Shown: positions 1 to 64,000 of the stretch, one piece after another
Numbering within the stretch: position 1 is the stretch's first letter
Layout: each line of letters opens with the position of its first letter
The notes under the pieces: model-generated
The model's input: the letters and a program-made list of their open reading frames with translations, nothing else
Database searches by the model: none
Told to the model about the DNA's origin: nothing
NCBI GenBank assembly: GCA_001950395.1
Contig: BDLO01000001.1
Span: 1,463,979-1,527,978, forward strand
Source of the DNA: Coriobacteriaceae bacterium EMTCatB1
Lineage (GTDB): Bacteria; Actinomycetota; Coriobacteriia; Anaerosomatales; Anaerosomataceae
Length of the DNA: 64,000 bases
Direction: 5' to 3'
Program-made: the position numbers and the translations under genes

Positions 1-81
1 CGTACGCTTCCGCTGCTTTTCGAGTGGCCCTCCGCGTCAGCGGATCGGGCACTGCGGCCCAGAAACAAATTCTTCGAAATC

Positions 82-608
82 TGTGGATACTGGGGAAAAC
101 GCAGGATTCTATCGTGTGGAACCTGTGGATAACGCTTCACGCGCGATTGTTGGAGGTTTCTGCCCTCTGCTAGAATCGCCGCTGTCGCAGAGCTGGGATA
201 GATCGGCTCTTGACCTTGAAAAACTGCAGGTAAACGCCCTGTCCATACCGAATGACGCACGGAACTCGCGCAATGCGCCGCATCAGTGGCGCCACATTGC
301 GCGACCCGGTCGGCCGATTGTCCACCCTATCCACAGTGGTGGTTCGCACAACCGGTCTCGCCGACCCGTTTTCTTGGGTTTTCCATCGCGGCCTCGTTCG
401 CGCGACGGTGTTCGAGGGTGCTTTCCGGGCCTTGATTCCTCGATTGTCCACAGATGTGGAAACCTCTGTGGATATCGGCGGAAAGCAGCCGCTCGAGGCA
501 TTCCGCGCCCTTCGGCTACCGGTCGCTGCCGTGGAGGGATCGTTCGTGTCCTTCGTCTCGGTCCGTGCGAATCGATGTGGACAAGTTTGTGGACGGCTTT
601 GTGGATGC
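82..608. other. oriC: oriC-like DnaA-box cluster, upstream part
   Basis: This 632-base non-coding stretch holds about eleven DnaA-box-like nonamers. In TGTGGA orientation they are at 82-90, 115-123, 124-132 (TGTGGATAA, a perfect box), 455-463, 467-475, 576-584, 588-596 and 600-608. In TNTCCAC orientation they are at 318-326, 327-335 and 444-452. Some boxes abut head-to-tail (115/124, 318/327). Others repeat every 12 bp (455/467 and 576/588/600). An AT-richer stretch lies at about 60-82. Together with the downstream dnaA this indicates one half of the chromosomal origin. Bases 1-80 show nothing else recognisable. The boxes are seen directly; origin function is inferred. Confidence 0.8.
147..176 (+). 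promoter_or_regulatory. Candidate promoter of the dnaA operon
   Basis: TTGTTG at 147-152 and TAGAAT at 171-176 are separated by 18 bp, a sigma-A-like spacing. The promoter lies inside the upstream DnaA-box cluster, with a perfect box just before it at 124-132. Transcription of the ATPase-dnaA operon could therefore be subject to DnaA autoregulation. The operon control is inferred from position only. Confidence 0.4.
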
Positions 609-632
609 GCACTCTTTCGGAGAGGGGGTTCG

Positions 633-1463
633 ATGAGACAGTTCTACGGCGAGGCGGGCTCGGCGCACGCCAGTACGCTTCTTGATCGCCGATCTCACGC
701 CCCTACGTCGTATCGCCTTTCCGACACCAGGGGTTCGCTTCGCGCACGGATCGCCGTGTACGACTCGCCCGCAGCCCCGCCGCGCGTGCAGGACGTGTCC
801 TCAGACGAGCCGTGCGATTTCATCGACAAGCTATCGTCGACCGTGTACGAGTTGTCTCATCAGGCCGGGGGATCCATACCGTTCGTCGTGATCCGAGAGA
901 TAGCAGAGAACCTCATCCACGCCGACTTCCGCGAGGCCGTCATCACGATCCAGGACGGCGGCAACACTGTCCGCTTCTCCGACCAGGGTCCTGGCATCCC
1001 CGACAAGGAGCGTGCGCTGCTGCCTGGCTTCTCCACCGCGTCTGCGAGCATGAAAACCGTCATCCGCGGGGTCGGCTCCGGTCTCCCGGTTGCGCGAGAG
1101 TGCCTGTCTTTCAGCGGCGGTACGCTGTCGCTTGATGACAACCTTGGACAGGGAACGGTCGTTACGCTGTCTGTCTCTGCACCCGCGACGCATCCTCGCG
1201 CGAGCCAAAGCCGCGAGACCTCGTCGATCCCGCGTCTTTCTACGAGGCAGAAGCAGATCTTGTCGCTCGCCCTCGAGCTCGGCGCCATCGGGCCGTCGGC
1301 TGTGTCGCGCGAGCTCGGCATCGGCCTTTCCACGGCCTACCGCGACCTCGAAACTCTCGAGCGGCTTTCGCTGCTTGCGTGCGACGACACCGGGAAGCGC
1401 TCGCTCACTCCTCTTGGGGAGCGTGTCCTCGTCCAGCTCCTTGAAGGGGGAGCGGGGCTATGA
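633..1463 (+). CDS. GHKL-ATPase / winged-helix protein preceding dnaA
   Basis: This 276-residue protein of unknown role combines an Hsp90/histidine-kinase-type ATP-binding fold with a C-terminal winged-helix domain. The N-box (E88..N93) is in IREIAENLIHADF, G1 is DQGPGIP near 117-123, and G2 is GVGSG near 146-150. The HTH-like segment spans about 202-265 and contains AVSRELGIGLSTAYRDLE. No His-phosphorylation domain, sensor domain or membrane segment is visible, so it is not an ordinary sensor kinase. The start at 633 was chosen because GGAGAGGGGG precedes it; the frame extends further upstream, but through the DnaA boxes. Its stop overlaps the dnaA start as ATGA, implying translational coupling. 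A nucleotide-responsive regulator of replication initiation or of the dnaA operon is plausible but is only inferred from position. Confidence 0.8.
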   Translation: MRQFYGEAGSAHASTLLDRRSHAPTSYRLSDTRGSLRARIAVYDSPAAPPRVQDVSSDEPCDFIDKLSSTVYELSHQAGGSIPFVVIREIAENLIHADFREAVITIQDGGNTVRFSDQGPGIPDKERALLPGFSTASASMKTVIRGVGSGLPVARECLSFSGGTLSLDDNLGQGTVVTLSVSAPATHPRASQSRETSSIPRLSTRQKQILSLALELGAIGPSAVSRELGIGLSTAYRDLETLERLSLLACDDTGKRSLTPLGERVLVQLLEGGAGL

Positions 1464-2842
1464 CCCTCGTCGATACCACCACCTTGTGGTCGCAAGCTCT
1501 CGAAGTCGTGCGCTCCGAGCTCAACACGCCGACGTTCAAGACGTGGTTCGAGCACACTGCGCCCCTGCGTTTTGTCGAGGACGTCTTTGTTGTGGGGGTG
1601 GCGAACGAGTTTGCTCGCGATTGGCTGGAGTCACGCTACTCAGGGCTGCTGGCCGCGGCCTTGAGTCAAGCAGCGGGCCGGCCCTTGAAAGTCGCGTTCG
1701 AAGTCTCTGAGGTCTCCGCGAACCTCGCAGACAGGGCCGCCGTCGAGACCCAGCACGAGCCCGATCGCATGCCGGGCCCGAGCACTCGTCGCCGGGACGA
1801 TGGGGACGGCGGGTTCAACCCGAAGTACACCTTCGACTCGTTCGTCGTCGGATCCTCGAACGAGTTCGCCTACCACGCTGCTCTCGCCGTGGCCGAGACT
1901 CCCGGCGGTGCGTACAACCCTCTCTACATCTACGGAGGTGTAGGCCTCGGCAAGACGCATCTTCTGCAGGCCATAGGCCACTACGTAGCCGCGAGCTTTC
2001 CCCACAAGAAGGTCAAGTACGTGTCGAGCGAGCAGTTCACGAACGACTTCATCAACTCCATCGGCGATCGCGACAAGAGCCGCATCGATGGCTTCCGGCG
2101 GCAGTACCGAACCAATGACGTTCTCCTCGTGGACGACATCCAGTTCATCGCCGGCAAAGAGCAGACCCAGGAGGAGTTCTTCCACACGTTCAACGCGCTT
2201 CAGCAAGCCGGAAAGCAAATCGTCCTCTCGTCGGACAAGCCGCCCAAGGACATCGGTAACATCGAGGATCGCCTGCGGAGCCGATTCGAGATGGGTCTCA
2301 TCACAGACATCCAACCCCCTGAGCTGGAGACGCGCATCGCGATCCTTCGACGCAAAGTCGAGGCTGAGCGCTTGCTGGTGCCAGACGAGGTGCTTTCTTT
2401 CGTGGCTGAGCGCATCGCCAGCAACATCAGGGAGCTCGAAGGTGCCTTGATCAGAATCGTGGCGTTCAGTTCGCTCACACGAACACCTATAGACCTTGAT
2501 CTTGCGTCTGCGGTGCTTAAAGACATCTTCCCAGAGCGCACGGCGCGACCAATCTCCATCTCAACCATCCAACAGGAGGTATGCAAGTTCTACGGAATCT
2601 CGAAGAGCGACCTTACCGGCAGCAAGCGCTCTCAGACCTACGTCTATCCTCGGCAGATAGCCATGTACCTTGCACGCGAGTTGACTGACTTCTCTTTGCC
2701 TCGGATCGGACAGGAGTTCGGTGGACGCGATCACACGACCGTGATACACGCCACAGCCAAGATCCGGAAGCTCATGAACGAGCAGCGCGAGGTTTACAAT
2801 CAAGTCCAGACGCTGACAAACCTCATAAAGCAGCGGAGTTGA
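1460..2842 (+). CDS. dnaA: Chromosomal replication initiator protein DnaA
   Basis: DnaA binds DnaA boxes and, as an ATP-bound filament, opens the origin and loads the helicase. All four domains are present in 460 residues. Domain I spans about 1-90 (WSQALEVVRSEL...FKTWF) and a variable linker follows at about 90-120. The AAA+ core has Walker A GGVGLGKT at 159-166, Walker B LLVDDIQF at 222-229 and the arginine-finger region RLRSRFEMG at 271-279. Domain IV carries the DNA-binding signature GGRDHTTVIHA at 421-431. The start overlaps the previous gene's stop by 4 bp. A second DnaA-box cluster follows the stop. Identification is certain. Confidence 0.99.
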   Translation: MTLVDTTTLWSQALEVVRSELNTPTFKTWFEHTAPLRFVEDVFVVGVANEFARDWLESRYSGLLAAALSQAAGRPLKVAFEVSEVSANLADRAAVETQHEPDRMPGPSTRRRDDGDGGFNPKYTFDSFVVGSSNEFAYHAALAVAETPGGAYNPLYIYGGVGLGKTHLLQAIGHYVAASFPHKKVKYVSSEQFTNDFINSIGDRDKSRIDGFRRQYRTNDVLLVDDIQFIAGKEQTQEEFFHTFNALQQAGKQIVLSSDKPPKDIGNIEDRLRSRFEMGLITDIQPPELETRIAILRRKVEAERLLVPDEVLSFVAERIASNIRELEGALIRIVAFSSLTRTPIDLDLASAVLKDIFPERTARPISISTIQQEVCKFYGISKSDLTGSKRSQTYVYPRQIAMYLARELTDFSLPRIGQEFGGRDHTTVIHATAKIRKLMNEQREVYNQVQTLTNLIKQRS

Positions 2843-2870
2843 TAACTGTGTGGGAACGCGGTTCGCACGT

Positions 2871-3024
2871 TGTGGAAAAACGCCGTGGATTGTCGATACC
2901 TCATGGATTCGCCCGAGCTTGTGTGCGGACCGGTGTTCTATCCACAACCTGTTTCCTCATGGATACACCCGAGACGAACTCGAAATACCCAGGTTATCCA
3001 CATTGTCCACAGCTCTGATTATTA
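2871..3024. other. oriC: oriC, dnaA-dnaN part, with adjacent DnaA boxes and AT-rich element
   Basis: The 218-bp dnaA-dnaN spacer carries CTATCCACA at 2938-2946, a perfect TTATCCACA at 2994-3002 immediately followed by TTGTCCACA at 3003-3011, and a reverse-oriented TGTGGAAAA at 2871-2879. Past the tandem boxes lies a short GC step and then TTATTA at 3019-3024. This arrangement resembles the box-GC-trio layout of the Bacillus-type unwinding element. Melting at this spot is an inference. Together with 82-608 it makes a bipartite origin flanking two genes. Confidence 0.75.
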
Positions 3025-3060
3025 CGGTGAGGGTTGTTTGAAGAAGAGAGAGGAACAGTA

Positions 3061-4158
3061 ATGAAGGTCTCCATCGCGCGATCCGAGCTAGCCAACGCCC
3101 TGTCCATCATCAACCGAGGCCTCTCTTCTCGTACCACGCTACCGATCCTCTCCGGCGTCCTGTTCACGGCAGACGGCGATTCCCTGTTCTTGAATTCCAC
3201 GGATCTTGACGTGTCTGTGAAGACCCGCGTGGCAGCTCGTGTCGATGAACCTGGAAGCGCAGTGCTTCCAGGACGCCTCACAGGGGACATCGTAAGAAGC
3301 CTTCCTGAGGGCGCGGTGGAGATCGAGACGGAAGGCACGGCTGCGCGCGTGTCGTGTTCCACGAGCTCATTCAAGTTGAAGACTCTGTCCCCAGACGAGT
3401 TTCCTCGGTTCCCAGAAGTGACCAAAGAGGACGAGATCACAATCGAAGCTTCTCTGTTCGCCACGATGGTTCAGAAGGTCGCACGGGCGGTCAGCAAGGA
3501 CGAGACGAGACCGGTGCTCACCGGAGCGCTCGTGAAAGCCGCAAGCGGCGTGCTGACGATGGTCTCTACCGACTCGTACAGACTGTGTCTCGTTGAAGCG
3601 CCGATAGACGAGGAGAGTCAGTCGTTCGAGGCGGTCATACCCGGAAGGGCCCTCGAAGACGTCTCGAAGCTCGTCTCCGGCTCAGAAAACGTCGTGGTTG
3701 CATCTTCTCAGAACCAAATCGTCTTCGCCTTCCAAGAAACGACGTTTGTGACGAGACGTATCGAGGGAGTGTTTCCGAACTATCAGCAACTTCTGCCATC
3801 TGAATACGAGACACGCGTGACCGCAGACAGAGAAGAGCTCCTCGCAGCTGTCCGTCGTGTGTCCTTGATGGCGCAGCACAGCGCACCGGTGCGAGTCGCC
3901 GTCGTGCCCGAGGAACGCACGGTTGCTCTGTCTGCCCAGACACACGACGTCGGCGAAGCAGCAGAGGTCATCGAAGCGGACGTCGAAGGACAGCCGGTGG
4001 AGATGGCGTTCAATCACGCGTACCTGGCAGACGGCATCCAGGGGGCGGACAGCGAGAAGATCACGATTGACATCATCAGCCCTATGAAGCCGGGAGTCAT
4101 CAGGGCTGCCGACCAAGTCTCGTACACCTACCTGTTGATGCCTGTTCGGCTCGGCTAA
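3061..4158 (+). CDS. dnaN: DNA polymerase III beta subunit (sliding clamp)
   Basis: This is the ring-shaped processivity clamp that tethers replicative polymerase to DNA. The protein is 365 residues with the expected three-domain beta-clamp fold. It starts MKVSIARSELANALSIINRG, has the conserved RTTLPILSGVL segment near residue 30, and ends with YTYLLMPVRL, the usual C-terminal clamp motif. The ATG at 3061 is preceded by AGAGAGGAAC. An upstream TTG in the same frame at 3034 is less likely because it has no good ribosome site. Only 3 bases separate it from recF, so dnaN, recF and dciA are probably one transcript starting from the origin spacer. Confidence 0.99.
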   Translation: MKVSIARSELANALSIINRGLSSRTTLPILSGVLFTADGDSLFLNSTDLDVSVKTRVAARVDEPGSAVLPGRLTGDIVRSLPEGAVEIETEGTAARVSCSTSSFKLKTLSPDEFPRFPEVTKEDEITIEASLFATMVQKVARAVSKDETRPVLTGALVKAASGVLTMVSTDSYRLCLVEAPIDEESQSFEAVIPGRALEDVSKLVSGSENVVVASSQNQIVFAFQETTFVTRRIEGVFPNYQQLLPSEYETRVTADREELLAAVRRVSLMAQHSAPVRVAVVPEERTVALSAQTHDVGEAAEVIEADVEGQPVEMAFNHAYLADGIQGADSEKITIDIISPMKPGVIRAADQVSYTYLLMPVRLG

Positions 4159-4161
4159 GAC

Positions 4162-5262
4162 GTGTCGTTCCTGATCGACCGCATCACGCTCGAGAACTTC
4201 AGGAACCACAGGTCCTTGGAGGTCGGACCGCTGGGAGGAACGACGGTCGTCCTTGGACCGAACGGCGCAGGCAAGACGAACGTCCTCGAAGCCATAGACC
4301 TCGTCGTAAGCGGAAGGTCGTTCCGGAACGCCCGGCTAGAGGACATCGTCACGTGGGGCGAACACCGTGCTTGCGTAACCATGCGCGGCCTCAGGGACTC
4401 GACCGAGGTCGTAATCCAGGAACGGTTCGACGTGGACGGCGATCGCAGGCTGTCTGTTGATGGTCTCGAACGCAAGCGTAGAAGCGAGGCGCTTCACGGG
4501 GCGCACACCGTGGTGTTCAGACCAGACGACCTCGAGCTGGTCAAGGGGCCTGCGGATGCGAGAAGAGATGCCCTCGACGCGCTCGGAAGCAGACTATCGG
4601 AGGTATACGCACACACCCGCAGGGAGTACCACAAGGTCGTGCGGCACCGGAACGTGTTGCTGAGGGAGTGGAAGGCGTCATCGGCCGACCTGGAGGTATG
4701 GACGCTTCAAGCGATCGTGCTGGGGGCGCGTCTTCTCGTGCACAGACGAAGGCTCGTGGCACGGCTCTTCAGCAACATCCGGGAGAGTCATAGCAGACTG
4801 AGCGACGGGCAGGAGCTCACGGTCGAGTATCACGACAGGTGCGGACTGGGCATCACGGATCCGGCAGTGGAGCTGACAGTTGAAGAAGCACGAGAGGCCC
4901 TCGCGTCGGAGTTTGCCGCGCGTTCAGAAGACGAGCGCAGAAGAGCGACGACTGTAGTCGGACCCCACCGGGACGACATCGTGCTGTTGCTCGACGGCAG
5001 AGAAGCACGGCGGTTCGCCTCCCAAGGACAGCAGAGAAGCATCGCGCTCGCGTGGCGCATCGGCGAGGTCGGCACGATCGAGGACGTGTCAGGGGAACGG
5101 CCTATCCTGCTTCTGGACGACGTCATGTCGGAGTTGGACGAGAGCAGGAGGAACGCGCTCCAGACGTGCATGAGCGAGGCCGCGCAGACGATACTGACGA
5201 CGACCGATCTGTCGCACGTGCGTGCGACCCGCGGAGACGCCGTCGTCGTCGAGCTGGGATGA
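4162..5262 (+). CDS. recF: DNA replication and repair protein RecF
   Basis: RecF is an SMC/ABC-like ATPase that acts with RecO and RecR to load RecA at gapped DNA. The 366-residue protein opens with the family hallmark ITLENFRNHRSLE. Walker A GPNGAGKT is at 32-39. The C-terminal part carries the ABC-type QQRS segment near residue 290 and the Walker B region ILLLDDVMSELDESRR near 315-330. Translation starts at GTG, three bases after the dnaN stop. Position between dnaN and dciA is the classical arrangement. Confidence 0.98.
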   Translation: MSFLIDRITLENFRNHRSLEVGPLGGTTVVLGPNGAGKTNVLEAIDLVVSGRSFRNARLEDIVTWGEHRACVTMRGLRDSTEVVIQERFDVDGDRRLSVDGLERKRRSEALHGAHTVVFRPDDLELVKGPADARRDALDALGSRLSEVYAHTRREYHKVVRHRNVLLREWKASSADLEVWTLQAIVLGARLLVHRRRLVARLFSNIRESHSRLSDGQELTVEYHDRCGLGITDPAVELTVEEAREALASEFAARSEDERRRATTVVGPHRDDIVLLLDGREARRFASQGQQRSIALAWRIGEVGTIEDVSGERPILLLDDVMSELDESRRNALQTCMSEAAQTILTTTDLSHVRATRGDAVVVELG

Positions 5263-5266
5263 GGAG

Positions 5267-5776
5267 ATGGGCAGGACCAAAAGGATCGGCAAGGCGGTCC
5301 GGGCGGGCGACATCGCCGAGACGTTGTTGAAGCGGAGCGACCGCCGCGGAGGCCTGGCTGGCGCGCGCGTGTGCAGGGCGTGGGATGTCGTCGCAGGCCC
5401 GGCCGTCGCCGCCCACTCCAAAGCGGTGCGCGTGACTGAAGGCGAGCTCCTCGTGGCGGTCGATTCCCCGGCGTGGGCGAGCGAGCTTTCGTTGATGAGC
5501 GCGCAGTTCTTGGCGGAGCTGCAACGCAGATTCGGAAAGGACGCGGTAAGGACCATCCGCTTCAGTGTGTCGAGGGCCGTGCACATGCGCAGCGAGTCAG
5601 ACGAGAGGCCGGCTGCAGAAGCCGATGTCGCGAACCGGCCGACGCAGGAGGAGATCGAAGCCGCGTTGAGCGAGGTTCCGCCAAGCGTCACAGACCCGGT
5701 ACTCAGGAACGCCATCGCGAGAGCGTCTGCTGCCTTGCAGAAGACGCGGAGCTCACGGTCCGACACGTCCTTGTAG
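5267..5776 (+). CDS. dciA: DciA-like protein (DUF721)
   Basis: DUF721/DciA proteins are ancestral helicase operators that load the replicative DnaB helicase in bacteria lacking DnaC. This 169-residue protein shows the domain core at about 10-100: a W in CRAWDVVAGPAVAAHS, then GELLVAVDSPAWASELSLM. These match the W..VVG..ia.hs / L.V.v.s.aWa.eL pattern. The C-terminal half is charged and low in structure (about 105-169). ATG 5267 lies 4 bases past the recF stop with GGATGAGGAG just before it. Its place between recF and gyrB is typical for actinobacteria. Assignment is by motif and position. Confidence 0.88.
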   Translation: MGRTKRIGKAVRAGDIAETLLKRSDRRGGLAGARVCRAWDVVAGPAVAAHSKAVRVTEGELLVAVDSPAWASELSLMSAQFLAELQRRFGKDAVRTIRFSVSRAVHMRSESDERPAAEADVANRPTQEEIEAALSEVPPSVTDPVLRNAIARASAALQKTRSSRSDTSL

Positions 5777-5836
5777 GAGCGCTTGCGACGGCGGTCGGCC
5801 CAGCGTGTGGGCACTACCCGTTGTGCTAGAATGTGA

Positions 5837-7801
<1,965 letters not shown>

Positions 7802-7830
7802 GGCCGGCACGCGGAGGCGGGCGACACGAG

Positions 7831-8358
7831 ATGGGCGATGTCCCGCGCAGAGAGCCACGGAAGTTCGAGCCGCCTCCTTGGGAGCGCGAAGCCTTCGAGG
7901 AGCTGAGGCGCCGCAAAGAGCAAGAGCAGGCGGAACGGGAGCTCGAAGAGGCGCTGGAGCGAGCGCGCGTGGCAGCGGAGCAACCGCCGGCGGAGCAGGC
8001 CGGAGCTCCAGAGGCGAGGCCGGTCGCGGAGCAGGCAGCTCCCCAGGGCGAAGGTCGTCCGGCACAGATAGACGAGCGTCAGGTGGAGCGGATGCTGATC
8101 CAGCTCTCGCTCGAGGAGCCGAGGGCGACCCAGCAGGTCTCGACGGTCGCCACGGCTGTCGCGGCAGGCATGGCGGCAGCAGGGCTCGGGTTCGTCGTGT
8201 GGTCCGCTGTGCTGTTCGCGCGGACGCGAGCGACCACCGACGCCGTGCCAGCGGCATCGCCGCTGGTGACGACGATCGCGTCGCTGCTGATGATGCTGTG
8301 GGGCTTCATGATGATCGGCGGCGCTGTGCTGCTGTGGAGAAGGCACAACGTGCGATGA
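7831..8358 (+). CDS. Small membrane protein between gyrB and gyrA, function unknown
   Basis: This 175-residue protein belongs to no family I recognise. Residues 1-95 are highly charged and Pro/Glu/Ala rich. They include a predicted coiled coil around 20-55 (EELRRRKEQEQAERELEEAL) and a Gln/Pro/Glu-rich linker. Two hydrophobic helices follow at about 105-127 and 145-167, and the protein ends in WRRHNVR. This suggests a membrane anchor with a cytoplasmic acidic/helical arm. GGAGGCGGG precedes the ATG. It sits 29 bases after gyrB, and gyrA's start region follows directly, so it is probably co-transcribed with gyrase. Any link to supercoiling or the nucleoid is speculation. Confidence 0.72.
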   Translation: MGDVPRREPRKFEPPPWEREAFEELRRRKEQEQAERELEEALERARVAAEQPPAEQAGAPEARPVAEQAAPQGEGRPAQIDERQVERMLIQLSLEEPRATQQVSTVATAVAAGMAAAGLGFVVWSAVLFARTRATTDAVPAASPLVTTIASLLMMLWGFMMIGGAVLLWRRHNVR

Positions 8359-8379
8359 ATGATGGTGAGGAGCGAAAGC

Positions 8380-10941
8380 GTGTCTGACGAGACCCTGGGC
8401 GCAGGAACGATACTGCCCGTCGACATCGAAGAAGAGCTGAGGACGTCGTTCCTCGAATACTCGATGAGCGTCATCGTGGCGCGCGCCCTGCCCGACGTCC
8501 GCGATGGGCTCAAGCCCGTGCACCGGCGCATCTTGTACGCGATGAACGAGTCGGGCCTCACGCCCACGCGGCCCTACAAGAAGAGCGCGTGGACCGTGGG
8601 CGAAGTCATCGGCAAGTACCACCCCCACGGCGACCAGGCGGTCTACGACACGATGGTTCGCATGGCGCAGGACTTCGCGATGCGCGTGCCGCTCATCGAC
8701 GGTCACGGGAACTTCGGGTCGGTGGACGGCGACAGCGCGGCAGCCATGCGCTACACCGAGGCGCGCCTCCACCGCGCGGCCATGGAGCTTTTGCGCGACA
8801 TCGAGAAGGAGACCGTCGATTTCGGCCCCAACTACGACGAGTCGCTGCAGGAGCCGCTCGTCTTGCCGAGCCGATTCCCGCACCTGCTGGTGAACGGCAG
8901 CGCGGGCATCGCCGTCGGCATGGCGACCAACATTCCCCCGCACAACCTCGGCGAGGTCATCGACGCCACCATCCTGCTCATCGACAACCCCGACGCCACG
9001 GTCGACGACCTGCTCAAGGCGATGCCAGGCCCCGACTTCCCGACCGGCGGGGTCATCATGGGCCGCGACGGCATACGCAACGCCTACGAGACCGGCCGCG
9101 GCAGCATCAAGGTCCGCGGCAAGGCGCACATCGAGCAGACCTCGACGGGCAAGATGCGCATCATCATCACGGAGATCCCGTACGGCGTGCAGAAGAGCAA
9201 GCTCGTCACGAAGATCGCCGACCTCGTCCGGGAGAAGAAGCTGCCGGAGATCTCGGATCTGCGCGACGAGTCCGACCGCAAGGGCATGCGGGTCGTCATC
9301 GAGCTCAAGCACTCGGCCGTCCCGCAGGTGGTGCTCAACAAGCTCTACAAGCACACGCCGCTCGAGACCGGCATGGGCATCATCCAGCTCGCGCTCGTCG
9401 ACGGCGTGCCGCGCACGCTCACGCTCAAGGAGATGCTCCACTACTACATCGAGCATCAGAAGGAGGTCATCACCCGCAGGACCAGGTACGACCTCCGCAA
9501 GGCCGAGGAGCGGGCGCACATCCTCGAGGGCTACATCATCGCGCTCGACAACATCGACGAGGTCATCGCCATCATCAAGTCGAGCGAGGACGACGCCGAG
9601 GCCAAGCAGCGGCTGATGGAGCGGTTCGGGCTCTCGGAGGCCCAGACCGAGGCGATCCTGGAGATGCGGCTGCGCCGCCTGACCGGGCTCGAGCGCCACA
9701 AGATCGAAGAGGAGCTCGCGGACCTGCGCGAGAAGATCGCCTGGTACAAGAAGGTGCTCGCGGATGTCCGGCTGGTGCTCCAGATCATCAAAGACGAGCT
9801 CTTGGAGATCAAGGCGAAGCACGCGGATCCGCGGCGCACCGAGATCACCGGTGTCGTGGAGGACCTCGACGTCGAGGACCTCATCGCCGAGGAGGACATG
9901 GTCGTCACCATCACGAAGCGCGGCTACGTCAAGCGTCTCCCAGTGGCCACCTATCGACAGCAGCGCCGCGGCGGCAAGGGGATCAGCGGCGTCAACCTGA
10001 AAGACGGCGACTTCGTCGAGCACCTCTTCATCAGCTCGACGCACGACTACGTGCTGTTCTTCTCCAACAGGGGCAAGGTGTACCGCATGAAGGTCCACGA
10101 GCTGCCGCTCGGCTCGCGCCACGCGCGCGGCACGGCGGTCGTGAACCTCTTGCCGTTCGAGCAAGACGAACGCATCGCGGCGGTCATCACGACGCGGGAG
10201 TTCCGCTCCGACGAGTACCTGCTGTTCGCCACCGCGCGCGGCCTGGTCAAGAAGACCGCGATGCAGGCGTACGACCGGTCGCGCCGCGACGGCCTCATCG
10301 CCATCAACCTGCGGGACGACGACGAGCTCATCGCCGTGCGGCGAGTGCAGAAGGGCCAGCGCGTCGTGATGGTCTCGGCGGAGGGCAAGGCCATCGTCTT
10401 CGACGAGACGGACGTGCGACCCATGGGTCGGGACACGACGGGCGTGCGCGGCATGGGCGTCAAAGAGGGCGACCGTGTGCTCGGCATGGAGATCGCTGCA
10501 GAAGGCAACGACCTGTTCGTGGTGACCGAGCGCGGATACGGCAAGAGGACGCCGCTTTCGGAGTACCCGGTCCAGAAGCGTGGCGGCATGGGCGTGAAGA
10601 CGATCCAGGTGACGCCGAAGAAGGGTCGGCTCGCGGGGATGAAGGTCGTCGGGCCGGACCACGAGCTCATGCTCATCTCCGAAGAAGGCGTCGTCATCCG
10701 CGTGAAGGTGGAAGACATCAGCCGCCTCGGGCGCTCCACCCAGGGCGTCAAAGTGATGAACGTCGCAGAGACCGATCGGGTCTCCGCGATCGCGCGGGTG
10801 CGGGCCCAGGCGAAGCGCAAGCCGGTTCCGGAAGGCCAGCAGTCGCTGCTCGAGGAAGGGGCGCAGCCCTCTGCTCCTGCTAGCGATCGCGAGGCAGAGG
10901 CCGAAGAGCTCGTGGGCGAAGAGTTCGATGAGGAGGAGTGA
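8380..10941 (+). CDS. gyrA: DNA gyrase subunit A
   Basis: GyrA is the DNA-cleaving and DNA-wrapping subunit of gyrase. With the GTG start the protein is 853 residues. The catalytic Tyr is Y125 in [10 protein letters not shown]. The gyrase-specific wrapping motif QRRGGKG opens the C-terminal beta-pinwheel near residue 530, which distinguishes it from ParC. The acidic tail ends in EEFDEEE. GTG 8380 is preceded by GGTGAGGAG; in-frame ATGs at 8359 and 8362 are alternatives. The quinolone-determining segment reads [10 protein letters not shown], so residue 86 (E. coli Ser83 equivalent) is Gln while the Asp87 equivalent is kept. The end overlaps the next gene by 14 bp. Confidence 0.98.
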
Positions 10942-11638
10942 CGCCAGCTCGTCCGACGGCCCGCCGGACGCGGTCCTGTTCGACTTCGACGGCACGCTTG
11001 CCGACAGCATCCCGCACATCCGGGCGTCGTTCAGGCACGCGGTCCGCGAAGTGCTCGGCCAAGAGATGGCGGACGAGGTCCTGCTGAGGAACGTCGGGAT
11101 GCCGCTTGCACAGCAGATGCGCATCCTTGTGGACGACGACGAGCTCGCCGAACGTCTGCTCGCTTCCTATCGGGCATTCAACCACGCGACGCACGACGAG
11201 ATGGTGCGTGCATTCCCGGGAGCGCACGAGGTGCTAGCGACGATCCGTGCCGCGGGCGCCAGCGTCGGGCTCGTGACCTCGAAGAGCAGGCCGATCGCTG
11301 AGCGCGGCATCCGACTGCTGGGAATGGAAGATGCTTTCGACGTGGTGGTGACGGCTGATGACGTGGCAGCCCACAAGCCGGACCCCACGCCCGTGCTTCA
11401 CGCGATCCGTGTCCTCGGCGCCGATCCTGCGCGCTCGGCGTACGTCGGCGACAGCCCCGCAGACGTCGCGTCCGCCAAAGCGGCCGGGGTGCGAGCCGTC
11501 GCCGCTACGTGGGGAGTGGCGCCGCGCGACCGGCTGCTTGAGGCTGGCCCGGACCTCGTCGTCGATTCGCTGACCGAAGTGCCGGAGGCGCTTGGATTCG
11601 GCACGGTCGAGCGCGGCTCAGAACGCGTGCACGGGTAG
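10928..11638 (+). CDS. HAD-superfamily phosphatase (phosphoglycolate phosphatase / PpaX-like)
   Basis: This is a 236-residue haloacid-dehalogenase hydrolase. Motif I is [10 protein letters not shown] at about 18-27, with nucleophile Asp in the first DxD. Motif II Thr is in LVTSKSR near 118. Motif III Lys is in HKPDPTP near 150. Motif IV is YVGDSPADV near 174. A helical cap lies between motifs I and II. The closest annotated groups are Gph (2-phosphoglycolate) and PpaX (pyrophosphate), and sequence alone does not separate them. It starts inside the gyrA 3' end, so it is translationally coupled to gyrA, though no functional link to gyrase is known. Confidence 0.88.
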
Positions 11639-11677
11639 GAACCCGCACAGGACCAAAGACCGTTGACGGAGGCGAGG

Positions 11678-13198
11678 ATGTCGAAGAACAAGGTGCTCCT
11701 GGGCGTGGCCGCAGTCGTGGTCGTTGCTGCGGGCGTGATCTGGGCCGTCGTGGGGCGCGGAACCGGGGCCGTCGAAGTCTCGGTCGAGAAGGCGTCGAGA
11801 GGCCCGCTCGAGGTGACTGTCAGCGCTGCTGGCTCTGTTGCCGCGGGCACGAAGGCGGACGTGTACCCGCCGGCGGCGGGAACGCTCGCATCCATCGAGG
11901 TCACCGAAGGACAGGAGGTGGAGGCCGGCACCGTCATCGCGGTGATGGACACTCGGCCGCTGGAGCTCCAGCTCGCCCAGGCGCAAGCCGCATACGAAGC
12001 CGCGCTCGCCCAGGTCGACGCGATAGGCCAACAGGAGCCGTCGTCAGCTGACGAGAAGGCGGCTTCCGCCGCCGTGAGCGCCGCCTGGTCAGCGTACCAG
12101 GCGGCTGCCAAGCAATACGAGCTCGTGCAATCAGGCGGCGTCGCGGACCCGACGGCGCTGCAGCAAGCGCAGCTCGCGGTGGCGCTCGCACAGACGGCCT
12201 ACGACGCAGCCGCCGCCGCGTACGACGCCTACAAGACGGCCGTGTACGACCCCGCCCCCGAGCCGAAGAATCCCGCCATCGTCGAGGCGCTGGCATCCCT
12301 CGAGGCCGCCAAAGAGCAGGCAGCTGAGGCGTTGGCGGCGGCTCAAGCGAATCTTGCAGCCCTCACCTCGGGCAGCCCTAACCCCGTCGCCGTGGCGAGC
12401 GCCAAGGCCGCTCGCGACCAGGCGTGGGCCGCCTATCAAGCCGGGCTGGCTCAGCAGCAGAAGCTCGCAAGGGCCGACACCCGCAAGGCGCGGTCGTCGG
12501 CCGCCGCAGGCGTCGAGGCCGCGCGGCAGGCCCTGGACTACGCTGCCGACGTGCTTGAGCGGGCGACGCTGAGGGCCCCCATCGACGGCACGGTGCTCTT
12601 CAACGGCGCGGCAGCAGCATTGCCAGCGAGCGCGCTCGGTGGATCGGGCGGCGCCTCGGTCGGCGGCAAGCCGGTCGTCGGCGGCGCGGTCTCGCCGGCG
12701 TCCGCGCCATTCACCGTCGTGGCGCTCGACGACCTCACGTTCGAGGCGCAGGTGGACGAGGCCGACGTCGTCAACGTCAAGCCGGGCATGAAGGCGACGG
12801 TGCTGCTCGACTCGCTGCCCGGACGGTCGTTTGCGACCACGGTGGAGCGCATCGGCGTCGCGTCGGTCGTCACGCCGACCGGCGGCACGGCGTTCCCGGT
12901 CATCCTTCGCCTTTCAGGCGCCAAGGAGACGGTCTTGCTCGGCATGAACGGCACCGCCGAGATCGTCGTGGAATCGCTGCCCGACGTCTTGAGCGTGCCG
13001 ATCGAGGCCGTGCTCGATGACGGCGGCAAGGGCTACGTGTACGTCGTCAGGGATGGCAAGGCGAAGCGGGTCGACGTCGAGACCGGCAGGATGACGGAGA
13101 CACGCGCCGAGATCACATCCGGCCTCAAAGAGGGGGACGAGGTCATCGTCGGCGGGCTCTCCTCAGTCAAAGACGGCGCAGCCGTCAAGGTGAAGTGA
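11678..13198 (+). CDS. Efflux periplasmic-adaptor-type subunit (MacA/HlyD family)
   Basis: This 506-residue membrane-fusion protein forms a three-gene ABC export system with the next two genes. An N-terminal membrane anchor spans about 6-26. It is followed by a biotinyl-lipoyl-like half (VEVSVEKASRG...VTEGQEVEAGTVIAVMD). A long Ala/Gln-rich coiled-coil hairpin spans about 95-300, and the second lipoyl half is at ATLRAPIDGTVLFNG. Beta-barrel and membrane-proximal segments reach the end (VYVVRDGKAKRVDVETG). ATG 11678 has GGAGG 5 bases upstream; a TTG at 11663 is a weaker alternative. In a monoderm such adaptors work with MacB-like pumps without an outer-membrane duct. The substrate is unknown. 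Confidence 0.9.
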   Translation: MSKNKVLLGVAAVVVVAAGVIWAVVGRGTGAVEVSVEKASRGPLEVTVSAAGSVAAGTKADVYPPAAGTLASIEVTEGQEVEAGTVIAVMDTRPLELQLAQAQAAYEAALAQVDAIGQQEPSSADEKAASAAVSAAWSAYQAAAKQYELVQSGGVADPTALQQAQLAVALAQTAYDAAAAAYDAYKTAVYDPAPEPKNPAIVEALASLEAAKEQAAEALAAAQANLAALTSGSPNPVAVASAKAARDQAWAAYQAGLAQQQKLARADTRKARSSAAAGVEAARQALDYAADVLERATLRAPIDGTVLFNGAAAALPASALGGSGGASVGGKPVVGGAVSPASAPFTVVALDDLTFEAQVDEADVVNVKPGMKATVLLDSLPGRSFATTVERIGVASVVTPTGGTAFPVILRLSGAKETVLLGMNGTAEIVVESLPDVLSVPIEAVLDDGGKGYVYVVRDGKAKRVDVETGRMTETRAEITSGLKEGDEVIVGGLSSVKDGAAVKVK

Positions 13199-13205
13199 TC
13201 GACGC

Positions 13206-13967
13206 ATGAGTCCCGTAGCTGGGCGCGAGGTCGTTCTCGAGACGATCGGTGTCTCGAAGTCGTACCCGCTCGAAGGCGTGGTCGTGAACGCCCTGTGCGG
13301 CGTCGACCTGCGCATCCATCGCGGCGAGATGGTGTCGATCATGGGGCCTTCGGGCTCGGGGAAGTCCACGCTCATGCACATCGTGGGGCTTCTCGACACC
13401 CCCACTGAGGGGCAGGTGCTGCTGGACGGCGAGGACGTGTCCCGAATGACGCCGAACCAGCTGGCGGCTCTCAGGAACAAGCACATCGGGTTCGTCTTCC
13501 AGGCGTTCAACCTGCTCCCCCGTACCACCGCGCAAGCAAACGTCGAGCTGCCGCTCGTGTACGGCGGCGTGAGCGGCCCCGAACGCGCTCGGCGGGCCGT
13601 CGAGGCCCTTGAGCGCGTGGGGCTCGGCTACCGCACCGGCCACTTCCCGAGCCAGCTTTCGGGCGGCCAGCAGCAGCGGGTCGCCATCGCGCGAGCGCTC
13701 GTGAACAGGCCGAGCATCGTGCTCGCTGATGAACCGACCGGCAACCTCGACTCACGCTCAGGCGTCGAGGTCATGGCGATGCTGCAGGACTTGAACGCCC
13801 AGGGCATCACGGTCGTGGTCGTCACCCACGACGATCGCATCGCCCGCCACGCCGAGCGCATCGTCCACATCCTCGACGGCCGCGTCCGCAGCGAGGAGAT
13901 CGTGGCAGAGCGGGTGCTCGCAGCCGAGGAGCTGCGCTCGATGCCGCCGGAGGAGGTGGCGGGATGA
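13206..13967 (+). CDS. ABC transporter ATP-binding protein (MacB/LolD type)
   Basis: This 253-residue ATPase powers the adjacent permease. Walker A is GPSGSGKST near residue 48, the Q-loop is FVFQAFNLLPR near 97, the signature is LSGGQQQRVAIARAL near 145, and Walker B is IVLADEPTGNLDS near 166-178. The switch His is in VVVVTHDDR. The MHIVGLLDTPTEG stretch after Walker A is typical of the lipoprotein/macrolide (MacB) subgroup. It starts 7 bases after the adaptor gene and overlaps the permease gene by ATGA. Confidence 0.95.
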   Translation: MSPVAGREVVLETIGVSKSYPLEGVVVNALCGVDLRIHRGEMVSIMGPSGSGKSTLMHIVGLLDTPTEGQVLLDGEDVSRMTPNQLAALRNKHIGFVFQAFNLLPRTTAQANVELPLVYGGVSGPERARRAVEALERVGLGYRTGHFPSQLSGGQQQRVAIARALVNRPSIVLADEPTGNLDSRSGVEVMAMLQDLNAQGITVVVVTHDDRIARHAERIVHILDGRVRSEEIVAERVLAAEELRSMPPEEVAG

Positions 13968-15157
13968 ACCTCCCGGAGGCGTTCCGGATCGCGATGCGGG
14001 CGCTCGCCGCGAACAAGGCGCGAAGCGCGCTCACGATGCTCGGCGTCATCATCGGCGTGGCAGCGGTCATCCTGCTCGTCGCCATTGGCACCGGCGTGCA
14101 AGGCGAGATCACAGGGCAGATTGAGGGGCTCGGCTCGAACCTGCTGTTCATCGTGCCTGGGCAGTACAGCGGCGGCATGGGCGGCGACCAGGCGCCCCCC
14201 GCACGGCGCCTCACGCTGGAAGACGCCGACCTCATCTCACGGAAGGTCGAGGGCGTCTCGGCCGTCGTCCCCGTGCTCCAGGGCGGAGCGACCATCAAAG
14301 CAGGCAACCGATCGATGCGCGTGGTGGTGGCTGCTGGCAACGAGCAAGGCACCGAGGTGTTCACCTCCACGCTCGCTGGCGGCCGTCACTACAGGCGAAG
14401 CGAAGTCCAGGTCGCGGCCCGGGTGGTGGGGCTCGGCTCCCGCGTCGCCGAGACGCTCTTCCCGGGGAAGGACCCGGTCGGGCAGCGCGTGAGCATCAAC
14501 GGGCAGCGCTTCACCGTCATCGGCTACTACGAGTCTCTCGGCGGCGGGCTTTCGGGTGACCAGGACAGCCAGGTGTACATCCCGGTCACCACCGCGCAGC
14601 GGCTGTTCGGTGTGAACTTCATCAACACGATCGTGGTCAAGGCCGCGACCGCCGACGACGTCGAGCGCGTGAAGAGCGAGATCCGGCGGGTGCTCACGCC
14701 ACGCTACGGGGAGGAGTTCACCGTCTTCACGCAGGAGCAGACGCTCGGGCTGCTCTCTGACCTGCTCGGCACGCTGACCTACATGCTGGCCGGCATCGCA
14801 GGCATATCGCTGCTGGTCGGCGGCATCGGCATCATGAACATCATGCTCGTGAGCGTCACCGAGCGGACGCGCGAGATCGGCATCAGGAAAGCGGTCGGCG
14901 CGCGCACCTACGACATCCTGTCGCAGTTCGTGATCGAAGCCGTGGCGCTTTCCGTGCTCGGCGGCACCGTCGGCATCGTCTTGGGCTGGAGCGGTGCGGC
15001 AGCGATGGCCCGCTTCACACCAGTGCCGACCGACGTCACGCCGTGGGCCGTCGCGCTCGCATTCTTCTTCTCCGCTGGCGTCGGCGTCTTCTTCGGCGTC
15101 TACCCGGCGTGGAAGGCGAGCCGCCTCGACCCGATCGTCGCCCTGCGGTACGAGTGA
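13964..15157 (+). CDS. ABC transporter permease (MacB/FtsX family)
   Basis: This 397-residue permease has the MacB layout: one N-terminal helix at about 20-43 (SALTMLGVIIGVAAVILLVAIG), a large extracytoplasmic MacB_PCD domain at about 45-260, and three C-terminal helices at about 275-385. It contains the conserved segment VTERTREIGIRKAVGARTYDI. It forms the transmembrane part of the exporter with the two genes upstream, and the start overlaps the ATPase stop by ATGA. Cell-wall peptides, lipids or antimicrobial compounds are typical substrates for the family; none is indicated here. Confidence 0.93.
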   Translation: MNLPEAFRIAMRALAANKARSALTMLGVIIGVAAVILLVAIGTGVQGEITGQIEGLGSNLLFIVPGQYSGGMGGDQAPPARRLTLEDADLISRKVEGVSAVVPVLQGGATIKAGNRSMRVVVAAGNEQGTEVFTSTLAGGRHYRRSEVQVAARVVGLGSRVAETLFPGKDPVGQRVSINGQRFTVIGYYESLGGGLSGDQDSQVYIPVTTAQRLFGVNFINTIVVKAATADDVERVKSEIRRVLTPRYGEEFTVFTQEQTLGLLSDLLGTLTYMLAGIAGISLLVGGIGIMNIMLVSVTERTREIGIRKAVGARTYDILSQFVIEAVALSVLGGTVGIVLGWSGAAAMARFTPVPTDVTPWAVALAFFFSAGVGVFFGVYPAWKASRLDPIVALRYE

Positions 15158-15181
15158 AGTCGCGCCCCTGCCGCGGAGCCA

Positions 15182-15276
15182 GCGGTCCTGCCGTGGGGGT
15201 CAGCGGCGCAGTTCCGCAGCCGCGGCGAAGCCGCGGCGAGGACTGTTTGAGCACGCGACCCCCACGGCAGGACCGC
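15182..15276. repeat. 20-bp perfect inverted repeat between convergent genes
   Basis: Bases 15182-15201 are the exact reverse complement of 15257-15276, each arm containing CCTGCCGTGGGGGTC or its complement. They enclose a 55-bp GC-rich loop that holds two near-identical direct copies of GCCGCGGCGA. The element fills the space between the permease gene and the convergent nuclease-domain gene. It could be a bidirectional terminator or a small dispersed palindromic repeat. There is no T-run on either side. Confidence 0.6.
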
Positions 15277-15285
15277 AGTCGATCC

Positions 15286-15783
15286 TCACGACGTGAAGTC
15301 GCTCGGGTCGACGTGGTCGAGGAACTCGCGGAAACGCCGCAGCTCGTCCTCGACGTCCTCCTCGGTCTCGATGTGGACCGCGGCCTCCGCGAACACGTCC
15401 TCGGCGACGTAGATGGGGCATCCGCAGCGCACGGCAAGCGCGATGCCGTCCGAGGGCCGCGCGTCCAAGACGACGTCGCCGTCGTCGGCGGACAGCACGA
15501 TCTCGGCGTAGTACGTCCCGGCTTCGAGCCGCGTGACCGCCACGCGCATGACGCGTGCGCCGAGAGCGTCGATCGCGGCTTTGAGGAGGTCGTGCGTGAG
15601 CGGCCTCGGGAACTCCTCGCCCTCGAGTGCGAGCAGGATCGCCGTGGCCTCCGGGTGCCCGATCCAAATCGGGAGCAGCCGACCGTCAAACCCGAGCAGC
15701 TCGTCTTCCAGCGGCTTGAGCAGCACGATGGGCTGGCCGGTCGCCGCGTCGGCGTTCAAGCTTGCTATGCGGACCTCGATCAT
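15286..15783 (-). CDS. Bifunctional nuclease (BFN/DUF151) domain protein
   Basis: This is a 165-residue DUF151 protein. The core is VLLKPLEDELLGFDGRLLPIWIGHPEATAILLALEGEEFPRPLTHDLL, followed by DARPSDGIALAVRCGCPIYVAEDVF, which carries the diagnostic RPSDGIALA motif near 108-116. A UVR-like acidic helical tail (ETEEDVEDELRRFREFLDHV) ends the protein. Family members in Actinomycetota are about this length; plant and bacterial homologues have been reported with DNase/RNase activity, but the cellular role is unclear. It is divergent from the YjbQ-like gene. Confidence 0.9.
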   Translation of the reverse strand: MIEVRIASLNADAATGQPIVLLKPLEDELLGFDGRLLPIWIGHPEATAILLALEGEEFPRPLTHDLLKAAIDALGARVMRVAVTRLEAGTYYAEIVLSADDGDVVLDARPSDGIALAVRCGCPIYVAEDVFAEAAVHIETEEDVEDELRRFREFLDHVDPSDFTS

Positions 15784-15857
15784 CGCTTGCGCATCTCCTC
15801 GCTCTTACGGTACCACGATTGCGAGCGGTCTAACCGGCGAAGAGCGAGGAGGCTGCG

Positions 15858-16253
15858 GTGGACGCCGTTCTGATTCGGACGAGCAGGCGCGAAGAGCTCG
15901 TGAACGTGACTGAGCACGTCGAGGCCGCAGTGGCGCGCAGCGGCGTCCGCGAGGGGGTCGCGGTGGTGTGGGTGCCGCACACGACGGCAGGCGTCACTGT
16001 CAACGAAGGGGCCGACCCCTCAGTCGCGCGCGACCTGCTCGCCGCCCTGTCGCGGCTGGCGCCGGTCTCAGCAGGATGGGAGCACCGGGAGGGGAACAGC
16101 GACGCTCACGTGAAGGCCACGCTGGTGGGGTCGAGCGTCACGATACCGGTGCACGACGGGGCGCTCGCTCTCGGGACGTGGCAGGCGGTCTTCCTCTGCG
16201 AGTTCGACGGTCCCAGGCAGCGGCGGCTCGTGGTGTCTGTGCTCGGACGGTGA
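15858..16253 (+). CDS. YjbQ / UPF0047 family protein
   Basis: This 131-residue protein matches the YjbQ fold. It shows VVWVPHTTAGVTVNEGADPSVARDLLAAL and the C-terminal motif LALGTWQAVFLCEFDGPRQRRLVVSVLG. Some members have weak thiamine-phosphate synthase activity, and that is the usual database name; the true substrate is uncertain. The conserved His/Asn residues HTT and NEG are present, as is the metal-binding EHREGNSDAHVKA. GTG is preceded by GAGGAGG. Confidence 0.9.
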   Translation: MDAVLIRTSRREELVNVTEHVEAAVARSGVREGVAVVWVPHTTAGVTVNEGADPSVARDLLAALSRLAPVSAGWEHREGNSDAHVKATLVGSSVTIPVHDGALALGTWQAVFLCEFDGPRQRRLVVSVLGR

Positions 16254-16268
16254 CGTCGAACGCCCGTC

Positions 16269-16297
16269 TTGACGCTCGTTGAGGGCTGGGATATGGT
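16269..16297 (+). promoter_or_regulatory. Promoter of tRNA-Ile
   Basis: TTGACG at 16269-16274 and TATGGT at 16292-16297 are separated by exactly 17 bp. The tRNA starts 16 bases past the -10 element. The match and position make this one of the clearest sigma-A-type promoters in the window. Confidence 0.7.
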
Positions 16298-16313
16298 AAC
16301 GGGGCTGCCCAGG

Positions 16314-16390
16314 GGGCCCGTAGCTCAGTCGGTTAGAGCGCACGGCTGATAACCGTGAGGTCAGTGGTTCGAATCCACTCGGGCCCACCA
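16314..16390 (+). tRNA. tRNA-Ile (GAT anticodon)
   Basis: This is a 77-base cloverleaf. The acceptor arms are GGGCCCG and CGGGCCC. The D-arm TAGCTCAGTCGGTTAGAGCG follows. The anticodon stem CACGG/CCGTG encloses CTGATAA, with the anticodon GAT at 16348-16350. The T-loop is GGTTCGAATCC. Discriminator A and an encoded CCA follow at 16387-16390. A single tRNA rather than an rRNA-operon spacer copy, since no rRNA is nearby. Confidence 0.97.
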
Positions 16391-16406
16391 GCGAATCCCT
16401 CGCGGA

Positions 16407-16916
16407 TCACTTCTCGATTTGAAGCGTCCTCCACTCCAAAGGACCGGTCCGCTTCAACCACACGCGTTTCGTGAGGTCCATGAGGACGTATGCAGCAGCC
16501 ACGGGCTTGCCGCCATCTCGCTGCTCGATCCGCACCACGCGCCAGCCGACAGGGCTGCTCAAGCTGCTCCCGCCGCTGAAGGTATGACGCACCCTGACGG
16601 TTCCGTCGTCGCTGACGGGGTAGGACTCGACCGTGCCTTCCCACAGCACGAGGGTCGCGCCGGTGACGCTCCATTCCCGTTGGTCGCTCGTCCAGCCGAC
16701 GCCGGCGGTGACGCCCTCGACCTCCACCGTGGTGTCGTCGATCAGCGCGACGCGGGTCGGCATGAACCATTCGCCCGGGACGAAGACCGCGTCGATGGCC
16801 GGGAAGCCGATGCCGGTCTTCCCGACGAGTGCGCGGACGCCGGCAAGCAGGCCGGCCACGATCACGATGCCGATGGAGATCGTGATAGCAAGGTCGAGCA
16901 TGCGCCGAGGTGTCAC
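16407..16916 (-). CDS. Membrane-anchored protein of unknown function
   Basis: This 169-residue protein has one N-terminal transmembrane helix at about 9-29 (ITISIGIVIVAGLLAGVRAL) followed by an extracytoplasmic, beta-rich domain with many Val/Thr/Trp residues. No family was recognised. The GTG at 16916 was preferred over the TTG at 16919 because GAAGGAGC then sits at a normal distance. It lies 14 bases downstream of the baeRF-like gene on the same strand, so it is probably the last gene of that transcript. Confidence 0.65.
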   Translation of the reverse strand: MTPRRMLDLAITISIGIVIVAGLLAGVRALVGKTGIGFPAIDAVFVPGEWFMPTRVALIDDTTVEVEGVTAGVGWTSDQREWSVTGATLVLWEGTVESYPVSDDGTVRVRHTFSGGSSLSSPVGWRVVRIEQRDGGKPVAAAYVLMDLTKRVWLKRTGPLEWRTLQIEK

Positions 16917-16930
16917 CAAGGCTCCTTCGC

Positions 16931-18079
16931 TCAGTATCGCAGGACGGCGATCGCGGGCTCCCGCTTCGGCATCTCCTCAGGCGCGAGTGCGTGCACGGCC
17001 CCGTTGTTCTGAAGCGTAAGCGCGCTTGCCAGGTCGAGCAAGTCCTCGTCGCCCGGCTGCTTCGACGGATGGATCTCGGGCGCGCCGTCGCCGTTGCGCC
17101 ACACGCCCCACAGCTCGGCGTCGGTGGCCACGAAGAGCGTCTCGACGCGGCGCTCGACCGCCGCCTCGACCACGCGGAGCGGGTCGGTCACGACTCTCGG
17201 GGACGCCCACTGCTCGACGGCGCGCTCCAGCGAGGCGCGCTTGTGCTGGCCGAAGACGTTCTCGGCGATCGCAAACGCGCGTGCGTGGAGCTCGGCATCC
17301 GACAGGCCGTCCGGGCTGCCGGTGACGGCCTCGGGGGCCAGAGACTTGAGCCCGGAGACCTCGCGGTACAACGGCACCAGGTAGTCGACCGCCGCCACGA
17401 TGACGGGCACCTGCTCGTCGAGGTGCTCGACCAGCACGCGATCGATGCCGCGGAAGTAGCGCGTTATCTCCTCTTTCGGATCGGGCTCGCCAGACCCGTG
17501 GAAGACGGCCGGGCGCCGGCCGCCGGGAGCGGCGGCGGTCCGCGTGTGGAACTGGAGGGATCGCTTCTCGAAATCGTCCCAACGAAGCGCGTCTTCCAGG
17601 CCTGCCGGCATCTCTTCCACGGTGAGCCCCCGCAGCCCCTCAGGGCCGCCGAGCAGCAGCCGTGGACGCTTCAGGGAGAGCGACAACACGTAGAAGCGCT
17701 GGTCAGCGCGCGGAGCAGCGAGAAGCGGCCGGATGCGGAAGCGCTCGCCGACGTGCACGGACTCCTCGAAGGGCACGGGGAGGCGGAACGCTCGGGTGCC
17801 CCCGTCGATGTAAAGCGCGAGCCCATCTTTGGCTTCCAGCCAGAACATGCGGTCTTCTGCGAGCGCGTGCGCGCGCGCAAGGAGCGCATCCGCTTCAGCG
17901 GGCTTGAGGCCAGACGCGATAAGCGAGGCGCGCGCCTTCTTCAGCAGGTTCTTCAAGCGCCGCTCGTTCTCGATCACTGCATCGGGAGCGAAGCGTCGCG
18001 TTGGGAGGAAGATAGAGACATGAGGCCCCCCATGAGAGCAAGCGAGATCACGCAATGTCTGAGAAGACAACACGTCCAT
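16931..18079 (-). CDS. baeRF-like protein (bacterial eRF1/Pelota-like fold)
   Basis: This 382-residue protein resembles the bacterial archaeo-eukaryotic release-factor-like (baeRF) families. The pattern is an N-terminal region with HVSIFLPTRR, a central FYVLSLSLKRPRLLLG, and a C-terminal half with VLVEHLDEQVPVIVAAVDYLVPLYREVSG, followed by an L7Ae-like end (VEAAVERRVETLFVATDAELWGV). Such proteins are proposed to act in ribosome rescue or stress, but experimental data are scarce. AAAGGAG precedes the ATG. It lies between a PEBP lipoprotein and a membrane protein on the same strand. The fold assignment is by motif recall and moderately secure; the function is unproven. Confidence 0.68.
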   Translation of the reverse strand: MDVLSSQTLRDLACSHGGPHVSIFLPTRRFAPDAVIENERRLKNLLKKARASLIASGLKPAEADALLARAHALAEDRMFWLEAKDGLALYIDGGTRAFRLPVPFEESVHVGERFRIRPLLAAPRADQRFYVLSLSLKRPRLLLGGPEGLRGLTVEEMPAGLEDALRWDDFEKRSLQFHTRTAAAPGGRRPAVFHGSGEPDPKEEITRYFRGIDRVLVEHLDEQVPVIVAAVDYLVPLYREVSGLKSLAPEAVTGSPDGLSDAELHARAFAIAENVFGQHKRASLERAVEQWASPRVVTDPLRVVEAAVERRVETLFVATDAELWGVWRNGDGAPEIHPSKQPGDEDLLDLASALTLQNNGAVHALAPEEMPKREPAIAVLRY

Positions 18080-18108
18080 GCCGTGCTCCTTTCGAGACGC
18101 GTTGATAG

Positions 18109-18765
18109 TCAGCGCGAGAAGATGCCGGTGATGGTGCTCGCAGCAAGCACGTGGCCGGCGACGGCCCGCTCCAGGTCGGCGGCGGAGGGGGCCGTGGGCA
18201 CTTCCAGCGTGGGCACGTCAAGCGCGTACACCGTCACCTCGTACGGGTGGTCGCCGGTGCCGGGCGGCGGCATAGGCCCGCCGTACCCCCGGTCTCCGAA
18301 GGTGTTGACGAGCTCTCGGGCCGGTGAGGGGATCGAACCAGAAGCTCCCGCGGCCAGGCTCGTGACAGACGGCGGCACGTCGACAACCGCCCAGTGCACC
18401 CAGTTGCGGGCGACCGGATGGCGGTCGATCACGAACACGGCGAACGAAGCGGTCCCTGGCGGCGCCCCGGTCCACGAGAGCGGGATCGACACGTTCTTGC
18501 CCCCAGGGACGCCTTTCATGCAGTGCTCGGCCGGGATCCGGCCTCCGTCCTGGAACGCGGGAGAGGTCACGACCATCGACGCAGCACCTCCTCCTGGCTC
18601 TTGTGCAGCCTGCTGCGTAGGCTCCGAGGGAACAGTCATCCGCGCGGAGCCCGCGTCTTGCGCACACCCGGACGCAGCCAAGGCGAGCGAGAGCACGGCG
18701 CAGGCTGATGCCGCGCGCAGCACGGCGCGCACCGCGCCTCGTCGTTCATTGGTGCGCAAGGCCAT
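18109..18765 (-). CDS. PEBP-family (YbhB/YbcL-like) lipoprotein
   Basis: This 218-residue phosphatidylethanolamine-binding-protein homologue has a lipoprotein signal peptide. The hydrophobic stretch ends in LALAASGC, and the Cys near residue 33 is the likely lipidation site. The PEBP core shows FQDGGRIPAEHCMKG, then VFVIDRHPVARNWVHWAVVDVPPS and a ligand-site-like GYGGPMPPPGTGDHPYEVTVYAL. Bacterial members are often called Raf-kinase-inhibitor-like, and their ligand is generally unknown. The reading frame stays open 504 bases further upstream, but the signal peptide fixes the start at 18765. It is divergent from the subtilase gene. Confidence 0.88.
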   Translation of the reverse strand: MALRTNERRGAVRAVLRAASACAVLSLALAASGCAQDAGSARMTVPSEPTQQAAQEPGGGAASMVVTSPAFQDGGRIPAEHCMKGVPGGKNVSIPLSWTGAPPGTASFAVFVIDRHPVARNWVHWAVVDVPPSVTSLAAGASGSIPSPARELVNTFGDRGYGGPMPPPGTGDHPYEVTVYALDVPTLEVPTAPSAADLERAVAGHVLAASTITGIFSR

Positions 18766-18889
18766 ACCGTCTTGATACCCCGTTCCCGGGTCTCGGCGTA
18801 CGGTGTTCGGACCAGCGGCACGCGTTCGTAGGGTTGCGGCGTGCCCCGGTTGGTGCCAAGCTCCACACGCGGACAGGAAGGAGAGCACA

Positions 18890-21073
18890 GTGACAGGTCG
18901 CGCGCTCAAACGAGGAATGGCAGCGCTCGTGAGCGCCGTGCTGCTCAGCGCCTGGACCGCACCCGTGCTCGCCGCGCAGCCACCCGAGCGATCTCGGCCC
19001 GATGGCGTCGAGGCGATCGTCTCGTTCGAAGCCGGCAGGGGAGCCGAAGCGTTGTCAGAGGCGCGGGCGGCCGGGGGCCGTCTTGTGCGTTTCTTGCGGA
19101 GCGGGACCGACGCGCTCGTGGTGTTCCCGGCAGGGACGAAAGTGAGCGCCGTGCGCGAGCGGCTCGCGGGACGAGGCGCTGTCGAAAGCGTCGCTCCGAA
19201 CGGCGTCTTGAGGCCGGCGTGGGTTCCCAACGACCCGCTTTTCCCGCAGCAGTGGGCGCTCTCGTCCATTCGAGCGCCTCAGGCGTGGGACCTGACGCGC
19301 GGCTCAGCGGCGGCGACGGTCGCGGTGATCGACAGCGGGGTGTCGCTCACGCACCCCGACCTTGCTGCGAATCTCGATCTCGCCCACGACTGGGACTTCG
19401 TCCGGAATGACGCGACGGCAGACGAAGAGCACGAGCACGGGACGCACGTCGCGGGCATCGTCGCGGCAGTTGCGAACAACGCGACGGGCGTCGCGGGAGT
19501 CGCGCCGCTCGCGAAGGTGCTGCCGCTGAAGGTGATCGATCGGGACGGCAATGCCACGACGGCGGATTTCGTGGACGCGCTGCGATATGCGGCAGACGCG
19601 GGTGCGAAGGTCGTCAACGCGAGCCTTGGCATGGCGCTGGATCCTGGGGTGCCGGACGAGGCGGCTGAGATCGCCGTCTTGCAGCACGCCGTGGATTACG
19701 CGCGAGCGAAGGGCGTGGTGGTTGTTGCCGCCTCTGGCAACGGCGGCGGTCCACCCGTGTGGTATCCGGCAGCGTGCGACGGCGTGCTCGCGGTCTCGGC
19801 GACGACGCGCGAGGGCACGCTCGCACCGTACTCCAGCGTCGGGCCGCAGGTGGACTTGGCTGCACCGGGCGGGTGGGCGATATCGCAGCTGGACTTGCTC
19901 ACCGGCGGCATCGTCTCCACCTGGGGCACTGCGGGATACGCATACGCCACGGGCACCTCGATGGCCGCGCCGCACGTGGCCGGCGTGGCGGCGCTGCTGC
20001 TGTCGCTCAGGCCGGATACAGCCCCTGAGGAGGTCGAAGCGGCGCTTGAGGCGAGCGCGCGGGACATCTCGCCCGCCGGCTTTGACGAGCAGACCGGGTA
20101 CGGCCTCGTGCAGGCCGACGCCGCCCTGAACCGGTTAGCGCGTGTTTCGCGCGTCGCGGGCGTCGACCGGTACGCCACCGCGGCGGCTGCCTCGCGTGCG
20201 GCGTTCGGCTCCGGGGAGAGCGCGACTGTCGTCATCGCGAGCGGCGAGCAGTTCCCTGATGCGCTGGCGGCCTCGCCGCTGGCGGGGCTCGTCGGCTCGC
20301 CGGTGCTGCTCGTGCGGCGCGACTCAGTGCCGACCGCCACGCTCGACGAGATCCGGCGCCTGGGCGCGACCCGCGCCGTGATCGTCGGGGGACCGGGGGC
20401 GGTCTCAACCGATACAGCCAGCGACCTCGCGAAAGCGGGGCTTGCCGTGGAGCGCATCGGCGGCCGCGACCGGTACGAGACGGCAGCTCTGGTGGCCGCG
20501 CGCGTGCTGGCGTCTCGCGCAGGGACGGCGACAGTGCTCGTGGCGCGAGGGGACGGCTTCGCCGACGGTGTTGCGGCCTCTGCGCCCGCGGCGTCGTCGC
20601 GGGCCCCGATCGTGCTGGTGATGCCCGACAGACTGCCGTCTGCCGCTCGCGAAGCCCTTGCGGCCGCAGCCCCGTGCGACGTGGTCGTGCTCGGAGGCGA
20701 AGGGGCGGTGTCGCAGGCGGTCTTCGACGAGATCGAGGAGGCCCCCGGCGTGGTGAGCGTCACGAGGTGGGGCGGCGTCGATCGCTACGAGACCGCTGCC
20801 ACGATCGCTGCTCGCGCGCTCGCGGAGGGGATGATCGGCGACTCCCTCGTCGCGGTTGCCAGCGGGGCGGATTTCCCGGACGCGCTTTGCGGGGGAGCCG
20901 CTGCTGGACGGAAGAGCGGCGCGCTGGTCTTGTCCAAGCCGAGCAGCCTTCCCACGGCAGCCCTCGGCTTCGTGTCGGGAAGCCTGACGGCGACCAGCGC
21001 GGCGTGGATCCTCGGGGGGCCCGCGGCGCTCGCGTGGAGCGTGCAGGCCGACCTCATCCGAGCGATGCCGTAG
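18890..21073 (+). CDS. Secreted subtilisin-like serine protease with three CWB2 repeats
   Basis: This is a 727-residue exported protease. The signal peptide covers about 1-29. A propeptide-like segment precedes the S8 catalytic domain, whose triad is D148 (AVIDSGVS), H183 (EHGTHVAG) and S357 (GTSMAAPHVAG), with N284 in ASGNGG. The C-terminal 300 residues carry three cell-wall-binding type 2 repeats, each opening with RxxGxDRYxTA (near residues 421, 524 and 625). CWB2 domains hold surface proteins non-covalently on secondary wall polymers in Gram-positives. The GTG at 18890 has AAGGAGAG upstream. The role is surface proteolysis, maturing or degrading extracellular proteins; the substrate is unknown. 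Confidence 0.94.
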   Translation: MTGRALKRGMAALVSAVLLSAWTAPVLAAQPPERSRPDGVEAIVSFEAGRGAEALSEARAAGGRLVRFLRSGTDALVVFPAGTKVSAVRERLAGRGAVESVAPNGVLRPAWVPNDPLFPQQWALSSIRAPQAWDLTRGSAAATVAVIDSGVSLTHPDLAANLDLAHDWDFVRNDATADEEHEHGTHVAGIVAAVANNATGVAGVAPLAKVLPLKVIDRDGNATTADFVDALRYAADAGAKVVNASLGMALDPGVPDEAAEIAVLQHAVDYARAKGVVVVAASGNGGGPPVWYPAACDGVLAVSATTREGTLAPYSSVGPQVDLAAPGGWAISQLDLLTGGIVSTWGTAGYAYATGTSMAAPHVAGVAALLLSLRPDTAPEEVEAALEASARDISPAGFDEQTGYGLVQADAALNRLARVSRVAGVDRYATAAAASRAAFGSGESATVVIASGEQFPDALAASPLAGLVGSPVLLVRRDSVPTATLDEIRRLGATRAVIVGGPGAVSTDTASDLAKAGLAVERIGGRDRYETAALVAARVLASRAGTATVLVARGDGFADGVAASAPAASSRAPIVLVMPDRLPSAAREALAAAAPCDVVVLGGEGAVSQAVFDEIEEAPGVVSVTRWGGVDRYETAATIAARALAEGMIGDSLVAVASGADFPDALCGGAAAGRKSGALVLSKPSSLPTAALGFVSGSLTATSAAWILGGPAALAWSVQADLIRAMP

Positions 21074-21078
21074 CGCTC

Positions 21079-24000
21079 TCAGCCGCCGAGCATCACGACG
21101 CGGACGAGGTGCGCGTTGCCGTCGTCGACGAGCGGGACGAGGCCGTTCGGCGCCTCGGCGCCGTCGCATTCGACGCGCTCGACGCCACGGTTGACGCCGC
21201 GAGGGTTCTCGAACGTGATCTCGTACGTGCTCTCCCCGTGACGGTACGTGATCGCCCACGTATCCCACGACTTGGGCACGCACGGCTCAAAGGCCAAGAA
21301 GCGCATCCCGCCGCGAGCCACGAGGTGCAGGCCGCAGATGTCGCGCACGGCCACCCGGTAGTACCAGGCCGCAGAACCGGTGTACCAGGTCCAGCCGCCC
21401 CGCCCGACGTGCGGCTCGACGGAGTACACGTCGGCGGCAAGCGCGTAGGGCTCCACCTTGTAGCGAGCCACCGCTTCGGCGTCGTCTGTGTGCGACAGCG
21501 GGTTGATGAGGTCGAGGATCGCCACCGCCTCGTCGCCGTCGCCCAAGGCCGCGTACGCGAGCGCGACCCACACCGCTGCGTGCGTGTACTGCCCGCCGTT
21601 CTCGCGCACGCCAGGGACGTATCCCTTGATGTACCCTGGATCGTTTGGCATGCGGTCGAACGGCGGGGCGAGCAGAGCCACCAGCCCGTCGTCCCACCGG
21701 ATGAGCTTCTCCTCGACGCTCTCAAGCGCTCGCTGCGTGCGAGCAGGGTCGCCCGCGCCCGAGATCGCGGCCCAGGCCTGCGCGATGGCGTCGATCTTGC
21801 ACTCCTCTGACGCCTTGCTGCCGAGCGGCGTCCCGTCGTCGAAGTATGCGCGGCGATACCAGGCGCCGTCCCACGCCTCGCGCTCGACGGCGGCGATGAG
21901 CGCCCGCGCCCTGTCGCGCCAACGGCTGGCGAGGTCGGCGTCGCCGCGGCGATCGGCGAGGTCCGCGAACGAGCGCAAGACGACGTCGAGAAACCACGCC
22001 ATCCACACGCTCTCGCCGGTGCCGCCGATGCCGACGCGGTTCATGCCGTCGTTCCAGTCGCCGCCGCCCATCAGCGGGAGTCCGTGGGGGCCGGTGGCGG
22101 CGCTCGCTTCAATCGCGCGCACGCAGTGCTCGTACACCGTTGCGACTTCGACGGACGGCTTCGGCTCGAAGTAGAGATCCTCGCGCTCCGGTGGCACGGG
22201 CGGTCCCTCGACGAAGGGCGTCTCGACGTCGAGCACGCTCTCGTCGCCTGTGGCGTTCACGTACTCGGCCACGACGAGCGGCAGCCACAACCGGTCGTCT
22301 ACGAAGCGCGTGCGGACGCCGCGGCCGCTTGCCGGCTGCCACCAGTGGAGCACGTCGCCTTCCGGGAACTGTCGGCGAGAGGCCTCGATGATGTGCTCCC
22401 GCATGAGGTCGGGGCGCACGTAGAGCAAAGCGAGGCAGTCTTGGAGCTGGTCGCGGAACCCGAATGCGCCGCTCGACTGGTAGAGCGCGGTGCGTCCCCA
22501 GAACCGGCACGCGAGCGCCTGGTAGAGCACGGGCCCGTTGACCAGCCGGTCGAGCCGCTCGTCCGGCGTGCGTATCTCGAGGCGGCCCAGCAGCTCGCGC
22601 CAGAACGCGCGGGCACGCTCTGCCTCGTGCGCAACCGCCCCAGGTTCGCGCAGGCGGTGCAGGAGCGCGTGTGCTTCCTCGACCGTCTCCGTCTGGCCCA
22701 AGAAGAACGAGACCTCGGCGTCCTCGCCCGGCGCGAGCTCGAAAGCGACCTGCAGCGCGCCGCAGTTGTCGAGGAACCGGCCGGTCGTCCCGGCAAGCCG
22801 CTCGTTGCGCATCGCGGCGGGCCAGGCGGGGTGGCCGTTGCGGCCGAGGAACGCCGTCCGGTCTGCCGTGAAGGAAGCGACGTCGCGGTCGGCGGCGAGG
22901 AACGCCGGACGGCCCGGGAAGTCGAGGTTGAACCAGTTGTGCGCCATGAGCGCCTGCGCCTGATCGTCCCACCACGTGACGACTCGCTGCTGCGCCTTGC
23001 TCCGCGAATCGCCCAGGCTCCACTCGACCACGTGGAAGAGCGAGATCGTGCGCGTCCGGTCGGTGAGGTTCCGAACGCGGACCGTGGCGATGCGCACGGG
23101 CTGGTCAGCCGAGACGAACCACTCGATACGCTGCTCGAGGCCGTGGCTGGCATGCTCGAACACGGTGCGGCCGGGGGCGTGCCGCACGACGTACGGGGCG
23201 TCGGCGCGCGCAGGCGCAGGCGTCGGGCTCCAGTGCTCGCCGGTGGCGTCGTCGCGCAGGTAGAAGAGCTCGCCCGTGCCGTCGCTCACGGGGTCGTTGT
23301 TCCACGTGGAGATGCGGTTCTCGTGGCTGTTCACGGCCCACGTGCACCCGACGCCGGCCTCCGACACGTACCCGCCGAAGGCCGGGTTCGCGAACACGTT
23401 GATCCACGGAGCCGGTGTGGTCTGGCCGGGCTCGAGCACGACGACGTACTCGCCGCTGTCGGGATCGAAGCCGCCGATGCCGTTGTCGAAAAGGAGGCGT
23501 GGGCGCTCGAACGGCGGCAGGGGGTCGTTCGCTGGCTCCTCGGACGGCATGAGCGGGTTCGGGGGCAGCGGCCTGAGCGCGCGTTGGTCGAGCTGCAGCG
23601 CGATCGGGCCTGCGTCGGCCTTCAGCACCACGCGAGCGACGCTCCTGAGCGCCTCGACGATCTCCGGTGCGATCTGGTCGGCGGCACGCAGGTGCACGCC
23701 GGCGGGCCGGTCGAGCATCTGCAGCGCGTGGCCGGTGCGCACCAAAGCGCGAAGCCGGCTGTCGAGGGCAGACGAGTACGCGCTCGGCTTGGTGTTGAGG
23801 ATGACGAGGTCGCACTCGAACCCGCGGCTGCGCCAGTACTGGTGGGCCAGCAGGGCCTGGCGGACCAACGGCGTGTCCTCCAGCCGCTCGATCTCCAGCA
23901 GCAGTATCGGGTAGTCGCCGGAGATGCCGATCGACCACAGCGCCGAGATCGGGAGCCGGTTCTCCCTCTCCGTGTAGACCTTCAGGCGGGAGTACGGATC

Positions 24001-27000
24001 CGTGAGCAGCAACCGAGACGCCAGCCGCTGGTACACGACGGCCTCTTGGGGAGTGATGCCGAGGTCGCGAAGCTCGATCTGGCTCGTGGACCACGCGAGG
24101 TCGAGCGCGCGCTGCGCGCTGCGGATGTCTCGGTACTTCTCGGCGTACGCGACCGCCTTCTCTCGGCTGTCTGCCGCGCCGAGGGCGATCGCGAGCCGGG
24201 CGGACTGGCCCGGTTCGAGGACGATCGTCTGCCGGATCGAGCAAATGGGGTCGAGCACGGCGCCGGTCGTGCCGGTCAAGCGCCCGTCCCCGACGATCGC
24301 GCGTGCGGTAGCCGGCGTCCCGAGGCGGCCGAGGAACGCTGCCCTGTCGGTTTCGTACGACCACGTGCAGCGCGTCCCGAGGTCGCACGCGATGACGTGC
24401 ACCGCCCAGACGCGCGGCTCCTCGGCGGAGCGCGGGCGGCGTGAGAGCAGCAGCGCTCCGAGCTCGTCTAACGCCTCCGTCTCGACGAACAGGTTGCTGA
24501 ACGCACGGTGCGCCTGGTCCGCGCCACGAGGGGCCAGCGTGATCTCGGCGTACGAGGTGATCTCGAGGTACGCGGCCTCACGCCGCCGGTTGGTCACCGT
24601 GAGGCGACGCACCTCGACGTCGTCTTCGGGCGACACGACGATCTCGGTGTGGGTCTCGATGCCGTCGTCCAGACGGCGGAACTCCGCTTTGTCAGGCGAG
24701 AACACGACGTGGTAGTCCTCGGGCTCCGCGCAGGTCGGCTGGTATGCCGCCGACCACGCGCGCTTGCTCTCCACGTCCTTGACGTACAGGAAGAAGCCCC
24801 AGCAGTCTCTCGTGAGGTCCTCCCGGTACCTCGTCACCGTCCGGTCACGCCAACGGGAGTACCCACCGCCCGCGTTCGTCACCATCACCGAGTACGAGCC
24901 GTTCGAGAGGAAGTGCGTCGCCGGCACCGGCGTGTGCGGCGTCGGGTACGAGCGGGCGATCGGCGGCGGCACCTCGCGCACCGAGCGAACGAACTCGACC
25001 TCCTCGACGTGCGGCTTGGCGAGCTGGATGCGACGCGGCACGCGCTCTTGAAGCAGGAGCTCCGCGGTCTGCACGACCGGGTCGCGGTGGAAGCGCTTCT
25101 GCATCGCCCAGTCAGCGAGGACGTTGCCGAGCGCGACGAGCCCCATGCCCTGGTGGTGCGCCATGTACGCGCGCACGACGGCGCGCTCGTGGCCAGGCGG
25201 CACGCGTCCCGGCGTGTAGTCGATCGCTTCGTAGTAGCCGAAGCGCCCGCGTGCTCCCTGATCTGCAAGCGCTGCGAGGTTCTGAGCAGCCGAGAGGGGG
25301 TCGACGAGGAGCGCGAGCATCGTGGCGTACGGCGCGACCACCACGTCGTCTGAAAGGCCGCGCTTGAGGCCGAGGCCCGGGACGCCGAATGCCTGGTACT
25401 GGTAGGTCATGTTCGCGTCACGTGCGGCGAATGCCGACTCCGAGACTCCCCAGGGGACTCCACGCTGCCGTCCGTACTGCATCTGCCGGCGCACGACGGC
25501 CCGGTACGTGAGGTCGAGGAGGGTGCCCGGATAGGAGCGCATCACCAGGAGGGGCATCAGGTACTCGAACATGCTGGCGCTCCAGCTGATGAGCGCCTTG
25601 CCGCTGCCGGTTTCCGTGAGCGCCCGGCTGAGGCGGAACCAGTGCTCCTGCGGGACGTCGCCTTTCGCGATCGCAACGAAGCTCGCGAGGCGGCACTCGC
25701 TCGCGAGCATGTCGTAGAAGGACGGGTCGAGACGGCCCTCAGCAGCGTTGAACCCGATCGAGAACACCTTTCGGCTCTCGTCGAAGAGCATCCGGAAGTC
25801 CATGCTCTGCCACATCTGCTGCGCGATGTCGGCTGCGAGGCGGAGCTCAGCCAAAACGCGCGAGCAATCGGGACGAGCCGCCCGAAGCGCTGCAAGCACC
25901 GCCGATGACCAAGCGCCTGCTGCCTGGTCCGCAGACAGCTCCTCGAGCCGGCGCTCGACGACGTCGAGCCCTTCTGCGAGCCCGACGAGACTCGGAACGT
26001 GCCGCGTGATGGGCGCGAGCGCGTCGTCGTCCCGGATGGACGGCGGCGCGGAGCCGAGCAGCGCCGCCCACGGCGCGAGCGTGTCGATCTTGCCGAGAAC
26101 GGCGTCGATGTGGTCCACGACGGCGTGGACGGCGCCCCGCACCGCCTCGCAGTCGCACCGGGCGTCCTCCGACGCGGGAGCGAGGCCAGAGGCGAGGTCG
26201 GCCGCCTTCTTCGCGAGCGGACGCCATGCGACGAGCGCGGAGCGCCACTCGCCTAAGTCGCGAGGGTCGGTGTCGAGCTCGATGCGTCGCGCAAGCTCCT
26301 CGAGCGCGGTCCTCACCTCTGTCGCGGCCCGAGCGTGGCCGTAGGCGCTCCGGGCGTCGATGACATCTTCGAGCGCGACCCGCACGGTGTCGGCGATTCC
26401 CTCGCGTGTGCGGGAGGAGACGAGCGGCCCTTCGGACATCTCCAACAGCCCTGTGCGGAGCGCGATGAGGTGCCCCGCGAGGTTGCCGCTGTCGACCGTG
26501 GAGACGTACGTCGGTCGCAGCGGCTGCAAGGAGAGCGTGTCGTACCAGTTGTAGAAGTGGCCGCGGAACCGCTCCAGCCCCGCCATCGTCGCCAGCGTGC
26601 GCGACACGCGGTCAACGGCCTGCGAGGTGGTGACGTACCCGAGGTCGTGAGCGGTCAGGACTGCCAGCAGCTGCAGCCCCATGTTCGTGGGGGAGGTGCG
26701 GTGCGCGACCGTCGGGGCTGGGTCTTCTTGGAAGTTGTCGGGCGCGAGGTAGTGGTCCTCCGCAGTAACGAACGTCTCGAAGAACCGCCAGGTCCGGCGT
26801 GCGATGCTGCGGAGAGTCGCCCGCGTGGGCTCGTCGATCTTCGGCTCGGCAGGGGGGTTCGGCTGGCTGATGCGCCACGCCGCGTACGGGCCTGCAAACC
26901 ACGCGACGGCGAGCGGCGCGAGCGCCGCTGCTGAGGCCGGGTCTGTGGTCGAGGACGCGGCCAGCAGCGCGACTGCCCCGAGCTGCGCAGGCAGCATCCG

Positions 27001-29850
27001 CTTGAGGTGGCCTTTCAGGTCCCGCGTCGCGCGCCGTTCGGATTCCGCCGCCGTCTCCCATTCGAGCAGGTTGCGCTTGGACACGAGGAGGCGCCACAGT
27101 GCGCGGCAGATCGCGTCGAGCATGACCCACGCCTGGTGCGGCATCACTGCAAGGCTGAACAGCGCGCGGGCGGAATCGCGCCAGAAGTCGCGCACGATCG
27201 ACGGCACGTCGCCGCGCACGTCGGCGCCGCGGGGCCGGAACAGCAGCGAGTCCGCGACGCTGAAGTAGACGGGGAAGAAGACGACTGCCAACAGCACCGC
27301 AAGCAGCAGCCAGTCTGCTCCAGGAAGCAGGGCGGCGCTCGCGGCTGCCAGCGCCACCATCGCAGGCGGGAACAGGCTCCGTCTGAGGTTGTCGAGGATC
27401 TTCCAGCGGTGCAGCGTCGTCAGCGGCGACCTCTCGTGCCCGCCCTTGCACGGCACGCGGGGGAGCAGCCACAGGATCGTCTGCCAGTCCCCGCGCACCC
27501 ACCGGTGCAGCCGGGCGGTGTGCGAGACGTAGGTCGAGGGCTGGTCGTCCAGCACCTCGACGTCGCTCGCCAGGGCGGTCTTGAGGTAGCTTCCCTCCAG
27601 CAAGTCGTGGGAAAGCAAGAGGTTCTCCGGCAATCGGCCGGCGAGCACGGTGTTGTAGACGTCGATCTCGAAGATGCCCTTGCCCGTGAACGAGCCCTCG
27701 CCGAACACGTCCTGGTAGGTGTCAGACACGGCGCCGGCGTAGGGGTCGATGCCGGTCGCGCCCGAGTAGAGCCAGGCGAACGGCGAGCGCGTCGATCCTT
27801 CCAGAGACATCCCGACACGCGGCTGCACGAGCCCGTATCCTCGCACGACCGCGCGCCTCGCGACGTCCACCTGGGCGCGATTGAGCGGGTGCGCGATCGT
27901 GCAGACCAGCTTGCGGGCCGCGTCGCGCGGCAACACGGTGTCGGCGTCGAGCGTGATGACGAACGTCGCGTCCGCAAGCTCGTCGAGAGGTCCTTCCTTC
28001 ACGAGAAAGTCAGCGCCGTTGGTGCTGCGCAAGAACGCCACCAGGTCTTCGATCGCGCCGCGCTTCCGATCGCGCCCCATCCAGACCCCGTCGCGCTCGT
28101 TGAACCGTCGGCCGCGGACGAGAAGCGCGAAGGGCGCGCGCCCCGATGTCGAGTGCCGGCTGTTCAGCGTGGCGATGCCCGTGCGCGCGGCTTCGAGGAT
28201 CGCGGCGTCGCTCGGCGTGGTCTGCTCCTTGGCGACCGGGAGGTCGCCGAGCACGGCGAACATGAGGTTGTCGTCTTCGTTCGCGAGGTACGCGACCTCG
28301 AGGTTGTCGATGACTCGCTGAGCTGCTGCGGGCGACGAGAGCAGCGCCGGGATCACGACGAGCGTCCTGTGGGCCGGGAGGAGCGGCTTTCTGAAGTCGA
28401 GCTTCGGAAGCACGCGCGGAGGCCAGATCCAGGCCGCGAGGCGGTTCACCACGTGCAGGGCGAGGTCAGATGCTGGTATGAGGGCGAGGAGGGCCAGGAG
28501 CATCGCGCTCCTCGCAGCCACGCCCATCCAGAGGGCATACGACGCGAAGGCCGCGCACAGCAGGACCGTGAGCGCAGCAGAGAGGCCCCAGTAGATGAGC
28601 CCCTTGCTCGCGAGCGGTCCCCGGTACAGCAGCTCGCGCGGCATCGGGCGATACCGCACGCTCTGCTCGAACCGGTACCTTCCGCGGCTGATGAGGTAGT
28701 AACCGACGTGCGCCGCAACCGTGTCGGTAGGGTCATCGTCGAGCGCCGACAGCGCATGGCTGATCGCGGCTTCAGCGATCTCGATCTCTGAGAACGGGCT
28801 GCGCTTCGCGATCTGCTCGACGGCCTTGCGGTAACGGTCACGCGACGAGAAGTCCATGCGGTCGTAGACGCCAGCAGGGTCTTGCCTCAGGACGTGGTCG
28901 ACGAGAGAGCAGTCTTCGAAGAAGTCCCGCCACTCGAGAGCGGAGAGGAATCGCATCGCGGTGATCGTGTTCGCCACCGAGACCTGATCCGCGGCCTGCT
29001 GACGATGCTCCTCGGCCGTCAGGTCCTCGAGCGAGCGCCCCATCTCCGCCAGCCGTGCGTCCCCCCATGCCGCTGCCGGATCGACCGAGGGATCCTGGTC
29101 GCGCAGCCGTTGGAGGAACCGCAGCACGAACGCCGGAGAGGGGCTGCCGACGGTCTCGGCGAGCTGCGACACCACCGGCTCCACCGCATAAGCAGAGCGG
29201 ATGGCTGCCTCGATCACGCGGTTCGCCCACTCGTCGGCCTCGACGCTGTCGACGTGGCTCGCCAGCACCCTCCTGCCGAGCCGGGCGAGGTTCTCGACGA
29301 GCGCGATGCGCAGCACGATAGGGACGGCCCACAGCTCGCCTATGGTGAGCGGCGAGACGTCCTGGTACGCCATGACGAATTGCTCGAGCAGCGCCCTGTC
29401 GAGCCGAGCGTCCGTGCCGGCGACGAGCAGCGCGACTGCCTCGAAGATCCGCGGCAGTCCCGCGAGGGGGCCTTCCGTAAGCCGCGGCAGCTCTGCTCCG
29501 AATGCCTCGGGCAGGTCCTCGCGCGCGGTGCGGATTTGCTCTTCCACCAGGTAGTGGTTGTCGAGCAGCCACTCGGCAGCTACGGAGACGGATACCTGCG
29601 CGTGGGCGTCGTGGGCGAGCCGCCGGTGGGTTGCGGTGACCGATTGCTCGGCGTCGTCGAGCAGGTCGAGCAGAGGCGTTCGCAAGGCGATCCGCTTCGA
29701 CTCCCAGGTCTGTGCGGCGGCGAGCGCCCGGGCTTCGTCAGACAGTCGTTGGGCGCTCATGAGCTCTATGCGCAGCGGCGCGCCTGCTGCGACGGCTTCC
29801 CATAGCGATGCCCGCGCGTCGCGCATGTGGTCTCCAACGCTCGTGGACAT
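21079..29850 (-). CDS. Cyclic beta-1,2-glucan synthase-like giant enzyme (GT84-GH94)
   Basis: This 2923-residue protein has the full NdvB/ChvB/Cgs architecture. An N-terminal domain spans about 1-415 and is followed by membrane helices around 420-460. The GT84 glycosyltransferase core has VITLDADTVLPRDAAR near 635, SHDLLEG near 750 and the QxxRW-like HRWVRGDWQ near 785. More helices lie at about 823-870. Next is a middle glucoamylase-like region (about 1030-1560), and then a GH94 phosphorylase-like part ending with GGGDWNDGMNRVG near 2600. Rhizobial enzymes of this type prime, extend, trim and cyclise beta-1,2-glucan from UDP-glucose. AGAGGG sits correctly for ATG 29850 but not for 29856. The product in this organism is inferred. 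Confidence 0.88.
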   Translation of the reverse strand: MSTSVGDHMRDARASLWEAVAAGAPLRIELMSAQRLSDEARALAAAQTWESKRIALRTPLLDLLDDAEQSVTATHRRLAHDAHAQVSVSVAAEWLLDNHYLVEEQIRTAREDLPEAFGAELPRLTEGPLAGLPRIFEAVALLVAGTDARLDRALLEQFVMAYQDVSPLTIGELWAVPIVLRIALVENLARLGRRVLASHVDSVEADEWANRVIEAAIRSAYAVEPVVSQLAETVGSPSPAFVLRFLQRLRDQDPSVDPAAAWGDARLAEMGRSLEDLTAEEHRQQAADQVSVANTITAMRFLSALEWRDFFEDCSLVDHVLRQDPAGVYDRMDFSSRDRYRKAVEQIAKRSPFSEIEIAEAAISHALSALDDDPTDTVAAHVGYYLISRGRYRFEQSVRYRPMPRELLYRGPLASKGLIYWGLSAALTVLLCAAFASYALWMGVAARSAMLLALLALIPASDLALHVVNRLAAWIWPPRVLPKLDFRKPLLPAHRTLVVIPALLSSPAAAQRVIDNLEVAYLANEDDNLMFAVLGDLPVAKEQTTPSDAAILEAARTGIATLNSRHSTSGRAPFALLVRGRRFNERDGVWMGRDRKRGAIEDLVAFLRSTNGADFLVKEGPLDELADATFVITLDADTVLPRDAARKLVCTIAHPLNRAQVDVARRAVVRGYGLVQPRVGMSLEGSTRSPFAWLYSGATGIDPYAGAVSDTYQDVFGEGSFTGKGIFEIDVYNTVLAGRLPENLLLSHDLLEGSYLKTALASDVEVLDDQPSTYVSHTARLHRWVRGDWQTILWLLPRVPCKGGHERSPLTTLHRWKILDNLRRSLFPPAMVALAAASAALLPGADWLLLAVLLAVVFFPVYFSVADSLLFRPRGADVRGDVPSIVRDFWRDSARALFSLAVMPHQAWVMLDAICRALWRLLVSKRNLLEWETAAESERRATRDLKGHLKRMLPAQLGAVALLAASSTTDPASAAALAPLAVAWFAGPYAAWRISQPNPPAEPKIDEPTRATLRSIARRTWRFFETFVTAEDHYLAPDNFQEDPAPTVAHRTSPTNMGLQLLAVLTAHDLGYVTTSQAVDRVSRTLATMAGLERFRGHFYNWYDTLSLQPLRPTYVSTVDSGNLAGHLIALRTGLLEMSEGPLVSSRTREGIADTVRVALEDVIDARSAYGHARAATEVRTALEELARRIELDTDPRDLGEWRSALVAWRPLAKKAADLASGLAPASEDARCDCEAVRGAVHAVVDHIDAVLGKIDTLAPWAALLGSAPPSIRDDDALAPITRHVPSLVGLAEGLDVVERRLEELSADQAAGAWSSAVLAALRAARPDCSRVLAELRLAADIAQQMWQSMDFRMLFDESRKVFSIGFNAAEGRLDPSFYDMLASECRLASFVAIAKGDVPQEHWFRLSRALTETGSGKALISWSASMFEYLMPLLVMRSYPGTLLDLTYRAVVRRQMQYGRQRGVPWGVSESAFAARDANMTYQYQAFGVPGLGLKRGLSDDVVVAPYATMLALLVDPLSAAQNLAALADQGARGRFGYYEAIDYTPGRVPPGHERAVVRAYMAHHQGMGLVALGNVLADWAMQKRFHRDPVVQTAELLLQERVPRRIQLAKPHVEEVEFVRSVREVPPPIARSYPTPHTPVPATHFLSNGSYSVMVTNAGGGYSRWRDRTVTRYREDLTRDCWGFFLYVKDVESKRAWSAAYQPTCAEPEDYHVVFSPDKAEFRRLDDGIETHTEIVVSPEDDVEVRRLTVTNRRREAAYLEITSYAEITLAPRGADQAHRAFSNLFVETEALDELGALLLSRRPRSAEEPRVWAVHVIACDLGTRCTWSYETDRAAFLGRLGTPATARAIVGDGRLTGTTGAVLDPICSIRQTIVLEPGQSARLAIALGAADSREKAVAYAEKYRDIRSAQRALDLAWSTSQIELRDLGITPQEAVVYQRLASRLLLTDPYSRLKVYTERENRLPISALWSIGISGDYPILLLEIERLEDTPLVRQALLAHQYWRSRGFECDLVILNTKPSAYSSALDSRLRALVRTGHALQMLDRPAGVHLRAADQIAPEIVEALRSVARVVLKADAGPIALQLDQRALRPLPPNPLMPSEEPANDPLPPFERPRLLFDNGIGGFDPDSGEYVVVLEPGQTTPAPWINVFANPAFGGYVSEAGVGCTWAVNSHENRISTWNNDPVSDGTGELFYLRDDATGEHWSPTPAPARADAPYVVRHAPGRTVFEHASHGLEQRIEWFVSADQPVRIATVRVRNLTDRTRTISLFHVVEWSLGDSRSKAQQRVVTWWDDQAQALMAHNWFNLDFPGRPAFLAADRDVASFTADRTAFLGRNGHPAWPAAMRNERLAGTTGRFLDNCGALQVAFELAPGEDAEVSFFLGQTETVEEAHALLHRLREPGAVAHEAERARAFWRELLGRLEIRTPDERLDRLVNGPVLYQALACRFWGRTALYQSSGAFGFRDQLQDCLALLYVRPDLMREHIIEASRRQFPEGDVLHWWQPASGRGVRTRFVDDRLWLPLVVAEYVNATGDESVLDVETPFVEGPPVPPEREDLYFEPKPSVEVATVYEHCVRAIEASAATGPHGLPLMGGGDWNDGMNRVGIGGTGESVWMAWFLDVVLRSFADLADRRGDADLASRWRDRARALIAAVEREAWDGAWYRRAYFDDGTPLGSKASEECKIDAIAQAWAAISGAGDPARTQRALESVEEKLIRWDDGLVALLAPPFDRMPNDPGYIKGYVPGVRENGGQYTHAAVWVALAYAALGDGDEAVAILDLINPLSHTDDAEAVARYKVEPYALAADVYSVEPHVGRGGWTWYTGSAAWYYRVAVRDICGLHLVARGGMRFLAFEPCVPKSWDTWAITYRHGESTYEITFENPRGVNRGVERVECDGAEAPNGLVPLVDDGNAHLVRVVMLGG

Positions 29851-29937
29851 GGTCATCCCTCTTGTATTCTGCCACGAAACCAGGCGAAGAACGGCACAGC
29901 GCTTGCAGCGAGCCAGCCGCGAGGCACGAGGAATCCA

Positions 29938-29966
29938 TTGCCCTCCGATACCCAGCGGGGTATACT
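29938..29966 (+). promoter_or_regulatory. Promoter of the rhodanese-thioredoxin selenoprotein
   Basis: TTGCCC at 29938-29943 and TATACT at 29961-29966 are 17 bp apart, about 30 bases upstream of the start codon. The region is the divergent spacer with the cyclic-glucan-synthase gene. Confidence 0.5.
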
Positions 29967-29996
29967 ACAGCGGTAATCGACGGAACGGAGCTTTTC

Positions 29997-30758
29997 ATGG
30001 CGAACCGCAAGAAACCCGTCGCGCAGCCCAAGCAGGCTCCGCGCTCGAAAGGCGCATGGCTCATCGCCGGAGTCGCGCTGTTCGCGCTGGTCGCGATCGT
30101 CGTCATCGCATCGCTCGGACGGACGGGACCGCTTCCTGCCTCTGGAGACGTGTCTAACGCAGAGGCCAAGGCGCTGATCAAGCGCGGGGCCCGCATCGTG
30201 GACGTGCGCACGCCGGAGGAGTTCGCGGCTGCGCACATCCCCGGCGCGGAGAACGTCCCCATGGACAAGATCCTGGCGGAGGCCGGATCGTGGGACAAGA
30301 CCGAGCCCGTGCTCTTGTACTGCGCGACAGGCGAGCGTTCGGCGTACGTGTTCCAGCAGATGGCCCAGGCAGGTTTCCAGCACCTGTACAACCTCAAGGA
30401 CGGCATCGTCGCGTGGGACGGGGACGTCGACTCCGGGTCGGCCACGAAGACTGCCGACGGTCTGCAGCCCCTGCCGAGCGGGCTCCCTGCGATGTACGAG
30501 TTCTTCACCGACTGGTGACCCACCTGCCGCAAGATGGCGCCCGTGGTCGACGGGCTGAAGGGGCAGTACGAGGGCAAGGTGGAGTTCAAGCTGTACGACG
30601 TGGAGAAGGACAAGGAAGGCGGGCGCCTCGCCGATTCGCTGGGTCTGCAGTACGTGCCCACGTTCGTGTTCGTCTCGTCCGACGGCTCGATCGTCCAGAA
30701 GGTCGTCGGCGAGATGACGGAGGCGCGGATGCGGGAGATCCTCGACTCGTTGAAGTAA
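29997..30758 (+). CDS. Membrane-anchored rhodanese-thioredoxin fusion, probable selenoprotein (in-frame UGA)
   Basis: The frame runs from ATG 29997 (ACGGAG upstream) to 30758, with one in-frame TGA at 30516-30518. Read as selenocysteine this gives a 253-residue protein. A membrane helix lies at 20-40. The rhodanese domain spans about 52-145 with active Cys109 in YCATGERS. The thioredoxin domain spans about 165-253 with W173-U174-P-T-C177 and the cis-Pro motif YVPTFVFV. The UGA falls exactly where thioredoxins have the first Cys of WCxxC, and downstream codons continue the family's sequence. A SECIS-like hairpin follows at 30539-30555. A likely role is extracytoplasmic sulfur or disulfide redox. 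The alternative is a nonsense mutation; conserved coding beyond the stop and the hairpin argue against it. Confidence 0.85.
30539..30555 (+). promoter_or_regulatory. Bacterial SECIS-like stem-loop
   Basis: A 6-bp perfect stem GCCCGT/ACGGGC (30539-30544 with 30550-30555) closes the loop GGTCG. The loop guanines lie about 26 bases after the UGA codon, in the usual range for bacterial SECIS elements. The GGU loop matches the SelB-recognised loop known from E. coli fdhF. Recoding activity is inferred. Confidence 0.7.
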
Positions 30759-30778
30759 CGGCAGCCACGGGGTATAAC
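30750..30778 (+). promoter_or_regulatory. Promoter of the structured non-coding RNA
   Basis: TTGAAG at 30750-30755 and TATAAC at 30773-30778 are exactly 17 bp apart. The -35 hexamer overlaps the 3' end of the selenoprotein gene. The predicted start falls near 30785, just at the first hairpin of the downstream RNA. Confidence 0.6.
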
Positions 30779-30784
30779 GAACAC

Positions 30785-31077
30785 AGAGGAGGTTTCTCCT
30801 CTCGGTCTGACAGACGGAGGTGAGGGTATACCGGTGGCGGAGATCGAGTGCCAGGCTTCGGCCGGGGCGGCAGATGAAGGCGTCGGAACCCTCGCCGAGG
30901 GATGTGGCGCGGAGTCCGGCGACCGGGCATAAGCCCCTGGCGATCCGGGAGGTGCGGCCGAAAGGGAACGCTCAGTCGGCCAAGAGCTTCCGAGGATAGC
31001 CCTGTGGAGGGGCGGCTCGGGCGGTGCGAAGGCCGTTCCGGCTCCAGTCTCGAGAGGCCCGCGGATGCGGGCCTCTC
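30785..31077 (+). ncRNA. Structured non-coding RNA of unassigned family
   Basis: The 345 bases between the selenoprotein and tRNA-Ala hold no convincing reading frame but many perfect short helices. These are AGAGGAG-GTTT-CTCCTCT at 30785-30802, GTCTG-A-CAGAC at 30805-30815, CCCTCG..CGAGGG near 30889-30901, GGGC-ATAA-GCCC at 30925-30936, and GGCCGA...TCGGCC at 30956-30981. A strong promoter precedes the segment and an 11-bp GC hairpin ends it. I do not recognise tmRNA, RNase P, SRP or 6S signatures, nor a tRNA-Sec. The raiA-type RNA of Firmicutes and Actinobacteria is one candidate to test, but I cannot confirm it. Confidence 0.55.
31052..31077 (+). terminator. Hairpin terminator of the non-coding RNA
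   Basis: An 11-bp perfect stem (31052-31062 with 31067-31077, arm GAGAGGCCCGC) closes a GGAT loop directly upstream of the tRNA-Ala promoter. The following bases are not T-rich, so termination may be incomplete or need Rho. Confidence 0.5.
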
Positions 31078-31084
31078 TGCGCGG

Positions 31085-31093
31085 TGCTATACT
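31085..31093 (+). promoter_or_regulatory. Extended -10 promoter of tRNA-Ala
   Basis: TGCTATACT is a consensus-like extended -10 element ending 10 bases before the tRNA. No good -35 hexamer is visible because the terminator hairpin occupies that place. Confidence 0.45.
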
Positions 31094-31103
31094 GCGCGGT
31101 TGC

Positions 31104-31179
31104 GGGGACGTAGCTCAGTTGGGAGAGCGCGGGCTTTGCAAGCCTGAGGTCGAGGGTTCGAGCCCCTTCGTCTCCACCA
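31104..31179 (+). tRNA. tRNA-Ala (TGC anticodon)
   Basis: This 76-base cloverleaf has acceptor arms GGGGACG and CGTCTCC, which include the G3-U70 wobble pair that identifies alanine tRNAs. The D-arm is TAGCTCAGTTGGGAGAGCG. The anticodon stem CGGGC/GCCTG encloses TTTGCAA, with the anticodon at 31137-31139. The T-loop is GGTTCGAGCC. The CCA end is encoded at 31177-31179. Confidence 0.97.
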
Positions 31180-31261
31180 GAGCGTTTCCGGGGCGGGCCG
31201 TGAGGCCCGCTCCGTCGTGATAGGACGCGGCTCGTGCCGCACGTCTTTCAGGAGATGGTCG

Positions 31262-32155
31262 GTGTCTCGCGAGCGGATCGAGACGAGCACGCTGCTCTCT
31301 GTCGGCACGGCGCTGCTCTTGTGGTCGTCGGCGTTCGCCGGCATCAAAGCCGGCCTCCGCGCGTTCGAGCCAGGTGAGCTCGCGCTCCTGAGGTTCCTCA
31401 CCGCCTCCGCGTCGCTGGCCGCGTACGCCGTCGTTGCGCGGATGCGTCTCCCCCGAACTGGCGACCTCGGGAGGATCGCTCTTGGCGGGCTGTTCGGCAT
31501 CACCATCTACCACCTCGCGTTGAACTTCGGCGAGACCGCAGTCTCCGCAGGCGCGGCCAGTCTGATCATCGCCTCGGGTCCGGTCTTCACCGCGGTCCTG
31601 GCGCGGATCTTCTTGGGCGAGCGGCTGACCGGGTGGGGATGGCTGGGCATCGCGATCGCGTTCTCGGGCGTGGCGATCATCACGCTTGCCGAAGGAGGTG
31701 GGCTGTCGTTCGAGCCCGCGGCGGCGCTGGTCGTGGTGGCCGCCATGTCGACCGCAGGCTACTTCGTCGTCACGAAACCGCTGCTTGAACGCTACACGCC
31801 TCTGGAGTACACGGCGTACTCGATGTGGCTGGGGACGATCCCGATGCTGGCGTTCGCTCCCGGGCTCGTCAGCAGCATCGCGAGCGCCCCGCGCGACGCC
31901 GTGCTCGCCGTCCTGTACCTCGGCGTATTCCCAGGCGCCATCGCGTACATGCTGTACTCGCGAGCGCTTGCGAAGCTGCCTGCTTCTGTCGCGTCGAGCT
32001 TCCTGTACGTGCAACCGGTGATGGCGGCCGTCATCGCCTGGCTGTGGATCCGGGAGGTCCCGCAGGCGCTCACGATCGTCGGAGGAGCGGTGGCTCTTTC
32101 CGGCGTGACGCTCGTGACGACGAAGGGGCGAGAGCGCTCGGTCAGCGCACGGTGA
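31262..32155 (+). CDS. EamA/DMT-family transporter
   Basis: This 297-residue integral membrane protein has ten predicted helices arranged as two EamA repeats (about 10-140 and 150-290). Typical segments are LLLWSSAFAGIKAGLRAFEPGELALLRFL, IIASGPVFTAVLARIFLGERLTGWGWLGI and FLYVQPVMAAVIAWLWIREV. Such permeases export amino acids or other metabolites, and the substrate cannot be predicted. GTG 31262 has AGGAGATG upstream. The 3' end overlaps the convergent acylphosphatase gene by 14 bp. Confidence 0.92.
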   Translation: MSRERIETSTLLSVGTALLLWSSAFAGIKAGLRAFEPGELALLRFLTASASLAAYAVVARMRLPRTGDLGRIALGGLFGITIYHLALNFGETAVSAGAASLIIASGPVFTAVLARIFLGERLTGWGWLGIAIAFSGVAIITLAEGGGLSFEPAAALVVVAAMSTAGYFVVTKPLLERYTPLEYTAYSMWLGTIPMLAFAPGLVSSIASAPRDAVLAVLYLGVFPGAIAYMLYSRALAKLPASVASSFLYVQPVMAAVIAWLWIREVPQALTIVGGAVALSGVTLVTTKGRERSVSAR

Positions 32156-32414
32156 AGCTTGTGAAGCCCTCGGGCGGTTCGGGCACGACGTCCATGCGCT
32201 CCACGACGGCGCGCGGCGGCCCGACGCGCATCCAGGCGAGCACACGATCCACTGCGTCGCGCGGTCCTTCCAGCACGGCCTCGACGCGGCCGTCCGGGAG
32301 GTTGCGGACCCAGCCGCTCACGCCAGCGCTCCGCGCTCGCTCCGCCGTCGACGCGCGGTAGAACACGCCCTGCACGACGCCCGAAACCCACACGTGGAGG
32401 CGCACAGTCTCCAT
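32142..32414 (-). CDS. acyP: Acylphosphatase
   Basis: This 90-residue enzyme of the usual size hydrolyses acyl-phosphates. The phosphate-binding loop GVVQGVFYRAST with the catalytic Arg is near 12-23. The conserved Asn is in GVSGWVRNLPDGRVEAVLEGP near 38. GGAG precedes the ATG at 32414; a longer in-frame start at 32474 would add 20 atypical residues. Confidence 0.95.
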   Translation of the reverse strand: METVRLHVWVSGVVQGVFYRASTAERARSAGVSGWVRNLPDGRVEAVLEGPRDAVDRVLAWMRVGPPRAVVERMDVVPEPPEGFTSFTVR

Positions 32415-32488
32415 CAAAGCTCCGTTGCCGGGACCGAAAACGGGCATCATCATGAAGATACCGCAAAGCGACAAGAACGGAGCTGGGC

Positions 32489-34498
32489 GTGACGCAGCCG
32501 CATCCCGAAACGGCGTCAGACGTGGCCCGCTACTTCGCGGTTCTCGCGGAGAGCATGCCGTGCCCTGTCGTCCAGTTCGGCGAGGGCGGCGTGGTGCTCA
32601 TCGCGAACTCCCGGGCGGAGCTGCTCATGAGCAGGTCCGGCGAGGAGGGAGCGCCGCGGGTGCTTCTGGCAGAGGGCCGCGATCTCTGGGACGCGATCGC
32701 AGCCGAAGCCCAGTCAGGAGCATCCCTCCTGGAGGGCAGCGCCCGCGTGCGGCTGGCCGACGGCAGCATCGCAACGATATGGTATGCGGGGTTCCCTGCG
32801 GCGATGCAGGGGAGGGCTCTGAGCGGAGCGGTGGTGCTCGTCTACGATGCGTCGGACGAGCGTCTCGCGCCAGGCCATCACGCTGCCAGGCAGCCGAAGG
32901 ATATGCTCGCGTTCGCGGATGCTGCTGAAAGCATCGCCGAAGCGCTCGGTGCGAGCAGCGCTCTGGTGGCAGAGGTCGAGCCAGACCGTCCCCGCACGGG
33001 CCGTACACTCGCTGCGTTCATCGAAGGAGAGCTCCGAACCGGCTACGAATGGGAGATCGCGCTCTCACCGGCGCCCTCCGCATCGGCAAAGCCGGTCTTC
33101 GTCGTGCGCGACCGCCTTGCAGACAGGTTCGGCGAGGACCCGCTCGTCGCCGAGTACGGGTACAGCTCGTTCGCTGGGGCGCTCATCTTCGACGACGAAG
33201 GCGAGCGTATCGGGATCATCGGAGCGTACTTCCAGCACCGGATCGAGCGAGAGCCGGCCGTGCGAGGAACGCTGCGCCTCTTCGCCGCCGCTCTCTCGCC
33301 AGCGGTGAGCGCGCTCAAGTCCCAGCGTGCGCTGTGCGAGAGCGAGGAGCGCTACGCCGCCATGTTCGCGCACGGTCACATGCCGATACTGCTGATCGAG
33401 CCGGAGTCGACGCAGATCATCGAGGCGAACGCCGCAGCGTGCGCCCTGTACGGCGTGGACGAGCGTGAGCTGACCACGATGAGCATCTTGCAGTTCGCGG
33501 CAGACCCTCCGGAGGCGCTGCGGAAAGAGCTTCGCGCGGTGGCCTCGGGGCTGCGCGACTACTTCGTTGCTCGGCAAGTCGTCGCTCGTCGCGAGGTCAA
33601 GGACATGGAAGTCTTCGCGGGTCCGCTCGCAATGGGCGGCCGCACGCTCGTGTACGCGGTCCTCCACGATGTCACCGAGAAACGCCGCGCCGAGGCGGAG
33701 CTCAGCCGCTACCGCCACGAGCTCGAGATGGTCGTGCAGCGCCGCACGGCGGATCTGCTCGACGCGACGAGCGCGCTGGAGGCGGAGCGGGAGCGGCGGT
33801 CGAAGCTGTACAGGGACATGGGGCTCGAAGTGCGCACTCCTCTGCAGACGATCCTCGGATTCTCGGAGACCCTTGCGACGGGCCTCGCAGGCGAGCTGAA
33901 CTCAGAGCAGATGCGGCAGGTCACGATGATCGGCGAAGCCGCGAAGCGGCTGAGCGCGCTGCTGGACGACATCCTGGAGCTCTCGCGGCTCGAATCTGGC
34001 GGGGCCGAACTGAGGGTCGAGCCGTTCGACCTGAGGCATCTGGCGGAGTCGGCCGTCGTGAGCGTTCAGGCGGAGGCCGCAGACAAGGGTCTGACAGTGC
34101 GCGCAGAGGTGCCCGGAGAGCCGGTCGACGTCGAGACTGACCGCACGAAAGTCGAGCAGATCATCGCCGAGCTGCTCTCGAACGCGCTGAAGTACACCGA
34201 AACGGGAGAGATCGTCGTGCGTGTGGCGAAGCCGCTGCCCGGCGAGGCCCGCGTGGAGGTGTCTGACACTGGCGTCGGGATCCCAGCCGAGGACCTGCCG
34301 AACGTCTTCGAGGAATTCCGGCACCTCCGTGGGGGTCGGGCAGGCGTCCACACCGGGACTGGGCTCGGTCTCGCGCTCTGCAAGCGGCTCGCTCAAGCGA
34401 TCGGCGGACGCATCGAGGTCGACAGCACCCTGGGTGTCGGAAGCACGTTCCGGGCGGTGTTCCCCGCGCACCTTGCTCAGGACGCGCAAGCGGTCTGA
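32489..34498 (+). CDS. PAS-domain histidine-kinase homologue with degenerate H-box
   Basis: This 669-residue signalling protein has no clear membrane segment. A PAS-like region lies at about 10-120, a GAF-like segment at about 140-280, and a second PAS at about 285-410 (VDERELTTMSILQFAADPPEAL). A coiled coil leads into the dimerisation helix at about 435-500, and a full HATPase_c follows at about 550-665: N-box LLSNALKYTE, G1 VSDTGVGIP and G2 GTGLGLALCKRLA. The H-box reads MGLEVRTPLQTIL, so Leu446 stands where the phosphorylated His of SHE(I/L)RTPL should be. No response regulator is adjacent. It may be a pseudokinase, an allosteric partner of another kinase, or a mutated gene. Confidence 0.9.
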   Translation: MTQPHPETASDVARYFAVLAESMPCPVVQFGEGGVVLIANSRAELLMSRSGEEGAPRVLLAEGRDLWDAIAAEAQSGASLLEGSARVRLADGSIATIWYAGFPAAMQGRALSGAVVLVYDASDERLAPGHHAARQPKDMLAFADAAESIAEALGASSALVAEVEPDRPRTGRTLAAFIEGELRTGYEWEIALSPAPSASAKPVFVVRDRLADRFGEDPLVAEYGYSSFAGALIFDDEGERIGIIGAYFQHRIEREPAVRGTLRLFAAALSPAVSALKSQRALCESEERYAAMFAHGHMPILLIEPESTQIIEANAAACALYGVDERELTTMSILQFAADPPEALRKELRAVASGLRDYFVARQVVARREVKDMEVFAGPLAMGGRTLVYAVLHDVTEKRRAEAELSRYRHELEMVVQRRTADLLDATSALEAERERRSKLYRDMGLEVRTPLQTILGFSETLATGLAGELNSEQMRQVTMIGEAAKRLSALLDDILELSRLESGGAELRVEPFDLRHLAESAVVSVQAEAADKGLTVRAEVPGEPVDVETDRTKVEQIIAELLSNALKYTETGEIVVRVAKPLPGEARVEVSDTGVGIPAEDLPNVFEEFRHLRGGRAGVHTGTGLGLALCKRLAQAIGGRIEVDSTLGVGSTFRAVFPAHLAQDAQAV

Positions 34499-34499
34499 C

Positions 34500-35339
34500 C
34501 TACCAGTCGTCAGCGGCCTCGGGCACGACCGCGCGGTCTTCGAGACGGATCGCGCCAAAACGGCAGGCGCTCCGACACACGCCGCATCCGTAGCAGCGGG
34601 AGATGTCGAGAACCGCCGTCCTGCGCCCGCGGTCGAGCGAGAGCGCACCGAACGGGCAGCGCTCGACGCACGCGCCGCACCCGGTGCAGGCGTCGGCGTC
34701 GATGCGTGCGACGCGCTCGCCCTTCCACATCACCTTCACGCCGTGCTCGAGCGTGGTCCGCATCGCCATGCAACCGGCTTCAAGCGAGCAGTTGCAGATG
34801 CCCGCGATGAACGGCGTCTTGAAGGTCCACACCGAGTGCATGAGACCCTGCTCTTCGCACCGGGCGAGCAGCGCCAAGGCATCGGCTCTAGAAAGACGCT
34901 CCAGCCCCGGGGTGTCTGGCTCTGCCAAGTGCCCCGCGAACGCCTCCGCGATCACGTCATCTGCGGGGCGGGTGGTGATCGCCAGGCACACGCCGTCGTC
35001 GGGGGTCCGAGAGAAGTGCCGGCAGACGCACGGGACTCTGACGATGCTCGTCGCGATGTCGAGGATCGCGGCGCAGTCCTCGATGGTCACTGGCTGGCCG
35101 AAGTGGTCGCGTTGCATGCGACGGCTCGATGCGGAGAGGATGGCGTCGCCGAGCGGCTTCGGCAAGACGCGGAGACGTCGCAGCAGCGGCACGGTCCTGC
35201 GCATGCGCCCGTCGAAGCCGCTCACGAACTCGACGAGGTATCCGCGACGCTCGAGGTCGCTTCGAAGGTCGGCGGCGTACGACGAAGCAGCCAGGTACCA
35301 CGTCTGGCCGTCGCCGTGCTTGTGACAGAACTCGCACAT
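34500..35339 (-). CDS. Cysteine-rich 4Fe-4S ferredoxin-domain protein
   Basis: This 279-residue cytoplasmic iron-sulfur protein ends with a dicluster ferredoxin domain at about 213-265. CTGCGACVERCP and CYGCGVCRSAC would ligate two 4Fe-4S clusters. Further Cys groups lie in the N-terminal part: CEFCHKHG at residues 2-9, PCVCRHF near 102, and CNCSLEAGC near 182-190. These could bind another cofactor or metal. A complete 210-residue N-terminal domain of unknown fold precedes the ferredoxin part. The protein probably transfers electrons, but the partner is unknown. Its stop is 2 bases from the convergent kinase gene. Confidence 0.82.
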   Translation of the reverse strand: MCEFCHKHGDGQTWYLAASSYAADLRSDLERRGYLVEFVSGFDGRMRRTVPLLRRLRVLPKPLGDAILSASSRRMQRDHFGQPVTIEDCAAILDIATSIVRVPCVCRHFSRTPDDGVCLAITTRPADDVIAEAFAGHLAEPDTPGLERLSRADALALLARCEEQGLMHSVWTFKTPFIAGICNCSLEAGCMAMRTTLEHGVKVMWKGERVARIDADACTGCGACVERCPFGALSLDRGRRTAVLDISRCYGCGVCRSACRFGAIRLEDRAVVPEAADDW

Positions 35340-35414
35340 CGTGCCCCCAAGACGGAGTGCTGCTACAGTACCAAGACGGGAGGCCAAGCGCACGTGCGTG
35401 GAATCGGAGGGCGG

Positions 35415-36107
35415 ATGAGCGAGGACGCGGCCGTCGGGTCCGTAGAGCGAAGGGCGGATCGCAAGCAACGCCGAGAGTACTCGGTCGGCGAGGAGATCGC
35501 GAATGCCGTGACGCACGGAGTGGGCGCGGCGCTGAGCGTCGCGGCGCTCGTGGCGCTTTCGGTGCTGAGCGCGTTCACGCGAGACCCGTGGCGCATCGCA
35601 GGGGCCGTCACGTTCGGCGTCACGCTGATACTGCTCTACGCGTCTTCGACGCTGTACCACAGCATCCCGAACGAGCGGGCCCGGCACGTGCTGAAAGTGC
35701 TCGACCACGCGAGCATCTACCTTCTCATCGCCGGCACATACACGCCGTTCACGCTCGTCACACTGAGGCCGGAGGGCGGGCTGCGCCTGTTCGTGGTGAT
35801 CTGGGCCTTGGCTATCGCGGGCGTGGCCCTGGAGTCGTTCTGGGTGTACCGCCCCAAGTGGGTGTCCACGATCGTCTACCTCGCCATGGGCTGGCTCGTC
35901 GTCGTCGTGATCCGGCCGCTTTCAGCAGAGCTCGACCCTCGCGGTGTCGCCATGCTGGCAGCAGGCGGAGCGGCCTACACTCTCGGCACGCTGTTCTACC
36001 TCGCCAAGCGCGTACGGTACATGCACATGGTGTGGCACCTGTTCGTGCTGGCGGGAAGCGCGTTCCACGTGCTCGCGGTGGTGTTGTTCGTTCTAAACCC
36101 CCGCTAG
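35415..36107 (+). CDS. Hemolysin III / YqfA family (PAQR-like) membrane protein
   Basis: This 230-residue protein has seven predicted helices and the HlyIII signature residues. These are EEIANAVTHGVGAALS near 23-38, SSTLYHSIP near 77 (metal-binding Ser/His) and the C-terminal MHMVWHLFVLAGSAFHVLAV with two His. Despite the name, family members are membrane metalloproteins of the PAQR/ceramidase superfamily, and hemolysis is not established. GGAGGGCGG precedes the ATG. The end overlaps the convergent stress-protein gene by 15 bp. Confidence 0.93.
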   Translation: MSEDAAVGSVERRADRKQRREYSVGEEIANAVTHGVGAALSVAALVALSVLSAFTRDPWRIAGAVTFGVTLILLYASSTLYHSIPNERARHVLKVLDHASIYLLIAGTYTPFTLVTLRPEGGLRLFVVIWALAIAGVALESFWVYRPKWVSTIVYLAMGWLVVVVIRPLSAELDPRGVAMLAAGGAAYTLGTLFYLAKRVRYMHMVWHLFVLAGSAFHVLAVVLFVLNPR

Positions 36108-36950
36108 ACGCGGCTCTCTGTCGCAGTTGGGTGGAATCACGAGTACGGGAGCCGTCGTGTTGCGGATCACCGCGCTCGTGACGCTGTCGAGCGCTTGCGA
36201 GCCCTGGGGCGGCTGGTGCGGCGCCACGATGACGAGCGAATGCTCACCAGAGCCAGCTCGCTCTGAAGCGACTGTGGTCGGACTGCCGAATGCGACGCGC
36301 ATGGTTGCCGAGACGCCGTCGTCTGCAAGTCTCGCCGCAAGCTCTTCGAGACGTTCCGCCGCTGAGCGCGCGCGAGCTTGCGGGTCTCGCTCACCGATAG
36401 GCACGACGTGGAGGAGATCGGCCTTCTGCAGCCCTTTGCGAGCCAGCGCGACGAGGTACCGCGAAGCGAGCTCGGATCTGTCTGAGAAGTCGGTGAGGAA
36501 CAGCACACAAGAGAGCAGTCGGGAGCACGCCGTCCGGCTCTCTGCCGGAGAGCCGAGCACTTCGAGCGCTACGAGAAGCACAGGGCGCGTGCTGATTCGA
36601 ACCACGTCTGAGGAGGTGCTTCCCGAGAACGTCGAGGGGTACAACCCCTTCCGGTGTGAGCCCGCGACGACCAGGTCTGCGCCGTGACGGTCGGCGACCG
36701 CCTCTATCTCGAACGCCGGATACCCGAGCGCCGCATCCACGGCGACGGCCAGCCCTTCGCTTTCGAGGATCTCGGCTTGCCGCTCGAAGACGGCGCTGCC
36801 CGGAAGTCCGTCCGACGTCGCCGACGCGACGTCTATCACATGCACCAGGACCACATCGTGGACGCCGAGGGCCCCGAGCGCGCCTGCGCACGCGACGACG
36901 CTGGCGGACGACTGCGTGAGGTCGGTGCATATCACTGCTCGTTCGAACAC
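36093..36950 (-). CDS. Tandem universal stress protein
   Basis: This 285-residue protein has two UspA domains. Domain 1 spans about 1-130 (RAVICTDLTQSSASVVACAGALG ... GADLVVAGSHRKG) and domain 2 about 145-275 (CVLFLTDFSDRSELASRYLVALA ... HSLVIVAPHQ). The GxxG(9)G(S/T) nucleotide motif is only partly kept in each (AGSHRKGLYPSTFSGST in domain 1), so ATP binding is uncertain. The GTG start is preceded by GAGGAAC. It is divergently arranged with the GGDEF-EAL gene. Confidence 0.92.
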   Translation of the reverse strand: MFERAVICTDLTQSSASVVACAGALGALGVHDVVLVHVIDVASATSDGLPGSAVFERQAEILESEGLAVAVDAALGYPAFEIEAVADRHGADLVVAGSHRKGLYPSTFSGSTSSDVVRISTRPVLLVALEVLGSPAESRTACSRLLSCVLFLTDFSDRSELASRYLVALARKGLQKADLLHVVPIGERDPQARARSAAERLEELAARLADDGVSATMRVAFGSPTTVASERAGSGEHSLVIVAPHQPPQGSQALDSVTSAVIRNTTAPVLVIPPNCDREPRLAGV

Positions 36951-37009
36951 GCCGTTCCTCGGCCTTCCCTCGTGACGGTGGTCACCGACGCGCTCCGCTC
37001 ATGCAGGTA

Positions 37010-37056
37010 GTATTCCCGCCAGGTAGACGTTCTCGGGTACGGCGTACAGGGAATAC
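37010..37056. repeat. Interrupted 8-bp inverted repeat in a divergent promoter region
   Basis: GTATTCCC at 37010-37017 and GGGAATAC at 37049-37056 are reverse complements separated by 31 bp. They lie between the divergent universal-stress-protein and GGDEF-EAL genes, the second arm only 8 bases before the latter's start codon. It may be an operator or a chance palindrome. Confidence 0.3.
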
Positions 37057-37064
37057 ACCCAGCG

Positions 37065-38690
37065 ATGGCACACGTCGCAGATGCTGTTGTATTCGACACA
37101 GCCCCGTGTGGTCTCCTTGCGGTCGACCGCGCGACTGGCTCGGTCGTGCGTGCCAACCGTCGCGCAACTTCCTTGCTCGCCCACGACGGGCAGCCGCTCG
37201 AAGGAGCGGACGCGATCGGCTTGTTCGCCGAGCTGCAGCGCGACGCGGTGCGAGAGCTTCTCGAGTCGAGCGGCGAGCCGGGCGGCTCCGTCGTAGCGCA
37301 CGCCGCAGCGCATCCGCAGCACGAGATGCTCGTGAGCGCGTCTCCAGCGGGAGACGCGAGATCAGACGTCGTCGTGTTGAGCCTCGTGCCGGTCGCGGAC
37401 CTCGTCAAAGGTCGCGAGGTATCAGGGAGCGCGAGCAGACGGGACGCTCTCGCCGCGCTTGAGGCGGCTGTCAGCCGAGCAACCACGCCCTGGCTGATGT
37501 TCGTGGACGTAGACCGGTTTCGCTCGGTGATCTCGCAGTTGGGGCACGTCGAAGCCGAGTCGGTGCTGGACGCCATCGCCCTTCGCTTGCGTGACGCCAC
37601 AGGTCCGAACGACACGCTCGTCCGATTCGGCGGCGACGAGTTCGTGGCCGTCGTCGCGTGCCCCGACGGAGCGAAGACGGCCGATGCTGTCGCGCAGCGT
37701 CTGGTACAAGCCGCGAGTGAGCCTTACACGGTAGGGGCACACCGCGTGCACGTCACGGTAAGCATCGGCGCTGCAGCCGTCGAGGGCGGTCCGGCAAACC
37801 TCAGCCAGGCGTTGGCGCGCGCAGAAGCCGCGGCGCGCGCCGCCAAGGCAGCGGGGCGCGGACGCCATAGGCTGTTCGACCCGGTCATGGCGCAGGAAGA
37901 GGAGGTTGCTGCTGACGTCGCCCAGGGTCTTCAAAGCGCGATGGAACGGGGCGAGCTCGTGTTGCACTACCAGCCCGTGATCGACGTGCGCGACCGTGCG
38001 GTCGCCGGAGCAGAGGCGCTGGTTCGATGGGAGCGTCCAGGCCACGGTCTGGTGATGCCCGCGGCGTTCATTCCTATCGCGGAGAAGACGGGGCTCATAT
38101 CCGACATCGGAGCGTGGGTCATCCACGAAGCGTGCAAGCAAGTGAGAGAGTGGGAGCAAGCCGGCATCGGCGGCCTGTGGGTCTCTGTGAACGTGAGCGC
38201 ACGGCAGCTGCGCACAGGCGAGGTGGTCGAGCACGTACGGGAAGCGATGAAGGGCTCGCGCGTCCGTGCAGACAGGTGCGTCCTCGAAGTGACCGAGACG
38301 GCGCTGGTGGAAGACCCAGAGATCGCCTCCGAGGTGCTTCGCGAGGTCCGGGCCCTGGGTGTCCGGGTGGCTCTCGATGACTTCGGCACCGGGTATTCCT
38401 CACTCAGCCGTATGCGCGAGATGCCGTTCGACAAGCTCAAGATCGACAGGTCGTTCCTTCAGGGGATCGACGTGCACGCTCAGGATGCCGCGCTCGTAGC
38501 GGCCATGGTCGCTCTGGCGCACAGCTTCGACTCGAACGCGATCGCAGAAGGTGTCGAGACCGTCGACCAGCTGAGCTACCTCAAGGCCCTGAAGTGCGAC
38601 ATGGTCCAGGGATTCGTGTTCTCTCGGCCGGTGCCGCCAGACGCATTCAAGGAGTTCGTCTCAGCCGGTCCTTCGTGGCTGATGGCCTGA
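37065..38690 (+). CDS. PAS-GGDEF-EAL cyclic-di-GMP turnover protein
   Basis: This 541-residue cytoplasmic protein has an N-terminal PAS-like domain (about 1-110), a GGDEF domain with an intact RFGGDEF at 187-193, and an EAL domain from about 275. The EAL part keeps EALVRW, the metal/catalytic DDFGTGYSSL, KIDRSFL and AEGVET, so both diguanylate cyclase and phosphodiesterase sites look competent. The I-site Arg of RxxD, five residues before GGDEF, is replaced (GPND), so product inhibition is probably lost. The ribosome site is weak. Two HD-GYP genes lie nearby, and these genes may share one c-di-GMP circuit. Confidence 0.93.
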   Translation: MAHVADAVVFDTAPCGLLAVDRATGSVVRANRRATSLLAHDGQPLEGADAIGLFAELQRDAVRELLESSGEPGGSVVAHAAAHPQHEMLVSASPAGDARSDVVVLSLVPVADLVKGREVSGSASRRDALAALEAAVSRATTPWLMFVDVDRFRSVISQLGHVEAESVLDAIALRLRDATGPNDTLVRFGGDEFVAVVACPDGAKTADAVAQRLVQAASEPYTVGAHRVHVTVSIGAAAVEGGPANLSQALARAEAAARAAKAAGRGRHRLFDPVMAQEEEVAADVAQGLQSAMERGELVLHYQPVIDVRDRAVAGAEALVRWERPGHGLVMPAAFIPIAEKTGLISDIGAWVIHEACKQVREWEQAGIGGLWVSVNVSARQLRTGEVVEHVREAMKGSRVRADRCVLEVTETALVEDPEIASEVLREVRALGVRVALDDFGTGYSSLSRMREMPFDKLKIDRSFLQGIDVHAQDAALVAAMVALAHSFDSNAIAEGVETVDQLSYLKALKCDMVQGFVFSRPVPPDAFKEFVSAGPSWLMA

Positions 38691-38824
38691 CCGGGTTGGC
38701 GAGGAAGCGGACGGTGCAAGGCTGCCTCGCCGGGCCGCTGAATGCGTCGGGCGCCTTTCGTCGCGCCGCTCGGAGATGATGCTGACCGTTGGTCTGCTCT
38801 GCGTGACCGCTCGCGACTGCGAGT

Positions 38825-38852
38825 TTGATTCGGTCTGCCGTTCGGCTACACT
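38825..38852 (+). promoter_or_regulatory. Candidate promoter of the winged-helix gene
   Basis: TTGATT at 38825-38830 and TACACT at 38847-38852 are 16 bp apart, in the 259-bp gap after the GGDEF-EAL gene. The rest of that gap holds only a weak GGCGAGG...CCTCGCC hairpin at 38698-38731, possibly the GGDEF-EAL terminator, and no gene. Confidence 0.35.
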
Positions 38853-38949
38853 TTGTGCCGACGGGGCGAGCGTGGCTTGGCCGTGCTGGCCCGGCTGCTT
38901 CGTGTGAGGGGTGGGCGCGAGGCTGCGCCCGACAGAAGAAGGGTCGCGG

Positions 38950-39306
38950 GTGTACGATCTCGAGGGAGTCCTCGGTCCGAAGGTCACTGAGTTCGTGGAG
39001 CGCCACGTCCGGTCACTCCTGGCGTGGGACATACTCGTGTTCTTCTACCGAAACCCCGATGCCGTGCTCGACATCGATGGGCTGGCCTCACGACTCGGCC
39101 GGAAACGGGACGAGCTGGAGCCGGAGGTCGCGGCCCTGCAGGATGCGAGAATCCTCTCGGTGGCGGGCGGTCTCATACGCTACAAGCCGGTGTCCGAGAT
39201 GCGGGAGACAGTGGCTGAGTTCGTCCGCGCGTGCCAGGACCGCAATCGTCGGCTCGCGCTGATCGCCCTGGTGCTCTACCGCACGTCGCCGCACGCCGAG
39301 ATGTAG
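38950..39306 (+). CDS. Small winged-helix-like protein
   Basis: This 118-residue protein appears to be a single winged helix-turn-helix domain followed by a helical tail. The pattern LVFFYRNPDAVLDIDGLASRLGRKRDELEPEVAALQDARILSVAGG, then a wing strand LIRYKPV, matches bacterial wHTH folds, with the recognition helix near 60-75. No effector domain is visible. The tail (MRETVAEFVRACQDRNRRLALIALVLY) could mediate dimerisation. GTG 38950 has AAGAAGGG upstream. It is convergent with the HD-GYP gene and downstream of the GGDEF-EAL gene, so it may regulate this signalling block. It could also act by protein contacts. Confidence 0.68.
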   Translation: MYDLEGVLGPKVTEFVERHVRSLLAWDILVFFYRNPDAVLDIDGLASRLGRKRDELEPEVAALQDARILSVAGGLIRYKPVSEMRETVAEFVRACQDRNRRLALIALVLYRTSPHAEM

Positions 39307-39323
39307 CGCGCCGCTGCTGCGCG

Positions 39324-40643
39324 TCACAGACGCTCGAACACGTCCAGAGCGAGATCCTTCGGGTCGATCACTTCCACGATGTCGAGCCCAGAGCCGGCAA
39401 CCTCCATGATGCGACCCCGTTCCGCTTCCGTGCCGTCCGGCTCGAAAAGGACCTGTATGCGAGGCGTCAGAGGCGACGGGCCAGGCGCGACCACGACCCC
39501 CACGGAGTGATCCGACAGGCGCACGACGCACCCGACCGGGAACACGCCGAACGCCTTGGCGAGCAGCCGAGCGAACATCGGATCGAGGCCGGCCTCGCTT
39601 TCTCGCAGCACCTGGAGGACCGCCTGGTCCCTTTGGAGACCGAATCCGTGCGGCCTCGGCGCCACGAGGTGGTCGTAACGATCGGCGACGGCGACGAGCC
39701 GGCTGTACGGATGGCTGACGTACCCCGGCTCGCGATCGGGATAGCCGGAGCCATCGACGCCCATGTGGTGCTCGTAGGCAACGAGCATGGGAGTCCTGTC
39801 GGCATCCTGCAAGCGGCTCAAGATCTCCGCCCCGACCGTTGGATGCAGAAGCTGCGCTTGCTGCATCTGCTGGGGGTCGTCGAGGTCGAACGCTACCTTG
39901 CCGATGTCGTGCAGCAGAGCCGAGACGCCGAGCGTGGCGAGCCCCTCCTCCGGGATACCGAGCTCCGCCCCCATGACCAGTGAGTACGCCATGGTGTTGA
40001 TCGCGTGGAACAGCGATGGCTCGCTGGCGGACGCGATGGTCGTGAGGCCGAGCACCGCAGCGGAGTCCTCCATCAGCCGTGCGAGGACGCCTTCGACCAG
40101 GATGCCGGCCTGATCGAGGTCTGGCGCCCCGCGCCGCGCCACCTGCTCGCTCAAGCTTCGCATCAGCGCGAGGAGACGCTCGTACAGCGCGCGGTCTTGC
40201 TCCTTCCGGCGGTCGCGTTCGTCGGCCGCCTCCCGCTCTTCATCAGCGATGACGCCGACGGTGATGCCGGCGACACCAGCTCGCTCAAGCTCCTCGGCAA
40301 GGTCGAAACCGGCTGCCGGCTTCGTGCTCAATGCGTGAAGAAGCGCCACCAGCTCGCGCTGAGCGACCTGAGGATGGAACGTCACGCTTTCCACCGAGTG
40401 GGACTCGAGGGTCTCAGTGAGCGAACGCACCGCCGGCAGATCCCACGGCAGCGCCGCGTTCTCGTGGTACAACCGTCCAGCGTACACGGTCAGGGTGCAC
40501 GGTCCCTGGACGACGCACGCCGAAACGGCGCGCTCGAAGGCAGCGATGGCCTCCGCGTACGAGGGGTGCGTCTCTGGATAGAGGTGAGCGGCACGGCGAG
40601 CCGTCGACAGAGCCGCCACGAGGTCGATCGCTTCGCGCGTCAT
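39324..40643 (-). CDS. HD-GYP phosphodiesterase with shared N-terminal domain (module A)
   Basis: This 439-residue protein is the second gene of module A. The N-terminal domain (about 10-105: RRAAHLYPETHP..., TVYAGRLYHENAALPW, VTFHPQVAQRELVALLHAL) is shared with the HEAT-like partner and with both module B proteins. An acidic helical linker follows (about 132-165). The HD-GYP domain spans about 185-390 with H245-D246 in LLHDIGK, EHHMGVDGSGYP near 291-302, and VADRYDHL. A short C-terminal extension (PVGCVVRLSDHSVGVVV) is typical of the family. HD-GYP enzymes hydrolyse c-di-GMP; activity here is inferred from the intact residues. Its ATG overlaps the partner's stop as ATGA. Confidence 0.9.
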   Translation of the reverse strand: MTREAIDLVAALSTARRAAHLYPETHPSYAEAIAAFERAVSACVVQGPCTLTVYAGRLYHENAALPWDLPAVRSLTETLESHSVESVTFHPQVAQRELVALLHALSTKPAAGFDLAEELERAGVAGITVGVIADEEREAADERDRRKEQDRALYERLLALMRSLSEQVARRGAPDLDQAGILVEGVLARLMEDSAAVLGLTTIASASEPSLFHAINTMAYSLVMGAELGIPEEGLATLGVSALLHDIGKVAFDLDDPQQMQQAQLLHPTVGAEILSRLQDADRTPMLVAYEHHMGVDGSGYPDREPGYVSHPYSRLVAVADRYDHLVAPRPHGFGLQRDQAVLQVLRESEAGLDPMFARLLAKAFGVFPVGCVVRLSDHSVGVVVAPGPSPLTPRIQVLFEPDGTEAERGRIMEVAGSGLDIVEVIDPKDLALDVFERL

Positions 40644-42625
40644 GCCGAGACACCCCCTCGACTACGTGCCTCGAGGGCTTTGCGCGCGCTCTCGACGACT
40701 TCCGTGAAGTGGCCCCGCTTGATGAGCGCCTTGCGATCGGCGATGCGCTTGAGCACTGCGTCGCTTTCGGGGTCTGGTGAGCGCGAGAGCGCGAAGATGA
40801 TCTCCCGGCAGACCTGGAAGTCCTTGCCGTCGCAATCGAGCTCGTCGAAGAGCTCTGCAAGCGCCGACGCCGCACCGGGCGCGTTCGTCTTGCCGAGGGC
40901 ACGGACGGCTGCGGCTCTCACCTCTGGTGCGACGTCCTTGGCGAGGGAGCGCAGGAGCGGCAACACGAGCGGAGCCCCGACTGCTCCGAGGCGTCGCGCC
41001 ACCTCCTGGCGCGTCTGGGCGTCGGCTCGCGAGACCAGCGCTTCGATCGCCGCGCGAGCGCGCGGGTCGTCGCCGGATCGGGCGAGCAGCACCGCGAGGG
41101 GCCCCGCCTCGAACCATTGCGCCGAGGGAGCCAGCGCGATGGCGACATCGACGATTCGCTTGCCGAGCACGAGCTCTGCCGCAACGAGCGCTTCGGGATC
41201 ACGGGAAGCGAGCGCCGCGCGCACGAACTCTGCCGACGCGCTCGGAGTAGCCGACGCCAGCAGCGACTTCGCTTCGGTCGCAAGGCGCCCGTCGTCTACC
41301 ACGGCATGCAGCAGCGCCTCCATCGGACGAGCGCTCGTGGCGCGGGCCATCGCCTCGCTTATGCGGCTCGAGAGCTCCGGCCACGGCAGATCCGCCCGAC
41401 TCTCCCGACTGGAAAGCTGTTGGAGCACGGTGCGCGCGAGGTCGAGGCGCCGCGTTTCGATGAGCGTGGGCACCGTTGAGGCGAGACCGTCGAGCGTTTT
41501 GCAATACATCCCGAAATCGGTCTGCCGGTCGAGCAAGTCCAGCATCAGGTGCACTGCGCGCTCCGAGCCGGTCGTTGCGGCCGTGGCGATGTCGCGCCGC
41601 ATGCCGTCGAGAGCCGAGGCCGCTTCCTCGGCGCGCAGCGCTGCCTCCCGATAGCCGGCCTCGCGGTCGACAAGCGGGACCTCCGGCTCTGGACGCATGC
41701 GCACCTCGAGCATGTGCTCCATCAGTCCGATCTCGGAAGGGCTTCTGCCGAGCGCTGCCAGCATCGGCTTCAAGTCGGCGAGCACAGTCCCGAGGCGCTC
41801 CGCAAGGGGGAGCCGTGCGAGCGTGTTCGACAGTGTCAGCATGTTCGCGCTGTGCGAGCCGTTCGCGAGCGCCTCGGCGATGCCTCCCGCGTCGAGAAGC
41901 CGGAGCGCAGATGCGAAGAGGGCCGAGGGGCCGTCGTCGCGCACCGCGGCCGAAAGGAGCGCGTCCTTGGCGTCCTGCGACAGACCTCCGAAGACGCGCG
42001 CCAGCGTGCCCGCAAGAGCCGCCGGACCATCGGGACCGGCGGCGTCCGCGAGAGCCGCAAGCCCCTCAGCGAGCGCGCCAGGGTCCTTTGCGCTCATGGA
42101 TTCCAGCCACGAGGAGATGGCTCCGGCATCACCGGCCATCGTGGCGAGGAAGTCGTCCGGACGGTCGCCGGCGTCTACCGAGCGCCGATCGACGACCGTG
42201 ATCGCGACTTCGGAGACGCGGATGCCTTCGACGCCCGATCGCTCCAAGACGGCAGCCAGACCGCCCTCGGCTTTGACATCTTGCGGGTCTGTCAGAGCTG
42301 ATACGAGGAAGGCGGTGACGTCTCGTTCCGAGATCTCGGGAGTAAGAGCGATCTCCGCGATGCCGTGGGACGCGAGGAGTTCCGCCACGTCGAGCGCACC
42401 GAGCGCCGAGTCAGTGCCCGAAAGCGTCAGGCCGTCGCGCCCGACGACAAGGGGGAGCACAGACAGCCCGCTCTCTCGAAGCGCGCTCACGACCGCCTCT
42501 GAGGCCGAGCGAGCAGACTGCTGCGGGATAGGAGACGCAGGCGGGTAGAGGCGCGCGGTCTTGAGCGCGGTCGACAGTGCTCGCACCGCGTGCTCGAACG
42601 CCGGTGAGCGCTCGGACGCCGCCAT
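40640..42625 (-). CDS. HEAT-repeat-like protein paired with HD-GYP (module A)
   Basis: This 661-residue, Ala/Leu-rich alpha-helical protein shows no membrane segment or catalytic motif. The N-terminal domain at about 10-112 (KTARLYPPASPIP, VVGRDGLTLSG, IALTPEISERDVTAFLVSAL) matches the start of its HD-GYP partner and of module B. The remainder is long helical pairs. Near the C-terminus they read as HEAT repeats (SLAKDVAPEVRAAAVRALGKTNAPGAASAL), with a helical end in KALEARSRGGVSA. GGAGGG precedes ATG 42625. The stop overlaps the HD-GYP start by ATGA, so the two are co-translated. A scaffold for, or regulator of, the phosphodiesterase is the simplest inference. Confidence 0.82.
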   Translation of the reverse strand: MAASERSPAFEHAVRALSTALKTARLYPPASPIPQQSARSASEAVVSALRESGLSVLPLVVGRDGLTLSGTDSALGALDVAELLASHGIAEIALTPEISERDVTAFLVSALTDPQDVKAEGGLAAVLERSGVEGIRVSEVAITVVDRRSVDAGDRPDDFLATMAGDAGAISSWLESMSAKDPGALAEGLAALADAAGPDGPAALAGTLARVFGGLSQDAKDALLSAAVRDDGPSALFASALRLLDAGGIAEALANGSHSANMLTLSNTLARLPLAERLGTVLADLKPMLAALGRSPSEIGLMEHMLEVRMRPEPEVPLVDREAGYREAALRAEEAASALDGMRRDIATAATTGSERAVHLMLDLLDRQTDFGMYCKTLDGLASTVPTLIETRRLDLARTVLQQLSSRESRADLPWPELSSRISEAMARATSARPMEALLHAVVDDGRLATEAKSLLASATPSASAEFVRAALASRDPEALVAAELVLGKRIVDVAIALAPSAQWFEAGPLAVLLARSGDDPRARAAIEALVSRADAQTRQEVARRLGAVGAPLVLPLLRSLAKDVAPEVRAAAVRALGKTNAPGAASALAELFDELDCDGKDFQVCREIIFALSRSPDPESDAVLKRIADRKALIKRGHFTEVVESARKALEARSRGGVSA

Positions 42626-42730
42626 GCTCCCTCCGTGTTTCCAGACGCTGCCATTGTGTCCGAACGACACGACGCCGTCCAGAGCAGCGCGCCGGTTAGG
42701 GCCGGTCGTCGTTACGGTACTCTTATCGGC

Positions 42731-44113
42731 ATGGACGAATACCTTGCTCAAGCCCTTATCGTGCTCGTGTTGATCGCTGCGAACGGCCTGTTCGCGGCAG
42801 CCGAAATCGCCCTCGTGAGCGCGCGCCGATCAGCGCTCAAGGCAGAAGCCGAGCAGGGATCGCGGCGCGCGGCATCCGTGCTCAAGGTGGCCGAGGACCC
42901 GTCGCGATTCCTGGCGGCCATCCAGGCAGGCATCACGCTCATCGGGTTCGGCGCTTCTGCGGTGGCGACGGCCTCGCTTGCGATGCCGCTCGCACAATGG
43001 CTGCGCGCGGTTGGTCCCGAGTGGGTCGCGCGCATCTCAAGCGGGCTGGCGGTCCTCCTTGTGACGCTCGCCGTGTCGTACCTCACGCTTGTCTTCGGAG
43101 AGCTCGCCCCGAAGCGCGTCGGCCTGCACCGCGCGGAGGCCGTGGCCAAGACGGTCGCTGGGCCGATCGCGGTGCTTCAAGCGGTGATGGCGCCGCTGGT
43201 GTGGCTGCTCGCGCGGAGCACCGACGTCGTGGCCTCGGTGCTCGGAGTCCCGCGCGGAGCGGTGCGGCCGGGCGTGACTGAGGAAGAGATCAAGCTTCTC
43301 GTGACAGAGCAGGGGACGCTGCTCGACGAGGAGAAGCGCATGATCCACGGGATCCTGGCTCTTGGAGACACCGTGGCGCGTGAGGTCATGGTGCCTCGCG
43401 TCGACGTGGCGATGCTCCCGGGCGAGACTTCCGTGGAGGACGCGGTCGCGGCGTTCAGACGCACGGGCTTCTCCCGCATGCCCGTCCATCGAGGCGATCC
43501 CGACTCCATCGCGGGCGTGCTGCTGCTCAAAGACCTCATACCAGAGCTGGCGCGCGGCGAGCGGAAGCGCCGTGTCGAGGAGATAGCACGACCAGCCATG
43601 TTCGTGCCCGAGACCAAGCCGATCCTAGCGCTGCTCTCAGAGATGCGGTCCGCGCACACGCACCTTGCCATCGTCGTCGACGAGTACGGCGGCACCTCTG
43701 GCATCGTCACCATCGAGGACATCGTCGAAGAGATCGTGGGAGAGATCGCCGACGAGTTCGATCGGGATCGGCGGTACGTCGTACAGGTTCGGGAAGGGGA
43801 GTGGCTCGTCGACGCACAGCTGCCCGTCTCGGACGCCCGCGAGATGCTCGGGATCGACTTGCCAGAGTCCGACGAGTATGACACGGTGGCCGGGTGGGTC
43901 CTCGCGGAGATGGGCCGCATTCCTGCGCCGGGCGAGACGATCGCAGGCCCGGGGTTCGTGGCGCGGGTCGAGGCGATGCGCCGGCGGCGGATCGCGCGTC
44001 TGAGGATCGCGCTGTTCGAGGACGGAGATAGCGGAGGCCGAGCGAGTGCGTCCGGCGATCAGGCCGACGAGCCGGCGGAGGGAGGCCCGTATGGAGGGCA
44101 AGCTGTACCGTAG
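42731..44113 (+). CDS. CNNM/CorC-HlyC family membrane protein
   Basis: This 460-residue protein has the standard three-part layout. The DUF21/CNNM transmembrane domain spans about 1-195 with ANGLFAAAEIALVSARRSALKAEAEQG. A CBS pair lies at about 215-335 (VMVPRVDVAMLPGETSVEDAV ... HLAIVVDEYGGTSGIVTIEDIVEEIVGEI). The CorC_HlyC domain is at about 345-430. Such proteins are linked to Mg or other divalent cation export and efflux. The C-terminal 30 residues are Gly/Ala/Glu rich and overlap the next gene by 23 bp. The start at 42731 has no strong Shine-Dalgarno. It is divergent from module A. Confidence 0.93.
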   Translation: MDEYLAQALIVLVLIAANGLFAAAEIALVSARRSALKAEAEQGSRRAASVLKVAEDPSRFLAAIQAGITLIGFGASAVATASLAMPLAQWLRAVGPEWVARISSGLAVLLVTLAVSYLTLVFGELAPKRVGLHRAEAVAKTVAGPIAVLQAVMAPLVWLLARSTDVVASVLGVPRGAVRPGVTEEEIKLLVTEQGTLLDEEKRMIHGILALGDTVAREVMVPRVDVAMLPGETSVEDAVAAFRRTGFSRMPVHRGDPDSIAGVLLLKDLIPELARGERKRRVEEIARPAMFVPETKPILALLSEMRSAHTHLAIVVDEYGGTSGIVTIEDIVEEIVGEIADEFDRDRRYVVQVREGEWLVDAQLPVSDAREMLGIDLPESDEYDTVAGWVLAEMGRIPAPGETIAGPGFVARVEAMRRRRIARLRIALFEDGDSGGRASASGDQADEPAEGGPYGGQAVP

Positions 44114-44582
44114 CAGGTCGGACCGGATGATCGCGGGGGTGTGCGGCGGGCTCGCCGAGCACTCCGGGTGGGATCCGGTGCTGGTCCGCCTGGCCGCCGT
44201 CGGGCTGCTGCTCGTGACGAACGGCGGCATCGCGTTGGCGTACCTCGTCATGGCGGTCATCGTGCCCGAGGCCCCGGTGGATGCCGCCTCTGGTCCTTCG
44301 CCGGCGGGAGCCGCAAGCGAGAGTCCATCAGCGACGGCGGCGTCGGAGGAGGTGCCGGCCTCTGTGGTCCGTGAAGGAGCTGCGACCGCGCCAGCGCCGG
44401 CGCAGTCTACGACGCCGCAGCGCTCGCACAGTCGCGGCGCCGTGTGGGTGGGTGCGCTCCTCGTCGTGCTCGGAGCCGCGCTCATCGTCGAGCGCTTCGC
44501 GAACGTGGACCTGTGGCGCTTCTGGCCGGTGCTGCTGATCGCGCTCGGCCTGAGGATGATCGTGAGGGGGGTACGGTCGTGA
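44091..44582 (+). CDS. PspC-domain membrane protein with LiaF-like C-terminal helices
   Basis: This 163-residue protein starts with a PspC domain (LYRSRSDRMIAGVCGGLAEHSGWDPVLVRLAAVGLLLVTNGG, then AYLVMAVIVPEAP). A Pro/Ala/Ser linker at about 65-110 follows. It ends in a two-helix LiaI/LiaF-like segment (VWVGALLVVLGAALIVERFANVDLWRFWPVLLIALGLRMIV). PspC proteins sense or transmit envelope stress. GGAGGGAGG precedes the ATG. The gene overlaps its upstream neighbour by 23 bp and its downstream one by GTGA, so the membrane-stress genes form one unit. Confidence 0.9.
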   Translation: MEGKLYRSRSDRMIAGVCGGLAEHSGWDPVLVRLAAVGLLLVTNGGIALAYLVMAVIVPEAPVDAASGPSPAGAASESPSATAASEEVPASVVREGAATAPAPAQSTTPQRSHSRGAVWVGALLVVLGAALIVERFANVDLWRFWPVLLIALGLRMIVRGVRS

Positions 44583-45469
44583 TCCGGGTCAAGCGTGCAA
44601 TCGAAGGGCTCACCGTCGTTGCGCTCGGGTGCATCCTGCTTGCGAACACGCTCGGCGTGCTCTCGTGGGAGGTCTGGGCGAGCGTGTTCGCGCTGTGGCC
44701 ACTGCTCATCGTGGCGCTGGGCCTCGACATCGTGGGGAGAGGGCTCGGACGAGACGGCATACGCGTCGCCGCAAGCCTCGTCGTGTTCGGGGGCCTCGTC
44801 TACGCGGCCGTCGTGACGGCGGCAGGCGGCGGCGTTCTGCCCCCCGAGCGCACTCCATCGGGCGCAGTCGAGGAGTTCGCGTTCCGCGAGCCGGCCTCGT
44901 CCTCCATCATGCGAGGGATTGCTGTCGTCCGGGGCGGGGCCGGCCGGGTGACGGTGCGGGCCGGCGACGCGCTCGCCAGCGCCTCGGGCCGCTCGCCGTT
45001 CGTGCCCGTCTTCGACGTCGCTCGGGACGACGGCGTCGCGCGGGTCGAAGCCTCCCTCGGCTCTCACCCGTGGGTCTGGGCCGGCCGGGCGCCGGACGCA
45101 GAGCTCGAAGTCGCGCTCAGCCGCGATGTGCCGTGGGACCTCGCGATAGAGGCCGGTGCGGGACAGCTCGTGGCGGATTTCCAGGACCTGCGTCTCTCGA
45201 AGGTTCGGATCGACACGGGCGTGTCCGAGTCGACGGTGATGTTCGGAGAGCCGGACGGTGCGGTTCCCGTCGAGATCAACGCGGGGGTCTCGTCGCTCAC
45301 GCTCCGCTTCCCGAAGACGTCGTCGTTCACCGTGGCCATCGAGGGCGCGCTTGCGTCTTCCGAGGGCGAAGGCGTGACGGGGCCCGACGGCTCCGATGGG
45401 GCGAAGACGTATCGGCACGGAGACCCCTCGCACGCGACCGTTACGACGTCGCTCTCAAGGCCGGGGTGA
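44579..45469 (+). CDS. LiaF-like cell-envelope stress protein with probable C-terminal frameshift
   Basis: This 296-residue open frame has two N-terminal helices (about 8-30 and 36-55, LWPLLIVALGLDIVGRGLG), one more at about 60-80, and an extracytoplasmic beta-helical LiaF-like domain. That domain carries repeating patterns such as AIEAGAGQLVADFQDLRLSKVRIDTG and VEINAGVSSLTLRFP. The expected last strand, RYDVALKAGVSSVKIELY, is encoded in another frame ending at 45495. One base therefore seems to be missing, probably in the C-run of GACCCCTCG around 45420-45426. This could be a sequencing error or a real truncation of about 20 residues. The start overlaps the PspC gene by GTGA. Confidence 0.8.
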   Translation: MIRVKRAIEGLTVVALGCILLANTLGVLSWEVWASVFALWPLLIVALGLDIVGRGLGRDGIRVAASLVVFGGLVYAAVVTAAGGGVLPPERTPSGAVEEFAFREPASSSIMRGIAVVRGGAGRVTVRAGDALASASGRSPFVPVFDVARDDGVARVEASLGSHPWVWAGRAPDAELEVALSRDVPWDLAIEAGAGQLVADFQDLRLSKVRIDTGVSESTVMFGEPDGAVPVEINAGVSSLTLRFPKTSSFTVAIEGALASSEGEGVTGPDGSDGAKTYRHGDPSHATVTTSLSRPG

Positions 45470-45508
45470 GCAGCGTGAAGATCGAACTCTACTGAGCGAG
45501 GTGGTCAC

Positions 45509-45955
45509 ATGGCTGAGCAGCAGCGGTCGCGGCAAGACGCCCTGGTGGTGATCGGGGCCCTCGTCATCGCGGCAGGCGTGTGGGTGTTCGCCGAGCGGAC
45601 GGGGCTCGTGCCCGAGGTCGTGCGCGTGTGGTGGAAGGCATTGTGGGCCGCACGAAGCGCGCTCGCGCTCGTCGTCATCGGCGCGTTGCTCATCGTGGCT
45701 GCCTCCCGAGACGCCCGGCCGCACGTCCCGCCGGCGGGAACGCCGCTGTATCGCTCGCGCTCCGACCGGTGGGTCGCAGGGGTGCTTGGCGGCGTTTCGC
45801 GGTACTTCTCCGTCGACCCCACGCTCGTGCGGCTCGCGTTCTTGGCGTTCGCCGTGTTCGTGAACGGCGGCGGCGCGCTCGTCGCGTACCTGGTGATGGC
45901 GCTGGTCGTGCCCGAAGAGCCCGAGCCGGGCGAGTCGGCCGGCAGCCACGCGTGA
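45509..45955 (+). CDS. PspC-domain membrane protein
   Basis: This 148-residue protein has two N-terminal helices (about 11-28 and 45-63) and then a PspC domain at about 75-140 (LYRSRSDRWVAGVLGGVSRYFSVDPTLVRLAFLAF ... AYLVMALVVPEEP). It is the second PspC copy in 1.5 kb. The domain order is reversed relative to the first copy, with the TM pair first and PspC second. This suggests duplication with rearrangement. It is probably part of the same membrane-stress cluster. Confidence 0.9.
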   Translation: MAEQQRSRQDALVVIGALVIAAGVWVFAERTGLVPEVVRVWWKALWAARSALALVVIGALLIVAASRDARPHVPPAGTPLYRSRSDRWVAGVLGGVSRYFSVDPTLVRLAFLAFAVFVNGGGALVAYLVMALVVPEEPEPGESAGSHA

Positions 45956-45969
45956 CGCTGGAGGCGGCG

Positions 45970-46890
45970 ATGGCCGGTCGCGCCACCGTGCCGGGCGAGA
46001 TCGTCGACGCGCACGTCCACCTCTTCGCACGCGGGCTGTTCGAGGAGCAAGCCGAGCGCGGTCGCGCCCTCCCGCCGGCCTTGGCGCGCGCTCTTGAAAC
46101 GGGCCGTCTCGGGCGAAGGGGCGAGCCGCTCCCGGACTTGCCTCCAGAGGAGATGGCGGCGTGGTACGAGCGTCGTCTGGACGAGGCCGGCATCGCGAAG
46201 GCCGTCGTGATGTCCGTGGTCGAAGACTCGGAGTACACGCGGCGTTTTGTGCGCGCAGCCGAAGGACGCCTGTACGCTCTGACGACGCTCGACCCGACGC
46301 GTCCGGACGCTGCCGAGCTTCTCGAGCGAGAGATCGAGGCGGGCTTCCGGGGCGTCAAGCTGTTGCCGGTGAATCGGCGCTTCTACCTCTCTGACCCAGC
46401 CTGCCGCCCGTTCTTCGAGAAGGCGGCCGAGCTCGGCTGCCCGATGACCGTCCACTACGGCGTCACGGTCGGGCCGTCAGGCGACTTGCGCTATGCGGAT
46501 CCGACGGATCTCTCGCCCGTGGCTCGAGACTTCCCAGAGATCACGTTCGTCATAGCCCACTTCGGGGCGGGGTACCTGTCGGAGACGCTTCGGCTCGCGT
46601 ACCAGTGCGACAACGTGTGCGTGGACTCGTCCGGCACGAACAACTGGATCGACTACGACCCGCACGGCTACACGCTCGCGCAGGTGTTCGAACGGGCGCT
46701 GCTCGCTCTCGGCCCCGAACGCGTCCTATTCGGCACGGATTCTGGGACGACGGCGCCGTATCGCCACTGGATCGCCTATCAGCAGCGCAGGATCCTCGAA
46801 GAGATCGGGCTCGGCGAGCGGGAACGCGACCTTATACTTCGCGGCAACGCGGTGCGCATCTTCCGGCTGGACGAGGAGGGCGCGTCATGA
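45970..46890 (+). CDS. Amidohydrolase (TIM-barrel metal-dependent hydrolase)
   Basis: This 306-residue amidohydrolase-2-type enzyme has the HxH metal motif in DAHVHLF near 13-19, further His in TVHYG near 163 and FVIAHFGAG near 197, and the late Asp in LFGTDSG near 257. Residues RGVKLLPVNR match the family's 'GfrGvKl' strand. The substrate is unknown; decarboxylases and hydrolases both occur in this family. ATG 45970 has GGAGG 5 bases upstream, while an in-frame GTG overlapping the previous stop has no ribosome site. It overlaps the methyltransferase gene by ATGA. Confidence 0.87.
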   Translation: MAGRATVPGEIVDAHVHLFARGLFEEQAERGRALPPALARALETGRLGRRGEPLPDLPPEEMAAWYERRLDEAGIAKAVVMSVVEDSEYTRRFVRAAEGRLYALTTLDPTRPDAAELLEREIEAGFRGVKLLPVNRRFYLSDPACRPFFEKAAELGCPMTVHYGVTVGPSGDLRYADPTDLSPVARDFPEITFVIAHFGAGYLSETLRLAYQCDNVCVDSSGTNNWIDYDPHGYTLAQVFERALLALGPERVLFGTDSGTTAPYRHWIAYQQRRILEEIGLGERERDLILRGNAVRIFRLDEEGAS

Positions 46891-47705
46891 GCGGGCGCGG
46901 GCGGGCGGACGACTACGACGTGCTCGTCGACTGGGACAAGCGGCTGCGTCGGGAAGGGCCGTTCTTCCGCACGCTGTTCGAGCGGCACGGCGTGCGCTCT
47001 GTGGCCGACGTGGGGGCAGGAAGCGGCAGGCACGCGGCGCTGTTCGCCTCGTGGGGGCTTGAAGTCTGGGCGATCGATCCGTCCGACGAGATGCTCGAGC
47101 GCGCGCGCGAGCACGCCAAGCGCGAGGGCGTGGACGTCCGTGTCGTCAGCGGTGCGTTCGGCGAGGTGAGCGCCGTGCTCGACGGGCCCGTCGACGCCGT
47201 CACGTGCACGGGAAACGCCTTGCCGCACGTGGACGGGATCGAGGGGCTGAGGCAGGCTCTCGGCGACTTCCACCGAGCATTGCGGCCCGACGGGCTTGTC
47301 GTCCTCCACCTCTTGAACCACCACAGGATCCTCTCGAAGGGCGTGCGGACGGTCCCGGCCGTGTTCCGAGAGACAGACGATGGCGACGCCTTCTACCTGC
47401 GCGTGATGGACGCCGACCGCGCCGCTTCCCGGCTGTACTTCGACTTCGTCACGGTTGTCCGCAGTCCTCGCGCCCGGGAGTCCCTCACGCCAGAGGCGTG
47501 GGCAGCGTCTGTCGCGGAGGACCCCACGGGGGGATGGCGCCTGACGTGCCGAAGATCGGTGCACGCGCTTCTGCCGTACGACACGTTGCTGCGGGAGCTG
47601 GATTCCGCGGGCTTCCGCGACGTCGAGCTCTTCGGCGCCCACGACTTCACGCCGCTTCGTCCGGAGGAGGACGAGAGCGTCATCGTCGTCGCGCTCAGGG
47701 CATGA
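46887..47705 (+). CDS. Class I SAM-dependent methyltransferase
   Basis: This 272-residue enzyme has motif I VADVGAGSGRHAALFASWG near 38-56, then VWAIDPSDEML (motif II acidic residue) and VDAVTCTGNALPHV near motif IV. The post-motif lid FHRALRPDGLVVLHLLNHHRIL is characteristic of small-molecule methyltransferases of the UbiE/glycine-sarcosine type. The C-terminal part contains a beta-rich insertion. The substrate is unknown. It is coupled to the amidohydrolase by ATGA with GAGGAGGG upstream. Its 3' end overlaps the convergent maf gene by 11 bp. Confidence 0.9.
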   Translation: MSGRGRADDYDVLVDWDKRLRREGPFFRTLFERHGVRSVADVGAGSGRHAALFASWGLEVWAIDPSDEMLERAREHAKREGVDVRVVSGAFGEVSAVLDGPVDAVTCTGNALPHVDGIEGLRQALGDFHRALRPDGLVVLHLLNHHRILSKGVRTVPAVFRETDDGDAFYLRVMDADRAASRLYFDFVTVVRSPRARESLTPEAWAASVAEDPTGGWRLTCRRSVHALLPYDTLLRELDSAGFRDVELFGAHDFTPLRPEEDESVIVVALRA

Positions 47706-48378
47706 TGCCGCAGACGCGCGGTCCCAGCGTGCAGGCCCTGCCGAGCGCAGCGTCGCAGCGCGCCACGGGGGGCGTGAGCCCAGGAAGGCGAGCGAGGCGT
47801 CCCGAGGCGAGCTCCGCGTAGAGGTGGCAGAGCGGCAGCCCCGCGACGTTCTGGAAGCACTCGTCGTCGGTCACGCGCGCGAGGTGGTGCTCGATGTTGT
47901 AGGCGCCGGCGCAGCCGAGGTGCTCGCCCCGCGCGATCCACTGCTCGACTTCGTCCGGTGTGAGCGTGCGCATCTCGACGTCGGTCGTGACGGCGAACGA
48001 GTGCGCGAGCGCGCCTCCTACAGCGATGGCCACGCCTGTCACTACCTGGTGATGTCGGCCGGAGAGCGAGAAGAGCATGCTCCGAGCCTCGTCGTCGGAG
48101 GCCGGCTTGCCCATGAGCGCGCCGTCCAGGACGACGACGGTGTCGAACCCGAGCACGACCTCGTCGGCCTCCGCGTGCCGCGCTCCTGAGAGGGCCTTGG
48201 ACGCCGCAAGATGCGTCGCAAGGTCCTCCGGCGAGAGAGGAAGGTCCAGCGGCTCGTCGACGTCCGTCGGGCGCACCACGAACGGCACGCCGAGCCACTC
48301 GATGAGGCGTTGCCGCCGCGGAGATGCGGAAGCGAGGACGACGCGAGCGTGTTTGGCAGCGGTGGCCATGCGGCGCAT
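47695..48378 (-). CDS. maf: Maf-family nucleotide pyrophosphatase
   Basis: This 227-residue Maf/HAM1-type protein hydrolyses non-canonical or regulatory NTPs in its family. Motifs are LASASPRRQRLIEWLG near 15-30, the catalytic Asp in VVLGFDTVVV near 77, GKPASDDEA near 90 and the Thr in VVTGVAI. The segment after the core (CAGAYNIEHHLARVTDDECFQNVAGLPLCHLY) departs from the usual AGxYxIxG..F pattern. The tail is extended and Cys-containing (VARCDAALGRACTLGPRVCG), so a non-standard specificity or metal site is possible. An ATG at 48369 is an equally plausible start. Confidence 0.85.
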   Translation of the reverse strand: MRRMATAAKHARVVLASASPRRQRLIEWLGVPFVVRPTDVDEPLDLPLSPEDLATHLAASKALSGARHAEADEVVLGFDTVVVLDGALMGKPASDDEARSMLFSLSGRHHQVVTGVAIAVGGALAHSFAVTTDVEMRTLTPDEVEQWIARGEHLGCAGAYNIEHHLARVTDDECFQNVAGLPLCHLYAELASGRLARLPGLTPPVARCDAALGRACTLGPRVCGIMP

Positions 48379-48453
48379 GATAGCACCGGAGGGACGGACA
48401 GGGCATAATCAGAGCGGCGCTACGGACACACAGAGGGGACGAGAGGCGAGGTC

Positions 48454-50622
48454 GTGGCTGGCAGCACAGGCGCGAAACGCGCTCCCGAGGATGTCGAGTC
48501 GTTCGTCAAGCAGCTTGTCGTCGCGTACAAGGCGGTCAGGCTCTACCCTCCTGCGAGCAGCATCCCGATGCAGAACGCTCAGCTCGTGGTCGAGAAGCTG
48601 CGCCCGCTGCAGCGTCGCCATCCCGAGGTGCGGATGGTCGTCAGCAGCGACGGGCTGTTCTTCGAGGGTCTGCAAGCGCTGCCAGGAGAGAAAGCGTTCG
48701 TCGGTTTTGCACGCGAGATCTTCCGGCACGGTGTCGGCGACGTGCGTTTCCACTCAGGTGTGACTCCGCAAGAGATCGCGACGTTTCTCCGAGCGGTCGC
48801 GAAGGAGCCTCTTGAGATAGCGGCAGCCGGGGGCTTCTCATCCTGGCTGTGGGAGCACGACGTCCACCAGATAACCGTCGGCGAGATGGAGACCAAGGTC
48901 GTGGACGCCGACGAGGCGGAAGAACCTGCGATCGCGGAAGCCCGTCCTGAGCAAGAGGCAGGTTGGCCGCCTGAGCCAGAAACCCTCGACCAGCTTCTGG
49001 AGTCGGTCCGTGACCTGCACGACCGCGACCAACGCGTCTTAGTGCGCTTTCTCTTGGAACCGAAGCTTGTCGGAAAGTACCTCGAGCACGTGGTTGCTCA
49101 GTCCGCTGCGGACCCAGCGGCACGGCTCGCGGAGCGGATCTTCGCGATGGCTAAGTCGATCTCGAGGGAGATCGACGAGGAGCAAGGCCAGCTCAGCCGG
49201 TCGGCTGCCGAGGCGATAATGGCGCTCGATCGTAGCACCCGCGCGCAGCTCATCGCTGAGCACCTGATTCCCAGGGCGCGCATCGATGACGGCGTGGCCG
49301 GCGTTCTCGCGCAGATCGCGCTCGACGACCTGTGCGCAGCGCTTGTCGCTGGCGTATCGGAAGACGAGGCATCGAGAGAAGGGCTGTCGCGCGCTCTGTT
49401 GAACCTGGCCCTCATCGGGATCCACTCGCGGCAGGAGGTCGCGGAAGCCGCGATACGGGCGTTGAGCGAAGCCGGCGTTCCCGAGGAGACTGCTCGAGGC
49501 ATCGTCCAGCAGGCGTTGCCGGAGCGGCTGGCGGTGCCCGCGCGCGAGAGGGGCGCCGCACCCGCCGACGTCGAGGAGGCGGTCCGCCTTGTGGACATGG
49601 CGGCTGCAGAGACGGCGGCGAGCGCTGACCCCGCGCTCGATCGGCTGCGCAAGGAGATCGCAGCCGGTCTCTCGGACGCCGACGTGTTCCGGGTGCTCGT
49701 CCGGCTTCTGCCGCTCGAGCGTCGCCCCGAGAGCTTCGCCTCGCTTCTTGCGTTGGTCGAGGACGGACTGCCAGTGCTTCTGGATCGCGACGAGTTCGAG
49801 GCCGTGAGCGAAGCCGTGTCTGTGCTTGCGGCACTGAGGAACGACGGCGATCTGCCCGATGAGCTGCGGAATCGGGTGAGAGCCGTTCTCGGCAGCATCG
49901 CCACTACCGAGCGGCTGCAACGGCTGTGCGCGCTCGTCCGGATCACCGATCTGAAGAGCGGGCAGCAAGAGGCGTGCGCTCGTCTCGTGCGCATGCTTGG
50001 AGACGTGAGCATCGAACCTCTGCTCGAAGTCCTCGCTCGCGAGCAGGACATGTCCGCACGCAAGGCGCTGGTCGACATGATCTCCGCTATCGCCTCGTCT
50101 CACGTCGAGCAGCTCGGCAAGCACGTGGAGGACAGCCGGTGGTTCTTCGTCCGAAACGTCGTGGCCATTCTCGGCTCGACGCGCGACCCGGCCGTGCTCC
50201 CGTACCTTGCGCGCACCCTCAGGCACTCAGACGCCCGGGTCAGGCGCGAGACGATCCGGGCTCTGGCCTCTATCCGCGACCGGTACGCGGAGGAGCTGCT
50301 GGTCGCCGCGCTGACTGATGACGACGCACAGAACGTGGTCCTCGTCGCTCGGTACCTGGGCACGCTCGGGGTCAGAGGCGCCGTCCCTGCCTTGATAGAA
50401 GTCGCCAAAGGGACCGGTCAAGGCAACCGCGACACCGCGCCGCGCGTCGAGGCGATCGAGGCTCTCGCTCGCATTGGGGCGAAAGAAGCGCTGCCGGTTC
50501 TGGAGCAGCTGTCGAGCAGGCGCGGCGGGTTGCTGCGAGGCCAGCGTGGCAGGGAGGTGGCGGCGGCGGCCGAGGCGGCCGTGCGCGCACTCACGGAGAC
50601 GCCGTCGGACGGTGGGCGATGA
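48454..50622 (+). CDS. HEAT-repeat-like protein paired with HD-GYP (module B)
   Basis: This 722-residue helical protein is paralogous to the module A HEAT-like protein. The N-terminal domain at about 15-118 reads KAVRLYPPASSIPMQN, VVSSDGLFFEG, VRFHSGVTPQEIATFLRAV. An acidic linker at about 145-175 follows, then long helical arrays. The C-terminal third has clear HEAT/PBS-lyase-like repeats (DPAVLPYLARTLRHSDARVRRETIRALASI, AQNVVLVARYLGTLGVRGAVPALIEVA, RVEAIEALARIGAKEALPVLEQL). GTG 48454 is preceded by GAGGCGAGG. The stop overlaps the HD-GYP gene by ATGA. A scaffold or regulator of the partner phosphodiesterase is inferred. Confidence 0.85.
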   Translation: MAGSTGAKRAPEDVESFVKQLVVAYKAVRLYPPASSIPMQNAQLVVEKLRPLQRRHPEVRMVVSSDGLFFEGLQALPGEKAFVGFAREIFRHGVGDVRFHSGVTPQEIATFLRAVAKEPLEIAAAGGFSSWLWEHDVHQITVGEMETKVVDADEAEEPAIAEARPEQEAGWPPEPETLDQLLESVRDLHDRDQRVLVRFLLEPKLVGKYLEHVVAQSAADPAARLAERIFAMAKSISREIDEEQGQLSRSAAEAIMALDRSTRAQLIAEHLIPRARIDDGVAGVLAQIALDDLCAALVAGVSEDEASREGLSRALLNLALIGIHSRQEVAEAAIRALSEAGVPEETARGIVQQALPERLAVPARERGAAPADVEEAVRLVDMAAAETAASADPALDRLRKEIAAGLSDADVFRVLVRLLPLERRPESFASLLALVEDGLPVLLDRDEFEAVSEAVSVLAALRNDGDLPDELRNRVRAVLGSIATTERLQRLCALVRITDLKSGQQEACARLVRMLGDVSIEPLLEVLAREQDMSARKALVDMISAIASSHVEQLGKHVEDSRWFFVRNVVAILGSTRDPAVLPYLARTLRHSDARVRRETIRALASIRDRYAEELLVAALTDDDAQNVVLVARYLGTLGVRGAVPALIEVAKGTGQGNRDTAPRVEAIEALARIGAKEALPVLEQLSSRRGGLLRGQRGREVAAAAEAAVRALTETPSDGGR

Positions 50623-52175
50623 GAGACGCTGACGAGACGAGAGACGAGAAAGCTGCCGCTCCGGTCGATCAGGGAGCCGGCGATCTCGAAGGCTTCGGGG
50701 AAGACCAAGCACCCGTTCGGGAGGCGATGGGGGCGCGGGCCGAGGGCGACGAGGCCGCCTCAGCGCCAGTGCAGGGCTCGGCGAGCGCGACGCCGGTCTT
50801 CTCAGCCAAGCAGCTCGCTCGGGCGCGTGACGTTCTCGCGCGGCTGCACGCGCTGAGGCGCTCCCGGCAGCTGTATCCATCGGGGCATCCGGCGGTGGCA
50901 CAGGCGGCGCACGAGCTTCTCCAGGTCGTCAGCCGGTATCACGAGGAGGGCGTGGACGTCCCCCTGGTGTTCTACGACGACCAAGTGCTGCTGGGCGAGC
51001 AGATGCTGATCGAAGAGAGCATGCTGTTCGACCAGCTCACGCGGGACCTGACGGCGATCGGAGCGGGCAGCATCGTCTTCGAGCGCGGGGTGACGGTGCC
51101 CGAGCTGCTGTTGCTCGCCGACGTGCTCGCCCGGGACGCGGCGAGCACCGTGGCAGAGGGAGGCGCGGCCGAGATCGCCCGCGAGAGAGGTCTCGAGCAC
51201 GTCCAGATCAGGACGGTGGCCGTACGTCGCGGTTCAGCGGTGATCGAGGGGCCCACGAGCACGCGCGCGGTCTACGCGGACGCCCTCGACCTCATCCGAG
51301 AGATTGACCGGATCCTGCGAAGCAATCGGGTCATCGATGCGGGCCACGTGCGAAACACGGTGAGGAGCCTCGTGTCCTCGGTGCTCGAGAACCGGTTCGC
51401 GATGCTGGAGCTGGCCAGTCTCAAGCGATTCGACGAGTACACCTTCTACCATTCGGTCAACGTCGCGATCCTTTCGATCGCGCTCGGGTCCGTCATCTCC
51501 AGCGACGTCCGATTCCTCTCGACGCTGGGGACTGGCGCGCTTCTGCACGACATCGGGAAGATGATGGTGCCGCTGGAGGTCCTGAACAAGACCGATCCTC
51601 TCACGACAGACGAGTGGGCCCTGATACGACACCACCCGATCTACGGGGCCGAGAACATCATGCTGACGCCCGGCTTGGACAAGGCCGCCGCGATCATGGT
51701 GCTCGAGCACCACGCGAGATTCGACCTCACCGGGTATCCGACGCTTCGCGGGGCGAAGTCCCAGCACGTGTCGAGCCGCATCGTCGCCGTGGCTGATGCC
51801 TACGACGCGATGACCTCCCGACGGGCGTACAGCGCTGCGAGGCGGCGGGACGAGGCCATCGGCGTCCTCGTCCGCAATGCCGGCACCGCGCTCGATCCCG
51901 ACCTCGTTCGGCTGTTCGTCGGGATGCTCGGGCTCTACCCGCCAGGGTGCGTGGTCCGTCTCACCAGCGGCGAGCTCGCAGTCGTGGTGGCGTCGTCTCC
52001 GAACGACGCACGGCTGCCGCGCGTGCGTGTCGTGGCGGACGAGGCCGGAGCGTTCGTCGAGGGTCCGGAAATCGACTTGAGCGATCCCGGCGAGGGCCAG
52101 GGCCGTGAGGTCGAGTACTGCGTCGACCTCGAAGACCCCGGTCTGGTGGCACGCCGGCTTCTCGAGGAAGGGTGA
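50619..52175 (+). CDS. HD-GYP phosphodiesterase with shared N-terminal domain (module B)
   Basis: This 518-residue protein opens with an unstructured acidic segment (1-60). The module's N-terminal domain follows at about 68-172 (RSRQLYPSGHP, LVFYDDQVLLGEQ, IVFERGVTVPELLLLADVL). A connector comes next, and then the HD-GYP domain at about 240-450 with H310-D311 in LLHDIGK, RHHPIYGAE, EHHARFDLTGYP (GYP at 372-374) and VADAYDAMTSRRAY. The GYP motif lacks the usual DGSG and has DLTG instead. The C-terminal extension PGCVVRLTSGELAVVV matches module A. It overlaps its partner by ATGA. The UPF0182 gene follows within 6 bases, so all three are probably one operon. Confidence 0.92.
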   Translation: MRDADETRDEKAAAPVDQGAGDLEGFGEDQAPVREAMGARAEGDEAASAPVQGSASATPVFSAKQLARARDVLARLHALRRSRQLYPSGHPAVAQAAHELLQVVSRYHEEGVDVPLVFYDDQVLLGEQMLIEESMLFDQLTRDLTAIGAGSIVFERGVTVPELLLLADVLARDAASTVAEGGAAEIARERGLEHVQIRTVAVRRGSAVIEGPTSTRAVYADALDLIREIDRILRSNRVIDAGHVRNTVRSLVSSVLENRFAMLELASLKRFDEYTFYHSVNVAILSIALGSVISSDVRFLSTLGTGALLHDIGKMMVPLEVLNKTDPLTTDEWALIRHHPIYGAENIMLTPGLDKAAAIMVLEHHARFDLTGYPTLRGAKSQHVSSRIVAVADAYDAMTSRRAYSAARRRDEAIGVLVRNAGTALDPDLVRLFVGMLGLYPPGCVVRLTSGELAVVVASSPNDARLPRVRVVADEAGAFVEGPEIDLSDPGEGQGREVEYCVDLEDPGLVARRLLEEG

Positions 52176-52180
52176 GCGCC

Positions 52181-54898
52181 GTGGAGCGCGGAAGCACGGG
52201 GGTTACGAAGCGAGCCGCGTGGCTCTTGGCGGCTCTCGTCGTGGTCTTCGGGTTCGGGGGCGCCGTCGCGCGCTTCTACACAGACATGCTCTGGTACCAG
52301 GAGCTCGGGCAAGAGGCGGTCTTCTGGACCCGCCTGGCATCGAAGTGGGCGGTGTACGGCGCAGCGCTGCTCGTCGCGTTCGTGATTGCGTACGTGAACG
52401 TCCGCCTGGCCTGGCGGATGAGGCCCCGGGCAGTGCTTCGCGCGACGGACGAGGCGGCGTACCGCATCGAGATGGCGCTCGAGGACTTCAAGCGCCGAGC
52501 GGAGCGTTTCGTGGGCTTGGGCGCGCTGGCTGTGTGCGTGCTCGTCGCGCTGATGCTCGCCGGAACCGCCTCGCAGCAGTGGGCGACGCTTCGGCTCGCG
52601 CTCTCGGCAGTGCCGTTCGGCGAGGTCGACCCGCAGTTCGGCCGCGACCTCTCGTTCTTCTTCTTCACCCTGCCCGCCCTCAGGTTCGTCGTCGATTGGC
52701 TGATGGGCGCGCTCGTGGTGACGCTTCTTCTGACGGCAGCGACGCACCTGCTCTCGGGCGCGCTTCGGCCGTGGGCCCGGCTCAAGGGATTCGACCCGCA
52801 CGTCAAGGCGCACCTTTCCGTGCTCGGCGGTCTCATGATCTTCTTGCAGGCGTTCAAGTACTGGCTCGACATATTCGAACTGGACTTCTCTCCAAGAGGG
52901 CAGGTCGTCGGCGCGTCGTACACCGACGTCCACGCCCAGATCCCTGCGTACCAGATCCTCATCGTCGTGGCGATCGCGTGCGGTCTTGCGCTCATCGTGA
53001 ACATCCGGTCCCGCGGATGGCGTCTCCCGGGGCTCGCAGTGGGCGTCTGGTTGGCGGCCTCGGTGCTCGTGGGGGGCATCTACCCGTCGCTCGTCCAGCA
53101 GTTCCGCGTGGCGCCGAACGAGATCGCCGCCGAAGAGCCCTACATCAAGCGCAACATAGCCATGACGCGGAAGGCATTCGGGCTCGACGAGATCGAGGTC
53201 CGCGCGTTCCCGGCCGAGGAGAGCCTGACGGCGACGGACATCGCGGCCAGCGCCGACACGATCAGCAACGTCCGGTTGTGGGATCCGGGCATCGCGCAAC
53301 AGTCGTACCAGCAGCTCCAGGGCATCAGGCCGTACTACGACTTCGCCGACGTGGACGTCGACCGCTACGTCATCGACGGCACGTTGCGTCAGGTGCTCGT
53401 GGCTGTCCGTGAGCTGGACACGGCCCGTCTCGCCGAGCAGGCGAAGACGTGGGTGAACCAGCACCTCGTGTACACGCACGGGTACGGCGTGGTGGTGAGC
53501 CCGGTCAACGAAGTGAGCGGCCAAGGGCTGCCGCAATTCATCGTGAAGGACATACCTCCGGCCACGAAGACGGACCTCAAGGTCACGCAGGCCGCGGTGT
53601 ACTTCGGCGAGGTCACAGACACCTACGCCGTCGTCGACACCAAGATCGAGGAGTTCGACTATCCCGTCGGCGACCAGAACGCGAGCACTCGCTACTCGGG
53701 TTCGGGCGGCGTCGAGGTCGGCGGCGCTCTCCGACGGCTCGCGTTCGCGCTCAGGTTCTCTTCGCCGCAGTTCCTGCTCTCGGACTACATCCGCTCAGAT
53801 AGCAGGGTGCTGTTCAGGCGCTCTATCACGGAGCGCGTGTCCGAACTGGCCCCATGGCTCGTCGTCGACGACGACCCGTATCCTGCCGTGATCGACGGCA
53901 GGATCGTGTGGATCCTCGACGGCTACACCGTCTCAGACCGCTACCCGTATTCCGAGCGCATCGGCGGCGTCAACTACATCCGCAACTCCGTGAAAGTGAC
54001 CGTCGACGCGTACGACGGAACGACGACGTTCTACGCGATGGACGAGACGGACCCGCTGCTCGCGACGTGGCGCCGGGTGTTTCCCGGGCTCGTCAAGGAC
54101 GGCAGCGAGATGCCCGAAGGGGTGCGGGCTCACCTCAGGTATCCCGAAGGGCTGTTCCGGATCCAGGCGGAGGCGTACAAGACCTACCACATGAAGGATC
54201 CGCGCGTGTTCTACAACAAAGAGGACCAGTGGGCGCTGCCGGGCGAGGGCGGCGGGCAGGCGATGGATCCGTTCTACGTGCTGATGCGCTTGCCGCAGGA
54301 GCCCAAGACGGACTTCATGATGATGCTGCCGTTCACGCCTCGCAACAAGGACAACATGATCGGCTGGATGGCCGCGTCTTCTGATGCGGACAACTACGGT
54401 CGGCGGATCGTCTACACCTTCCCGAAGCAGAAGCTCGTGCTCGGGCCGAACCAGGTCAGCGCCCGCATCAACCAGGACCCCACGATCTCGCAGCAGCTGA
54501 CGCTGTGGAGCCAGCGGGGCAGCAACGTGCTGTTCGGCAACATGCTCGCCATCCCGATCAAGGATTCCATCGTCTACATCCAGCCGCTGTATCTCCAGGC
54601 GGAGCAGACCGCCATGCCCCAGCTCACGCGGGTGATCGTCGCGTACGGAGACAAGGTCGCCATGCAGCCGGATCTCACGTCGGCGCTCGCTGCCATGTTC
54701 GGCGCTTCCGCGGAAGGCGGCGGGCAAGGCGGTGAAACGGCAGGCGCGACTCTGGCGCGGGCCGTCGAGCTTTACCAGGCCGCGATAGAGGCCCAGCGCG
54801 CCGGCGACTGGGCCGCGTACGGAGCACGGATCGAGGAGCTTGGCGCCGTCTTGCGCTCGCTTGCGGAAGCGTCAGGAGCTGCCACGCAGACGCGGTGA
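52181..54898 (+). CDS. UPF0182 family membrane protein
   Basis: This 905-residue protein has the COG1615/UPF0182 layout. Seven predicted helices occupy about 1-310 and include the characteristic FYTDMLWYQELGQEAVFW near 30. A large extracytoplasmic domain of about 570 residues follows (LWDPGIAQQSYQQLQGIRPYYDFADVDVDRY, SGSGGVEVGG, PYPVIDGRIVW-type segment near 570). The C-terminus is an Ala-rich helix. The function is unknown; the family is common in Actinomycetota and Cyanobacteria. GTG 52181 has AGGAAGGG 8 bases upstream; an earlier GTG at 52172 overlaps the HD-GYP stop but sits directly on the ribosome site. Operon linkage to module B is notable. Confidence 0.93.
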   Translation: MERGSTGVTKRAAWLLAALVVVFGFGGAVARFYTDMLWYQELGQEAVFWTRLASKWAVYGAALLVAFVIAYVNVRLAWRMRPRAVLRATDEAAYRIEMALEDFKRRAERFVGLGALAVCVLVALMLAGTASQQWATLRLALSAVPFGEVDPQFGRDLSFFFFTLPALRFVVDWLMGALVVTLLLTAATHLLSGALRPWARLKGFDPHVKAHLSVLGGLMIFLQAFKYWLDIFELDFSPRGQVVGASYTDVHAQIPAYQILIVVAIACGLALIVNIRSRGWRLPGLAVGVWLAASVLVGGIYPSLVQQFRVAPNEIAAEEPYIKRNIAMTRKAFGLDEIEVRAFPAEESLTATDIAASADTISNVRLWDPGIAQQSYQQLQGIRPYYDFADVDVDRYVIDGTLRQVLVAVRELDTARLAEQAKTWVNQHLVYTHGYGVVVSPVNEVSGQGLPQFIVKDIPPATKTDLKVTQAAVYFGEVTDTYAVVDTKIEEFDYPVGDQNASTRYSGSGGVEVGGALRRLAFALRFSSPQFLLSDYIRSDSRVLFRRSITERVSELAPWLVVDDDPYPAVIDGRIVWILDGYTVSDRYPYSERIGGVNYIRNSVKVTVDAYDGTTTFYAMDETDPLLATWRRVFPGLVKDGSEMPEGVRAHLRYPEGLFRIQAEAYKTYHMKDPRVFYNKEDQWALPGEGGGQAMDPFYVLMRLPQEPKTDFMMMLPFTPRNKDNMIGWMAASSDADNYGRRIVYTFPKQKLVLGPNQVSARINQDPTISQQLTLWSQRGSNVLFGNMLAIPIKDSIVYIQPLYLQAEQTAMPQLTRVIVAYGDKVAMQPDLTSALAAMFGASAEGGGQGGETAGATLARAVELYQAAIEAQRAGDWAAYGARIEELGAVLRSLAEASGAATQTR

Positions 54899-54934
54899 AC
54901 GACACACCAGAACCGAGCCACGGGCTCCGCTGGA

Positions 54935-54964
54935 TTGGACTCCAGGGAGGTTTCCGGGTAGAAT
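54935..54964 (+). promoter_or_regulatory. Candidate promoter of the RlpA-like gene
   Basis: TTGGAC at 54935-54940 and TAGAAT at 54959-54964 are 18 bp apart, 37 bases after the UPF0182 stop. The predicted start near 54971 leaves a 310-base untranslated leader. Confidence 0.45.
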
Positions 54965-54970
54965 ACGCGC

Positions 54971-55280
54971 TTGTTGTGTCGAAGGGACGTCTTCGGCGAG
55001 CGGGCTGGCGCGGCAGGTCGGCCCCACGGACCAGCGCCAAGACGTCGAAACGCGATGTCGGGCACGATGCCGCGACGGGTACTGAGCCGCGGCGGTGCCT
55101 CACGGATCAGGTCCACACCGAACAGCATAGCTGATGCTTGTGTGGCCAAGGCGGCGAGCGCGCCGATCCAGCGGCCGGGTACGAGGCAGCTATCCCCTCT
55201 TTTCTCCCCTCGTCTTCCACCCCGTGGAACAACCATGCCCGGTGAGCCGCCTGTCCTGTAGCCGGACCTGGAGGTTCTGC
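54971..55280 (+). promoter_or_regulatory. Long 5' leader, possible c-di-AMP (ydaO-type) riboswitch
   Basis: The 310 bases before the RlpA-like start contain no credible gene. The 3' half has CGCCGATCC near 55159, GGCCGGGTACGAGGCAG near 55174-55190 and CCCGGTGAGCCGCC near 55235. These loosely echo the GCCGAACC / GGGTACGAGG / GGGGTGA elements of ydaO-yuaA riboswitches, which in actinobacteria precede cell-wall hydrolase genes. The match is partial and made from memory, so only the long leader itself is firm. Confidence 0.35.
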
Positions 55281-55868
55281 GTGAAGGTACGAAGTGCGTC
55301 CTTCCCCATGACGGGCGCGGTCGGGGCGATCGCCCTGGCTGTCGCGCTCGTCGCAGGCAGCGGTCTTGCCCCCGCTGCCGGCATGTCCGCCGTCGAGGAT
55401 CGCCCGGCGCACTCAGCTGCGTCGGCCGATGCCGCCGCCGTCCTCGAGGCGAAGACCGAGTCCGTCGAGGCGGCGGGACTCCCTGCGGCGCCAGCGCTCG
55501 CTGCTGCAGCGCTCAAGACCGCGACCCCTATCGCAAAGCCCGCCAAGAAGCCGCGCGTAGCGCGTCGCCCGGTCGCGTCCAAGTCGAGCGGGTGGAAGAC
55601 GGCTCGCGTGTCCTGGTACGGCCCGGGCTTCTATGGCCACACGATGGCGGGCGGTGGCAAGCTCACGCCGACGAGCATGGTCGTCGCGCACCGGACGCTG
55701 CCGTTCGGGACCAAGGTCGAGATCGAGTACAAAGGTCGTCGCGTCATCGCCGTGGTGATGGATCGCGGTCCCTTCGTGCGAGGCCGCACGTTCGACCTCG
55801 GTCCGGGCACGGCGAAGGCGCTCGGGTTCTCCGGCGTCGGGACGATCCGGTGGAGGATAGTCCGCTAG
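55281..55868 (+). CDS. Secreted RlpA-like double-psi beta-barrel protein
   Basis: This 195-residue protein has a signal peptide at about 1-34 (AVGAIALAVALVAGSGLAPAAG) and a low-complexity Ala/Lys/Pro linker to about 105. A C-terminal RlpA-type DPBB domain follows: ARVSWYGPGFYGHTMAGGGKLTPTSMVVAHRTLPFGTKVEI, VVMDRGPFVRGRTFDLGPGTAKALG, TIRWRIV. The catalytic-type Asp and His are in VAHRTLPFGT and MDRGPF. RlpA proteins bind denuded peptidoglycan glycans and some are lytic transglycosylases. GGAGG precedes GTG 55281. Expression may depend on the long leader. Confidence 0.9.
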   Translation: MKVRSASFPMTGAVGAIALAVALVAGSGLAPAAGMSAVEDRPAHSAASADAAAVLEAKTESVEAAGLPAAPALAAAALKTATPIAKPAKKPRVARRPVASKSSGWKTARVSWYGPGFYGHTMAGGGKLTPTSMVVAHRTLPFGTKVEIEYKGRRVIAVVMDRGPFVRGRTFDLGPGTAKALGFSGVGTIRWRIVR

Positions 55869-55879
55869 CTGTCTTTGCA

Positions 55880-55930
55880 GCGCGCCTCCGATTCGGGTAT
55901 GTACCGTAAGGTCCCCGAACGGAGGCGCGC
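55880..55930 (+). promoter_or_regulatory. Hairpin sequestering the ribosome-binding site of the Holin-X-like gene
   Basis: GCGCGCCTCCG at 55880-55890 pairs perfectly with CGGAGGCGCGC at 55920-55930. The helix continues as TTCGGG/CCCGAA (55892-55897 with 55914-55919) across one bulged A. The right arm contains the Shine-Dalgarno CGGAGG and ends exactly at the ATG at 55931. Such a stable stem should block ribosome access and may also terminate the upstream RlpA transcript. Confidence 0.65.
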
Positions 55931-56296
55931 ATGTCTGAGACGGATCGACACGAGAACGAGTCCCGGCAGCCGGTGGCTGAAGCGCTGCCGCAGACCTCGA
56001 TCATCGACGCCATCGCCGACCTCCTGCAGACCGTCGTGGATTGGCTGCGCCAGGAGGCAGAGGCCGCCGTCCGCGACAAGGTGGTCGCTCCGCTCCAACG
56101 GCTTGGCCTGACCCTCGCATCCGCTCTCGCCGCGGCGATGTTGGGAGCGTTCGGGCTCATCTTGCTCGGCATCGCCGCATTCATCTTCCTGGGCGAACGC
56201 ATCACATACCCAGGAGCTCTTGCGCTCGTGGGGGGCATCTACCTGCTGGCAGCCGGCGTCTTTCTGGTCGTGAAGGCGAGGACGATGCAGCGATGA
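55931..56296 (+). CDS. Putative Actinobacterial Holin-X family membrane protein
   Basis: This 121-residue protein has an amphipathic/charged N-terminal half (about 1-55, DLLQTVVDWLRQEAEAAVRDKVVAPLQRLG) and two membrane helices at about 60-85 and 92-115. The pattern matches the Phage_holin_3_6 (Holin-X) group, which is widespread in actinobacterial chromosomes and not necessarily phage-derived. It is followed by a tiny membrane protein with an ATGA overlap. Its ribosome site is buried in a 17-bp hairpin. Confidence 0.8.
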   Translation: MSETDRHENESRQPVAEALPQTSIIDAIADLLQTVVDWLRQEAEAAVRDKVVAPLQRLGLTLASALAAAMLGAFGLILLGIAAFIFLGERITYPGALALVGGIYLLAAGVFLVVKARTMQR

Positions 56297-56487
56297 CGCA
56301 AGCCGAGCGGACGATCACCGTGGAGGACCTGCGCCGCAAGGCGCACCGGATCGAAGACATGGCGAAGGCGGAGGCGCGCAGGATCGCCGAGCGAGACGCG
56401 ACCAAGATCGCCATCGCAGCCGCCGTGATCGTCGCGGTCGCCATCGGAGCGGCATACAGCATCGGAGCGCGTCGCCGCTGCGCCTGA
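56293..56487 (+). CDS. Small single-helix membrane protein
   Basis: This 64-residue protein has a charged helix (EDLRRKAHRIEDMAKAEARRIAERDATK) followed by one membrane helix (IAIAAAVIVAVAIGAAYSIG) and a basic tail RRRCA. It is the usual companion type of Holin-X genes, resembling DUF3618-like proteins. The start overlaps the preceding stop by ATGA, so the two are almost certainly co-translated. The function is unknown. Confidence 0.75.
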   Translation: MTQAERTITVEDLRRKAHRIEDMAKAEARRIAERDATKIAIAAAVIVAVAIGAAYSIGARRRCA

Positions 56488-56508
56488 GCTGGAGCCGGAG
56501 GGGGAGCG

Positions 56509-56973
56509 ATGAAGGTTCATGCAGTCACGGTATGTCCCGATCGCGTGGACGTCGTCGTCGGCATCGACGAGGGCGGTCCGATGCGCACGTCGAGCGTGCC
56601 AGGCGTTGCCGAGAGAGCGCTCAGGGTGCTTCCCACGCTCGAGCAGCACTGGTGCGACAACCCGGCAGGACGCCCGTTCACCGAGGAGATCGCGGACACG
56701 GAGGTCCCGCACCTCTTCGAGCACGTCATCATGGAGATCATGGCCCTCTCGGGCTCGCCGAGGACGCTTCGCGGACAGACCCGGTGGGACTTCAAGAAAG
56801 ACGGCAGGGGCGTGTTCCGGGTCTCCGTCGAGTACGACGACGACTTGGTGTGTCTGGGCTCGATCAAACTCGCGAACCAGGTGATGCAGCACCTGCTGGG
56901 TACGAGCGACGCACCCGACGTGGATGCTGAGACTGCGAGGCTCCGGTCGCTCCGGGTCCGGCAAGCTTCCTGA
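56509..56973 (+). CDS. Protein resembling the N-terminal domain of cyanophycin synthetase
   Basis: This 154-residue protein shows HVIMEIMALSGSPRTLRGQTRWDF near 72-95, preceded by CDNPAGRPFTEEIADTEVPHLFE. This recalls the N-terminal domain of CphA-type enzymes, with the pattern E....HL.EHV.lElq.laG..v..G.TR, but the ATP-grasp and Mur-ligase-like parts are absent. No neighbour supplies those parts. It could be a stand-alone substrate-binding module or a divergent small family. GGAGGGGG precedes the ATG. The similarity is from memory and moderate. Confidence 0.6.
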   Translation: MKVHAVTVCPDRVDVVVGIDEGGPMRTSSVPGVAERALRVLPTLEQHWCDNPAGRPFTEEIADTEVPHLFEHVIMEIMALSGSPRTLRGQTRWDFKKDGRGVFRVSVEYDDDLVCLGSIKLANQVMQHLLGTSDAPDVDAETARLRSLRVRQAS

Positions 56974-56979
56974 GCGCGG

Positions 56980-57008
56980 TTGACCGCCGTGCGTAAGCGC
57001 GGTAAGGT
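56980..57008 (+). promoter_or_regulatory. Promoter of the T-box leader
   Basis: TTGACC at 56980-56985 and TAAGGT at 57003-57008 are exactly 17 bp apart. The predicted transcript starts near 57015, at the beginning of the structured leader. Confidence 0.55.
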
Positions 57009-57014
57009 TACGCG

Positions 57015-57240
57015 CACCACAAGGGCGAAACCGCCCGAATATGCGTGGACGTGAGGGAAGAGGGCGCCATCAGCCCAGCCACCCCTCCGCATGTCCCCCG
57101 CCAGGGCGCCTCCCGGGAGACGCCGGAAGCGGGCGGTCCGGGCCGATATCCCCGGGAGCCGAGGTCCGGCGGGTGCTCGAGCGCCGGACGAAGACAGGTG
57201 GTACCGCGACGACCCTCGCCCTGTCGGAGGGTCGTCGTTG
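57015..57240 (+). promoter_or_regulatory. T-box riboswitch leader with terminator
   Basis: AGGTGGTACCGCG at 57196-57208 is the T-box sequence that pairs with the free CCA end of an uncharged tRNA. It is followed at once by a terminator helix ACGACCCTC/GAGGGTCGT (57209-57217 with 57227-57235) and the T-rich GTTGTCGTTT. A stem I candidate lies at 57041-57096, with GGAC/GTCC and GAGGG/CCCTC helices. Possible specifier triplets there are GCA at 57089-57091 in the internal loop, or GCC/ATC in the apical loop at 57066-57071, so the amino acid is not settled. The class assignment is firm. Confidence 0.85.
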
Positions 57241-57279
57241 TCGTTTCTGGGCGGGTCTGCCGAGACCGGGGAGTGCGAG

Positions 57280-58530
57280 ATGGCTACCGCGCGAGTGGTG
57301 TTCGACAGGTGGGACGGGACGTACGCCGAGCGGATGTCGTCGGTGCGCTCATCGGCGGTCCGCGACCTGTTCGGCGCCGCCACGCGCCCGGACGTCATCT
57401 CGTTCGCAGGGGGCATGCCCGACGTCTCCAAGGTGCCCGGCGACCTCGTGGCGCGCGCTGCGAGAGAGGCCGTTCGCGACCACGCGGCCACCGCGCTCCA
57501 GTACGGGTCGTCCGAGGGCCGGCCCGGGCTGCGGCGCGTGTTCGTGGAGTTGATGGCGGAATCGGGGATCCGCGCCAAACCGGATGACGTCATCGTCACT
57601 GCCGGGGCACAGCAGGCGCTCGACTTGGTTGGGAAGGCGTTCCTGGATCCGGGAGACGTCGTCATCACCGAAGGTCCGACGTACCTGGGCGCACTCCAGG
57701 CGTTCTCCGCGTACCAGCCGCGCATCGTGTGCGTTCCGATGGACGACGAAGGCATGCGCATCGACGCTCTCGAGGCGGAGCTTGAGCGGCTGGGACATCG
57801 CGGCGCGAAATTCATCTACACCATTCCGAACTTCCAGAATCCGGCCGGTGTCACGATGTCGCCAGAGCGTCGGAGGCGGCTGGTGGAGCTCTCCCGGCGC
57901 TACGAGATACCGATCGTCGAAGACGACCCGTACGGGCGTCTTCGGTTCGAGGGAGGCCACTGCAAGCCGCTCAAGGCGCTCGACGACGATGTCATCTACC
58001 TGGGGACTCTGTCGAAGATCTTTGCGCCAGGGCTGCGGCTTGGTTGGGTGTGCGCGCCCCGGCCGATCCAGCAGAAGCTCCTGCTCGTGAAGCAGGCGGC
58101 GGACCTGTGCGGGAGCGAGTTCTCGCAGGCGGTGGCGGAGCGGTACTTCTCGGGAACGCGGTGGCGCCGCGTGCTTGCCTCGCTCACGAGCGCGTACGCG
58201 GAACGCCGCGACGCGATGCTCGCGGCTCTCGCGGAGCACCTCCCGCCGGAGGTCCGGTACACACGGCCGCAGGGCGGCTTCTTCGTGTGGGTCGAGCTCC
58301 CGTCGTTCATCGACACGAAGCCGCTGCTCGCCGAGGCCGTCGAACGCGGCGTGGCCTACGTCCCCGGAGACGCCTTCTACCCCGATGGGCGCGGACGCAA
58401 CTGCATGCGTCTGGCGTTCTGCTATGCACAGCCGGACGACATTCGCGAGGGCGTCAGGCGCCTCGCTGAGGTGTTCGAGGACCGGCTGGAGCTGTATCGA
58501 GCCTTCCAGGACGCCGGGTGCCCGGTGTGA
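57280..58530 (+). CDS. PLP-dependent aminotransferase (class I/II)
   Basis: This 416-residue fold-type I aminotransferase of the LysN/MocR-catalytic type has the family N-terminus VISFAGGMPDVSKVP and ALQYGSSEGRPGLRRVF. The PLP Lys is in LGTLSKIFAPGLRLGW near 245-258, with the binding Asp/Tyr in VEDDPYGRLRFEG. The substrate-carboxylate Arg is in MRLAFCYAQPDDI. Annotated relatives include 2-aminoadipate, aromatic and valine-pyruvate transaminases. The T-box leader shows that transcription responds to one uncharged tRNA. The downstream ddl gene suggests alanine supply as one possibility. GGGGAG precedes ATG 57280. Confidence 0.9.
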   Translation: MATARVVFDRWDGTYAERMSSVRSSAVRDLFGAATRPDVISFAGGMPDVSKVPGDLVARAAREAVRDHAATALQYGSSEGRPGLRRVFVELMAESGIRAKPDDVIVTAGAQQALDLVGKAFLDPGDVVITEGPTYLGALQAFSAYQPRIVCVPMDDEGMRIDALEAELERLGHRGAKFIYTIPNFQNPAGVTMSPERRRRLVELSRRYEIPIVEDDPYGRLRFEGGHCKPLKALDDDVIYLGTLSKIFAPGLRLGWVCAPRPIQQKLLLVKQAADLCGSEFSQAVAERYFSGTRWRRVLASLTSAYAERRDAMLAALAEHLPPEVRYTRPQGGFFVWVELPSFIDTKPLLAEAVERGVAYVPGDAFYPDGRGRNCMRLAFCYAQPDDIREGVRRLAEVFEDRLELYRAFQDAGCPV

Positions 58531-58543
58531 GAGGACGGATGCG

Positions 58544-59494
58544 GTGAAAGAGAAGATCGCGGTGCTCATGGGCGGGCGCTCCTTGGAGCGCGAGGTCTCG
58601 CTGCGGAGCGGAAGACGGGTGACCGAGGCGCTCGCTGAGCGCGGGTACAGGGTCGTGCCGCTGGACGTGACTCCCGATCTCGTGCCGACGCTTCGAAGCG
58701 AGAAGCCCGATGCGGTGTACGTCGCGCTTCACGGCAAGGACGGCGAGGACGGGGCCGTGCAGGAGATGCTGGAGTTCCTCGGCATCCGGTACACAGGCCC
58801 CGGTGTGGTCGCCTCGGCTCTCGCGTGGGACAAGGCGCTCTCGAAGCGGCTGTTCGTCCAGGCGGGGATACCCACGCCGAGGTGGGTCGCGTTCACGGCC
58901 GCGTCGTTCAAGCACATGGGTGCCGCCACGGCACTGGATCTCGTTCCAGGTGCGCTCGGAGGGTTCCCGCTCGTTGTGAAGCCCTCCAGCCAAGGCTCGG
59001 CGTTGGGGCTTGCGAAGGTGGAGCAGCAAGACGCGCTCCCGTCTGCGCTCCTCGACGCGCTCTCGTACGGCGACACCGTTCTCGTCGAGCGCTGGATCGA
59101 AGGCACCGAGATCGCGGTGTCCGTGCTCGACGGAAAGGACGGGCCTGAGGTCTTGCCGCCCGTCGAGATGGTGCCGCGCAGCGGCGTCTTCGACTTCTCG
59201 GCGATGTACACGCCCGGGGAGACCGACTACTACGTGCCGGCGCGGCTGCCCGACGACATCCTGGAGCGGGTGGCCGCCCTCGCGCGGCGCGTGCACGAGC
59301 TCATCGGCTGCCGGCACGTGAGCCGCGTGGACATGGTGGTTGACGCCGACGGGACGCCGTTCGTGCTCGAGTGCAACACGTCCCCCGGCATGACCGAGAC
59401 GTCCCTGCTCCCGATGGCCGCGGAGGCCGTCGGCATCGGATTCCAGGACTTGGTCGAGCGTCTCGTCCGGATGGCGCTCGATGCGGTAGAGTGA
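58544..59494 (+). CDS. ddl: D-alanine-D-alanine ligase
   Basis: This 316-residue ATP-grasp enzyme makes the D-Ala-D-Ala dipeptide of peptidoglycan precursors. The N-terminal motif is VLMGGRSLEREVSLRSG. The substrate-binding segment ALHGKDGEDGAVQEMLEFLGIRYTGPG follows, and the ATP-binding residues are in FPLVVKPSSQGSALG. The catalytic C-terminal motif is VSRVDMVVDADGTPFVLECNTSPGMTETSLLP. A Tyr/Phe vancomycin-type specificity residue cannot be assigned with confidence. GTG 58544 follows GAGAGGACGG and lies 13 bases after the aminotransferase stop, so T-box control probably extends to it. Confidence 0.95.
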   Translation: MKEKIAVLMGGRSLEREVSLRSGRRVTEALAERGYRVVPLDVTPDLVPTLRSEKPDAVYVALHGKDGEDGAVQEMLEFLGIRYTGPGVVASALAWDKALSKRLFVQAGIPTPRWVAFTAASFKHMGAATALDLVPGALGGFPLVVKPSSQGSALGLAKVEQQDALPSALLDALSYGDTVLVERWIEGTEIAVSVLDGKDGPEVLPPVEMVPRSGVFDFSAMYTPGETDYYVPARLPDDILERVAALARRVHELIGCRHVSRVDMVVDADGTPFVLECNTSPGMTETSLLPMAAEAVGIGFQDLVERLVRMALDAVE

Positions 59495-59551
59495 TGGGTA
59501 TAGTCCTGGTATGGTTCTGCTCGTGAGTCTCTAATCGCGGAGGTGGCCACC

Positions 59552-60046
59552 ATGTACGACTATCGCAGGGGAGAGAGCGTCCTCGGCGCCTTCCTGCTCG
59601 GCGGCATCGTCGGAGCGGTGCTCGGCCTGCTGTTCGCTCCCAAGTCGGGCAAGGAGAACAGGGAGTTCATCGCGGCGAAGGCAAAGGAGTACTGGGGCGA
59701 AGGCCTGGAGCTGTACGAGGCCGGCAGGGAGAAGGCCACTGAGGTCTACACCGCCAGCAAGGAGAAGGCCACGGAGACGACCGAAGAGCTGAGGGAGCGC
59801 CTCGAGGCCGCTCGCTCGCGGCTGCGCGAGCAGGTCGAGACCGTCTCGAAAGAAGCGAAAGAGAAGGTCGTCGAGGTCGTGCCGACCGCCAAGGACACGG
59901 TGCACAAGGTCGGCGAGGCCGTGAAGTCAGGCGTCGCGACGGCCGAGTCGAAGGCCGAAGAGCTGCTCGACCTGGTGGCAGAGAAGGCTGCGGAGGCGCC
60001 GGAGGAACCGGAAGCGCCCGGGCCGGACGCACCCGCGCTCAGCTAG
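59552..60046 (+). CDS. YtxH-like membrane-associated helical protein
   Basis: This 164-residue protein has a glycine-rich N-terminal membrane helix (SVLGAFLLGGIVGAVLGLLFAPKSGKENRE, about 8-37), typical of YtxH/GvpP-like stress proteins. A long amphipathic helix of LEA-like 11-mer-style repeats follows (EKATEVYTASKEKATETTEELRERLEAARSRL, and again to about 150), with an acidic Pro-rich tail. Such proteins are general-stress or envelope-associated, of unknown mechanism. ATG 59552 is preferred because GGAGG lies 8 bases upstream; a GTG at 59543 overlaps that site. Confidence 0.85.
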   Translation: MYDYRRGESVLGAFLLGGIVGAVLGLLFAPKSGKENREFIAAKAKEYWGEGLELYEAGREKATEVYTASKEKATETTEELRERLEAARSRLREQVETVSKEAKEKVVEVVPTAKDTVHKVGEAVKSGVATAESKAEELLDLVAEKAAEAPEEPEAPGPDAPALS

Positions 60047-60068
60047 CCTGCGATCTTCACGGATGGTT

Positions 60069-60098
60069 CAGGGCCGGTCGCGTGCGCGGCCGGCCCTG
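60069..60098 (+). terminator. GC-rich hairpin, possible terminator
   Basis: CAGGGCCGG at 60069-60077 pairs with CCGGCCCTG at 60090-60098 around a 12-base loop, in the 71-bp gap after the YtxH-like gene. There is no T-tract, so it may only attenuate read-through. Confidence 0.4.
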
Positions 60099-60117
60099 CT
60101 GCGAGGAGGTGCGTGAG

Positions 60118-60813
60118 GTGCGGACAAGCGAGCTTGCTGGCGCGCCCGTGCTGTCCGCCGACGGCAGCGAGCTTGGGACGGTGGGCGAGGTGCTCTTCCA
60201 CCCCACCGAAGCGCGGGTCGTCGGGCTTTCGGTCAGACCGCCCCGCCTCGGCGGCGTCGTGTCTCGCGCCGAGCGCTACATAGAGATAGATCAAAGCCGG
60301 GTCGAAGGCGGTGCGGTGGTATACGCCGCCAAGAAGCTGCCGAGCGTCGAGAAGAGCGAGCGGCGGATCGGCGTTCCGTGGGACGAGACGGTCCAGTGGC
60401 GAGGGATGCCGGTCGCGGCTGCCTCGGGCGACGTCATCGGCAGCGTGGCCGACGTGGTCTTCGACTGGAGCACCGGTGCGGTGCAATCGCTCGAGATCAG
60501 CTCCGGCGTGCTCGGTGACGTCTCGGTCGGCAAGCTCTCGGCGGGCGCCGACGTCGTCGCTGGGTTCAGCGGGGGCGCCGTCCGGCTGACGTGCGAGTAC
60601 AAGGACCTTCCCGCCTCGGGCGGTGTCGCGAAAGCCGCCGCCGCAGGTGCCGTGTTGGCGAAGGAGACAGGGTCGAAGGTCGCCAAGCGAGCGTATGATA
60701 CCGGCATGTCTGCAGCGATCGCTGTGGGAAGGTCGTTCAAGAGCGGCACAGGCAGACGGATGCTGGACGCGGTGAAGAAGGCCGTCTCCGACGCGATGCG
60801 GGAGGACGAATAG
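60118..60813 (+). CDS. Double PRC-barrel domain protein
   Basis: This 231-residue protein has two PRC-barrel units. The first is at about 1-80 (LAGAPVLSADGSELGTVGEVLFHPTEARVVGLSV) and the second at about 95-165 (WRGMPVAAASGDVIGSVADVVFDWSTGAVQSLEIS). An Ala/Lys-rich helical tail follows. The barrels occur in RNA-processing (RimM) and photosynthetic proteins and in many stress proteins of unknown role. GTG 60118 has GAGGAGG upstream. The neighbouring YtxH-like gene suggests a stress context. Confidence 0.87.
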   Translation: MRTSELAGAPVLSADGSELGTVGEVLFHPTEARVVGLSVRPPRLGGVVSRAERYIEIDQSRVEGGAVVYAAKKLPSVEKSERRIGVPWDETVQWRGMPVAAASGDVIGSVADVVFDWSTGAVQSLEISSGVLGDVSVGKLSAGADVVAGFSGGAVRLTCEYKDLPASGGVAKAAAAGAVLAKETGSKVAKRAYDTGMSAAIAVGRSFKSGTGRRMLDAVKKAVSDAMREDE

Positions 60814-60819
60814 GCGAGC

Positions 60820-61479
60820 ATGGCACGGAGATTCCGCCCGCTTGATTCCGCCGCAAGCGCACTGTTGCCGGGACGCTGCGCGGCGTGCGCGTTCTGGGAG
60901 AGCCCCGAGCGGCTGCCGCTCGAGTGCGGCGTGCGGTGCGACGCCGAGCGCGTGAGCGCGTGGATGCGCGCGGTGGAGGAGAGCTGGGGGAGCTGCGGGC
61001 GCGTGGTCGTCGACGATGGGGTGCCGCTCGGCTTCGTCAAGTACGCTCCGGCGAGCGCTGTCCCGCAGGCGCGCAACATGCCCTCCGGGCCTCCAGACGA
61101 GGCCGCGGTGCTGGTGTGCTGCATGCACATCGTGCCCGAGGCGCGGCAGTGGGGGCTCGGGAAGGTGCTCATGCAAGCCGCGCTCCGGGACCTCTACCAG
61201 CGAGGTGAACGGGTCGTGCAGGCGTACGCAGCCGCGGGCAGGGTGGATTACGCCACCTCGCCGGTCGTGGGCGTCGAGTTCCTGCTGAGAATGGGCTTCA
61301 CGGCCGTGCGCCCGCATCCGGAGGTGCCGCTCATGCAGCTCGAACTGAAGTCGCTGGCCGCGTGGGCGGAGAATCTGGAAGCGGCGCTGGAGGCGCTGCG
61401 CATCCCCTTGAGGATGCCGGAACGGCGTCCTGTGCCGACCCCGTGCCAGACGCTCGCGAGCGAGAAGGGGCTGAGATGA
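60820..61479 (+). CDS. GNAT-family acetyltransferase
   Basis: This 219-residue protein has a GNAT core. AVLVCCMHIVPEARQWGLGKVLMQAALRDLYQRG near 98-130 contains the acetyl-CoA loop (R/Q)xxGxG (RQWGLG) after a beta-strand. It is preceded by GRVVVDDGVPLGFVKYAP, and a bulky strand GVEFLLRMGFTAV follows. An N-terminal Cys pair (CAACAFWE) and several other Cys residues are unusual. The substrate is unknown. It overlaps the YbaK-type gene by ATGA. Confidence 0.82.
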   Translation: MARRFRPLDSAASALLPGRCAACAFWESPERLPLECGVRCDAERVSAWMRAVEESWGSCGRVVVDDGVPLGFVKYAPASAVPQARNMPSGPPDEAAVLVCCMHIVPEARQWGLGKVLMQAALRDLYQRGERVVQAYAAAGRVDYATSPVVGVEFLLRMGFTAVRPHPEVPLMQLELKSLAAWAENLEAALEALRIPLRMPERRPVPTPCQTLASEKGLR

Positions 61480-61982
61480 CGGGAAGACCGAACGCGACGA
61501 GCGAGAAGCGCAAGGTCAGGTCGGCCGAACGTGTCAGAGCGTACCTGGAATCGCACGGTCTTGCGGACGGACTGGTGGTCTTCGAGCAGTCGACGAAGAC
61601 CGCGCAGATGGCAGCGGACGCGATGGGCTGCGAGCTGGGCCAGATCGTGAAGTCTCTCGTGTTCGTCGCAGACGGTGCGCGCCCGGTCCTCGCGCTCGTC
61701 GCCGGCGACCGTCGAGGAGATGCGCAGGCGATCGCCAGGGAGATGGGGGCGGAGCGCGCCGAACTCGCGGACGCGGAGACCGTGCGTGCGGCGACCGGTT
61801 ACGCGATCGGGGGTGTGTGCCCCTTCGACCTGCCGGAGGACTTGCCCGTGTTGGTCGACGAGTCACTCACGCGCTTCGAGGTCGTCTATCCGGCCGGAGG
61901 CACGCCTGACTCGATGGTGAAGATGACACTTGAGCGACTCATCGCTCTGACGGGTGGACGAGTGTGCTCGATAGCGTCATAG
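61476..61982 (+). CDS. YbaK/EbsC-family aminoacyl-tRNA deacylase
   Basis: This 168-residue YbaK/ProX-type domain protein hydrolyses misacylated tRNA in characterised members (often Cys-tRNA-Pro). Motifs are TAQMAADAMGCELGQIVKSLVF, with the catalytic Lys in the second half (near 58), LVAGDRRGD near 80, ATGYAIGGVCPF near 108 and VVYPAGGTPDSMVKMT near 137. AGAAGGGG precedes the ATG and the start overlaps the acetyltransferase stop. Confidence 0.9.
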   Translation: MTGRPNATSEKRKVRSAERVRAYLESHGLADGLVVFEQSTKTAQMAADAMGCELGQIVKSLVFVADGARPVLALVAGDRRGDAQAIAREMGAERAELADAETVRAATGYAIGGVCPFDLPEDLPVLVDESLTRFEVVYPAGGTPDSMVKMTLERLIALTGGRVCSIAS

Positions 61983-62012
61983 TTGCGCCTCGTGACACCT
62001 GGTAGAACTATC

Positions 62013-63116
62013 ATGCGCGCGGCCTCGCGCGCGCTCGCAGTTGCCGCAACCGTCGTCGCCGCCCTCGCGGCGCACGGCGCGTTCGCGCAGGTGCCAGTGC
62101 GGATCGACGGCGACGAGCTGAGGGTCCATCCGGGTGCGACGGTGTACGAAGTCGCGAGTCCACGGCTGCATGCCGCTCGCGGGGACTTGCTCGCCGCGTC
62201 GGACGGGCGCGTGCTGGCGAGAGGCGGCGGGGGCGACGCCAGCATCGTCCTGAACGGTCGCGTCGCGTCAGGCGCCGAGGTCGTTCGACCCAGGGACGTC
62301 ATCGCCGTGCAGCCGGGAGCCGACTCGGTGGAGACGACGACGGAGCGTCTCGAAGCCATCCCCATCCCCACCCGCATCGTGGGGAAGGGGGCAATCCTCA
62401 CGCTGGCGGCGCCTGGGACTGCCGGCCTGCGACGTGTCGTGGTGGGCTCCGTGTCGGGCGACGTCGTGGCGAGCGAGACGGTCCGGCCGCCCGAGCCGAT
62501 GGTGCTCAGGCGCGTCATAGACAGGAGCAAGAAGAAAGTCGCGCTCACCTTCGACGACGGCCCGTGGCCTCGGCAGACGGACGCCATTCTGAAGATCCTC
62601 GAGGCGGAGGGCGTGCCGGCGACCTTCTTCGTGATCGGCAAGCAGGTGAAGGCGCATCCGGAGATCGTGCGCAGGGCGGTGCGAGCCGGGCACGCGATCG
62701 GCAACCACACCTACCACCACGTGGACCTGACCGGCGTCGACGCCAAGCGTCGTGCGAGCGAGATCGCAGGCACGAGCCGTGTCATCGCGAGCGCAACGGG
62801 CGTGACGACGCGGTGGTTGCGGCCGCCCGGCGGTCTCATCGACGCGGCGACGTACCGCGAGACGGCCGCACAGGGGTTGCGAGTCGTCCTGTGGACGGTC
62901 GATCCCCAGGACTGGCGAGCTGGCAAGACGGCCGCCGAGATCGAGGCAGACGTCGTGAGGGCCGTCACGCCTGGCGCCGTCATCCTGCTCCACGACGGTG
63001 GCGGAGATCGGCGTCAGACGATTGCGGCGCTGCCAGGGATCATCCGGAAGCTGCGGGCGAAGGGGTACGAGTTCGTGCCGCTCGCGCAGGTCGGAGCCGT
63101 CAAGACGACGTGGTAA
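62013..63116 (+). CDS. Secreted polysaccharide deacetylase
   Basis: This 367-residue exported protein has a signal peptide at about 1-26 (ALAVAATVVAALAAHGAFAQ). A beta-rich N-terminal region at about 27-165 includes a G5/DUF348-like pattern (VYEVASPRLHAARGDLLAASDG...). A NodB domain follows at about 175-340. It has the catalytic Asp in TFDDGPWP near 179, the metal His pair in HTYHHVDL near 231, the Arg motif RPPGG near 271 and LHDGGGDR near 327. It probably deacetylates peptidoglycan or other GlcNAc polymers. ATG 62013 is favoured by the signal peptide although the ribosome site is weak. Confidence 0.9.
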   Translation: MRAASRALAVAATVVAALAAHGAFAQVPVRIDGDELRVHPGATVYEVASPRLHAARGDLLAASDGRVLARGGGGDASIVLNGRVASGAEVVRPRDVIAVQPGADSVETTTERLEAIPIPTRIVGKGAILTLAAPGTAGLRRVVVGSVSGDVVASETVRPPEPMVLRRVIDRSKKKVALTFDDGPWPRQTDAILKILEAEGVPATFFVIGKQVKAHPEIVRRAVRAGHAIGNHTYHHVDLTGVDAKRRASEIAGTSRVIASATGVTTRWLRPPGGLIDAATYRETAAQGLRVVLWTVDPQDWRAGKTAAEIEADVVRAVTPGAVILLHDGGGDRRQTIAALPGIIRKLRAKGYEFVPLAQVGAVKTTW

Positions 63117-63708
63117 GCGGTCGGCTGCGGCGCCAGAAGGTGCCCCCTGGCGTGACGAGCACGTCGACCGGCCGGTCGTGAGGCGAGCAGGGGACCGACA
63201 CGAAGATCTGCTCGTCGTAGGCGACGCCGATGACGATCGCGTCGGGGCGGGCGTGCGCCAGGAGGCGGTCGTAGTAGCCGGCGCCCATACCCAACCGGTT
63301 GCAGGCCAGGTCGAACGCGACGCCCGGCACCACGAAGGCGTCCACGTGCTCGACCGGCACCACAGGAGCGTTCGGGCACGGCGCCTTGAGGCCGTAGGGA
63401 CCCGTGCAGAGCTCGTCGCCACGGCGGTACTCGTGCAGCGCGAGCTCGGTCGCAGAGGCGACGCGCGGAAGGACGACGCGCACACCGAGGTCCCAGAGCG
63501 CCTCGATGAGCGGGCCCACGTCGAGCTCCTCGGGCATAGCGCCGTACGCAGTCACGGTGCGCGCGCTGGCCATCTGCGGCAACGCGAGCACGGCAGCGGC
63601 AACGGCCTCGGCAGCGGCCGCTCTTTGCTCCGGCGTGACGGCGCGGCGAGATGAGCGGCCCCTCAATCGCAGCACCGACTTCGCCCGTGCCAGGTCCTCG
63701 TCAGGCAC
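63100..63708 (-). CDS. 5-formyltetrahydrofolate cyclo-ligase
   Basis: This 202-residue enzyme converts 5-formyl-THF to 5,10-methenyl-THF using ATP. The basic N-terminal segment (SVLRLRGRSSRRAVTPEQRAAAA) supplies ATP-binding Lys/Arg residues. The core shows YGAMPEELDVGPLIEALWDLGVRVVLPRV. The diagnostic motif VPGVAFDLACNRLGMGAGYYDRLLA is near 145-170. GAGGGGG precedes the GTG at 63708. The end overlaps the convergent deacetylase gene by 17 bp. Confidence 0.93.
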   Translation of the reverse strand: MPDEDLARAKSVLRLRGRSSRRAVTPEQRAAAAEAVAAAVLALPQMASARTVTAYGAMPEELDVGPLIEALWDLGVRVVLPRVASATELALHEYRRGDELCTGPYGLKAPCPNAPVVPVEHVDAFVVPGVAFDLACNRLGMGAGYYDRLLAHARPDAIVIGVAYDEQIFVSVPCSPHDRPVDVLVTPGGTFWRRSRPLTTSS

Positions 63709-63758
63709 CGATTGCACCCCCTCAGGAGGGCATGATACACCGGACGGCCGGCACGGGC

Positions 63759-64000
63759 TCACCCGATGCCGAGCGCCGTCATCGCGAGCAGTGCGACGGT
63801 GAGCGCTATCACCACGACGATCGTCGTCCATCCGAGCACGTTGTTGAGACGGCTGTTGACGTGGCGCCCCATCACGCGCTGGTCGTTGATGATCACCATC
63901 ATGAATATGAGCAAGAACGGCAGCATGACACCGTTGACGACCTGGGACAGCAGCATGATGGCGATCAGGTCCAGCCGGGGCACGAGAATCACGGCTGCTG
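63759..64000 (-). CDS. NRAMP-family metal transporter, C-terminal part (cut by window edge)
   Basis: The 80 or so residues visible match the last helices of NRAMP Mn/Fe transporters: LLSQVVNGVMLPFLLIFMMVIINDQRVMGRHVNSRLNNVLGW, then a final helix TIVVVIALTVALLAMTALG. The gene continues beyond base 64000. A 50-bp gap separates its stop from the cyclo-ligase start on the same strand. The Mn-specificity residues lie outside the window. Confidence 0.88.
   Translation of the reverse strand, partial: AAVILVPRLDLIAIMLLSQVVNGVMLPFLLIFMMVIINDQRVMGRHVNSRLNNVLGWTTIVVVIALTVALLAMTALGIG

Follow-up and report, generated by a model that had tools for sequence, protein, structure and literature searches.

In the Coriobacteriaceae bacterium EMTCatB1, dnaA is the second gene of its operon. 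The first gene encodes a protein that joins a GHKL-type ATPase domain to a winged helix-turn-helix (wHTH), which raises the question of whether this protein controls the initiator with which it is co-encoded. DnaA regulators are known from a few model bacteria, and a gene fixed beside dnaA across early branches of the Actinomycetota, gut Coriobacteriia included, is a concrete candidate for one. If true, an ATP-binding switch tied to initiator expression would bear on how the nutrient or energy state of the cell reaches replication. The reading that we favor, with a probability of roughly 0.6, is a DNA-binding protein, switched by ATP, that regulates the origin region and the dnaA operon to which it belongs. 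We infer this function from a strict linkage to dnaA, which is directly observed, an invariant ATP site, a retained wHTH, a conserved promoter and a structural match to the protein DIP2311, all of which support it.

Gene order and DnaA boxes at the origin

The window, i.e., the whole 64,000-nucleotide stretch of contig BDLO01000001.1 analyzed here, carries the genes from parB to rpmH on its minus strand, followed by a non-coding stretch of about 0.7 kb that contains DnaA boxes. The plus strand then continues with the GHKL gene, dnaA, a second cluster of DnaA boxes, dnaN, recF, dciA, gyrB, and gyrA (Table 1). A Shine-Dalgarno-like GGAGAGGGGG precedes the ATG of the GHKL gene at 633, the purine-rich GGGGGAGCGGGG precedes the dnaA ATG at 1460, and dnaA starts inside the stop codon of the GHKL gene (ATGA). 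A sequence-only reading of this DNA had described both the 276-residue protein, with its N, G1, and G2 boxes, and the ATGA overlap, and our coordinates agree with it. Its proposal of translational coupling by this overlap is not supported as a general feature, the overlap being a local detail: among the loci of relatives, the 4-base overlap is general only in the window's genus and possible in a few others, and most have a short gap between the two genes, usually 9-150 bp and up to about 170 bp. The same reading had regarded this place as one that in most bacteria holds rpmH or no gene. Here, rpmH is not displaced but lies divergently upstream of the GHKL gene, beyond the first DnaA-box cluster. 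Further downstream, dciA (PF05258, 9.6e-21) is located at 5222-5776 between recF and gyrB, an arrangement as described for Actinobacteria, and 7831-8358, between gyrB and gyrA, encodes a 175-residue protein that matches no Pfam family and is hydrophobic in its C-terminal half.

Table 1. Features of the dnaA operon and the surrounding origin in the window
Feature	Position	Strand	Characteristics
Upstream origin half	82-584		Exact DnaA boxes at 124, 444, 576; one-mismatch boxes at 82, 318, 327, 467; conserved in the family
Probable operon promoter	147-176	+	TTGTTG-18 bp-TAGAAT with extended -10 TGC; called by conservation
Conserved motif, candidate operator	216-236	+	TTGAAAAACTGCAGGTAAACG; conserved in the window's family
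GHKL ATPase and winged-helix gene	633-1463	+	276 aa; first gene of the dnaA operon
Residues 1-33, variable N-terminal tail	633-731	+	pLDDT 30-35; unconserved in alignments A1/A2
Residues 38-57, ARIAVYD...PRV strands before the ATPase fold	744-803	+	A41, Y43, P50 at least 90%; strands 36-42 and 51-57
Residues 86-182, GHKL ATP-binding domain	888-1178	+	E89/N93 (N box), D117-G121 (G1), G146-G150 (G2)
Residues 199-276, winged helix	1227-1460	+	STAYRDL recognition helix, GKR wing; R237 in 82/88, R256 in 83/88
dnaA	1460-2842	+	Bac_DnaA 2e-72, Bac_DnaA_C, DnaA_N; 4-base overlap with the GHKL gene
Downstream origin half	2871-3011		DnaA boxes at 2871, 2938, 2994, 3003

Exact TTDTCCACA boxes occur six times in the 64 kb against an expectation of 0.18, and all six fall within 124-584 or 2871-3011. 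These two clusters flank the GHKL-dnaA pair and form an origin in two parts with the gene inside it, in line with the sequence-only reading. The sign of the GC skew switches near the dnaA-dnaN junction, close to the downstream half. The position between two DnaA-box clusters is one argument for a direct role at initiation, in which the ATP form would bind the origin or DnaA and promote or block orisome assembly, with transcription being secondary; the protein would then play, in this taxon, the part that SirA, YabA, Hda, or DiaA/HobA play elsewhere. DciA provides a precedent, having also been a gene of the origin operon that proved to be a replication factor recognized through its place at the origin (PMC5109545; PMC5720831). 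Adjacency is, however, equally compatible with transcriptional control, and on balance we regard a direct role as rather unlikely, while it is the most serious of the alternatives.

Linkage to dnaA and history of the gene

Of 396 Coriobacteriia genomes, 341 gave a match to the GHKL gene in a single-sequence search, as did 294 of the 314 near-complete ones. A profile search across the phylum found it in 157 of 396 sampled genomes, in many families outside the class. Conservation across the Coriobacteriia, which the sequence-only reading had suggested as a check, thus extends far beyond them. With each distinct protein counted once, 111 loci include enough flanking DNA, and in every one of them dnaA follows downstream in the same orientation, no more than 400 bp away; the other 12 loci end at a contig end. 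This outcome is the reverse of the one that had been named as refuting the proposal, absence of the gene beside dnaA in relatives, and it also rejects a chance neighborhood. In complete chromosomes numbered from dnaA, the linkage continues correctly across the join. The gene is single copy, with no unlinked copy in the 111 loci, and it stands between rpmH and dnaA wherever an examined locus shows both, inverted cases excepted. We found no match for the protein in 50,697 phage records and reject a phage origin. One locus labeled Bacillota (L010) comes from a metagenome bin, and its DnaA groups among those of the Actinomycetota.

The inverted cases are three genomes of one family (L058, L073, and L080/L160 in f19), in which the GHKL gene and dnaA are jointly inverted with respect to rpmH and to dnaN-recF-gyrB, so the pair is kept together where its neighbors are not. 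This co-inversion is also an argument for a direct role at initiation. It bears as well on the passenger idea, in which the protein is a general regulator that acts on the transcription of unrelated genes and has merely stayed in a stable operon. Gene order at the origin is slow to change, and rpmH, dnaN, and recF are stable neighbors too, but the pair stays joined where inversion separates dnaA from dnaN and rpmH, and a single-copy gene without one unlinked copy in 111 loci makes a passenger very improbable. The regulator reading gains further from sequence evolution: pairwise distances among the GHKL proteins parallel those among the DnaA proteins (r = 0.74, 98 pairs), in keeping with co-inheritance of the two genes, and dN/dS against two congeners is about 0.17-0.21 with dS near saturation, indicating purifying selection.

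Most absences within the order have a technical cause. Among 17 genomes of the same order without a match to the GHKL gene, 12 also lack a dnaA match at the cut-off used, and in G093 and G143 the contig begins inside or near dnaA, so that these absences are assembly gaps. Real losses, with the rpmH-dnaA interval intact, are seen in G059, G129, G137, and three genomes of genus g45 (family f20); the gene is also missing from G409, G423, and a few further genomes outside the class. On a DnaA tree of 85 rows, the distribution of the gene requires 10 changes, compared with 23 when its presence is shuffled. A single group, supported by 91% SH-aLRT, unites 15 genomes without the gene, including one of 9.2 Mb. 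The simplest reading of this unrooted tree is an old, vertically inherited gene that was lost once in the group of 15 and sporadically elsewhere. As several lineages live without it, the gene is not indispensable, which counts against the regulator reading, and that it can be lost counts against a direct role at initiation too.

The ATPase domain and the winged helix

The HATPase_c match of the window protein (1.7e-12) is over the Pfam cut-off, PF02518 matched all 88 family members, and both the boxes and the fold place the protein in the GHKL superfamily. In an alignment of 88 relatives, N93, H96, D117, G119, G121, G146, G148, and G150 are invariant, and E89, a GHL-type catalytic glutamate four residues before N93, is present in 87. 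The invariance of N93 and of all G1 and G2 glycines, together with E89, shows that ATP binding is under selection, and we strongly predict from these residues that the protein binds ATP. No Pfam or NCBIfam model provided a name for the whole protein.

GyrB, MutL, Hsp90, and SpoIIAB carry the catalytic Glu four residues before the Mg-binding Asn, and histidine kinases usually have Asn there. Most histidine-kinase N-box motifs from the same genome indeed have Asn where the GHKL protein has E89. The catalytic domains of histidine kinases share the GHKL fold and the ATP boxes with the window protein but differ from it in this residue, in having a phospho-acceptor domain and in lacking a wHTH behind the ATPase. 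In agreement with the sequence-only reading, no HisKA or other phospho-acceptor domain turned up, either among the Pfam matches of the window protein or among the families most widely shared by the 88 members. The lack of an acceptor domain and the Glu at position 89 argue for an ATP switch and against a two-component kinase; a histidine kinase remnant is rejected on the same grounds.

The Glu/Asn pair is shared with SpoIIAB/RsbW and with the GHL ATPases GyrB, MutL, and Hsp90, and is predicted to support hydrolysis or serine phosphotransfer. The protein might thus be a serine kinase or anti-sigma-like switch descended from the SpoIIAB/RsbW branch that acts on a partner protein and uses the winged helix for targeting. 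SpoIIAB structures are among the profile hits, and the spIIAB model TIGR01925 weakly matches 30 of the 88 members (best 3.5e-7), the window protein not being listed. Histidine-kinase domains, however, match better than SpoIIAB, and the origin neighborhood in the window contains no gene for an anti-anti-sigma partner, which makes such a kinase improbable. SpoIIAB has no wHTH and about half the length of the window protein, and the transducer domain of GyrB and MutL is absent from the latter.

The C-terminal wHTH is under the Pfam cut-off in the window protein itself and is recovered in the family, where IclR/TrmB/MarR-type models match most members. An AlphaFold2 model, built from four sequences only (mean pLDDT 74), shows two conserved strands at 36-57, the ATPase fold and a winged helix, with the first 32 residues unstructured; confidence is low for these residues and for the lid. 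Residues 197-276 of the model match MarR-type wHTHs with Z of about 12-13. The wHTH noted in the sequence-only reading is thus recovered by two routes, and DNA binding is strongly predicted from sequence and model. Relatives of 395-504 residues have a longer linker and retain the winged helix. L139, L143, L144, L146, L147, and L080 represent several Coriobacteriia families in which an extra 100 to 300 residues separate the ATPase from the winged helix; in L080, this longer linker is partly Q/A/P-rich.

The best PDB match of the ATPase part of the model, ranking top in Foldseek as well as VIA, is DIP2311 from Corynebacterium diphtheriae (3LMM), which we take to carry a wHTH as well. The GHKL domains align with Z 14.6 and 2.7 Å over 149 residues, and the Foldseek alignment spans nearly the whole model, whereas identity is 16% and DIP2311 is much longer. 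Neither AlbA_2 (PF04326) nor HATPase_c_4 (PF13749) was reported in the window protein or its family, which sets them apart from the DIP2311 type, and we know of no dnaA linkage for DIP2311.

Proposed mechanism and the upstream region

ATP switching, a target in the upstream region and an effect on dnaA expression or initiation are the parts of the regulator reading that we infer. The GHKL domain would bind ATP and probably act as a slow ATPase in which E89 serves as the general base. ATP binding may shift the state of a dimer or of the lid and thereby alter the DNA affinity of the winged helix, which would bind the origin and promoter region upstream of its own gene. Binding there would determine how strongly the GHKL-dnaA operon is transcribed and perhaps also how DnaA accumulates on the upstream boxes. 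A broader proposal, which we put forward tentatively and hold to be possible rather than probable, is a new mechanistic class of bacterial replication control in which a GHKL ATPase reads ATP/ADP and uses a winged helix at the origin to adjust both the supply of DnaA and the assembly of the orisome. Such a system would have been present in the ancestor of the Actinomycetota and lost in the lineage with the large-genome species.

If the regulator reading is right, the protein shares its role with Hda, YabA, SirA, DiaA/HobA, SeqA, and Soj, none of which is, to our knowledge, a GHKL-wHTH protein. Mycobacteria lack recognized homologues of such DnaA regulators (PMC5720831). DciA resembles the GHKL protein as another product of an origin-operon gene whose function was long unknown, but its fold and its role, that of a helicase operator (PMC5109545), are unrelated. 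The GHKL and winged-helix parts are known as such, while their combination locked to dnaA is new to the open-access literature that we searched, in which no paper describes it. Its place directly before dnaA throughout the early branches of the Actinomycetota makes the putative regulator a strong candidate for a previously unnoticed controller of the time of chromosome copying in these bacteria.

The region in front of the gene contains a conserved promoter-like element. An extended -10 (TGnTAnAAT) lies at the corresponding position, 440-490 bp ahead of the gene, in every genome of the window's family that was checked. A simple consensus promoter scan did not list the window's promoter because TTGTTG and TAGAAT fall under its cut-off, and the call rests on conservation. 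In L015-L039, a motif distinct from the DnaA box, AAA(A)nnnGCWGGT(A/C)R, begins 53-54 bp downstream of the extended -10; it can recur as many as four times, the copies alternating in orientation and spaced by about 80 and 69 bp. Its model was built from 19 genomes, and family f10, which was held out, shows the motif at the same positions. Conserved promoter and fixed-spacing repeat suggest a putative operator region. Motif discovery in other clades returned only low-complexity or coding patterns.

We reject the repeat as a proven binding site of the GHKL-wHTH protein. The three g45 genomes (L204-L206) lack the gene yet retain one strong copy, so that 216-236 cannot be claimed as the site of this protein, and motif matches in family f35 resemble rpmH promoter sequence. 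A gene-bearing sister genome also has one strong copy. In the window only the first copy, at 216-236, is strong, and it is one of the two matches to the strict form of the motif in the 1.84-Mb genome.

Follow-up and report, generated by a model that had tools for sequence, protein, structure and literature searches.

A membrane-anchored rhodanese-thioredoxin fusion of Anaerosomatales with a predicted selenocysteine at its thioredoxin redox site

The genome of Coriobacteriaceae bacterium EMTCatB1 consists of one contig of 1.84 Mb, and the 64,000-nt stretch analysed here (the window; C1:1463979-1527978) contains a gene, 29997-30758 (+), which joins a rhodanese domain to a thioredoxin domain and has an in-frame TGA within the latter. 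This locus raises the question of whether that codon ends the protein or encodes selenocysteine and, in the second case, what a selenol beside a sulfurtransferase might do. An earlier note, made from the letters of the window, had proposed a new selenoprotein architecture. In this study, the selenoprotein status of the fusion is found to be near certain. The best overall explanation, to which we assign a probability of roughly 0.78, is an outward-facing selenoprotein that would be fed by TrxA and CcdA, would reduce sulfane sulfur and would be controlled through a shared operator.

Gene and domain layout

With the TGA at 30516-30518 (+) counted as residue 174, the gene reads as a 253-aa frame with only one other stop, the terminal TAA (30756-30758). 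Both Pfam domains score above gathering, the rhodanese domain at residues 54-141 (30156-30419, +; PF00581, 71.5 bits against a cut-off of 22.2, E 8.6e-20) and the thioredoxin domain at residues 166-250 (30492-30746, +; PF00085, 47.1 bits against 23.5, E 2.5e-12). The rhodanese domain carries the catalytic Cys109 (tgc, 30321-30323, +) in a CATGERS loop, and the thioredoxin domain carries U174 and the resolving Cys177 of the U-P-T-C motif (30525-30527, +), two residues apart, together with cis-Pro221 of the thioredoxin fold (30657-30659, +). The UGA stands exactly where the earlier note had placed it, at the first Cys of WCxxC (here W-U-P-T-C).

The AlphaFold model shows an N-terminal membrane-spanning helix at residues 19-40 (30051-30116, +) followed by two confident domains (mean pLDDT 88.8), and Foldseek matched the model to rhodanese and thioredoxin structures; the pTM of 0.57 leaves the mutual arrangement of the two domains open in this model. 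Among the 53 fusions described below, a simple pattern and hydropathy scan found a transmembrane-like segment only in 39 and a lipobox-like match in 13. Because of this N-terminal helix or lipobox, an anchored protein with both domains facing outward is very likely, and the membrane-anchored rhodanese with an active Cys109 that the earlier note described is borne out by the model, the domain score and the conservation of that residue.

Conservation of the in-frame UGA

Homologues were searched at a threshold of E<=1e-20 in 69 genomes of the order and in 229 other genomes of the class. Profile sampling covered this phylum; beyond it, the search comprised one pattern scan of genome contigs together with the phage and plasmid collections. 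Strong matches occurred in 57 of the 69 genomes of the order, including, by our own count, 53 full-length fusions in 51 genomes that represent 31 genera and 14 families. The UGA occupies a single aligned column in each of the 53 and is followed by about 79 conserved codons, and every order-level match at this threshold that spans the thioredoxin domain contains exactly one TGA. Since all homologous fusions share this column, the UGA at 30516-30518 is not a chance occurrence. Cys177 is conserved in all 53 fusions, and cis-Pro221 and the rhodanese Cys109 in 52 each.

The outcome that would have spoken against a selenoprotein, TGC/TGT or a true stop at the UGA column, did not arise in any of the 53 fusions. 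The 69 genomes of the order yielded no Cys version of the fusion, and at E 1e-20 the rest of the class (229 genomes) gave no fusion. One lipoprotein resembling a stop-free fusion (L119, G038:C170:3286-3987) was rejected as a Cys orthologue because its redox residues are lost and its rhodanese-thioredoxin similarity is degenerate. Within a genus, the part 3' of the UGA has a dN of 0.03-0.14 against a dS of 0.41-0.56, and by such sequence comparison coding constraint persists beyond the UGA. Moreover, 11 of the 53 fusion genes terminate in TGA, so that UGA serves as selenocysteine codon and as stop in the same genes.

The exchange of Cys and Sec at residue 174 that the earlier note had proposed to look for holds for distant relatives, namely L158 (WCGAC), L162 (TCPSC) and a rhodanese-thioredoxin lipoprotein of Persicobacter (L164, WCGSC), and fails among close orthologues, all 53 of which have UGA. 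An in-frame UGA where homologues have Cys is the pattern by which a bacterial selenoprotein is recognized. The phage collection yielded partial matches to the fusion only, and full-length similarity in the plasmid collection was limited to Cys proteins or to adjoining genes. A Latilactobacillus plasmid match was discarded as a fusion, its rhodanese-like part lying within an ArsR-family gene that is followed by a separate trxA.

Thioredoxins of a related kind occur alongside the fusion. Of the 12 genomes lacking a strong match, three have weaker matches with the same TGA (L117, L118 and L120). These are counted, together with the broken fusion copy L089, among 23 loci of a short Sec-thioredoxin class without rhodanese in the order, 17 of which have a lipobox-like match. 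This family (including G003:C17:24740-25051, G007:C3:59425, G022:C11:277336, L014, L064 and L065) is mostly lipoprotein-like, with a UxxC motif and a similar SECIS. Short Sec-thioredoxins without rhodanese are also present elsewhere in the phylum (L149-L157).

SECIS element and selenocysteine machinery

A stem-loop of 6 bp follows the UGA at 30539-30555 (+), formed by GCCCGT (30539-30544) and ACGGGC (30550-30555) around the loop GGTCG (30545-30549; GGUCG in the RNA), with a UGA-to-loop distance of 26 nt, and the positions given in the earlier note were found to be correct. Bacterial SECIS elements are described (PMC13188914) as having a stem of 4-16 bp, a loop of 3-9 nt with G in its first two positions, a distance of 16-37 nt after the UGA and a minimum free energy of at most -7.5 kcal/mol. 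The fusion stem-loop lies within these bounds. RNAalifold on 76 sequences returned, unprompted, the same six pairs that the earlier note had drawn, with a consensus energy of -10.87 kcal/mol. The stem is paired in 98.6% of cells, and both sides have changed in 44 cells, a count reached by none of 500 shuffles (12.5 expected), so that it behaves as a bSECIS; when the partner is shifted by 1-3 columns, pairing falls to 25-53%. The clearest covarying pair in the fusions is formed by position 3 of the Pro182 codon and position 1 of codon 186 (U-A in 34, C-G in 17 and G-C in 2), the Pro codon tracking the first base of a Gly/Arg codon. Folded as a single sequence, the window stem-loop is no more stable than shuffles (z -0.27), and the support for the stem in these alignments is covariation, not single-sequence stability.

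The selA, selB, selD and UCA-anticodon tRNA-Sec genes, which the earlier note had named as a check, are all in the genome. SelD is encoded at C1:1713630 and has one in-frame TGA of its own, SelA at C1:1717304 and SelB at C1:1718510, and the tRNA-Sec (anticodon TCA) directly follows the SelB gene. Insertion of selenocysteine at UGA174 is thus hardly in doubt, and it would be carried out by SelB and tRNA-Sec, guided by the stem-loop 26 nt 3'.

Comparison with known selenoproteins

A 2026 inventory of prokaryotic selenoproteins comprises 119 families, of which Sec-Trx (UxxC), rhodanese forms 1-5 and TsoB come nearest to the fusion; as far as its accessible text goes, the fusion itself is absent from it, in line with the earlier note (PMC13188914). 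Among the titles and abstracts listed by searches of open-access papers, none was relevant to rhodanese-thioredoxin fusions or to OPB41 and selenium. The Sec-thioredoxin family (PF00085, UxxC) shares with the fusion the thioredoxin fold, Sec in the first redox position and Cys in the second, but appears in that inventory as a family of the Trx domain, whereas here the domain stands behind a rhodanese and a membrane anchor (PMC13188914). Rhodanese selenoproteins of forms 1-4 (PF00581/NF041203) likewise have a rhodanese domain, yet with the rhodanese-type Sec motifs UxxS, UxxG or CxU; the fusion keeps Cys109, has its Sec in the thioredoxin and scores 34.7 bits against the NF041203 cut-off of 115. 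TsoB (NF045694) also unites a rhodanese with a thioredoxin module of the DsbD type within a single selenoprotein, and its DsbD part is similar (63.6 bits) to the stand-alone CcdA-type protein in the regulon described below. However, TsoB contains two Sec and, as its membrane reductase domain, the DsbD transmembrane domain, while the fusion has one UGA, a single helix (19-40), a Cys-type rhodanese and a TsoB score of 24.5 bits against a cut-off of 805.

The same architecture is seen in Persicobacter L164 (plasmid CP012852.1), which has a lipoprotein-like start, a rhodanese with CHSGGRS and a thioredoxin in the same layout, but with Cys for Sec, 28% identity and a different phylum. We class the fusion as a new selenoprotein architecture assembled from known parts. 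It adds a domain architecture to the selenoprotein list, with Sec in all members found, across 14 families of the order.

Promoter-like site, putative operator and predicted regulon

Flanking ORFs were clustered over 45 fusion loci, which revealed a divergent ndvB-like neighbour and, in some, convergent glnB/amtB-like genes, names that reflect our reading of the sequences. No operon partner was found among these loci and the gene stands alone, so the functional reading rests on co-regulation. A sigma-70-like promoter, TTGCCC-17-TATACT (29938-29966, +), is the sole promoter-like match in 29840-31110, with 0.1 expected. Between and over its elements lies a palindromic putative operator, ATACCC-AGCG-GGGTAT (ATACCCAGCGGGGTAT; 29948-29963), present once in the window with 0 expected. 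Of the 45 loci, 38 have a matching palindrome upstream of the fusion. The strict form, ATACCC-N4-GGGTAT, was found in 67 of the 69 genomes of the order, where a control pattern gave 0 in all, and the looser ATACC-N6-GGTAT has 6 copies in the EMTCatB1 genome against 0 for a reversed control. The five other sites (C1:364279, 372578, 413990, 1408159 and 1785393) stand before trxA, a DsbD/CcdA-type membrane gene, an FAD/CCG oxidase gene, an MFS transporter gene and an MCP gene, and 40 further sites in several genomes repeatedly place the palindrome 5' of trxA, ccdA, the FAD/CCG oxidase gene and the MCP gene. The palindrome defines a predicted conserved regulon, new here, of the fusion, trxA, the CcdA/DsbD-type gene and the MCP gene. 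It was not found upstream of the short Sec-thioredoxin genes, except at the broken fusion L089.

The only CsoR-family gene of the genome lies at C1:365301, near trxA, and is near trxA in further genomes as well; its product probably acts as the regulator through the predicted operator. In a printed alignment, this protein has Ser opposite a His of Streptomyces CsoR that we take to be a copper ligand, which leans it towards the CstR type. In a CstR-type regulon, a CsoR-family repressor that responds to sulfane sulfur binds the operator. The CstR/CsoR regulons resemble the one proposed here in a GC-tract palindrome with TAC/GTA ends and in target genes, a rhodanese among them, that handle sulfur or thiols. 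They differ in that the spacer is N4 here, one base apart from the N5 of the Streptomyces CsoR operator consensus (PMC3902906), and in that the putative repressor gene lies far from most targets.

Proposed function and alternatives

Domain architecture, Sec machinery, UGA conservation, SECIS covariation and the shared operator are read directly from the genomes, and on them a conditional mechanism can be built. The protein would present a Cys-type rhodanese and a thioredoxin with a Sec-x-x-Cys site on the outer face of the membrane. Cytoplasmic TrxA would supply electrons, which the CcdA/DsbD-type membrane protein would relay to that site, and the selenol would reduce extracytoplasmic sulfane sulfur in the form of the Cys109 persulfide, polysulfide, or protein disulfides or persulfides. 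Fusion, trxA and ccdA would be controlled via the operator, with the CsoR-family protein whose gene lies near trxA as the probable repressor. That TrxA and a CcdA-type protein are co-regulated with the fusion points to a reducing relay across the membrane, and a relay from TrxA and CcdA to Sec174-Cys177 is somewhat favoured. The conserved Cys109 suggests a persulfide as a nearby substrate; that persulfide is the main substrate is put forward tentatively, at slightly less than even odds. We infer that rhodanese sulfur is chemically coupled to the U/C pair. The shared operator ties the fusion to TrxA and CcdA, offering a testable route by which reducing power may be moved out to a selenol beside a sulfurtransferase. 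More speculatively, TrxA, CcdA and the Sec-thioredoxin-rhodanese might form a selenium-dependent trans-envelope system for sulfane-sulfur reduction, united in one regulon under a persulfide-sensing CsoR-family repressor and ancestral to the whole order of subsurface actinobacteria. Parvivirga hydrogeniphila of this order is reported to reduce neither thiosulfate nor sulfur (PMC9686372), making respiratory sulfur reduction unlikely in that strain.

The relay and substrate readings are challenged mainly by a general extracytoplasmic thiol-disulfide reductase of the ResA/TlpA type. The same selenoprotein would then act on, for example, cytochrome c haem-site or protein disulfides, with the rhodanese only a sulfur acceptor or scaffold. 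A CcdA/DsbD-type protein, with which the fusion is co-regulated, is the usual partner of ResA-type thioredoxins, and a multihaem cytochrome gene lies near another operator site. However, 52-53 of the 53 fusions retain Cys109 and the GxRS loop, suggesting active sulfur chemistry, and several genomes have a separate Sec-thioredoxin lipoprotein without rhodanese and without the operator. We regard a general reductase as a plausible minority explanation, and sulfane-sulfur reduction by the fusion as the preferred one.

That the UGA is a real stop, with the rhodanese ending at residue 173 and an ORF from ATG 30534 encoding a separate short protein, is the split that standard gene calling would yield, and this ATG opens 74 codons; callers treating UGA as stop would cut the fusion to its rhodanese and lose the redox domain. 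This is very improbable, since the stretch from UGA to ATG is conserved, including Cys177, the Met of ATG 30534 is a Val, Ile or Leu codon in other fusions, the frame is unbroken in all and neither redox residue would be present in the downstream piece, in addition to the Sec machinery and the SECIS covariation; stop and restart was rejected on these grounds, as was code reassignment. That the UGA specifies a different amino acid or is passed through unguided readthrough is scarcely credible; no favouring evidence was found, and it is opposed by the complete Sec machinery, the Sec-type UGA in SelD, the covarying SECIS and the use of UGA as the normal stop of 11 fusion genes.

Neighbouring elements

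The ndvB-like neighbour in the window is an ORF of 2925 aa (21079-29856, -) transcribed away from the fusion, and its homologues are found at the 45 fusion loci examined, upstream of the fusion and on the other strand. Downstream, a candidate structured RNA extends over about 30813-31078, with its core at 30924-31042 (+; GGGCAUAAGCC...GGGCGGUGCGAAGGCC, then a hairpin), and has no Rfam match at gathering. It follows most of the 53 fusions in the same orientation, in most cases 200-350 nt past the stop and nearer within the genus, and this conserved, unannotated element shows compensatory changes in several helices.
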